From Candidatus Helicobacter avistercoris (GTDB lineage Bacteria > Campylobacterota > Campylobacteria > Campylobacterales > Helicobacteraceae), in the NCBI GenBank assembly GCA_019115525.1, contig DXDJ01000038.1, positions 1 through 33,416 on the forward strand: a DNA stretch of 33,416 bases, written 5' to 3'. Each line of letters begins with the position of its first letter. The stretch's first letter is position 1. Positions 1 through 33,416 of the stretch are shown one piece after another. The notes beneath the pieces are model-generated. The model did no database searches and was not told the origin of the DNA. It saw only the letters and a program-made list of their open reading frames with translations. The translations under genes were made by a program, and so were the position numbers.

Positions 1-32
1 CTTGCAAAATCAAATTTAGCAAGGAGTAAAAA

Positions 33-815
33 ATGAAAAAAGTACTAAGTGCAATACTTGTGTTAGGATTGGCTATATGCGGAGTAAATTCAGAAGATAA
101 GTCGGTAGAAGAGTTAGAAAAAGAAAATTAACTCTTAGAAATGAAACTTAAAAATGAGAAGCTCAAAAAAGAGATAGAAGACACACAAAAGAGCGATGCA
201 GAAAAGAAAGCCGAAGCGATTACAACAGCTAAGCAGATCATCGAGGAATTGAACAAAAAGCCCTCAAAAGATGAGAAGAGAAGTGGAAGCTTATGGGGTA
301 TTGGTATAGGTGGGATAGCAACATCAATTGAAACTCCGACCAACAATGGATTTGAGTATCTTTCTCAAACTTCCATCCTTATTGATGTGCAATATGGTGG
401 AATGACAATGTAGAATCGATACTTTGGTGTCCAATATTATGCAAATGCGGATTTAGGAATTGTTTTAGATGATGCAAATAGCGAATGGTCTGCTGTGCTT
501 ACCACCTATACTTTCAACGCTGATGCAATTCTTAATGCCTACAATTCTGATAGTTTTGGGGTTGGTTTTCTAGTAGGTTTGGGACTTGGTGTGAAATATG
601 ATTATTTTAGTTATAAATCCACTCTCTCTGGTGGAAATTTTGGATTTGATGCAAGATTTAACCTAGGTATGAGATTGATTTTTGGAAGCCGATATGCACT
701 TGATTTTATGACAAGATTCCCCTTTATGGAGCAAACAACAGGGTTGAAAAAGACATATAGTGGAGCAGATGTAAAATACAAAGAAGATGCTTCTTTCTCA
801 GTAAGATTTACATAA
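33..815 (+). pseudogene. Helicobacter-type outer-membrane beta-barrel protein, interrupted by two in-frame stops
   Basis: One reading frame of 261 codons starts at ATG 33 behind a good ribosome site (AAGGAG, 21-26). It is broken by TAA at 129-131 and TAG at 411-413, and the same frame resumes after each. The first 20 residues form a signal peptide (MKKVLSAILVLGLAICGVNS). A charged coiled-coil stretch (KLKNEKLKKEIED) follows, then a glycine- and aromatic-rich barrel-like region (NRYFGVQYYANADLG, GVGFLVGLGLGVKYDYF). This order fits Helicobacter outer-membrane proteins. Both stops sit where a glutamine codon (CAA, CAG) would fit, so single C-to-T changes could explain them. The frame ends in RFT, without the terminal aromatic residue usual for BAM-inserted barrels. 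I call it a decayed gene. A sequencing error or an on/off allele are alternatives. Confidence 0.75.
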
Positions 816-826
816 CCCTTCCTCTC

Positions 827-846
827 TTAGCCCTTTTTAGGGCTAA
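827..846 (+). terminator. Hairpin downstream of the outer-membrane pseudogene
   Basis: TTAGCCC (827-833) pairs perfectly with GGGCTAA (840-846) around a six-base T-rich loop. It starts 11 bases after the final stop of the interrupted gene. No T-run follows the stem, so it may be a weak terminator or a 3' stabilising structure. Confidence 0.5.
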
Positions 847-880
847 CCTATCCTAAGAATCTCCTTTCCAAAAAACTTTA

Positions 881-889
881 TGTTAAGAT
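881..889 (+). promoter_or_regulatory. Extended -10 promoter for the cytochrome c gene
   Basis: TGTTAAGAT matches the extended -10 form TGnTAnnnT and lies 27 bases before the cytochrome ATG. No -35 box is evident, which is normal for the main sigma factor in this group. Confidence 0.45.
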
Positions 890-915
890 TTTAACCTCTA
901 TCATTGGAGGAAAAA

Positions 916-1269
916 ATGAGAAAAACACTATTGCTATTTTTAGCTCTCTCTATCTCTTATGCACAAGAAAAAGCAGAGTTTATTGATGATTTAGAGTACG
1001 GTAAAAGGCTTTATGAAAATCCGCGAGGAATTAGCTGTCAGAAGTGCCACGGACAAAAAGGTGAGGGGCTGGAGATTGCAAACTATCGACATAAGGGTCA
1101 AAGAAAGGTACTAATGGCTCCAAATATCAAAGATTTGAGTTTGGAGACTTTTTTTGCAAAATTCAAAAACCCAAAAATCAAAAACAAAGATGTGATGCCA
1201 ACTTATCATCTTACTGATAAAGAGCTTAATGCGATTTTTCGATACCTAAAAAATCAATCCTCTTCTTGA
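916..1269 (+). CDS. Small monohaem c-type cytochrome, periplasmic
   Basis: A 117-residue protein with an N-terminal signal peptide (MRKTLLLFLALSISYA) and one haem-binding motif, CQKCH, at about residues 41-45. A methionine in VMPTYHLTDKEL near the C-terminus is the likely sixth iron ligand. This is the layout of class I cytochromes c that carry electrons in the periplasm; its partners are not visible here. The start is ATG 916, set by the site TGGAGGA at 905-911. A TTG at 904 is in frame but would overlap that site. The 3' end overlaps the facing transporter gene by 16 bases. It has its own promoter and no operon partner. The family is clear; the specific role is not. Confidence 0.85.
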   Translation: MRKTLLLFLALSISYAQEKAEFIDDLEYGKRLYENPRGISCQKCHGQKGEGLEIANYRHKGQRKVLMAPNIKDLSLETFFAKFKNPKIKNKDVMPTYHLTDKELNAIFRYLKNQSSS

Positions 1270-2579
1270 GGAATGATCTCTTTTTTGATTACTTTTAGCT
1301 CCTTGATTCTTGCTCCATCCATTTCTAGCACTTCAAAGATACACTTCTCATCCTCAAGCGTATCTCCAACAACAGGCAAACGCCCAAAGAGCGTAAAAAC
1401 ATATCCTCCAAGGCTAACTTGCTCGTGCTCATTGCTAAAATGGATTCCAAGCTTTTCTTCTGCACTCTCCATATCTAGCATTCCGCTCATTTTGTAGGTT
1501 TGCTCATTGATTTGAGAAACTTCCTCATCGACCAAATCATATTCATCAGAAATATCCCCCACAATTTCTTCGATAATATCCTCCATTGTCAAAAGTCCAG
1601 ATGTTCCACCATACTCATCTACAACAAGTGCAGTATGAATTTGCTCTTTATTCATTTTTTTGAGAATATCTGAGATTGAGGCATTCTCGGGCACAATGAT
1701 CAATTCTCGCACAATCGAGTTCAAATCTCGATTCTCTCTGCTCATCTCTCCAAGCAAATCACGGATATGAATCATTCCTAAAATATTATCTTTACTCTCT
1801 TTGAAATAAGGATAGCGTGTATGATTGCTCTGCATAATCACTTGAAGATTTTCCTCAAAACTCTCATCTGCATCAAGACAAATCATATTTTTGCGTGGGG
1901 TCATAATCTCCTTTGCCACAGTGTCTGAAAAATCTACGGCATTTTTGATGATTTCCCCCTCAATCGAATCGATAAAACCACCCTTCAAACTCTCACCAAC
2001 AATGATTTTTAACTCCTCATCAGAATGGGCATTTTCGTGTTCTTTTGCTGGTTGGATTTTAAAAAGAGAGAGAAAAAAACTAGAGAGGATTTCAAAAAAA
2101 CGAATAAAAGGATAGAGCAATATCCAAAAATAATGCAGGGGTCGAACAACCCAAAGCGTAATGCTCTCAGCTTTTGCAATCGCGATAGATTTTGGCACAA
2201 GTTCTCCTAGCACAACATGCAAGAGAGTAATTGAGCTAAAAGCGATTATAAAGCTAAGAGTATGGATAAATACCTCATTGTTTGAAGCAAGAATATATGA
2301 GAAAAAAACTTCTAAAATCCCTGCGATTGCTGGCTCTCCAATCCAACCAAGAGCAAGTGAAGAGAGGGTAATCCCAAGCTGAGTGGCACTAAGATAACTA
2401 TCAAGTGATGCTGTAACTTTGAGTGCAAGTTTTGCAGAATTGCTTCCATTTTTTGAAAGCTCTTCAAGTTTGGAGCGTCGCACTTTTACAATCGCAAATT
2501 CAGAAAGAACAAAAAAACCATTTAAAAACACAAGCAATAATGCCAAAACGACCATCAGAGCCGACTGGTAAGGGTCCAA
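1254..2579 (-). CDS. HlyC/CorC (CNNM) family membrane protein with CBS pair
   Basis: A 441-residue protein. Residues about 1-195 form the CNNM/DUF21 transmembrane domain with several hydrophobic helices. About 210-330 hold a tandem CBS pair (MTPRKNMICLDADES and the VVDEYGGTSGLLTMEDIIEEIVG signature region). About 345-430 form the CorC_HlyC transporter-associated domain. The family is linked to Mg2+/Co2+ transport or tolerance, and is often mislabelled haemolysin TlyC. The start is TTG 2579, preceded by AGGAG at a seven-base spacing. The 3' end overlaps the cytochrome gene tail to tail. A promoter at 2612-2620 suggests transcription separate from ispA upstream. The transported ion cannot be told from the sequence. 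Confidence 0.9.
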   Translation of the reverse strand: MDPYQSALMVVLALLLVFLNGFFVLSEFAIVKVRRSKLEELSKNGSNSAKLALKVTASLDSYLSATQLGITLSSLALGWIGEPAIAGILEVFFSYILASNNEVFIHTLSFIIAFSSITLLHVVLGELVPKSIAIAKAESITLWVVRPLHYFWILLYPFIRFFEILSSFFLSLFKIQPAKEHENAHSDEELKIIVGESLKGGFIDSIEGEIIKNAVDFSDTVAKEIMTPRKNMICLDADESFEENLQVIMQSNHTRYPYFKESKDNILGMIHIRDLLGEMSRENRDLNSIVRELIIVPENASISDILKKMNKEQIHTALVVDEYGGTSGLLTMEDIIEEIVGDISDEYDLVDEEVSQINEQTYKMSGMLDMESAEEKLGIHFSNEHEQVSLGGYVFTLFGRLPVVGDTLEDEKCIFEVLEMDGARIKELKVIKKEIIPQEED

Positions 2580-2611
2580 ATAAAAACTCCTAAAAATAAA
2601 ATGAACCTAGG

Positions 2612-2620
2612 ATTTTATCA
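2612..2620 (-). promoter_or_regulatory. Extended -10 promoter for the CNNM/CorC-type gene
   Basis: Read on the minus strand this is TGATAAAAT, an extended -10 form, 33 bases before the TTG start. It lies between the ispA stop and the transporter start. Confidence 0.45.
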
Positions 2621-2650
2621 CTATTTTACAAAAATCCAACCAAAAAAGCC

Positions 2651-3520
2651 TCAGATCTCTTGCCAGTATTTCTCAAGCAATTTGCTTAATGTTATTTGTA
2701 AGTTTGGATTTTGCAATCCTTGAAGCATCGTCTGCAAATCTCTAACATAAGAATCAAACTCTTTTCTTGCACCCTCAAGTCCCAAAAGTGTTACATAGCT
2801 ATTTTTTTCACCATCGCTTTGGGTTGGTTTGCCTGCCTGAGTTGCACTCTGAAGAGCATCAACAAGATCATCGCGTATCTGGAAAAACACGCCCAATTTC
2901 TCTCCAAACTCCCATAATTTTTGCTCCTCTAGCCTATCTACTCCAGCAATAATTGCCCCCATCTGCAAAGAAGTGGCTATTAAATAAGCAGTTTTGAGGC
3001 GATGAATCTGCTCGACCTTTCTCAATCCCAAACTCTCCCCTTCAAACTCACAATCCAACGCCTCTCCCACAATCATTTGACACGATCCTCTCGAAAGAGA
3101 ATGCGTAAGCCTAGAAATCACACGATCTTCAAGTCCGCTTATGGTAAGCAAATAAAATGCATAAGAGTTTAAAAAATCTCCACTTAAAATTGCCGTAACT
3201 TCTCCATAGCGTGTATGAAGTGTAGGGTGGCCTCTACGCAAAGGAGCATTATCAATGCTGGGCAAATCATCGTGAATGAGCGAAAAAGTATGCAAAATCT
3301 CCATAGCTAATGCTGGATAAAAAGCCTCCTTGATGATTGAGGGATTGTAATTGCCCGCGACGCTAAGAAGGAGTGCTGGGCGGAATCTCTTTCCTCCACA
3401 TTTCACCATCTCCCAAACTGCCTCTTGAAAATGAGGGTGAAAGCTTTGAGCTTTTGGAGTGTGCGAGAGAAGAAAATTCTCAAAATCCAAAAGGGTTGTA
3501 TCGAGATTGAATATAGTCAT
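2651..3520 (-). CDS. ispA: Polyprenyl synthase (farnesyl/geranyl diphosphate synthase)
   Basis: A 289-residue protein, normal for short-chain trans-prenyltransferases. It condenses isopentenyl diphosphate with allylic diphosphates, probably to farnesyl diphosphate for undecaprenyl carrier and quinone synthesis. The first aspartate-rich motif is HDDLPSIDN (D84, D85, D90), followed by RRG; the second is FFQIRDDLVDA. KCGGKRFRPALLL near residue 40 binds the diphosphate. The first motif has the four-residue insertion seen in bacterial type II FPP synthases. The ATG at 3520 lies inside the 3' end of the upstream PDZ gene, a 41-base overlap, so translation may be coupled. Chain length cannot be settled by eye. 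Confidence 0.92.
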   Translation of the reverse strand: MTIFNLDTTLLDFENFLLSHTPKAQSFHPHFQEAVWEMVKCGGKRFRPALLLSVAGNYNPSIIKEAFYPALAMEILHTFSLIHDDLPSIDNAPLRRGHPTLHTRYGEVTAILSGDFLNSYAFYLLTISGLEDRVISRLTHSLSRGSCQMIVGEALDCEFEGESLGLRKVEQIHRLKTAYLIATSLQMGAIIAGVDRLEEQKLWEFGEKLGVFFQIRDDLVDALQSATQAGKPTQSDGEKNSYVTLLGLEGARKEFDSYVRDLQTMLQGLQNPNLQITLSKLLEKYWQEI

Positions 3521-4583
3521 TGTTTAATCCATTGATGAGATTGAGGGAAAACTGAAATCCTCCTCGTGAGATCAGAACATCCAATCTTCCCAATTTCACA
3601 GCTTCTGTAAGCAAAAATTGTAAGCGATTTTGCACTTCCTCACTTGTGCTTTTTTGGTGAAAATCTATGATTTTTTTATTATTGATCCACAAAATCTTAT
3701 CTCCCTCTAGCAATCCTTGCTGAAGAGCTTGAAAGGCGGGATCAATATGGGTGATGACAAGTTCATTATCAAGCGTGATTCCAATCCTCTCAAAAAATCT
3801 ATCTGGGAGCAAGAAACCTCCATATCGCCTAGAAACTCTTATAGGATAAGTTTGGATACTCTCCCCCCTGCGGATCTTAACCTCAACCATTGTATCTTCT
3901 TCAAGATTTGCTACATACCATTCAAAATCATAATAATCTTTGAAAACTCGATTGTTGATTGAGAGAATCTCATCATCTCTCAAAAAAGGAACATTGGGGA
4001 AAAAGGGATCGACAAATTCTATTTTTAGCACTGTGTCGACATCTTTATTAGGTGGATAGAGTCGGACACCTATATCACCATAATATGCCTCTTTTTGCTC
4101 AATAAACCTGAGCAAATACTTACTATCAATGAAAAGATTTTCCCCCATCCCAATTCCATAGATTTGATAGCAAATATTTGAAACTACGCTGTTGCGTAAT
4201 GTATCTGCACTAAAGCGTGCATAGTTTAAAAATCCTTTTTGAGGAGAGAGAACAATGCCTTTTTCTGCATATTTTCTTCCAATATCTGCCATATTTAAAC
4301 TCATGGCCTTCTCATCAAGAGGCATAACCATATAGCTTTGTGCATCACTCGAGGTAAGAGCAAAAGCATACAATCCTACAAATGGATCTGATTTTAAGAT
4401 TTCTACTCCTTTGGGTGGAGTGGGAAAATAGCCTACATAAAACTTTTGATCTTTATGCTCAATGAGCACAACATCTACTCCCTCTACCTTTTTTGAAGCA
4501 ACTTGATAATATTTTTTGCAAATCTCAAAATCATAAGCCAATGAAAGAGAAAAGAATAAAAGCAAGAAAAATAAAAGTCTCAT
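3480..4583 (-). CDS. Exported PDZ-domain protein of unknown function
   Basis: A 367-residue protein with a signal peptide (MRLLFFLLLFFSLSLAYDF). The C-terminal part has a recognisable PDZ fold: VITHIDPAFQALQQGLLEGDKILWINNKKI at about residues 275-305. A second PDZ-like segment lies earlier at about 190-250 (FLRDDEILSINNRVF, then a V-E-V-K-I-R-R-G strand). I see no protease catalytic triad, so it is probably a binding or scaffold protein in the periplasm rather than an HtrA or Ctp protease. The start lies 3 bases after the ybaB stop, and the 3' end runs 41 bases into ispA, so it is translated within this operon. H. pylori has a comparable gene next to ybaB, as I recall (HP0036 region). Confidence 0.75.
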   Translation of the reverse strand: MRLLFFLLLFFSLSLAYDFEICKKYYQVASKKVEGVDVVLIEHKDQKFYVGYFPTPPKGVEILKSDPFVGLYAFALTSSDAQSYMVMPLDEKAMSLNMADIGRKYAEKGIVLSPQKGFLNYARFSADTLRNSVVSNICYQIYGIGMGENLFIDSKYLLRFIEQKEAYYGDIGVRLYPPNKDVDTVLKIEFVDPFFPNVPFLRDDEILSINNRVFKDYYDFEWYVANLEEDTMVEVKIRRGESIQTYPIRVSRRYGGFLLPDRFFERIGITLDNELVITHIDPAFQALQQGLLEGDKILWINNKKIIDFHQKSTSEEVQNRLQFLLTEAVKLGRLDVLISRGGFQFSLNLINGLNNDYIQSRYNPFGF

Positions 4584-4586
4584 ATT

Positions 4587-4892
4587 TTACTTTTGCCCAA
4601 AAGGATTAAGTCCGCCAAGCATCCCCATAGCTTGACTCTTCTTCCCCTCTTCGATTTTTTCAAAGATTTCATTAAAAGCACCAATGAGCAAAATCTGCAT
4701 TGCCTCCTTATCGCTAAGCAAGCTCTCATCAATATCAAGATCAATAATCTCTCCAGCTCCATTTGCCTTAAGCACAATAAGTCCACCACCACTTTTTACC
4801 TCATAAATCTCTGCCTTGGTTTTTTCTTCTAGTTCCTTAGCCTTTTCTTGAATATTTCCTAGAAGCTCTTGAAGTTTGTTGGGATCAAACAT
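4587..4892 (-). CDS. ybaB: YbaB/EbfC family nucleoid-associated protein
   Basis: A 101-residue protein with the family layout: an N-terminal MFDPNKLQELLGNIQEKAKELEEK helix, a beta core (EVKSGGGLIVLKANGAGEIIDLDID), then a C-terminal helix ending in a flexible GM/GG-rich tail. Members form small dimeric DNA-binding clamps, usually encoded beside dnaX and recR. Here it lies between panD (2-base gap) and the PDZ gene (3-base gap), as I recall it near panD in H. pylori (HP0034/HP0035). The family is clear; the biological role in this group is poorly defined. Confidence 0.9.
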   Translation of the reverse strand: MFDPNKLQELLGNIQEKAKELEEKTKAEIYEVKSGGGLIVLKANGAGEIIDLDIDESLLSDKEAMQILLIGAFNEIFEKIEEGKKSQAMGMLGGLNPFGQK

Positions 4893-4894
4893 TC

Positions 4895-5260
4895 TTACAC
4901 CTCGTATTTGATAGATTGGATTTTGTTGTCATCATCAAGCAAAACCACAGTGGGCTTGTAAGTTTTCATCTCTTCATCTGAGTAGTTTGCATAGGCAATA
5001 ATGATGATTTTGTCCCCTGTATGCACTTTTCTAGCTGCTGCTCCATTAAGGCAAATCGTCTTAGAGCCTGCTTGTCCATAGATGACATAAGTGCTAAATC
5101 GCTCACCATTGTTGATATTTACGATATCAACTTTCATCCCCTTATAAAGATTTGCGCTCTTAGCAATCTCTATATCAATAGTGATTGAGCCAACATAGTT
5201 GAGATTTGCATCTGTTACCGTAGCTCTATGAATCTTGCTATAAAGCATCTCAAATGTCAT
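4895..5260 (-). CDS. panD: Aspartate 1-decarboxylase proenzyme
   Basis: A 121-residue protein that decarboxylates L-aspartate to beta-alanine for pantothenate and coenzyme A. The self-cleavage site Gly24-Ser25 is present in YVGSITID; cleavage gives the pyruvoyl cofactor on Ser25. Lys9 and His11 (SKIHR) and the [16 protein letters not shown] segment are also conserved. Length and motif positions match the E. coli enzyme. It overlaps the 3' end of murE by 11 bases and is followed 2 bases later by ybaB, so it is within the operon. Confidence 0.95.
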
Positions 5261-6569
5261 TGCTATTCCTTTTTTCTTGCGATTTTAACACACTTGCAAT
5301 CACTTCTCGATCATCAAAATGAATTTTTTGATGCCCAATGATTTGATATGTTTCATCCCCTTTTCCAAGCACAAACAAGATCTCATCTTCTTCTTGCTCT
5401 TTTATGGCTTGCTCAATTGCTTGTTCTCTTATGGGGTTAATAGAGCGAATGCTGGGGTTTTGCTCCATTCCTGAGAGGATTTCTAGAATAATATCTTGAG
5501 GATTTTCACTGCGAGGATTATCACTTGTGATATAAATCTTTTGGGCATATTTTTGAACAACTTGTCCCATTTTTGGGCGTTTGCTCCTATCTCTATCTCC
5601 TCCTGCACCAAAGAGGACAGAAATTTTCTTGCCCTCAAAACTCTCTAGAATCTTCTCGATTCCATCATGAGTGTGAGCAAAATCTACAATAATCAAAGGA
5701 CGCTTACTGACAATCTGCATTCTCCCCTCTACTCCCTCAAAATCTTCCAAACTTTGCACAATCTGGCTTAGAGGAGCATTGATAAGAGATTGGATAGAGG
5801 CAATGGAGCAGAGAAGATTGTAGAGATTGTGCTTGCCGCACATTGGGCTTTTTAGCTCTGCACTCTCCCCTTGTGTGCTGATATGTGCCTCAATCATAGG
5901 AGAAATGCTGTAAGCAAGAGAATACAAACTTGCCCTCTTATTTAAAGAATAATCAATATAAGGAGTAAGGATATGGGCATTTGGCTCATCAGCATTGACA
6001 ATCTGCATACAGCTTCCATCAAAAAAGCTGTTTTTTACCCGCTGATACTCCTGCAAGTCTTTGTGATAATCCAAATGATCGCTAGTGATATTTGTCAAAG
6101 CTTTAAGCGTAAAATCAAGCCCTAAAATACGATTTTGCACAATCGCGTGAGAGGAAACTTCCATCACAAAAAAATCACACTCTTTTGCTTCTTCAATATA
6201 GCTATAAAGTTCCAAAATTGTAGGGGTTGTCAATCCTTTGGGCTGTTTTCTTTCTCCATTGATAAAAAACCCTCTAGTCCCAAGCAAAGCAACTTTATAA
6301 CCCAGCTTTCTTAAAGAGTGATCAATAAGAGAGGCGGTAGTGGTCTTGCCATTTGTACCTGTAATCCCTACGATTTTGGGAGAAAGTGTGAAAAAATTTT
6401 TTAGCTCACTCTCATCAATACTAGGAAGATGTGCAACGCTATCGTGATATTTTTGATTCATTGTTGTTCGCACAAAAAGTGAATTTAAATCCTCAGAGGC
6501 TTGAACACTATCATCGCACAAGGAGTTATAAGAGTGTCCTTGGAAGCTAAAATTTTTATTGACCTTCAT
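5250..6569 (-). CDS. murE: UDP-MurNAc-L-Ala-D-Glu:meso-diaminopimelate ligase
   Basis: A 439-residue cytoplasmic Mur ligase that adds meso-diaminopimelate to the peptidoglycan stem peptide. The ATP-binding loop is [15 protein letters not shown] at about residues 68-82. The central domain has the SSHAIVQNR and DHLDYHKDL signatures. The C-terminal domain has [15 protein letters not shown] and DNPRSENP, the DNPR motif that selects meso-DAP over lysine. It is somewhat shorter than E. coli MurE, as I recall for Helicobacter. It overlaps the upstream unknown gene by 14 bases and panD by 11, so expression is coupled. Confidence 0.95.
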
Positions 6570-7137
6570 TATTTTGTTTTACCGCCTTTTGCAAAATATT
6601 ATAAATCCTTGGATCCATATCCGTACCAAATGCTTCTGCATACTGCAAAGTCAAAGCAGGAAGTCCTTTTTCTACTAAGAGATTAAGAAACTCACACAAT
6701 TCATCTTTGCTAAAAAACACAATCTTGGTGCTGAGATTAAAATCCTCAAAAGCTTCTTTGAAATTTTTTTGTCTTGCCATATAACGCTTAAAATCTTCTA
6801 GAGTGATACACTCTAGGCTTTCTGCCTGATTAAGAGCGATTTTGAGTGCTTCTTTGACTTCTTGATCCTCTTGAGTGCTTACTTTTGCAATCATCGCCTC
6901 CATTTCTTCGACAAGTTCCTCAGCCCTTCTCTCACGCCGACGCATAAAATAATAATCCCCCATCCCCACACCCTTGCCTAGATTTTGCAATCCAATATCA
7001 CAAAATATCTTTCCAAAGCGTGCGTCTAAATCTTGAGGAGAAAGAAAATATTGGGTATCAAAGATTTGAGAAGCTTCTTTGATTGCTCCCTTTGAAATGC
7101 AGTGAAAACCTCTCATAAGGCTTTTTTTCATCTTCAT
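6556..7137 (-). CDS. Conserved protein of unknown function between nfu and murE
   Basis: A 193-residue, mostly helical, charged, cytoplasmic protein without signal peptide or membrane segment. The start KGAIKEASQIFDTQYFLSPQDLDARFGKIFCDIG resembles one helical repeat of the TPR/tetratricopeptide sort, but I see only this one copy. A helical, glutamate-rich middle (EELVEEMEAMIAK) follows. I recall a same-sized unknown between nifU-like HP1492 and murE HP1494 in H. pylori (HP1493). It starts at ATG 7137, overlapping the nfu stop in an ATGA, and runs 14 bases into murE. The conserved position suggests a linked role, but I cannot assign one. Confidence 0.7.
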   Translation of the reverse strand: MKMKKSLMRGFHCISKGAIKEASQIFDTQYFLSPQDLDARFGKIFCDIGLQNLGKGVGMGDYYFMRRRERRAEELVEEMEAMIAKVSTQEDQEVKEALKIALNQAESLECITLEDFKRYMARQKNFKEAFEDFNLSTKIVFFSKDELCEFLNLLVEKGLPALTLQYAEAFGTDMDPRIYNILQKAVKQNNEGQ

Positions 7138-7379
7138 TTATCCACCTTTATGACTTCAATTTCTGGGTGAATATCTACTTTTAGCTGATGTTCTATCTTG
7201 TTTTTGAGTGTTATACTGCTACTTGGGCAACTCTTACAAGCCCCTTGCAATGCGATATAAACCTTGCCATCCTTGATTTCTTTTAGTTCCATATCTCCAC
7301 CATCTCTAAGCAAATATGGACGAACTTTCTCAATGCTTGCCTTAACGGGATTGAGCAATTCTTCATCAGTAAAAATCAT
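7134..7379 (-). CDS. nfu: NifU C-terminal-like Fe-S scaffold protein (Nfu)
   Basis: An 81-residue protein made only of the NifU C-terminal domain. RPYLLRDGGDMELKEI leads to the cluster-binding motif ACKSCPSS (C48, C51). Dimers of this domain hold a [4Fe-4S] cluster and pass it to apoproteins. It is first in a minus-strand run with the unknown gene, murE and panD. The start ATG 7379 has the site AAGGAAAACAA. A possible -10 (TATCAT) lies about 50 bases upstream in the 134-base gap shared with yebC, but I am not confident of it. Confidence 0.9.
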   Translation of the reverse strand: MIFTDEELLNPVKASIEKVRPYLLRDGGDMELKEIKDGKVYIALQGACKSCPSSSITLKNKIEHQLKVDIHPEIEVIKVDK

Positions 7380-7462
7380 TTGTTTTCCTTATTGTAAAGT
7401 TTTTTATCTTTTAGCACAAAAAGTGAAATGATACACCCAAAGAGAAAAAACCCTAGAAGCTA

Positions 7463-7471
7463 TGTTAAAAT
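7463..7471 (+). promoter_or_regulatory. Extended -10 promoter for yebC
   Basis: TGTTAAAAT, a good extended -10, 42 bases before the yebC start and oriented away from nfu. Confidence 0.5.
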
Positions 7472-7513
7472 TTTCCAATTCTCCAAAATAAATTTCAACA
7501 ATAAGGAAAAACT

Positions 7514-8233
7514 ATGGGAAGAGCGTTTGAATATCGCCGTGCTGCCAAAGAAAAACGATGGGATAAAATGAGCAAAATTTTCCCCAAACTTGCAAAAGCC
7601 ATCACCGTGGCTGCCAAAGAAGGTGGGAGTGATCCGGATATGAATGCTAAGCTTAGAACTGCTATTGCAAATGCTAAGGCACAAAATATGCCAAAAGACA
7701 ATATCGAAGCAGCGATTAAGAGGGCAAGTGGGAAAGATGGAATCTTCTCTGAAATCACCTATGAGGGTAAGGCTGCTCACGGAGTGCTTATCATGATTGA
7801 ATGCACGACTGACAATCCCACTCGCACGATTGCCAATGTCAAAAGTTATTTCAACAAAACTCCAAATGCTACAATCGTGCCTAATGGCTCACTAGAGTTT
7901 ATGTTTTCAAGAAAAAGCGTCTTTGAGTTTGACAAGCCTGAAATGGATATACAAGAGCTTGAGCTAAGCTTGATTGATTATGGACTAGAAGAGCTTGAGA
8001 GTGTAGAAATAAATGGTGCAACTCACTATGTAGCTTATGGAGATTATACGGATTTTGGAAAACTCAATGAGGGCTTTGAATCTCTTGGGATTGAGGTAAA
8101 AAAGGCAAGTCTGCAAAGGATTGCCAACTCTCCCATTACGCTTACAGAAGAGCAAATGGCAGAAACTGAGAAACTGCTTGATAAAATCGAAGAAGACGAT
8201 GATGTCCAAGCAGTCTATACAAATATCGAATAA
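7514..8233 (+). CDS. yebC: YebC/PmpR (TACO1) family protein
   Basis: A 239-residue protein with the family's N-terminal signature [23 protein letters not shown], then [38 protein letters not shown], and the second domain from [15 protein letters not shown]. Long annotated as a transcriptional regulator, the family has more recently been tied to translation (TACO1 in mitochondria; relief of ribosome stalling at proline runs for bacterial members). The ATG is set by AAGGAAAAACT. It stands alone, divergent from nfu and tail to tail with ftsK 10 bases away. Confidence 0.95.
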
Positions 8234-8243
8234 ACCCCTCTCT

Positions 8244-10997
8244 TTAGCCCACTATCTCTCTCACCCCCTTGCTATTGGGTGCGGAGAGAAATCCCATTTG
8301 CTCAAGCCTTTCTACAATATTTGCCGCCTTGTTATAGCCAATCCCCAAGCGTCTTTGAATATAACTAATTGAGGTTTTGCCATCTTGCATGATCACTTCT
8401 CTTGCTCTAGCAACAAGCTCTGCATCCTCACCGCTTAATTCTCCTGCATCCATAGCCCCTAAACTTTCTCTCTCTTCTGGTGCAAACAAAGGATCATACA
8501 TCACTTCTCTTTGATCTTTGATATAGCTTACGATCTCATTGACTTCATCCTCGCTACTCCAAGGGGCATGTAATCGCACTAGCCCACTTGCTCCAGGAGG
8601 AGTAAAGAGCAGATCCCCTCTTCCAAGCAATGTTTCAGCTCCTGGACAGCCAATGATCCCTGCATCAATCTTTGTTCCCACTTTATAGCTTAGGTGTGCT
8701 GGGAGATTGGTTTTGATAAGACCTGTAAGCACCTCAGCTCGTGGGCTTTGGGTTGCGACAATAAGATGCATTCCTGAGGCTCTTCCCATTTGTGCAATCC
8801 TTGCCATAGAGTATTCTACTTCCTTGCCTGCTGTCATCATGAGATCTGCCAGCTCATCAATAATAATGACAAAATAAGGGAACTTCTCCAATCCTAGTTC
8901 TTCTGCTTTTTGGTTGTAGCTGACAATCTCTTTGGTGCGAGATTGACTCATAAGGGTGTATCTTCGCTCCATTTCTCTTACAGCATTGGCAAGTCCTATG
9001 ACTGCTTTTTTAGGATCTGTGATGATGGGAGTAATGAGATGCGGAAGATCTGTATAAGGCATAAACTCCACCATCTTTGGATCTACCATCATCAGCTTAA
9101 GATCATCTGGGGAATTACGATAAAGAAGCGAGAGAATCATCGCATTCACCCCCACACTCTTTCCACTACCAGTAGTCCCTGCAATAAGCAGGTGGGGAAG
9201 TTTTTTGAGATCTGTAACAAAAGGATTGCCAACAACATCTTTCCCGAGTGCAAGAGTAAGAGGTGAAGCAGAGTTTTTAAAGATGTCAGATTCAAAAATC
9301 TCTCTAAGATAAATAGTCTCAACAGTGTTGTTTGGGATTTCAATCCCTACTACACTCTTACCAGGGATTGGAGCTTGGATACGGATCGACTTTGCTTCAA
9401 GTGCCATAGCAATATCATTTTCTAAGCTTTGAATACGACTGACTTTGACATTGGGAGCTGGACGAAATTCAAGAGTTGTAATAATTGGGCCTGAGTAAGT
9501 TCTCTCTACATCGCCCTCAATCTTAAAGACTGAGAGTTTTTCAAGCAAGCTTTCAATCTTCTCATCAATCTCTCCCTCATCAATCTCTTGATGCTCTTGC
9601 TTAGGTGCAGGGGATAGAAGTGAGATTGGAGGGAGTTTGTAGTCCTTTGGAGTTTCAAGCTTGCCCTTATCAATACTTTGAAGCAAGGCTTCATTTTCTG
9701 CTAAAGAGCTGACTTTGGAGTGAATCGTGCGTGGGCGAGGAGGAGTAATCTCAAAAGCACTGGCATATTCCTTTGGAGCCCTCAATACCTCTGTAATCTC
9801 TGTTGCCTCTGCAATCTCCTCTTCTATTTGAATCTCCTCGTGAATTTCTTGCAATTCTTCCTTGACCTCTATTTCTTCCATCAAGTTCTCTACATCACTC
9901 TTGCTCTCTTCTATATCTTGAGGCAAGAGAGGCTCATCTTCCACTTCACTCTCCCAAGACAATTGCTCTTTGATTTCTTCGGGGACCATCTTAGGTGTTT
10001 GTGTCTTTGCAAGAGAGGCAAGAGGATTGTTTTGCAAAGGTGTAGGCGTGATCTTTGTCGCTAGAGAAGGTTTTTCTTTTTTGATCTCCACTGGGGGTAG
10101 ATCTTGCTTTTGTGCGATTTTGCCTCTAATCTTTTCTTTTATTTCCACACTTGAGCTAATACTTGAGCTTCTATGGCGTATGAGTTCTTCATAAGAAAAG
10201 GGATTGGGTTTTGGCGATGGAGGTGGAGCACCATCTAAAACTTTAATACCTGAGACTTTGTTTTCACGAGTTTGTGTTACTACATACTCTTGTATCTCAA
10301 TATCATCATCAAACATTGCATCATCCTTTTTTTCTTTGTATATAGGTAAATCTTTCAAATCATCCATCACAATTTCTTGTTGCTGAGGATTTGGAAGAGT
10401 TGGGGTGGGAGTTGGCAGAACTGGCTGAACAATCTCTAGATCAATAGGAGGGGTGGAGATTTTGGGCTTAGGAGCTATGAGTTTTTGGTAGCGATTTTTG
10501 AGCATTTGGGCCAAAGGAGAGAGAATCTTATAAAGCAAGGTTTGAGATAGCAGGATGATAGAGTTTCTTGCCTTTTGTTTTGTTTTGGAAAAATCAAGTC
10601 CTCTAAACCAATCAACCACATCTTCATTTTTGATCGCAAGAAGGCAAACAAAACTTCCCAACAAAGACAAAATGCTAATCCCAAAGATTCCAAGATAGGG
10701 TCTTAGCTTTGTAACTATTGCCTCGCCAATAACTCCTTTAGAAAAAAACACAAACTGCAAAATCAACAAAAGCAAAAACAATAATACGCTAGCTACGGCA
10801 ATCTCTGCTTCTCTTAAAGAGAGTGTTTTGCTTCGTGAAAAACGATAAGAGAGTGCAATCAGTGCAAAAGGATAGAATAAAGCCAAACCCCCAAAAACTC
10901 GAAAATTTGTTGCACTAAAGTGTGTGCCAAAACTTCCCATAACTCCAAAATTCCCCACAGCTATTGCAACTTCAAAAAAAACAAAAACTGCCCACAA
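8244..10997 (-). CDS. ftsK: DNA translocase FtsK
   Basis: A 917-residue septal DNA pump for chromosome segregation and dimer resolution. The N-terminal ~140 residues have four hydrophobic membrane segments. A long acidic, proline-rich linker runs to about 480. The motor follows: Walker A GTTGSGKS at 607-614, Walker B VIIIDELADL at about 710, RASGMHLIVATQSPRAEV, and GRGDLLFTPPG. The last ~60 residues (SYIQRRLGIGYNKAANIVERLEQMG) are the gamma winged helix that reads polar DNA motifs. The first standard start is TTG 10997, which has no ribosome site. AAGGA at 11026-11030 is correctly spaced for an in-frame ATA at 11016-11018, giving seven more residues. A hairpin separates it from cheW. Confidence 0.95.
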   Translation of the reverse strand: MWAVFVFFEVAIAVGNFGVMGSFGTHFSATNFRVFGGLALFYPFALIALSYRFSRSKTLSLREAEIAVASVLLFLLLLILQFVFFSKGVIGEAIVTKLRPYLGIFGISILSLLGSFVCLLAIKNEDVVDWFRGLDFSKTKQKARNSIILLSQTLLYKILSPLAQMLKNRYQKLIAPKPKISTPPIDLEIVQPVLPTPTPTLPNPQQQEIVMDDLKDLPIYKEKKDDAMFDDDIEIQEYVVTQTRENKVSGIKVLDGAPPPSPKPNPFSYEELIRHRSSSISSSVEIKEKIRGKIAQKQDLPPVEIKKEKPSLATKITPTPLQNNPLASLAKTQTPKMVPEEIKEQLSWESEVEDEPLLPQDIEESKSDVENLMEEIEVKEELQEIHEEIQIEEEIAEATEITEVLRAPKEYASAFEITPPRPRTIHSKVSSLAENEALLQSIDKGKLETPKDYKLPPISLLSPAPKQEHQEIDEGEIDEKIESLLEKLSVFKIEGDVERTYSGPIITTLEFRPAPNVKVSRIQSLENDIAMALEAKSIRIQAPIPGKSVVGIEIPNNTVETIYLREIFESDIFKNSASPLTLALGKDVVGNPFVTDLKKLPHLLIAGTTGSGKSVGVNAMILSLLYRNSPDDLKLMMVDPKMVEFMPYTDLPHLITPIITDPKKAVIGLANAVREMERRYTLMSQSRTKEIVSYNQKAEELGLEKFPYFVIIIDELADLMMTAGKEVEYSMARIAQMGRASGMHLIVATQSPRAEVLTGLIKTNLPAHLSYKVGTKIDAGIIGCPGAETLLGRGDLLFTPPGASGLVRLHAPWSSEDEVNEIVSYIKDQREVMYDPLFAPEERESLGAMDAGELSGEDAELVARAREVIMQDGKTSISYIQRRLGIGYNKAANIVERLEQMGFLSAPNSKGVREIVG

Positions 10998-11046
10998 AAC
11001 TAAAAGTAGATATTTTATTTGTAAATCCTTATGTCTTGATAGTTTG

Positions 11047-11063
11047 CCCCCAAAAGATGGGGG
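11047..11063 (-). terminator. GC hairpin after cheW
   Basis: CCCCC (11047-11051) pairs with GGGGG (11059-11063) around a seven-base loop, just after the cheW stop and before the ftsK leader. There is no T-run after the stem on the minus strand, so it could be a weak terminator or attenuator between cheW and ftsK. Confidence 0.5.
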
Positions 11064-11066
11064 AGA

Positions 11067-11564
11067 TTAAAAATCTCTTTTGATTAGCGATTCTGTTTTG
11101 AGAATTGTGATGAGTTTGTCTTTTTGTTTGCCCACACCATAGATTAGATAATCATCTCTATTTTCCTGTGCAATTGCATAATCAATCTCTTCTTCTTTGA
11201 GATGAAATGCCTCAGTAAGCTTATCAATCACAAAACCAATGACTTGATCTTGATAGTTCATCACCAAAAATCTCGTATCATCATCAAAGCTCTTTTGTCC
11301 CAATCCAAATTTTTGCCTCAAATCAATCAAAGGCAAAATATTTCCTCTAAGATTAAACACGCCCAAAACATACGCTGGTGTGCGAGGAATACGGGTATAC
11401 TCCATTGGTTTGACAATCTCTCGTACATTAAGGATTGGCACGGCAAATTCCTCATCTCCTACTACAAAGCCAATCACTTGAAGTGTTTTTTCTAGTGGTT
11501 CTGTTTCTTCTTCTCTAAAACTTTGTTGCTGGAAAATTTCTTTGAGCTTTTCATTATTAGTCAT
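11067..11564 (-). CDS. cheW: Chemotaxis coupling protein CheW
   Basis: A 165-residue adaptor joining chemoreceptors to the CheA kinase. It has the CheW SH3-like fold: QVIGFVVGDEEFAVPILNVREIVKP, YVLGVFNLRGNILPLIDLRQKFGL and VIGFVIDKLTEAFHL. The start is ATG 11564, chosen because AAGGAAAGACA sits directly before it; an upstream in-frame start at 11585 lacks such a site. The start overlaps the last bases of cheAY, so the two are translationally coupled. Confidence 0.95.
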   Translation of the reverse strand: MTNNEKLKEIFQQQSFREEETEPLEKTLQVIGFVVGDEEFAVPILNVREIVKPMEYTRIPRTPAYVLGVFNLRGNILPLIDLRQKFGLGQKSFDDDTRFLVMNYQDQVIGFVIDKLTEAFHLKEEEIDYAIAQENRDDYLIYGVGKQKDKLITILKTESLIKRDF

Positions 11565-13869
11565 TGTCTTTCCTTTCTGTGTCATCTAGTTTTAGACAGC
11601 GTCTAATGATTTTAAACAAGTATTCCTTAGAATAAGGCTTAGAGATATACTCTGTCATCCCTGCTTCTACACCACGGATACGATCATTTTTGCTATTCAT
11701 ACTTGTTACTGCAATCAAAGGAAGATTTCTAAACTTGCTGATCTTTCTCACTTCGCTTGCTAAAGTATAACCATCCATTTTTGGCATCTCGATATCTACA
11801 AGCACCGCATCAATATTTTTTTCGCTCTTTTTGAGTATCTCAAGTGCTTCTAAGCCGTTTTGTGCTTCAAGAGTTTGTACTCCAAATTCTTGAAGATAGT
11901 TTTGTGCGATCGCTCGATAAGTGGAGCTATCATCTGTGATAAGCACCGTAAAGTCTTTTGGAGTTCGATTTGCGTTTTGAATCTGCTTTTCTTCGATGAT
12001 TTTATTGAGATTGACTTTGATATTTTTTCCCATCTCCATAATAGCTACAACATCCACAATCAAAGTAATCTTCCCATCTCCTCGCACTGTTGCACCAGCG
12101 ATCCCTTGAATGTTTTTGAGATATTCACCCAAAGATTTGATAACCACCTCTTCTTGACCAATAAGACAATCCACAATCATTCCGATTTTTTGCTCTGCAA
12201 GACCAATGATGACGACATAAATCTCTTTTGCACTACCAAAGTCGTTTTTGACTTCAAAAATACTAGACATATGCACAAGTGGCAAAACCTCATCTCTTAG
12301 TCTTAATACACTCTTTCCATCCACGGTATAAATCTCTTCTTGTGAGATTCGCACAGTTTCAAGAACTGAGGAGAGTGGAATAGCATAAAACTCTTCTTGT
12401 ACACCAACAATAAGTGCTTGAATGATGGCAAGAGTAAGGGGGATTTTTAGCTTAAGTGTTGTTCCAAGACCAAGCTGAGATTCTACATCAATGATTCCAT
12501 TGAGCTTTTCGATATTTGTTTTTACAACATCCATTCCTACACCGCGACCAGAGATATTAGTAATCGCAGCAGCGGTAGAGAATCCTGCCTTGAAAATCAA
12601 AGAGAAAGCTTCTTTATCGCTCATTGTAGCCACATCTCTATCTGTGATAAGCCCTTTCTCCAATGCTTTGGATTTAAGTGCTTCAGGATCAAGTCCTTTT
12701 CCATCATCTTGGATTTCTATAACAATATGATTCCCCTCGTTATAAGCTTTGAGGATGATTTTTCCAGTTTCGCTCTTTCCACGCTCGGCACGCACTTCTG
12801 GACTTTCAATCCCATGATCGCAAGAGTTTCTAATAATATGCACAAGTGGATCACCAATCTCTTCAATAATTGACTTATCAAGCTCAGTTTCCTCACCACT
12901 CATAATAAGCTCGATACTCTTACCAAGCTCTCTTGAAAGATCTCGCACCATTCGCGGGAATTTGTTGAAAACTTTGACAATTGGAAGCATTCTTGTTTTC
13001 ATGACAGCAAGTTGAAGATCTGTTGTAACCGTTGAAATCGAACTCACAATTTGGTTTAGCTCTTCACTCAAAGTATTGTTGTTGTACTTATCGCTAATAT
13101 CACCATGGATTCGCAAAAGCCGGTTTTTCCCAAGCACAAGCTCTCCAATTAGATTCATCAAGTGATCCAAACGCTTCACATCCACACGCACGGTTTGCTC
13201 AATAGAAGTTGTTGGCACTCGCTCTTCTTTTGGAGCTTCTGCTTTTTTGATTTCTTTTTCAGTTTTCTTCTCTATTTTTTCTTCAACCTTTGCCTCGGTT
13301 GCCTTTTCTTGCTGGGCTTGCTTTTTGGCCTTTCTCTTTTGGCGATCTTGCTCTTGTCTCTCAGCCAAAAGTCGCTCAATCTCAGCTTCAACTTCTTGGG
13401 CTGAGAGATTGGAATAATCCTTCTCTTCGCCTCCGTTCTCTTCTTGTTTTTCTTCTTCTTGAGCAACATCACTCAAAGACTCGCCATTGCTGACTGCTTC
13501 AAGTTTTTTGACTGTATTATCAATCTCAATCCTCCTATCATCGCTTCCGCTATCTTTGATGGCTTCAAGCAAGGCTTTCATCAAATCCACAGATTCCAAA
13601 ATCACATCCATCACTTCATGCGTGATTTCTAAATCCCCTTTTCTAGCCTTGTTTAGCACATCTTCCATATTGTGAGTGAGGCGTGTAAGCACATCAAATC
13701 CCAAAAATGAACTAGAACCTTTGATGGTATGGGCAACTCTAAAAATTCGATTGAGCAAATCCAAATCTTTTGGATTGTTCTCTAGCTCTATCAAATCCTG
13801 ATCAAGCTGATCAATCATCTCAAATGATTCAACTAAAAAATCTTCTATTATCTCTTGCATTTCATCCAT
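11557..13869 (-). CDS. cheA: Chemotaxis histidine kinase CheA with C-terminal receiver domain (CheAY)
   Basis: A 770-residue protein. The HPt domain carries the phosphorylated histidine H47 in AHTIKGSSSFLGF. A charged Lys/Glu-rich linker covers about residues 140-210. Dimerisation (P3), the ATPase domain (HIIRNSCDHGIE, GRGVGMDVVKTNIEKLNG, GLGTTLKLKIPL) and the CheW-like P5 domain follow. A CheY-like receiver fills about 640-770, with acidic residues in ITDDSS, phospho-acceptor D692 in LVDIEMPKMDGY and lysine 744 in SKPYS. The fusion is typical of Helicobacter and Campylobacter and is thought to act as a phosphate sink or tuning device. The ATG has AGGAAG before it. A TATAAT box at 13897-13902 gives it its own promoter. 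Confidence 0.97.
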   Translation of the reverse strand: MDEMQEIIEDFLVESFEMIDQLDQDLIELENNPKDLDLLNRIFRVAHTIKGSSSFLGFDVLTRLTHNMEDVLNKARKGDLEITHEVMDVILESVDLMKALLEAIKDSGSDDRRIEIDNTVKKLEAVSNGESLSDVAQEEEKQEENGGEEKDYSNLSAQEVEAEIERLLAERQEQDRQKRKAKKQAQQEKATEAKVEEKIEKKTEKEIKKAEAPKEERVPTTSIEQTVRVDVKRLDHLMNLIGELVLGKNRLLRIHGDISDKYNNNTLSEELNQIVSSISTVTTDLQLAVMKTRMLPIVKVFNKFPRMVRDLSRELGKSIELIMSGEETELDKSIIEEIGDPLVHIIRNSCDHGIESPEVRAERGKSETGKIILKAYNEGNHIVIEIQDDGKGLDPEALKSKALEKGLITDRDVATMSDKEAFSLIFKAGFSTAAAITNISGRGVGMDVVKTNIEKLNGIIDVESQLGLGTTLKLKIPLTLAIIQALIVGVQEEFYAIPLSSVLETVRISQEEIYTVDGKSVLRLRDEVLPLVHMSSIFEVKNDFGSAKEIYVVIIGLAEQKIGMIVDCLIGQEEVVIKSLGEYLKNIQGIAGATVRGDGKITLIVDVVAIMEMGKNIKVNLNKIIEEKQIQNANRTPKDFTVLITDDSSTYRAIAQNYLQEFGVQTLEAQNGLEALEILKKSEKNIDAVLVDIEMPKMDGYTLASEVRKISKFRNLPLIAVTSMNSKNDRIRGVEAGMTEYISKPYSKEYLFKIIRRCLKLDDTERKDND

Positions 13870-13896
13870 GGTGCTTCCTAAGAAAAATTTATTAAA

Positions 13897-13902
13897 ATTA
13901 TA
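13897..13902 (-). promoter_or_regulatory. -10 box upstream of cheAY
   Basis: Perfect TATAAT on the minus strand, 28 bases before the cheAY ATG in the 35-base gap after the phosphoesterase gene. It suggests cheAY-cheW can be transcribed apart from glmU-argC. Confidence 0.45.
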
Positions 13903-13904
13903 AG

Positions 13905-14624
13905 TTATTTTATGATTTTTGCTATCTCATTTCCTCTTGAAGTGAAATAAAAAGCAGGTAGCGAAACATATTTTATCCCTTTAATCTCAATTTTTTTTCC
14001 AATATGAAAATGTCCTTCAATGATTCCATTGATTTTTACTCCTCTTTTTGAAGCGATTTTGAGATATGCCCCAATCCGATTGGCTGAAAACTCAAAAAAA
14101 TGAAAATCATCTTGGCGGATTGTTTTGGCATAGAGTTTTTCTTCAAATTCCTCATAAATCTCTCCACTGCTTAGCCAATCAACCAACCACAAAATTCCTC
14201 TTGCTCCTCGTAGAGTTTTTGCATATAGCTCGTATCTAATCCCCAAAAACAAATCTCCATGAGCTAAGAAATAATGCTTCCCTGCATACTCTGCAAGTAG
14301 AGGCTGAGAATCTCGGGGAATAATTGTTGTATTGGATAGAAATCCTTTTTTTTGCAATGATTGAAGAGCAAAGTCGTGATTACCCTCAAGCCAAATGATT
14401 TGTGTGTTTTTAAAAGAACTCAAAAGTTCTATAAGCTCAAGATTTGCTTCTAGCGAACTTTTGAGATTTCCTACAAGCACTTGAGCAATATCTCCAAAAA
14501 GCACAATCTGTGATGGAGGATTATCAGAGAGTAAGTGCAAGTAGCCAATTAGATCCCTTGAGCTTTGTCTATTGTAATGAGAATCTGCGATAAAAATCGC
14601 ATCAGGATTGAGCTTAAGGCACAT
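13905..14624 (-). CDS. Calcineurin-like metallophosphoesterase, LpxH-like
   Basis: A 239-residue phosphoesterase. The two-metal ligands are in order: IADSH (D-x-H), LFGDI, EGNHDFAL, FLAHGD and IEGHFHIGK. The order and spacing resemble UDP-2,3-diacylglucosamine diphosphatase LpxH, the fourth step of lipid A synthesis, and glmU two genes upstream makes the UDP-GlcNAc that starts that pathway. The LpxH label is inference; other phosphoesterases share these ligands. The start is ATG 14624, chosen because AAGGA lies six bases before it; an in-frame start at 14645 has no such site. It overlaps the argC end by 11 bases. Confidence 0.75.
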   Translation of the reverse strand: MCLKLNPDAIFIADSHYNRQSSRDLIGYLHLLSDNPPSQIVLFGDIAQVLVGNLKSSLEANLELIELLSSFKNTQIIWLEGNHDFALQSLQKKGFLSNTTIIPRDSQPLLAEYAGKHYFLAHGDLFLGIRYELYAKTLRGARGILWLVDWLSSGEIYEEFEEKLYAKTIRQDDFHFFEFSANRIGAYLKIASKRGVKINGIIEGHFHIGKKIEIKGIKYVSLPAFYFTSRGNEIAKIIK

Positions 14625-15621
14625 ATGCAATCCTTGGGATTCCACACTCTAGCGGGAGAGAAAACATCAAATTTGCATTGACGATGGCTTGTGAACTTGC
14701 TCCACGGAGCAGATTATCAATCGCGCTACTAATGAAAAGATCATCTCCTCTTCTTTTGGCAAAAAGATCACAAAAATTCGTCCCTGCAACATTTTTTACT
14801 TCACTACTACTCCCCACCACTCGCACAAATACGCTATCTCTATAAGCCCCTCTTAGCACTTCAAGCGGATCAAACTCTCCACTCACTCTTGCATAAACAC
14901 TCACAAGCATTCCACGAGAAAATGGGCAAAGATGAGGAATGAAATTTACCTGCAAATCCTTTCCTCCAAATTTGCTCACTTTCTCTTCAATCTCGATTTG
15001 ATGACGATGCTCAAGTGGAGAGTAGGCAAACATATTTTCATTGATTTTGCAATAATGCGTCTTCTCACTTGGATTCTTCCCAGCACCGCTCACACCGCTC
15101 TTTGCGTCCACAAACACACTCCCCTCGATGTATTTCACAAAAGGCAAAAGTGCTAGAAGTGTAGCAGTAGGATAGCACCCTGGATTTGCTACTAATGAGG
15201 CTTTGGCAATATCCTCTTTTTGATATTCGGGCAGTCCATAGATTGCGTGGGAGAGATTATCTATATCAGTATGAGAGCAATAGTTTGCCTCGTAGTTTTG
15301 AAGATCTAGGCGATAATCTGCTGAGAGATCTACCACTTTTACGCCCAAAGAAAGAAGCTCTTTTGCAAATTCCATTGCACTTTTGTGAGGCAGAGCCAAA
15401 AACACTAGCTCACATCTCTTGGCCACTTCTTTTGGATCACTTGCTAGCACTTGCATATCAAGCAATCCTCTCAAAGCAGGATAAAGCTCATCAGCTCTCA
15501 CCCCTCCAGCACTATTGCCCAAATACGTAAGTTCAAAATAAGGATGAGAGAGCAAAATTTTGAGTAGCTCTAAGCCTGTATATCCTCCTACTCCGATGAT
15601 TCCCACAGGGATTTTTTTCAT
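14614..15621 (-). CDS. argC: N-acetyl-gamma-glutamyl-phosphate reductase
   Basis: A 335-residue NADPH-dependent enzyme, third in arginine synthesis from glutamate, reducing N-acetylglutamyl phosphate to the semialdehyde. The N-terminal dinucleotide loop is GVGGYTG (residues 10-16). The catalytic cysteine is C149 in VANPGCYPTA, and the C-terminal domain has FIPHLCPFSRGML. It starts inside the glmU stop (ATGA overlap) and runs 11 bases past the next start. H. pylori lacks this pathway and requires arginine, so this gene argues for another Helicobacter or a relative. No other arginine genes are in the window. Confidence 0.95.
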   Translation of the reverse strand: MKKIPVGIIGVGGYTGLELLKILLSHPYFELTYLGNSAGGVRADELYPALRGLLDMQVLASDPKEVAKRCELVFLALPHKSAMEFAKELLSLGVKVVDLSADYRLDLQNYEANYCSHTDIDNLSHAIYGLPEYQKEDIAKASLVANPGCYPTATLLALLPFVKYIEGSVFVDAKSGVSGAGKNPSEKTHYCKINENMFAYSPLEHRHQIEIEEKVSKFGGKDLQVNFIPHLCPFSRGMLVSVYARVSGEFDPLEVLRGAYRDSVFVRVVGSSSEVKNVAGTNFCDLFAKRRGDDLFISSAIDNLLRGASSQAIVNANLMFSLPLECGIPRIAYVP

Positions 15622-16928
15622 TTTTTATCCTTAAAAAACACAAAATATCCATTTTCTAGATTCTTCTGCTCACTTCTTGAGATGAGCAAATCCCCCTCTT
15701 TGCTATCTTTCCTAATCGTGCTTCCTGCACCAATGAGCGTATGGTCTGCGATGATAAGCGGTGCGATGAGCTGAGTGTCTGAGCCTACAAAAACATTTTT
15801 GCCTATCTTTGTTTTATGCTTTTGCTTACCATCATAATTACAGGTAATCACCCCTGCTCCAATATTGCTCCCCTCATCAATCTCACTATCCCCCAAATAG
15901 CTTAAATGCCCTGCTTTGATGGAGTAAAGCTTTGAGTTTTTAACCTCAACAAAGTTTCCAATATGGGTTTTTTGTATATAAGAGTTGGGGCGAATATGTG
16001 CCATGGGTCCAATATCGCTAGAGATGATTTGCGAATCTCTTATGGTGCTATGGGCTTTGATATGCGAGTCTTTAATCAGGGTTTCCCCAAAGATTTGCAC
16101 CCCTTGCTCTATCTCACACTCCCCTTCAAATCTCACACTTTTCTCTATATAAATACTCGAGGGCAAATGCATTATCACCCCCTCTCTCATGGCTTTCTCT
16201 CTTAAGCGAGCAAGCATTATCTCCTCAGCACTTGAGAGCTGAATCTTGTCATTGATCCCACTAAATTCCTCCTCATCTAGCTCAACACTCTCAATCTCAT
16301 ACCCCTCAGCTACACAGAGCTTGATAATATCGGTGAGATAATACTCCTTTTGGGCATTGTGATTATCTAGGCGTGGCAAAAACTTAGCAAGCACTTCTGT
16401 GGCAAAAACATAGATTCCAGAGTTGATTGTGCAGATCTTTTTGACCTCCTCACTTGCATCTTTTTCTTCGATTATGGCTTGCACCTTGCAATCTTGCCTT
16501 AGCACTCTGCCATAGCCATAAGGATTTTTACTCTCAATCACTCCTAACACAACAGGAGAGGAGCAAGAGAGGAGTTTTTGGAGTGAGGGGGCAGTGATGA
16601 GAGGCATATCACCATTGAGAATGAGGATTTTAGAGTGAGCAGTGGGGATCAATGTTCTATTATTCATCAATGCCCCTCCAGTGCCTGGAAAGTTTTCAAA
16701 ATCTTGGATATGAAACTTAACCCTATCCCCAAACTTAGCCTCGCAAGCTTCTTGCACTCTTTGGGCTTGATGATAAAGCACAATATGCACATCATCACTT
16801 AACTCTAGTGCAGTTTCAATACTATAAAAAAGCAATTCCTGCCCACAGATTTTGTGCAAAACTTTTGGCGTGCTAGATTTCATCCTTGTGCCACTCCCAG
16901 CAGCAAGAATCACAACAGATAGAGCCAT
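15618..16928 (-). CDS. glmU: Bifunctional UDP-GlcNAc pyrophosphorylase / glucosamine-1-phosphate acetyltransferase
   Basis: A 436-residue cytoplasmic enzyme making UDP-GlcNAc for peptidoglycan and lipopolysaccharide. The N-terminal uridyltransferase has LAAGSGTRMKSSTPKVLH at residues 8-25 and LNGDMPLI. The C-terminal half is a left-handed beta-helix of hexapeptide repeats with AHIRPNSYI, NFVEVKNSKL, GHLSYLGDSEI and GAGVITCNYDGK, which carry the acetyltransferase site. Both halves are complete. It heads the minus-strand run and has AAGGATTT before its ATG and a promoter at 16958-16966. Confidence 0.96.
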   Translation of the reverse strand: MALSVVILAAGSGTRMKSSTPKVLHKICGQELLFYSIETALELSDDVHIVLYHQAQRVQEACEAKFGDRVKFHIQDFENFPGTGGALMNNRTLIPTAHSKILILNGDMPLITAPSLQKLLSCSSPVVLGVIESKNPYGYGRVLRQDCKVQAIIEEKDASEEVKKICTINSGIYVFATEVLAKFLPRLDNHNAQKEYYLTDIIKLCVAEGYEIESVELDEEEFSGINDKIQLSSAEEIMLARLREKAMREGVIMHLPSSIYIEKSVRFEGECEIEQGVQIFGETLIKDSHIKAHSTIRDSQIISSDIGPMAHIRPNSYIQKTHIGNFVEVKNSKLYSIKAGHLSYLGDSEIDEGSNIGAGVITCNYDGKQKHKTKIGKNVFVGSDTQLIAPLIIADHTLIGAGSTIRKDSKEGDLLISRSEQKNLENGYFVFFKDKK

Positions 16929-16957
16929 CCAAATCCTTCAAAAATAATTTTTTTGGC

Positions 16958-16966
16958 ATTTTATCA
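16958..16966 (-). promoter_or_regulatory. Extended -10 promoter for glmU
   Basis: TGATAAAAT on the minus strand, 30 bases before the glmU ATG, in the gap shared with the divergent HIT gene. Confidence 0.5.
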
Positions 16967-17015
16967 TTTTTCATCTCAAACCCCTTGCAATCTCCCTAGC
17001 TCTTAAAAAGCAGAC

Positions 17016-17021
17016 TATAAT
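17016..17021 (+). promoter_or_regulatory. -10 box for the HIT gene
   Basis: Perfect TATAAT 29 bases before the start codon of the HIT-family gene. Confidence 0.5.
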
Positions 17022-17049
17022 TACAAAAAGCTTTCAAAAAGGAGAAAAA

Positions 17050-17385
17050 ATGAGTTCGATTTTTAAAAAAATCATCGATGGAGAAATCCCTTGCAAAAAA
17101 GTTCTTGAGAATGAAAAATGCCTAGCTTTTTATGATATCAACCCCCAAGCTCCTATCCATGTGCTAATCATTCCCAAAAAAGAAATCAAAGATTTCAATC
17201 AGCTAGATTCTCAGAGTATGAGTGAGCTATTGGACTTTACTCATCAAGTCATTGAGCATTTGGGGCTAAAGGATAAGGGCTATCGCCTCATTACCAATGT
17301 CGGAGAATATGGCGGACAAGAAGTCCCTCACCTGCATTTCCATCTTCTAAGTGGAGCAAAACTCAAGTGGGAGAAGCTAGCTTAA
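17050..17385 (+). CDS. HIT-family (histidine triad) nucleotide-binding protein
   Basis: A 111-residue protein, normal for HINT-type hydrolases that act on AMP-linked substrates. The opening MSSIFKKIIDGEIPCKKVLE and the triad HLHFHLL (H94, H96, H98) are complete, with PQAPIHVLIIPKKE between. The ribosome site is AAGGAG. It stands alone on the plus strand, and its last nine bases overlap the facing hemW gene. The natural substrate is not known from the sequence. Confidence 0.93.
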   Translation: MSSIFKKIIDGEIPCKKVLENEKCLAFYDINPQAPIHVLIIPKKEIKDFNQLDSQSMSELLDFTHQVIEHLGLKDKGYRLITNVGEYGGQEVPHLHFHLLSGAKLKWEKLA

Positions 17386-18417
17386 ATACAAGGCAATTTC
17401 ATCAGCCAAAAAAAGATCTCTCGCCTTTAAAAACCCATCTTGGAGATAGGCTTTGTCCTCCTCCAAAAGGTAGGCAACTTTATGTGAGGGAAGAGAATCT
17501 AGTGCTACCCCAATCTCACATCGTAACCCCAAAAACAATCTCTCCAAAAACAAATCCTCACTACTGAGATATTCCACATTTTTTGAATGGGGATTTTTGA
17601 TATATGAGGGGATGTGTTTGGACTTGGTGTATCTTGCCTTATTTTGAAATCCCACTGCCCCTGCCCCACAGCCAATATACTCCTCCCCTCTCCAATAAGA
17701 GAGATTATGAGCACATTTATAAGGGTTGGCAAAGTTTGAAACCTCATATTGCAAAAATCCCCTCTTAGCAAGTTCATCACGAACAATCTCTCCCATATCT
17801 TCCAAAGGCAAAGCAGGAGGAGAAGAGTAAAATCTTGAGCCTTTATCAATGCTAAGGCAGTAGGCAGAGAGATGATTGATAGGAAGCTTTGAGGCAAGAG
17901 TAATTTCTTCTTTGAGCGAAAGCAAAAAATCTAGTGGCGTGCCATAAATGAGATCGACACTTAAATTCTCAAACCCTGCATTGTATGCCAAATCCAAAGC
18001 CTTGGCGATCTCTCCACCTTGATGCTCTCTTTGCAAAAACTCTAGCTTTTTATCAAAAAAGCTTTGCACTCCAATACTCAATCGATTGGCTCCCAAAGAG
18101 TTTAGATCTTTACACCACTCTTTGCTTAGCAAGTTTGGATTGCACTCTAGAGTGATTTCACACTCCTGAGTCAAGGTGGCATTTTGAGTGATGCACTCAA
18201 ATATCTTCTCATAAGTCTTTGAGGATAGAGTATTAGGTGTGCCTCCACCGATATAAATACTTGTAAGAAAATATTTTTTGTTTTCTAGCTCACTTTTTAA
18301 ATCCTGCAGCAATGCTTGAAGGTATGAATCTTGAAGATGAAAAAACTCACTTGAGGAGTTAAAGGCACAATAGCCACATTTACTAGTGCAAAAAGGAATG
18401 TGAAGATAGAGGATCAT
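17377..18417 (-). CDS. hemW: HemW-like radical SAM protein (HemN family)
   Basis: A 346-residue protein with the radical SAM motif CTSKCGYC (C10, C14, C17), the IYIGGGTPN segment at about 55-63 and SIGVQSF near 136. It lacks the fourth cysteine (CxC) that marks true coproporphyrinogen dehydrogenase HemN, and it is shorter, so it fits HemW, a haem chaperone. Many databases call such proteins oxygen-independent coproporphyrinogen oxidase. It starts 31 bases after rplQ, behind a hairpin, and its own ribosome site is poor. The MILYLHIPFC start fits the family exactly. Confidence 0.88.
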   Translation of the reverse strand: MILYLHIPFCTSKCGYCAFNSSSEFFHLQDSYLQALLQDLKSELENKKYFLTSIYIGGGTPNTLSSKTYEKIFECITQNATLTQECEITLECNPNLLSKEWCKDLNSLGANRLSIGVQSFFDKKLEFLQREHQGGEIAKALDLAYNAGFENLSVDLIYGTPLDFLLSLKEEITLASKLPINHLSAYCLSIDKGSRFYSSPPALPLEDMGEIVRDELAKRGFLQYEVSNFANPYKCAHNLSYWRGEEYIGCGAGAVGFQNKARYTKSKHIPSYIKNPHSKNVEYLSSEDLFLERLFLGLRCEIGVALDSLPSHKVAYLLEEDKAYLQDGFLKARDLFLADEIALYLS

Positions 18418-18423
18418 TAGAGG

Positions 18424-18443
18424 TTAAGGGGAAGTCCCCTTAA
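18424..18443 (-). terminator. Perfect hairpin between rplQ and hemW
   Basis: TTAAGGGG (18424-18431) and CCCCTTAA (18436-18443) form an eight-pair stem with a four-base loop, six bases after the rplQ stop. No T-run follows on the minus strand and hemW starts six bases later. It may end or attenuate the ribosomal operon, or be an RNA processing point. Confidence 0.6.
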
Positions 18444-18448
18444 GAGAG

Positions 18449-18799
18449 TTATACAAACTCAATAAGAGCCATCATAGAAGCATCGCCTCTTCTGATGCGT
18501 GTTCTGTGGATTTTTGTATATCCACCATTGCGTCCAGCATAGCGTGGAGCAATCTCTGTGATAAGTTTTTTTGTTGCAGTCTTGTCTTGCAAATGTGCAA
18601 AAATCGCTCTGTGAGTATTGAAATCTGCATTTCTTGCTGTTGTAACAAGCTTCTCAATATAAGACTGCAATTCTTTTGCCTTAAACACACCTGTTTCAAT
18701 CTTCTCGTGTGCAATCAAAGCAATAGAAAGATTCTTTAGCAAAGCTTTTCTGTGAGAAGAAGTTCTTCCAAGCTTTCTATATCCGTGCTTATGTCTCAT
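18449..18799 (-). CDS. rplQ: Large-subunit ribosomal protein L17
   Basis: A 116-residue protein with the L17 start [24 protein letters not shown] and the end [25 protein letters not shown]. It is the last gene of the alpha operon, nine bases after rpoA, with the site AAGGAGAAAAT. A hairpin follows. Confidence 0.97.
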
Positions 18800-18808
18800 A
18801 TTTTCTCC

Positions 18809-19813
18809 TTATTTTTTGTTGATTTTCTTTTCAAAAAGAGAAATCATATTGTCTGAGAGTTTAGTTCCTACTGGATAGCCCAACTCTTCAAGTTTTTCAG
18901 TAATTTCATCGTAGGATTTTTTTCCTAGATTTTTGATTGCCTTAAGTGCACTCTCTTCCATCATCACAAGCTCTCCAATATGTCTGATGTTTGCACGATC
19001 AAGACAATTAAAGCATCTTGCACTGAGGTTTAAAGAATCAATTCTGATCATCAATGTCTTAAGCTCTGCACTATCCTCTGCCAAATTTTTGGAAGAGAAA
19101 GCAGGAGCTGCAAGTGAAAGATCTGCACCAAAGACTGACATTTGAGAGTGCATAATTGTAATTGCATTTCTAAATGCTTGCATTGGCTCGATCTGTCCAT
19201 CTGTTTGGATGTCAAAAACAATTTTCTCATAGTTTGGATTGTCTTCAACCAAAACACTCTCAATCTCATAAGTCACTTTCTTCACAGGTGTAAAGAATGC
19301 ATCCAATGGGATAAATCCTTCAGGAAGTGTTCCTCGAATATCCTCGCTTGGAACATAACCAATTCCATTTTGGATTAAAAGACTCAAAGAAAGTTCTGCA
19401 CCCTCATTGATTGTTGCGATATACAAATCAGGGTTTGTAATCTCAACACCCTCTGTTGCAAAATCACTTGCCTTAAGAGTTCTAGATCCCTTGAAGCTAT
19501 AACTTACACGGATTGGATCTTCACCTTCTTTTTCTTGAATAAGGAAGCGAATATTCTTAAGATTTACAATAAGCTGAGAAACATCCTCAACAACCCCTCG
19601 AATAGAATCAAACTCATGAGCAACACCCTCAATCTGCACTCCAATAGGGGCAAAACCCACAGAGCTTGACATCAAAAGTCTGCGGATTGGGTGTGCAAAA
19701 GTGATTGCATATCCTGATTCAAAAGGATAGGCAGTGATCTTGATATGATTTTGACCCACTTCCTCAACAGCAATATCTGTTGGAACGTATGGAGTAGTTT
19801 TTATCGTTTTCAT
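18809..19813 (-). CDS. rpoA: RNA polymerase alpha subunit
   Basis: A 334-residue protein. The N-terminal assembly domain (FAHPIRRLLMSSSVGFAP, GVVEDVSQLIVNLKNI) takes up about residues 1-235. A short linker leads to the C-terminal domain at about 255-325 (DSLNLSARCFNCLDRANIRHIGELV, NLGKKSYDEITEKLEELGY), which contacts upstream DNA and activators. It lies between rpsD and rplQ, as usual in bacteria. The site before the ATG is AAGGTGGTGTGA. Confidence 0.98.
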   Translation of the reverse strand: MKTIKTTPYVPTDIAVEEVGQNHIKITAYPFESGYAITFAHPIRRLLMSSSVGFAPIGVQIEGVAHEFDSIRGVVEDVSQLIVNLKNIRFLIQEKEGEDPIRVSYSFKGSRTLKASDFATEGVEITNPDLYIATINEGAELSLSLLIQNGIGYVPSEDIRGTLPEGFIPLDAFFTPVKKVTYEIESVLVEDNPNYEKIVFDIQTDGQIEPMQAFRNAITIMHSQMSVFGADLSLAAPAFSSKNLAEDSAELKTLMIRIDSLNLSARCFNCLDRANIRHIGELVMMEESALKAIKNLGKKSYDEITEKLEELGYPVGTKLSDNMISLFEKKINKK

Positions 19814-19828
19814 TCACACCACCTTAGA

Positions 19829-20455
19829 TTATTTTGAATACAACTCAACGATCAATCGCTCTTCAATTGGGATCACTACTTCTTCTCTAACTGGATATCT
19901 TGTGAAGATTCCAAACTTCTTGTCCTTATCCACATCAATCCAAGGCACAGCTACGACTTGATTGGAAAGCTCGATTGCTCGATTGATTTGAACATTATTC
20001 TTGCTCTTTTCTCTAATCTCAATCTTCTGTCCTGGCTGAACCATATAAGAAGGGATATCTACTCTTTTGCCATTAACTAGAATATGTCCGTGAGTTACAA
20101 GCTGACGAGCAAATCTTCTAGTTGTCGCAAATCCCATTCGATATACAACATTATCAAGTCTTTGCTCAATAAGTCTAATCAGGTTTGCTCCTGTGTTTCC
20201 TTCGATTCTGTTAGCTTCTTTGAAAAGACTTCTAAATTGCTTCTCACTTACGCCATATATCATCTTAGCTTTTTGCTTCTCACGCAATTGCATTCCATAC
20301 TCAGAGATTTTTCCTCTTCTTTGTCCGTGCTGTCCTGGCCCATAAGGTCGCTTATCTAATGCACTTTTTCCTGCAAGTCTTCGCTCACCCTTGAGTGCCA
20401 AAGAAACACCAAATCTTCTTTCAATTTTCTCAACTGGTCCTCTATATCTTGCCAT
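19829..20455 (-). CDS. rpsD: Small-subunit ribosomal protein S4
   Basis: A 208-residue primary 16S rRNA-binding protein. The start is [35 protein letters not shown] and the S4 RNA-binding domain [39 protein letters not shown] are complete. There is no zinc-binding cysteine cluster, so this is the zinc-free form. In E. coli S4 represses its own operon by binding the mRNA; I cannot show that here. Confidence 0.98.
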
Positions 20456-20465
20456 TTGCTACTCC

Positions 20466-20858
20466 TTATACTCTTCTTCTTTTAGGTGGTCGGCATCCAT
20501 TGTGAGGTAGTGGAGTAATGTCTTTGAACCACAACACTTTGATTCCCTCAATCGCTCCTACGCTCTTCACAGCAGTTTCTCTTCCACTTCCAGGTCCTTG
20601 AACTTTGATCCCTACTTCTTTGATCCCGTGCTCTTTAGCTTTTGCCATAGCACTCTCAACTGCTTGTTGTGCAGCATAAGGAGTAGATTTCTTAGAACCT
20701 TTGAATCCTAATCCACCAGCAGTAGCCCAGCAAATTACATTACCAACTTCATCAGTAACCGTGACATTTGTATTATTGAAAGTTGCAGAGATATATACAA
20801 TCCCTCTAGCAATATTTTTTTTGACAACTTTTTTCTTTGTTACGCTTCTTTTTGCCAT
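20466..20858 (-). CDS. rpsK: Small-subunit ribosomal protein S11
   Basis: A 130-residue protein with the family core [35 protein letters not shown] and the C-terminal [18 protein letters not shown], which is near invariant. The lysine-rich N-terminus is typical. It is third of six genes, with gaps of 11 and 10 bases to its neighbours. Confidence 0.98.
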
Positions 20859-20869
20859 TGCACTATCCT

Positions 20870-21232
20870 TTACTTGCTACCTACAGTTTTTCTCTTACCT
20901 TTTCTTGTTCGAGCATTGTTTTTTGTTGTTTGTCCTCGAACTGGTAAGCCTTTTCTGTGTCTAAGACCTCTATAATTTCCTAAATCCATCAATGCTTTGA
21001 TGTCCATAGTCACTTTTTTACGCAAATCACCCTCAACCATGTAGCTTTCTTGAATCTTTTTAGCAATTGAAGAAACTTCATCTTCGCTGAGATCATTAAC
21101 TCGCTTATCAAAAGAAATATTTACGGAATTCAAAATATCTCTGGAACTCTTAAGCCCAATACCATAAATGTAAGTGAGAGCGTACTCTACTCTTTTCTTT
21201 TTTGGCAAATCTACACCAGCAATTCTCGCCAT
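20870..21232 (-). CDS. rpsM: Small-subunit ribosomal protein S13
   Basis: A 120-residue protein beginning [26 protein letters not shown], with [26 protein letters not shown] near the C-terminus, which contacts tRNA and the 30S head. The start is ATG 21232, three bases after the rpmJ stop. The site AAGGAT lies inside the end of rpmJ. Confidence 0.98.
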
Positions 21233-21235
21233 GTT

Positions 21236-21349
21236 TTATCCTTGTCTTTGTTTATGTTTAGGTGTTACACAGATCACTCTGATCACGCCTTTTCGCTTGA
21301 TAATTTTGCACTTATCGCACATTTTTTTGACCGATGGTCTTACTTTCAT
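21236..21349 (-). CDS. rpmJ: Large-subunit ribosomal protein L36
   Basis: A 37-residue protein, [19 protein letters not shown] then [17 protein letters not shown], with the L36 zinc ribbon complete: C11, C14, C27 and H32. It is therefore the zinc-binding (C+) form. The ribosome site AAGGAGGATGTAA is strong. It is the first gene of this operon copy: infA and secY, often upstream, are absent, and the next gene is the divergent uvrB. Confidence 0.96.
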
Positions 21350-21425
21350 TTACATCCTCCTTAGATTTTTGTGATGCAAAAAGTGATTTTTATAGAGCCT
21401 AGAATTTAAGCAATATAAACTTTGG

Positions 21426-21431
21426 ATTATA
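21426..21431 (-). promoter_or_regulatory. -10 box for the rpmJ-rplQ operon
   Basis: Perfect TATAAT on the minus strand, 76 bases before the rpmJ start. A transcript from here would carry a leader of roughly 65 bases. An AT-rich ATATT further down is a weaker alternative. Confidence 0.5.
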
Positions 21432-21519
21432 TCTCAAATCTCATCAAATTTTCCTCTTTTTTGCTTCTATCTACTTTTTTTGCCTATCCCCTTAATGAGC
21501 AAAGAAAAAACCTCAACAT

Positions 21520-21525
21520 TAAGAT
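21520..21525 (+). promoter_or_regulatory. Probable -10 box for uvrB
   Basis: TAAGAT, partly overlapping a second candidate TAGAAT at 21525-21530; both are 42-53 bases before the uvrB start. I see no LexA box, which fits the reported lack of a classical SOS system in Helicobacter. Confidence 0.35.
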
Positions 21526-21572
21526 AGAATTCACAATTTTTAATACTGCCTCTTAGAAAACAAGGAGTCGTG

Positions 21573-23546
21573 ATGAAAGCTTTTGAACTCAATTCTTCTT
21601 ATACTCCCTCAGGGGATCAACCTCAAGCTATTGAGAAAATCACAGATTCTATTTTGCGTGGCAATCGTTATCAAACCCTTATTGGCGTTACAGGAAGTGG
21701 TAAGACTTTTTCTATGGCAAACATCATTGCCAAACTCAATATGCCCACACTCATTATGACTCACAACAAAACCCTAGCCGCTCAGCTTTATAGCGAGTTT
21801 AAAGGATTTTTCCCAAACAATCACGTAGAATACTTCATCTCTCACTTTGACTACTATCAGCCTGAGGCTTATATCCCAAGACGCGATCTTTTCATCGAAA
21901 AAGACAGCTCTATCAATGAAGATCTCGAGCGACTAAGACTTTCAGCCACAACCTCACTCCTAGCCTATGATGATGTCATTGTTGTAGCAAGTGTTTCAGC
22001 TAACTATGGATTGGGAAATCCTGAAGAGTATTTGCAGATGATAGAAAAGCTAGAAGTAGGAATGCAAATCCCTCAAAAAACCCTAATCACCAAGCTCATA
22101 GAAATGGGCTATACACGCAATGACACAGTCTTTGAGAGAGCAAATTTCCGCGTGATGGGGGAGAGTATCGATATTTTCCCAGCCTATAATGAGAGCGAAT
22201 ATATCCGAGTGGAGTTTTTTGGCGATGAGATAGAAAAAATCTCAATTATGGAATCTCTAAGCAATGTGTTTTACAAATCCATCCCCTCTTATGTGCTCTA
22301 TGCTGCCAATCAATTCATCGTCGGAGGCGATCGACTTTCAGTAGCAATCAAAGGTATAGAAGATGAGCTTTCTCAAAGACTTGCAGAGTTTGCCAAAGAG
22401 GATAAAATGGTAGAGCACTCAAGGCTAAAAAGTCGCACCGAGTTTGATCTAGAGATGATCGCTCAAAGTGGGATTTGCAAGGGTATAGAGAACTACGCAC
22501 GCCACCTCACAGGCAAAAAGGAGGGGGAGACTCCCTACTCGCTTCTTGATTATTTCGAGCAAAAAGGCAAACCCTACCTTATCATCGTGGATGAATCACA
22601 TGTGAGCTTACCTCAGTTTGGAGGAATGTATGCAGGGGATAGAAGCAGAAAAGAAGTGCTTGTAGAATATGGATTCCGCCTTCCAAGCGCACTGGATAAT
22701 CGACCGCTTAAATTTGATGAATTTATTGTAAAACCTCCGCATTTTCTCTTTGTCTCAGCCACACCAGCAGAAAAAGAGCTAGAGCTAAGTGGAGAGAATA
22801 TCGCAGAGCAAATCATCCGCCCCACTGGACTTCTTGACCCACTCTATGAAATCCGCGATAGCCAAAATCAAGTGCTAGATCTACTAGAGGAGATCAAGCT
22901 TAGGGTTGAGAAAAAAGAGCGAGTGCTGATTACCACACTGACAAAAAAAATGGCAGAAGAACTGAGCAAATACTATGCAGATATGGGGATCAAAATCGAA
23001 TATATGCATAGCGATATTGATGCGATTGAGAGAAATCATCTTATCCGCTCACTAAGACTTGGGGAGTTTGATGTGCTTGTGGGGATTAACCTTTTGCGAG
23101 AGGGGCTAGATCTGCCTGAGGTGAGCCTTGTGGCAATCTTAGATGCGGATAAAGAAGGATTCCTAAGAAGTGAAACAAGCCTTATCCAAACAATGGGAAG
23201 AGCAGCAAGAAATATCAATGGAAAAGTCCTACTCTACGCACAAAAGATGACAAAATCGATGAAAAAAGCCTGTGAAATCACAGACTATCGCCGAGCCAAG
23301 CAAATGGAGTACAACAAACTTCACAACATCACTCCCAAAAGCGTGCAACGCCAAGTTGAGGATGAGCTCAAGCTTGAGAGCAGTGGCAATCTCTATGAGA
23401 AAAGAGCTAAAAACAAGATTCCAAAAAGCGAACTAGAAAGTATCATCAAGGAGCTTAGAGCCAAAATGCTAGAGGCAAGCAAAAAGCTTGAGTTTGAAGA
23501 GGCTGCAAGGCTAAGGGATGAGATTGCCAAGCTTAGGGGGAAGTGA
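21573..23546 (+). CDS. uvrB: Excinuclease ABC subunit B
   Basis: A 657-residue nucleotide excision repair protein that verifies damage after UvrA loading and recruits UvrC. Helicase motif I is GVTGSGKT at about residues 38-45. The beta-hairpin region is [47 protein letters not shown] and QTMGRAARN follow. The last 40 residues are the UVR domain ([15 protein letters not shown]) for UvrC. ATG 21573 is chosen over GTG 21570 because AAGGAG at 21562-21567 is better spaced for the ATG. The gene stands alone, convergent with an outer-membrane protein 27 bases away. Confidence 0.97.
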
Positions 23547-23573
23547 AAGTCCTTCACTCCTTATCCCCAAGAA

Positions 23574-24329
23574 CTAGAAAACAAATTTATACCCAGCACT
23601 TAATGTGGTTCTTGAAATTGCTTGTGTAAGTTTCACATCTGAAGCCTTTCCAGCCATAATAGAACCAATAGGAAGCTTAGCCGTAAAATCAATTCTATGA
23701 TGATCTGCAAACATCGTGCTTACTCCTACACGCCCAACCAAACTAAGTGAATGGCGAGAATCTACCAAATCTTTCAAATCAACGGTTTCACTAAAAACTT
23801 TGTCTTCATATTTGCCTGAGAGTAAGTAATGATATTCTAACTCAGCACCTCCAAATACTCCGATACTAAAAATACGACTACTATAAAAATTAACCATCGC
23901 ATCAAGACTAACTCCAGCATCCAAAAAAGAATAAGTTTCCCTCACATCTGCCGTATCATATTGCTGATTGATTGAAGTAAGCTTTGTTTGCATATCACTG
24001 TATCCTACACTTGCACCCCAACGAAATCCAAGATAATTCCCCAAAAATAAATGCTCACTTCCAAAATCAACTCCAACACTATAACCGCTTATAGGCTTAA
24101 TTGTTGTGCTTTCATTGGCATCTGAAAAATGTTGATTTTTAAAAGCATTTTTGATATCCGTTGTAGAGCTATTGACAAATTTTATTTCATTTGAATTCCC
24201 TAATTTTGCAGGGTCGATTATTCTTGGACCAGATGTATATCCGCCCTCAACACCAATATAAAATCCTGCTTCAGCCAAACTTGCAAAAGTAAAAGAAACA
24301 AAAGCTAGATGCAATATTTTTGCTCTCAT
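23574..24329 (-). CDS. Outer-membrane beta-barrel protein, Helicobacter type
   Basis: A 251-residue protein with signal peptide MRAKILHLAFVSFTFASLAEA and mature start GFYIGVEGGYTSG. Many short amphipathic strands follow (LFLGNYLGFRWGASVGYSD, RIFSIGVFGGAELEYHYLL), ending RTTLSAGYKFVF. The terminal aromatic residue is the signal for BAM insertion. The sequence fits small Helicobacter outer-membrane proteins, but I cannot name a specific family or adhesin role. The site GAGGGTAAA precedes the ATG. The signal peptide and intact ending contrast with the broken gene at 33-815. Confidence 0.82.
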   Translation of the reverse strand: MRAKILHLAFVSFTFASLAEAGFYIGVEGGYTSGPRIIDPAKLGNSNEIKFVNSSTTDIKNAFKNQHFSDANESTTIKPISGYSVGVDFGSEHLFLGNYLGFRWGASVGYSDMQTKLTSINQQYDTADVRETYSFLDAGVSLDAMVNFYSSRIFSIGVFGGAELEYHYLLSGKYEDKVFSETVDLKDLVDSRHSLSLVGRVGVSTMFADHHRIDFTAKLPIGSIMAGKASDVKLTQAISRTTLSAGYKFVF

Positions 24330-24365
24330 TTTACCCTCATAAAATAGAATTAAATTGTTTAACTT

Positions 24366-24374
24366 ATTATATCA
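24366..24374 (-). promoter_or_regulatory. Extended -10 promoter for the outer-membrane protein gene
   Basis: TGATATAAT on the minus strand combines TG with a perfect TATAAT, 37 bases before the start codon. It is among the best promoter matches in the window. Confidence 0.55.
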
Positions 24375-24397
24375 ATTTTTTGAAGACAACGAATATT

Positions 24398-25168
24398 TTA
24401 CATCTTAAGCAACACCAAGCTCACCCCCATTACCGCCATTCCCAAAAACACTCCATACAAACTATCATGGGATTTTCCATACTCTCTTGCTGAGGGCAAA
24501 AGCTCATCAAGTGAGATAAACACCATCACCCCTGCAATGAGTGAAAACGCCACACTCACAGAAATCTCTCCAAAAAGTGGAAAGACAATCAGTGCTCCCA
24601 CCAACGCCCCCAAAGGCTCGGCAATCCCAGAGAGAGCTGAGTAGAAAATCGCCTTTTTGCGACTGCCACTTAAGTGGTAGATAGGCAACGCCACAGCCAT
24701 TCCCTCAGGGATATTATGAATAGCAATTGCAAAAGCGATCATAAAACCAAAAGTGGGATTTTCAAGTGTGGCAGAAAAGGTTGCAAACCCTTCAGGGAAA
24801 TTATGCACCCCAATAGCAATAGCACTAAGCAATCCAATCCTTTTAAGTGAGGAAGGATTAGCTTTCTCATGAGGATTGATTTCTTGAGGAACAAGTTTGT
24901 CAATCATTGCACTTAAAAATACTCCGACAAAAAACCCACACAATCCCAAAATCTCTCCATAAGAGGGAGCAAACTTATCAAATCCCCTAATTGCTTGGGG
25001 CATAATCTCAACAAAAGAGATATAAATCATCGCTCCTGCTGAAAAACCTAGTCCAATTGCTAAGATTCTAAAATTATGTCTTTTTGTGAAAAACACGATA
25101 AAAGCTCCAAAAACAGTAGCTAACCCAGCGATTAAAGAAAATATAAAAGCAAGTGCAAAACAACTCAT
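24398..25168 (-). CDS. zupT: ZIP-family metal transporter (ZupT-like)
   Basis: A 256-residue inner-membrane transporter with about eight hydrophobic helices and the two metal-binding helices of the ZIP family: HNFPEGFATFSA and HNIPEGMAVALP, both bacterial ZupT signatures. It probably imports zinc and perhaps iron or manganese. The start is ATG 25168, behind TTAGGAATAAAT; an in-frame start 81 bases upstream would add a polar, non-conserved stretch and pass through an AT-rich dyad that looks like an operator (25181-25210). The gene stands alone. Confidence 0.92.
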   Translation of the reverse strand: MSCFALAFIFSLIAGLATVFGAFIVFFTKRHNFRILAIGLGFSAGAMIYISFVEIMPQAIRGFDKFAPSYGEILGLCGFFVGVFLSAMIDKLVPQEINPHEKANPSSLKRIGLLSAIAIGVHNFPEGFATFSATLENPTFGFMIAFAIAIHNIPEGMAVALPIYHLSGSRKKAIFYSALSGIAEPLGALVGALIVFPLFGEISVSVAFSLIAGVMVFISLDELLPSAREYGKSHDSLYGVFLGMAVMGVSLVLLKM

Positions 25169-25180
25169 ATTTATTCCTAA

Positions 25181-25210
25181 TTGATAATTTTTATTATTTA
25201 TGATAATCAA
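25181..25210 (-). promoter_or_regulatory. Fur-like AT-rich dyad before zupT
   Basis: The 30-base element starts TTGATAAT and ends GATAATCAA, an imperfect palindrome. Inside it TGATAA-TTT-TTATTA (25182-25196) differs by one base from the dyad at ahpC. It sits 13-42 bases before the zupT start, where a repressor could block transcription. The regulator (Fur or another family member) is inference. Confidence 0.4.
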
Positions 25211-25291
25211 CAAGATTAAATTCCTGCATTTGCTTTTGTATTTATCCAAGAATCAAAGCAAGGGGAATACACAATCTGTGAAATAAAAGGA

Positions 25292-25297
25292 TAAAAT
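25292..25297 (+). promoter_or_regulatory. -10 box for the sialidase-like gene
   Basis: TAAAAT, 23 bases before the ATG, followed by the ribosome site AAGGAT. It would start the three-gene run to mnmH. Confidence 0.4.
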
Positions 25298-25319
25298 ACC
25301 CATTTTTTAAGGATTTAAA

Positions 25320-26450
25320 ATGACTCGGATATTTTTTATATTGCTTTTTTGTATCAGTGCAGGGATTTTTTTCACACACAAACCTCCTACCGCTCCTAGC
25401 TTTCTCTTGCCACCCAAAGAGATCCCTACTTCTACTCCAAAATATTTTTACAATTCTCTTCCTCTCATCCCTCAAGCACCCTCTATGCACTCTGCCACTC
25501 TCACTGCACTCAAAGATGGTTCTCTCCTTGCGATGTGGTTTGCAGGAAGTGGTGAGGGCAAACCTGATGTAGAGATTTATGGAAGTTTTTATAATCCCTC
25601 TACCAACACTTGGAGTGAGCCAAAAAGCTATCTCAATCGCTTCAAACTCAAAGAAGATTCCAAACAATTCATCAAAATGCTTGGCAATCCTGTGCTTTTT
25701 CGCTCCCCTAGTGGAGAGCTCCACTTCTTTGTCGTGGGTGTGAGCTTTGGTGGATGGGCAACAAGCAAAATCTATCACTATATCTCCAAAGATGAGGGGA
25801 AGAGTTTTACCTACAAACAACGCCTAGACTTAGGAATGCTTCTCAACCTCAGCCACCTTGTGCGAACCCAGCCTGTGGCACTGCAAGATGGAGGATTCTA
25901 TCTTCCTATCTATCACGAACTTGCAGATAAATACCCTCTGATTGTGCGATTTGATGCGGAGGGCAATGTGCTTGAGCGTATCAAAACCACTTCACTCTCT
26001 GGTCAGCTTCAGCCTGCTATCATCCCTACAAGTCCAAGCGAATGTCTAGCAGTGTTTAGAAACTACTATGATAAACCTATGAATATGCAATACTGCTTTG
26101 ATGGAGGGAAAAAGTGGGGAAGCCCAATCCCAAGTAACATCATCAATGAGGGCAATTCTATCGCTCTCTTTGGGATTGGCAAGGAGATTTTTCTAGTGCA
26201 TAACACCAGAGAGAAAAACCCTAGCGAATCAAGAGGCACTCTAGTGCTTAGCCAGCTCATAGGTAATGCATGGAAGCAACTCGCCATCCTAGATGTCGCT
26301 CAAGGCACAAGAGAGAGGGGCAAAAGTGTAGAAGTCTCCTATCCAACAGCACTTAGCAATGGAGAATGGATAGACATCATCTACACTTATAATCGCTCCT
26401 CAATCTCTCACATCCGATTTAATACCCGATGGCTTAAGGAAAAACAATGA
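25320..26450 (+). CDS. Exported sialidase-like (BNR/Asp-box) protein, uncharacterised
   Basis: A 376-residue protein with an N-terminal signal or anchor (MTRIFFILLFCISAGIFF) and a beta-propeller-like body. Two Asp boxes are visible: SKDEGKSF at about 156-163 and FDGGKKW at about 260-266. The block HSATLTALKDGSLLAMWFAGSGEG matches the family called predicted neuraminidase (COG4692/BNR_2). I do not find the FRIP motif of classical sialidases, so catalysis on sialic acid is unproven; arginines in LVRTQPV and VFRNYY could be ligands. It shares an ATGA overlap with a membrane protein gene, so the two are probably co-expressed and may act together at the envelope. Confidence 0.8.
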   Translation: MTRIFFILLFCISAGIFFTHKPPTAPSFLLPPKEIPTSTPKYFYNSLPLIPQAPSMHSATLTALKDGSLLAMWFAGSGEGKPDVEIYGSFYNPSTNTWSEPKSYLNRFKLKEDSKQFIKMLGNPVLFRSPSGELHFFVVGVSFGGWATSKIYHYISKDEGKSFTYKQRLDLGMLLNLSHLVRTQPVALQDGGFYLPIYHELADKYPLIVRFDAEGNVLERIKTTSLSGQLQPAIIPTSPSECLAVFRNYYDKPMNMQYCFDGGKKWGSPIPSNIINEGNSIALFGIGKEIFLVHNTREKNPSESRGTLVLSQLIGNAWKQLAILDVAQGTRERGKSVEVSYPTALSNGEWIDIIYTYNRSSISHIRFNTRWLKEKQ

Positions 26451-27025
26451 CTTACAATACTTTGATTTTCTCAATTTCAATTTTTGCACTCTGCTCTTGG
26501 CTTTTGCAACGCACTAGGTTTTGCTTTGCCCTAAGTCTGCTAGTAGTTTTGCTCTGCAATCTCCCTTTTATCCTCTCTTTGAGCGTTACTCAGTGGCTTG
26601 ATAGCCTCTGTGGTAACCCCAGCCTTTTCCTTGCTCTTCTCTCGCTTGGCTCGCTCCTCTCTCTTCCAAAAGCCCCACTTGCACTCTACTTTTTTCCCAG
26701 CTCTACCCCCCTACGCCTCAACATAAAGTCAAAAATATTTATTTTTGTCTTTGGTTTCATTCTCTTTTGGGGGAATATCAATTACCTATGGGGGTTTGAT
26801 CCATTTAATGCTGGATTTTACACTCAGATCCTCATAGCTTTGGCAGTCGTGATTTTGGGATATTTTATCCAGCCTTATCTTGGGGTTTTGTTTCTACTCT
26901 CTTGTGTTGGCTACCTTATCAAGGGAGGCAATATCTTCTCCTTTATGTGTGATGCACTTGTATGGCTCTATGCTCTGCTCTCTTTGCTTTTAGCTCCATT
27001 TGTGAGAAAAGATCGTGCGAAATAG
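26447..27025 (+). CDS. Small integral membrane protein paired with the sialidase-like protein
   Basis: A 192-residue, very hydrophobic protein with about six predicted membrane helices separated by short polar turns, and a basic C-terminus (FVRKDRAK). I recognise no family. The start ATG overlaps the previous stop as ATGA and has AAGGA six bases before it. Its 3' end overlaps mnmH by 11 bases. The tight coupling suggests a partner for the exported sialidase-like protein, such as an anchor or transporter; this is inference only. Confidence 0.75.
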   Translation: MTYNTLIFSISIFALCSWLLQRTRFCFALSLLVVLLCNLPFILSLSVTQWLDSLCGNPSLFLALLSLGSLLSLPKAPLALYFFPSSTPLRLNIKSKIFIFVFGFILFWGNINYLWGFDPFNAGFYTQILIALAVVILGYFIQPYLGVLFLLSCVGYLIKGGNIFSFMCDALVWLYALLSLLLAPFVRKDRAK

Positions 27026-27986
27026 ATTTATTATTGATGTGAGAAGCCCTAGAGAATATGCCTACTCTCACATCCCTCAAGCCCTCTCTTTCCCAGTGCT
27101 CAATGATCAAGAATATGAAGAGGTAGGAACCCTCTATCGTGCCAATACCTTTGAGGCAAAGCGAGTGGGAAGTATGTATATCTGTCAAAATATTGCAAAG
27201 CACCTCAAAAATGAAGAAATCTTTCACCCACGCAACAAACTCATTCTCTATTGTGCTAGAGGAGGACAGAGAAGTAAGAGCTTTTGGAGTATTCTCTCCT
27301 CTATTGGGTTTGATTGTGAAAGAATTGAGGGAGGATACAAATCCTATCGCAACGAGGTTTTAAACTACTTTTCCACTCCTCCTACTCAAAGCTTTATCAC
27401 ACTCTATGGCATGACAGGATGTGGGAAAAGTGAGCTTATAGAGCATTGCTCTTCTTGGAGTATTGATATTGAGGGGTTGAGCAAGCATTATGGCTCTAGC
27501 TTTGGGGATGAGGCAAATTCATTTGAAGGACAGCCGACAAATTCGATGTTTGAAAACCAGCTTTATGAAGAGCTTATGAGCAAACAAGGAGTGCTACTTG
27601 TAGAGGGGGAGAGCAAAAAACTTGGCAAGATCATCATCCCTACACCATTTTTTGAGAGTTATCACAATGGAGTGAGTGTGCAGGTTAGCTCAAGTTTGCA
27701 AAATCGCATCAAACGCATTGTAACAATGTATTCATCCATCAAAGAAGAGGATTTTCTCTCCTCACTCAACAAAATCAAGCCTTATATCAAAAAAGAATAT
27801 TTTGAGGAGATTTTGACCGAGTGGAAAAAAAGAGATTGTGAAAAAATCGCAGAAATCTTACTAGAGAAATATTATGACAGGGTCTATCGCCAAAAGCCTT
27901 GCAAATATCAAATTAGCTCTGATGATCTCACAAAAGCCATAGAGGAGATAGAAGAGATTAGGAGCGAGATTCTCCGCCAAATCTAA
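27015..27986 (+). CDS. mnmH: tRNA 2-selenouridine synthase
   Basis: A 323-residue protein with an N-terminal rhodanese domain, catalytic cysteine C80 in [12 protein letters not shown], and a P-loop domain with GMTGCGKS at 132-139. This pair marks MnmH (SelU/YbbB), which replaces sulfur with selenium at the wobble 2-thiouridine of some tRNAs, using geranylated tRNA as intermediate and selenophosphate as donor. It needs SelD, not in this window. It starts at GTG 27015 inside the membrane protein gene, with only a weak ribosome site. It overlaps the facing fabH by 29 bases. Confidence 0.92.
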
Positions 27987-28962
27987 GAAGTGCAGATCCC
28001 CAAGTCAGTCCTCCACCAAAAGCATCAAGCAAGAGCAAATCTCCTTTTGCAAGCTTGCCACTTTCATAAACTTCATTGATTGCCATAGGGATAGAGGCGG
28101 CTGAAGTATTGCCAAACTTATCTACCGTAACCACCACTTGATCACTGCTAAAATCCAGCATCTCTCCCACCGCAGAGATGATTCGTAGATTTGCTTGATG
28201 AGGGATGAAATATTTGACTTCTTTGGAGGCAATCGCGTTTTTTGTCAAAATATGCTCTACATCATTTGCCAAAGTCTTCACGGCAAGCTTAAAAGTCTCA
28301 TTGCCTTTCATTTTGATAAACTGAAGATGGTTTGCCAAAGCTTCCACACTTGCAGGGGTGCGACTTCCACATGCAGGAGTGATAAGAAAATCACTATACT
28401 TTCCATTTGCACTAATATGCACATCTACAATCGCTTCATTGGGATCCTCAGTCGCACTCACTACTGAAGCTCCAGCCCCATCGCCAAAAAGCACACAAGT
28501 GCTTCTATCGCTAAAATCAAGCAAAGAACTGATTTTCTCACTTCCAATGATGAGGATGTTTTTGTACTCTCCGCTTTGGATAAATGCTTTTGCCATAGAG
28601 AGCAAATAAATATAACCCGTGCAAGCTGTTGTGATATCAAACGCAGGGACATTTTCGATTCCCAAATTATAAGAAGCGATACACGCAGTGGAAGGCATCC
28701 CGATATAGTCAGGACTAAGGGTTGCGACAATCACCATATCAATATCGCTTGGTTTAAGTCCAGCCCTCTTAATCGCTAGTTCTCCAGCTTTTGTAGCCAA
28801 ATCACTTGTTGCCTCAGAATCTTCTGCAAAATAACGCGTCTTAATCCCTGTGCGTTTTGTAATCCACTCATCGCTTGTATCTACGATTTTTTCAAGATCG
28901 ACATTACTCACACAGCGACTGGGCACATAAGAAGCGATGGATTTTAGTGAGGCATACAACAT
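27958..28962 (-). CDS. fabH: 3-oxoacyl-ACP synthase III
   Basis: A 334-residue thiolase-fold enzyme that starts fatty acid synthesis by condensing acetyl-CoA with malonyl-ACP. The catalytic triad is visible: C114 in [10 protein letters not shown], the histidine of [10 protein letters not shown] and the asparagine of KFGNTSAAS. The end has the [13 protein letters not shown] motif. It is last in the ndk operon, five bases after plsX, with GGGAG before its ATG. Its 3' end overlaps mnmH by 29 bases. Confidence 0.97.
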
Positions 28963-28967
28963 TTGAC

Positions 28968-29957
28968 TTACTCCCTAATGGTTTCAAAAGAAGTTTTTAT
29001 TTTATCGCAAACATCCGCATTGAGTGCATTGATTGCTTGATAAATTGCACATTCAATCGCTCTTGCATTGCTACTTCCATGGCTAATGATCACAGTCTTA
29101 TTCACTCCAAGCAATGGGGCTCCGCCGTATTCGGAGTGATCTACTCTTGCCTTAAGAGAGCCAAAAGCCTTTCTCATCATCCCTGCTCCAAGCATACTTA
29201 GCCAAGATTTTTTGATCTCCTGCTTGAGTATTTTGCTCACCGCACTTGCTACACCCTCACTTGCTTTGAGCACAAGATTCCCAACAAAACCATCACACAC
29301 AATCACATCGATACTGCCATCAAAGATATTTTTTCCTTCAACATTACCGATGAAGAAATCATATTTTTTTAGCAAAGAAAATGTTTCTTTGGTTAGCTCA
29401 TTGCCCTTGATATCCTCTTCGCCATTGGAGAGCAATCCTACTCTAGGATTTTGCACCCCCATCACGCCTTTGGCATATTCATACCCCATCAAGGCAAAAT
29501 CTACCAAATACTCAGGCTTGCAATCTGTGTTTGCTCCAGCATCAAGGATAAGGCTATATTTCCCCTCGATAGAGGTTGGCATCATTGTACAAATTGCTGG
29601 ACGAGAAACACCTTTGATCCTTCCAAGTCGCAATGTTGCAAGGCTCATCGTTGCTCCACTATGCCCTGCTGAGACAATCGCATCTGCCTCACCTTCTTTT
29701 ACAAGTTCCATTCCTACATAGATAGAGCTTTCCTTGCGTTTAGCAGAGCTTGATGCATGCTCTTCCATACGAATATAATCACTGCAGTGAATGACTTGGA
29801 TTTTTGATTTGAACTCTTGTGGGATAAATTTCTCAATCTCAGAGCTATCTCCTACAATGATAGGGGAAAAATCTCTGTGTCTAAGTGCAGAAATCAGACC
29901 TTCTATAATGGGTTGCACCCCATAGTCTCCCCCCATTGCATCCAAAACAATTTTCAT
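28968..29957 (-). CDS. plsX: Phosphate acyltransferase PlsX
   Basis: A 329-residue peripheral enzyme that converts acyl-ACP to acyl-phosphate for PlsY in phospholipid synthesis. The opening is [53 protein letters not shown] and [16 protein letters not shown] are complete family blocks. It sits between rpmF (six-base gap) and fabH, the common bacterial order. Confidence 0.97.
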
Positions 29958-29963
29958 TGTTTA

Positions 29964-30110
29964 TTAGTAGTTTCCTGAAAATTTATTGATTGTGTGAGGA
30001 AGTTTCCAGCTACCATCTTTATCTCTAATTGGCTTTGCCAAAGTGATTTTGTAATGTGTTCTTCTTTTAGCTGCTCTAGTTTTGCTCACTCTTCTCTTAG
30101 GTACTGCCAT
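29964..30110 (-). CDS. rpmF: Large-subunit ribosomal protein L32
   Basis: A 48-residue protein, [20 protein letters not shown] then [20 protein letters not shown], ending in two consecutive TAA stops. It has no zinc-binding cysteines, so it is the C-minus form. The ATG lies 14 bases inside the end of yceD. The yceD-rpmF-plsX-fabH order is classical in bacteria. Confidence 0.97.
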
Positions 30111-30471
30111 TTTTTTCTCCTTCTTTTATGTGATAATCCATTTTGATTGAGTTAATCTCGCTTTGCAAAATATACTCAAAATCAATAAAGCCATCAAAGA
30201 ATTCGATAACATCAAAATCTGTCATCAAATCACTTTGGCTTTGTGTATCCCAAACACCATTTGAGATATACAAAACCAAAGACTCATCCAAAGCCTTTTG
30301 ATACTCCTCACCACTTAAATCACAAACTAGAGTAATCTCTCCTCCCAAGCGTGCCTTAATCTCAAAGAGTTTAGAGGAGATTCGACTAACCTCTCCACTG
30401 AAAACTACCCCCTCACTCTCAAGAGAAAAACTCTTTGGAGTGGCAGTAATTTTTTTAAACTCGATTTTCAC
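30097..30471 (-). CDS. YceD/DUF177 family protein
   Basis: A 124-residue protein with the DUF177 layout: [30 protein letters not shown] in the middle, an acidic [15 protein letters not shown] segment, and a C-terminal domain before rpmF. The family is almost always encoded just before rpmF; a role in 23S rRNA handling is reported for some members. The first cysteine pair of the family is only partly kept here. It begins directly after the ndk stop and overlaps rpmF by 14 bases. Confidence 0.85.
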
Positions 30472-30885
30472 TTAGAGAATCTCGTGCCCATCAAAGAAGA
30501 ATGCCACCTCATTCTTTGCATTCTCCAAACTATCGCTCCCATGCACAGCATTAGCCTCAATACTCTGTGCAAAATCAGCTCTAATCGTGCCTTTATCCGC
30601 TTCTTTTGGATTGGTTGCGCCCATAAGCTCGCGGTTTTTAAGCACGGCATTTTCTCCCTCAAGCACCATCACAACCACAGGACCACTACTCATAAACTTC
30701 ACCAAATCTGCATAAAAAGGGCGATCTTTATGAACTGCATAAAAATCCTCAGCTTGCTTGGTGCTTAGATGAAGTTTTTTCATCCCTGCAATTCTCAAAC
30801 CATTGCTTTCAAAACGATCAATAATTTTTCCAATAAAACCTTTTGCTACGGCATCAGGCTTGATGATTGATAATGTCTGCTCCAT
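30472..30885 (-). CDS. ndk: Nucleoside diphosphate kinase
   Basis: A 137-residue cytoplasmic enzyme that balances nucleoside triphosphates through a phosphohistidine, H115 in [12 protein letters not shown]. Nucleotide-binding residues are in [27 protein letters not shown] and the [17 protein letters not shown] block. Length and motifs are normal. It opens the operon to fabH, with the promoter at 30920-30925; its stop is directly followed by the yceD start. Confidence 0.97.
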
Positions 30886-30919
30886 AGAACTCCATTGCTA
30901 AAACAAAATTAAATTTATG

Positions 30920-30925
30920 ATTATA
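30920..30925 (-). promoter_or_regulatory. -10 box for the ndk-fabH operon
   Basis: Perfect TATAAT on the minus strand, 34 bases before the ndk ATG. Confidence 0.5.
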
Positions 30926-30980
30926 TCGCTTAATTGGGCGAGTTTTGAGAAAAATTATAAAAAAGAGGGGAAAATATTTG

Positions 30981-30999
30981 CTTACCCACAAGGGGTAAG
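30981..30999 (-). terminator. Hairpin after the ferredoxin gene
   Basis: CTTACCC (30981-30987) pairs with GGGTAAG (30993-30999) with a five-base loop, seven bases after the ferredoxin stop. On the minus strand CAAATATTTT follows. A plausible terminator separating it from ndk. Confidence 0.55.
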
Positions 31000-31005
31000 A
31001 CTTAT

Positions 31006-31281
31006 TTAGCAAACTGGATGTGTTCCATCTCTTAGATCTGCACCAATAGAATCGCGGCTTACAGTTCCTACCGCACTCCATACAATGCATCCATCTGTTG
31101 GGCAAGCACTTGCACATGCAGGCTCATCATTGTGTCCTACACACTCAACGCACTTGTCAGGATACACATAGTATGTCCCTGTTCCCTCTGGATTATCATC
31201 ATCATCTACAATCGCACTTACTGGGCACTCATCGATACAAGAACCACAAGCAATACAAATATCAGTAATCTTTACAGACAT
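31006..31281 (-). CDS. fdxA: 2[4Fe-4S] ferredoxin, Alvin type
   Basis: A 91-residue ferredoxin. The first cluster site is CIACGSCIDECP (C9, C12, C15, C19). The second is CVECVGHNDEPACASACP (C44, C47, C56, C60), where the C-x2-C-x8-C-x3-C spacing is the hallmark of Allochromatium-type ferredoxins. A C-terminal extension of about 25 residues fits the same type. It likely serves low-potential electron transfer, for example with pyruvate or 2-oxoglutarate oxidoreductases. The site AAAGGAGAACAAA precedes the ATG. It sits between metK and ndk, each with its own promoter. Confidence 0.92.
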   Translation of the reverse strand: MSVKITDICIACGSCIDECPVSAIVDDDDNPEGTGTYYVYPDKCVECVGHNDEPACASACPTDGCIVWSAVGTVSRDSIGADLRDGTHPVC

Positions 31282-31335
31282 TTTGTTCTCCTTTTGGATT
31301 TTCAGGTTTAGATTCTCATTTTGAACCTGATCGTG

Positions 31336-31341
31336 AGTATA
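31336..31341 (-). promoter_or_regulatory. -10 box for the ferredoxin gene
   Basis: TATACT on the minus strand, 55 bases before the start codon, in the gap after metK. Confidence 0.4.
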
Positions 31342-31453
31342 GCCAAAGTTTATAGAAGTTTTAGGATTTTTTATACTTTTTCTTTGAGTTTTTTATCATT
31401 TTTTATATTTTTGTGAGAAGCACCCCCTCCCCCTTTTCTTATATATTTAATGT

Positions 31454-32611
31454 TTAGAATTTCAAGAAGTCCTTGATCGCCTCTACCTTATCTGTCTTCT
31501 CCCAGCTAAACTCGGGCAATTCTCTTCCAAAATGCCCATAAGCCGCTGTCTTCCGATAAATTGGGCGGAGCAAGTCAAGACTTTGGATGATCCCTTTTGG
31601 AGTAAGATTGAAGACATTTTTCACGCACTCACAGATCTTGCTATCTTCTACTTTTCCTGTGCCATGAGTATTGACAAGGATTGAAACTGGCTCAACCACA
31701 CCAATAGCATAAGCCACTTGCACAGTCGCCTTCTCACACACTCCACTTGCTACAAGATTTTTAGCTACATATCTTCCTGCATAAGCTCCGCTTCTATCTA
31801 CTTTACTAGGATCTTTTCCACTAAATGCTCCTCCACCATGAGGACAGCTACCACCATAAGTATCTACGATGATTTTTCTTCCTGTCAATCCTGCATCTCC
31901 CTGAGGACCACCGATGATGAATTGCCCAGTTGGATTGACAAAGTAGCGAATATCGCCTTTGAGGTATTCTTGAGGAATGTATTTATATACAATCTCTTCA
32001 ATCACTGCATCACGGATGTGCTGTTGGCTTACTTCTGGAGAATGCTGGGTAGAGATTACAATCGTATCAATCCCCACAGGTTTGCCATCTACATACTTGA
32101 TAGTTACTTGAGATTTTCCATCAGGACGCAAGAAAGGGAGTGTGCCATCCTTTCTCTTCTGAGCAAGTCCAAAGGTAAGTTGGTGGGCTAGGTGGATTGG
32201 CAAAGGCATAAGCACATCAGTTTCCCTACAAGCATAGCCAAACATCAATCCTTGATCTCCTGCTCCAATCTCTCCATCCTCTCTATCTACACCTTGATTG
32301 ATATCAGGGCTTTGCTCTCCTACGCCATTGAGAATCCCTGCACTTTTGTAATCAAAGCCATAAAGTGCATCGGTATAACCAATATCTCTGACTACCTCTC
32401 TTGCGATCTCTTGCATAGGAGCATAAGTGCTAGTCTTAAGCTCTCCTGCGATCACACAAAATCCATTGGATACCAAAGTCTCACAAGCCACCCTAGCCTT
32501 TGGATCACGCTCGATGATATAGTCCAAAATCGCATCGCTGATTTGATCAGCCATCTTATCTGGATGTCCCTCAGTTACAGATTCTGAAGTAAAGAGAAAT
32601 TCATTTTTCAT
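31454..32611 (-). CDS. metK: S-adenosylmethionine synthetase
   Basis: A 385-residue enzyme that joins methionine and ATP to make S-adenosylmethionine. Signatures: [30 protein letters not shown], the flexible [19 protein letters not shown] loop, and AVGVVEP-like [13 protein letters not shown] 32611 is chosen because GAGGTG lies six bases before it; an in-frame GTG at 32620 would fall inside that ribosome site. No SAM riboswitch is visible in the leader. It has its own promoter, divergent from ahpC. Confidence 0.97.
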
Positions 32612-32641
32612 TGAAAACACCTCGTATTTGAAATTTTTTGC

Positions 32642-32647
32642 ATTCTA
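32642..32647 (-). promoter_or_regulatory. -10 box for metK
   Basis: TAGAAT on the minus strand, 30 bases before the metK ATG. Confidence 0.45.
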
Positions 32648-32702
32648 TCCTATTTTTGATAAAGTTTTTGCTCATTTTTGCGTTTGTTAATCATTTTGCA
32701 CT

Positions 32703-32708
32703 TATAAT
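32703..32708 (+). promoter_or_regulatory. -10 box for ahpC
   Basis: Perfect TATAAT 61 bases before the ahpC start; the dyad at 32722-32736 follows where transcription would begin. Confidence 0.5.
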
Positions 32709-32721
32709 TCCACTTAGTAGT

Positions 32722-32736
32722 TGATAAAAATTATCA
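32722..32736 (+). promoter_or_regulatory. Operator-like palindrome in the ahpC leader
   Basis: TGATAA-AAA-TTATCA is a perfect 6-3-6 inverted repeat, just downstream of the -10 box. Fur-family boxes in this phylum are AT-rich dyads of this type, and PerR or Fur control ahpC in relatives. The named regulator is inference. Confidence 0.45.
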
Positions 32737-32769
32737 TCTATGAATTTTTATACTTACAAAGGATTAAAT

Positions 32770-33366
32770 ATGCTAGTAACAAAAAAAGCTCCTGATTTCA
32801 CAGCTACAGCTGTTCTAGGAAACAATCAAATCGTTGAGGATTTCCAACTCTCCAAAAATCTTGGAAAAAATGGCGCGGTTCTTTTCTTCTGGCCAAAAGA
32901 TTTTACTTTTGTATGCCCTTCAGAGATTATTGCTTTTGATAAGAGAGTAAAAGACTTTGAAGCAAAAGGGTTTAGTGTCATTGGTGTGTCAATCGATTCT
33001 GAGTTTGTTCATCTTGCATGGAAAAACACACCAATCGAGCAAGGTGGTATCGGACAAGTGCAGTTCCCAATGGTAGCTGATCTTACAAAAGAGATTTCAA
33101 GAGATTATGATATCCTCTTTGGAAATGCTGTGGCTTTGAGAGGTTCATTCCTCATTGATCGCAATATGATCGTTCGCCACGCAGTCATCAACGATCTCCC
33201 ACTTGGAAGAAATGTCGATGAAATGATCAGAATGGTAGATGCATTACTATTCTTTGAAGAGTATGGTGAGGTTTGCCCTGCTGGATGGCACAAAGGTGAC
33301 AAAGGGATGAAAGCCAATCCAGAAGGTGTAGCAGAATATCTCAAAAACAACGCCGATAAGCTCTAA
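32770..33366 (+). CDS. ahpC: 2-Cys peroxiredoxin, AhpC/TsaA
   Basis: A 198-residue peroxidase, the same length as H. pylori AhpC as I recall. The peroxidatic cysteine is C49 in DFTFVCPSE and the resolving cysteine C169 in EVCPAGW. It reduces peroxides and peroxynitrite, in relatives with thioredoxin as electron donor. The start is ATG 32770 behind AAAGGATTAAAT; an in-frame start at 32740 lacks a ribosome site. It is transcribed away from metK, with an operator-like palindrome in the leader. Confidence 0.97.
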   Translation: MLVTKKAPDFTATAVLGNNQIVEDFQLSKNLGKNGAVLFFWPKDFTFVCPSEIIAFDKRVKDFEAKGFSVIGVSIDSEFVHLAWKNTPIEQGGIGQVQFPMVADLTKEISRDYDILFGNAVALRGSFLIDRNMIVRHAVINDLPLGRNVDEMIRMVDALLFFEEYGEVCPAGWHKGDKGMKANPEGVAEYLKNNADKL

Positions 33367-33389
33367 TCCCTTATTTTAGGGGGTGGGAT
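33366..33389 (+). terminator. Possible terminator after ahpC
   Basis: ATCCC (33366-33370) can pair with GGGAT (33385-33389), with an alternative inner stem CCCT/AGGG. CTTTT follows two bases later. The stem is short and the window ends soon after. Confidence 0.4.
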
Positions 33390-33416
33390 ACTTTTGATTA
33401 AAATATTTTTTATATT

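Follow-up and report, generated by a model that had tools for sequence, protein, structure and literature searches.

A gene pair of Candidatus Helicobacter avistercoris encoding a sialidase-like propeller and a small membrane protein as a probable two-component Kdo hydrolase of LPS maturation

What is the role of a sialidase-like protein whose gene is joined to that of a small membrane protein? The question is raised by a locus of Candidatus Helicobacter avistercoris within a 33,416-nucleotide stretch of contig DXDJ01000038.1 (hereafter the window). The first gene, kdhA (25320..26450, + strand, ATG start), encodes a 376-aa protein with a match to Pfam PF13088, and is the counterpart of HP0580, a KdoH2-type subunit; the second, kdhB (26447..27025, + strand, ATG start), encodes a 192-aa protein assigned by profiles as a KdoH1-type subunit and counterpart of HP0579. 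An ATGA stop-start overlap at 26447..26450 on the + strand, evident from the sequence itself, joins the two. A third gene, mnmH (27015..27986, + strand, GTG start), encodes a tRNA 2-selenouridine synthase, as evidenced by above-cut-off matches to NCBIfam NF008750 (328.8 bits against a cut-off of 241) and TIGR03167; it overlaps kdhB by 11 bases and is a neighbour outside the enzyme. The original prediction had drawn this arrangement, with two ORFs that overlap by ATGA and a further overlap with mnmH, all of which were confirmed, and had read from the tight coupling a two-part envelope system of unknown role.

The coupling itself proved to be widespread. A KdhA profile (alignment A2, 41 rows) and a KdhB profile (A3, 49 rows) each matched the same 82 of 397 Campylobacterota genomes; some of the species searched also contributed rows to the two alignments, and since relatedness breaks the independence of the 397 genomes, the count is also given by genus, with both genes in 12 of 68. 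The two genes lie no more than 1 kb apart on one strand in 78 of the 82, and both are still present in the four exceptions (G009, G010, G021 and G031). Within a set of 59 genomes that includes our own, the kdhA gene was found in 27, and 23 of these 27 propeller loci carry a small multi-TM ORF downstream; the other four (L016, L022, L026 and L027) come from G010, G031, G009 and G021, respectively. Two of these genomes, which belong to one genus, have kdhA far from kdhB (L162:3939-4538 and L171:2633-3916 in G009; L163:3976-4569 in G021), and there kdhB adjoins what reads as a bamA-like ORF. Comparison with H. cholecystus and H. brantae gave dN of 0.13 and 0.13 against dS of 1.55 and 0.95 for kdhA, and dN of 0.31 and 0.34 against dS of 2.25 and 2.63, the latter near saturation, for kdhB. 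Because dN lies far below dS and the pair is so widely conserved, the arrangement is more than chance.

Adjacency was then counted around named KdhA copies, using the best 80 of 110 relatives, from which records very near our own genome may have been left out. The nearest named copies among the matches listed are those of H. brantae (81% identity) and H. cholecystus (80%), followed by H. pametensis (57%). A3 placed KdhB at most 300 bp from where the KdhA match ends in 71 of the 80 loci, while a count by ORF start gave 66; by clade, as assigned from record titles, the 71 are 40 of 45 Helicobacter-type, 2 of 3 Campylobacter, 26 of 29 Burkholderiales-type, 2 of 2 Opitutaceae and 1 of 1 other loci. 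Three more (L049, L076 and L092) have KdhB within 1 kb, and five of the 80 stretches (L053, L091, L093, L107 and L111) had no KdhB detectable by A3; L091 belongs to G031 and L093 to G010, two genomes with KdhB elsewhere. A betaproteobacterial contig (L117:6272-10788) has a 1255-aa ORF between the two genes, which places KdhB 4 kb away. Since A3 contains rows from 48 of the 80 tested loci, the clade-only alignments A4 (six rows, window genus) and A6 (15 rows, Burkholderiales-type) provide a more independent test: A4 gave adjacent matches in 38 of the 80, among them 4 of the 29 Burkholderiales-type loci and one of the two from Opitutaceae, and A6 in 43, including 14 of 45 of the Helicobacter type. 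Further A3, A4 and A6 domains among the 4549 stop-to-stop segments of these 80 loci were all downstream of KdhA on the same strand, and represent parts of the KdhB gene or stretches directly beside it (L065, L068, L069 and L070) together with the KdhB genes of L049, L076, L092 and L117. A fusion of kdhA and kdhB was considered and rejected, as the KdhB matches in the long ORFs of L080, L081, L097 and L103 are in a frame other than that of KdhA. The conserved adjacency that had been proposed as a check on the coupling is thus seen in Campylobacterota genomes that carry both genes, and extends to Burkholderiales and Opitutaceae.

The identity of the pair became apparent from gene order. Four loci (L122, L123, L159 and L160) share the order tonB-pyrC-KdhA (BNR_2)-KdhB-sulfatase-folD; family models were run on L122 (tonB, TIGR01352; pyrC, TIGR00856 at 515.6 bits; folD at 551.8 bits; the sulfatase by Pfam) and the other loci were assigned by reading. 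By reading also, the named H. cetorum locus L050 follows this order, except that an mnmH-like ORF precedes folD, and L161 agrees with L050 as far as its stretch goes. We take HP0578 to be a sulfatase-like gene and HP0577 to be folD. In H. pylori, HP0582 is tonB, HP0581 is pyrC, and HP0580 and HP0579 are the Kdo hydrolase subunits, both called "subunit 2" in the published table (PMC5368276); the assignment of the tonB-pyrC loci to H. pylori rests on this order and on the named H. cetorum locus. KdhA of the window is homologous to their propeller subunits, with identities over 370–371 aa of 41% (L050), 39% (L160 and L161) and 38% (L159).

Establishing the same for KdhB required profiles. The protein is 57–62% identical to its counterparts in the two nearest species and 17–39% identical to the other rows of A3, and because it diverges so fast, a single-sequence search of the 59 genomes found it in 9 at E ≤0.001 and in 10 at E ≤10. 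Window KdhB had no significant pairwise BLASTP match to KdhB of H. cetorum or of the H. pylori type (best E 0.02), and hence its homology to them rests on profiles. The window-genus profile A4 picked out the partner in the named H. cetorum locus L050 at E 1.4e-9 among 1699 ORFs, and hhalign matched the window-genus profile to a six-row H. pylori/cetorum-type profile with a probability of 95.4% (E 1.8e-8) and to the Burkholderiales type with 77.3% (E 2e-5); between the H. pylori and Burkholderiales types the value was only 54.3% (E 1.3e-4). The window-genus profile recognizes KdhB in H. cetorum as well as in Burkholderiales and Opitutaceae. Together with co-occurrence, these matches mark KdhB as the adjacent HP0579 homolog, and the clade-only profiles and profile comparisons support homology of the KdhB partners across the groups counted above.

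The counterparts in question have a published function. In H. pylori, polymyxin resistance depends on this enzyme: HP0579/HP0580 is described as the KDO hydrolase in PMC5371381, and deletion of HP0579 in strain G27 or of both genes in strain X47 lowered the polymyxin B MIC 37-fold and 1147-fold, respectively; PMC12342981 states that KdoH1 (HP0579) and KdoH2 (HP0580) jointly cleave the terminal Kdo. PMC3245313 places this step in an ordered periplasmic pathway of H. pylori in which Kdo removal precedes 4'-dephosphorylation by LpxF, removal of the 4'-phosphate is inefficient without KdoH1/2, and KdoH1/2 modulate O-antigen ligation. In Francisella, kdoH2 (FTN0494) and kdoH1 (FTN0495) are assigned to the inner membrane (PMC4688374), and a two-component KdhAB is held responsible for single-Kdo LPS (PMC10653695). 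A comparison of Helicobacter genomes (PMC6247508) notes that almost every gastric or enterohepatic genome it considered, apart from those of H. pylori, H. acinonychis and H. cetorum, encodes at least one of the lipid A modification genes, which include Kdo hydrolase. We are therefore confident, with little room for doubt, that the window pair is a two-component Kdo hydrolase of LPS maturation (KdhAB/KdoH1-KdoH2). Homology, pairing, the sialidase fold and the presence of a WaaA gene can be read from the sequence, while the reaction, the site of cleavage and the place in the pathway would be carried over from the papers on relatives; by this analogy, we infer that this Helicobacter performs the same Kdo-removal reaction. 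Of the system envisaged in the original prediction, the coupling and the envelope location stand, whereas the role is not new: the pair thought to be the best candidate for undescribed biology has been described in H. pylori and Francisella. A known separate function of one gene had been expected to count against a coupled system; a function is indeed known, but it is joint to both.

The remainder of the genome is compatible with this assignment. One gene for WaaA, the enzyme that makes the substrate, is present (E 7.2e-44; NCBIfam NF004389, 448 bits against a cut-off of 363), as are an LpxR gene, two proteins below NCBIfam cut-offs (one EptA-like with an EptA_B_N domain, the other CptA-like), and one PAP2 phosphatase of the LpxE/LpxF type. 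Since the genome thus has much of what H. pylori uses for these modifications, mono-Kdo lipid A is expected. The pathway downstream of Kdo removal may differ from that of H. pylori, because the sole NCBIfam match of the lone PAP2 protein is a low-scoring one to LpxE (43 bits against a cut-off of 177) and lpxE is called specific to the gastric clade in PMC6247508.

Could the same family act on something else in this lineage? A shift in specificity, toward a Kdo-like or other ulosonic acid elsewhere in the LPS core or in another envelope glycan, would be in keeping with the fast divergence of KdhB, the changed gene neighborhood, and the divergent second pairs seen in two relatives. These second pairs occur in G010 and G294 (genus g6) at L164:2545-4539 and L170:4121-6254, where, with neighbors assigned by reading, pyrC is followed by a one-helix protein of 424 or 430 aa, a KdhB paralog and a hypA-like gene. 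The 424-aa protein matched the KdhA profile at 8.5e-13 in a search of four proteins; the 430-aa protein was not reported by that profile, and its kinship follows from its position and its resemblance to the 424-aa protein. Both have other residues at the positions equivalent to H57, R182, E200, Q231, R247, R305, E338 and Y341, and the second pair is probably a non-catalytic paralogous one, judging from these sequences. At three further loci (L166:3868-4479, L167:3736-4341 and L168:3616-4197), a KdhB paralog has no recognized KdhA-like gene adjoining it and is followed by the same hypA-like ORF. Against shifted specificity in the window pair itself stands its putative active site (H57, D83, R182, E200, Q231, R247, R305, E338 and Y341), which is identical in window KdhA, in H. 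cetorum (L050, a row of A2) and, by reading, in the H. pylori-type copies L012 and L013 (rows of A1). The low dN against dS and the retention of WaaA also argue for an unchanged substrate, and we consider such a shift improbable.

Less probable still, and in our opinion hardly tenable, is that KdhA is a true exo-sialidase, or a pseudaminidase or legionaminidase, that acts on host or flagellar nine-carbon ulosonic acids and uses the membrane protein as an anchor. What lends this reading its appeal is the fold. Pfam assigns KdhA to BNR_2 (PF13088, E 3.7e-67), and its AlphaFold model (mean pLDDT 94.0), with a propeller from about residue 40 to 368, adopts the sialidase fold, as evidenced by matches to solved sialidases with a Foldseek E of 4.1e-14 and a VIA Z of 34.6 (rmsd 2.5, 314 residues aligned); a pseudaminidase (2w38) is among the Foldseek matches. 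Part of the catalytic layout may agree as well: the nucleophilic Tyr and two of the carboxylate-binding Arg residues of sialidases would correspond to Y341, R247 and R305, which fall opposite a Tyr and two Arg of 7lbu, albeit in a weak profile match (E 0.24). That match was the best of seven listed when the KdhA profile was run against solved-structure sequences up to E 10; the profile had no match up to E 0.1, and phmmer had none up to E 1. The FRIP motif of classical sialidases is absent throughout KdhA, the position expected for it, as assigned by reading, being occupied by His57, a residue shared by all 41 rows of A2. Repeated Asp-boxes are likewise missing, with a single PF02012 match at residues 154–164 (12.3 bits, below the cut-off of 27), so that of the Asp-box propeller without FRIP originally proposed, the propeller and the lack of FRIP hold but the Asp-boxes have nearly gone. 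On these two grounds a classical sialidase was rejected; moreover, the membrane partner accompanies KdhA in 82 of 82 genomes, and the homologous pair that has been characterized is a Kdo hydrolase (PMC5371381 and PMC12342981).

Conservation of KdhA extends beyond the motif position. All 41 rows of A2 share E79, R182, E200, Q231, R247, R305, E338, Y341 and R359 as well as His57, and 37 share D83. The KdhA copy in L171 (genome G009, of a divergent genus), which is not a row of A2, has replacements at the equivalents of E338 and R359, and therefore the proposed residue set is not fixed throughout the family. Long low-complexity insertions rich in Asn, Ser, Asp and Lys occur inside the propeller in L017, L022, L024 and L025, where the ORFs measure 468 to 641 aa. 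In G011, G023, G032, G132 and G386 the part of KdhA that matched was flagged for in-frame stops, and in the first three of these the longest ORF lacks the N-terminal anchor; such copies may be degraded genes or may reflect start-site effects.

That kdhA, kdhB and mnmH form a functional three-gene operon tying envelope processing to tRNA selenation is a proposal to which we give almost no credence and which was rejected, mnmH being a lineage-specific neighbor: the genes do overlap in the window, an mnmH-like ORF adjoins KdhB in 6 of 6 genus members examined and in L018 (by reading, except for the window's own) and lies one gene further away in L050 and L161, but a sulfatase-type membrane protein follows KdhB instead in 11 of 20 other loci (L007–L027 without L018; by reading), and L122, L159 and L160 have no mnmH between the sulfatase-type gene and folD. 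Convergent with mnmH, at 27958-29957 on the − strand of the window, are ORFs that read as fabH and plsX. The protein that often follows KdhB in Helicobacter is a sulfatase-superfamily, phosphoglycerol-transferase-like membrane protein (L122:4902-6938 and L050:6640-8688), and two sulfatase-type genes on other contigs of the window genome (L128 and L129) may be counterparts of this third gene of the H. pylori locus.

Returning to the two-component Kdo hydrolase, the hydrophobic helices of the pair are compatible with a periplasmic enzyme. KdhA has a hydrophobic helix at residues 2–19, which is likely an uncleaved membrane anchor. KdhB shows six or seven hydrophobic helices by Kyte-Doolittle analysis at two thresholds and seven helices of at least 12 residues in its AlphaFold model (pLDDT 91.8), where the original prediction gave six. 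From these helices, an inner-membrane topology with a catalytic part facing the periplasm may be supposed. Residues P40, S46, P58, S59, G103, D169 and W173 of KdhB are each kept in 35–47 of the 49 rows of A3, and the conserved loops would face the periplasm, judging from the positive charges in the remaining loops. KdhB had no match above cut-off in Pfam, and its model gave at best a Foldseek E of 2.3 against solved folds and a VIA Z of 3.7 among 44 chains; for a predicted model, the absence of a solved-fold match does not prove a new fold.

A sequence of steps can be proposed on this basis. Kdo and sialic acid are both 2-keto-3-deoxy acids, and because of this resemblance a sialidase fold suits a Kdo hydrolase. 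WaaA adds two Kdo residues to lipid IVA in the cytoplasm, and the KdhA/KdhB pair would remove one of them, the outer, from Kdo2-lipid A LPS. The Kdo site would be formed by Y341, as a sialidase-type nucleophile, with R247/R305 and H57, and KdhB may complete the active site or serve as a dock for the substrate's lipid A end. We entertain, as a speculative and on balance doubtful extension, that KdhB does more than anchor its partner and has a membrane fold not described before, with which it completes the site or keeps the lipid A end in place, and that the degenerate second pair of the related genus is a repurposed, non-catalytic LPS-binding or regulatory complex. A KdhB that completes the site or holds the substrate would explain why KdhA was never found without KdhB (82 of 82 genomes).

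Taken together, the evidence gives good support for regarding the pair as an ordinary representative of a two-component enzyme that is already known; the pairing is real and the system is not new. Its recognition gives names to two proteins for which Pfam and NCBIfam offer a "BNR repeat-like domain" in one case and no family in the other (no NCBIfam model matched KdhA or KdhB up to E 1) and predicts mono-Kdo LPS for this Helicobacter. A rule for annotating the two subunits in Campylobacterota, Burkholderiales and Opitutaceae could be built on their exact co-occurrence and on the profiles, and wider leads are offered by the KdhB fold without a solved match and by the degenerate second pair in two relatives.

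Among known systems, the closest is KdoH1/KdoH2 of H. pylori, which has the same two-gene order, a BNR_2 propeller, a homologous small membrane partner and the same putative active-site residues as the window pair. Unlike the H. pylori locus, the window has mnmH rather than the sulfatase-like gene after the pair and has no pyrC directly upstream, and its KdhB is very divergent in sequence from KdoH1. The sialidases of Micromonospora viridifaciens (1eur/1w8o) and Propionibacterium acnes (7lbu), which we take to be of the GH33 type, share the propeller fold with KdhA (Z 34.6 over 314 residues) and differ in that KdhA has His57 for the FRIP arginine, almost no Asp-boxes and a fixed membrane partner. 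KdhAB of Francisella (kdoH2 FTN0494/kdoH1 FTN0495), likened here through its published description, likewise consists of two inner-membrane proteins that jointly leave mono-Kdo LPS.
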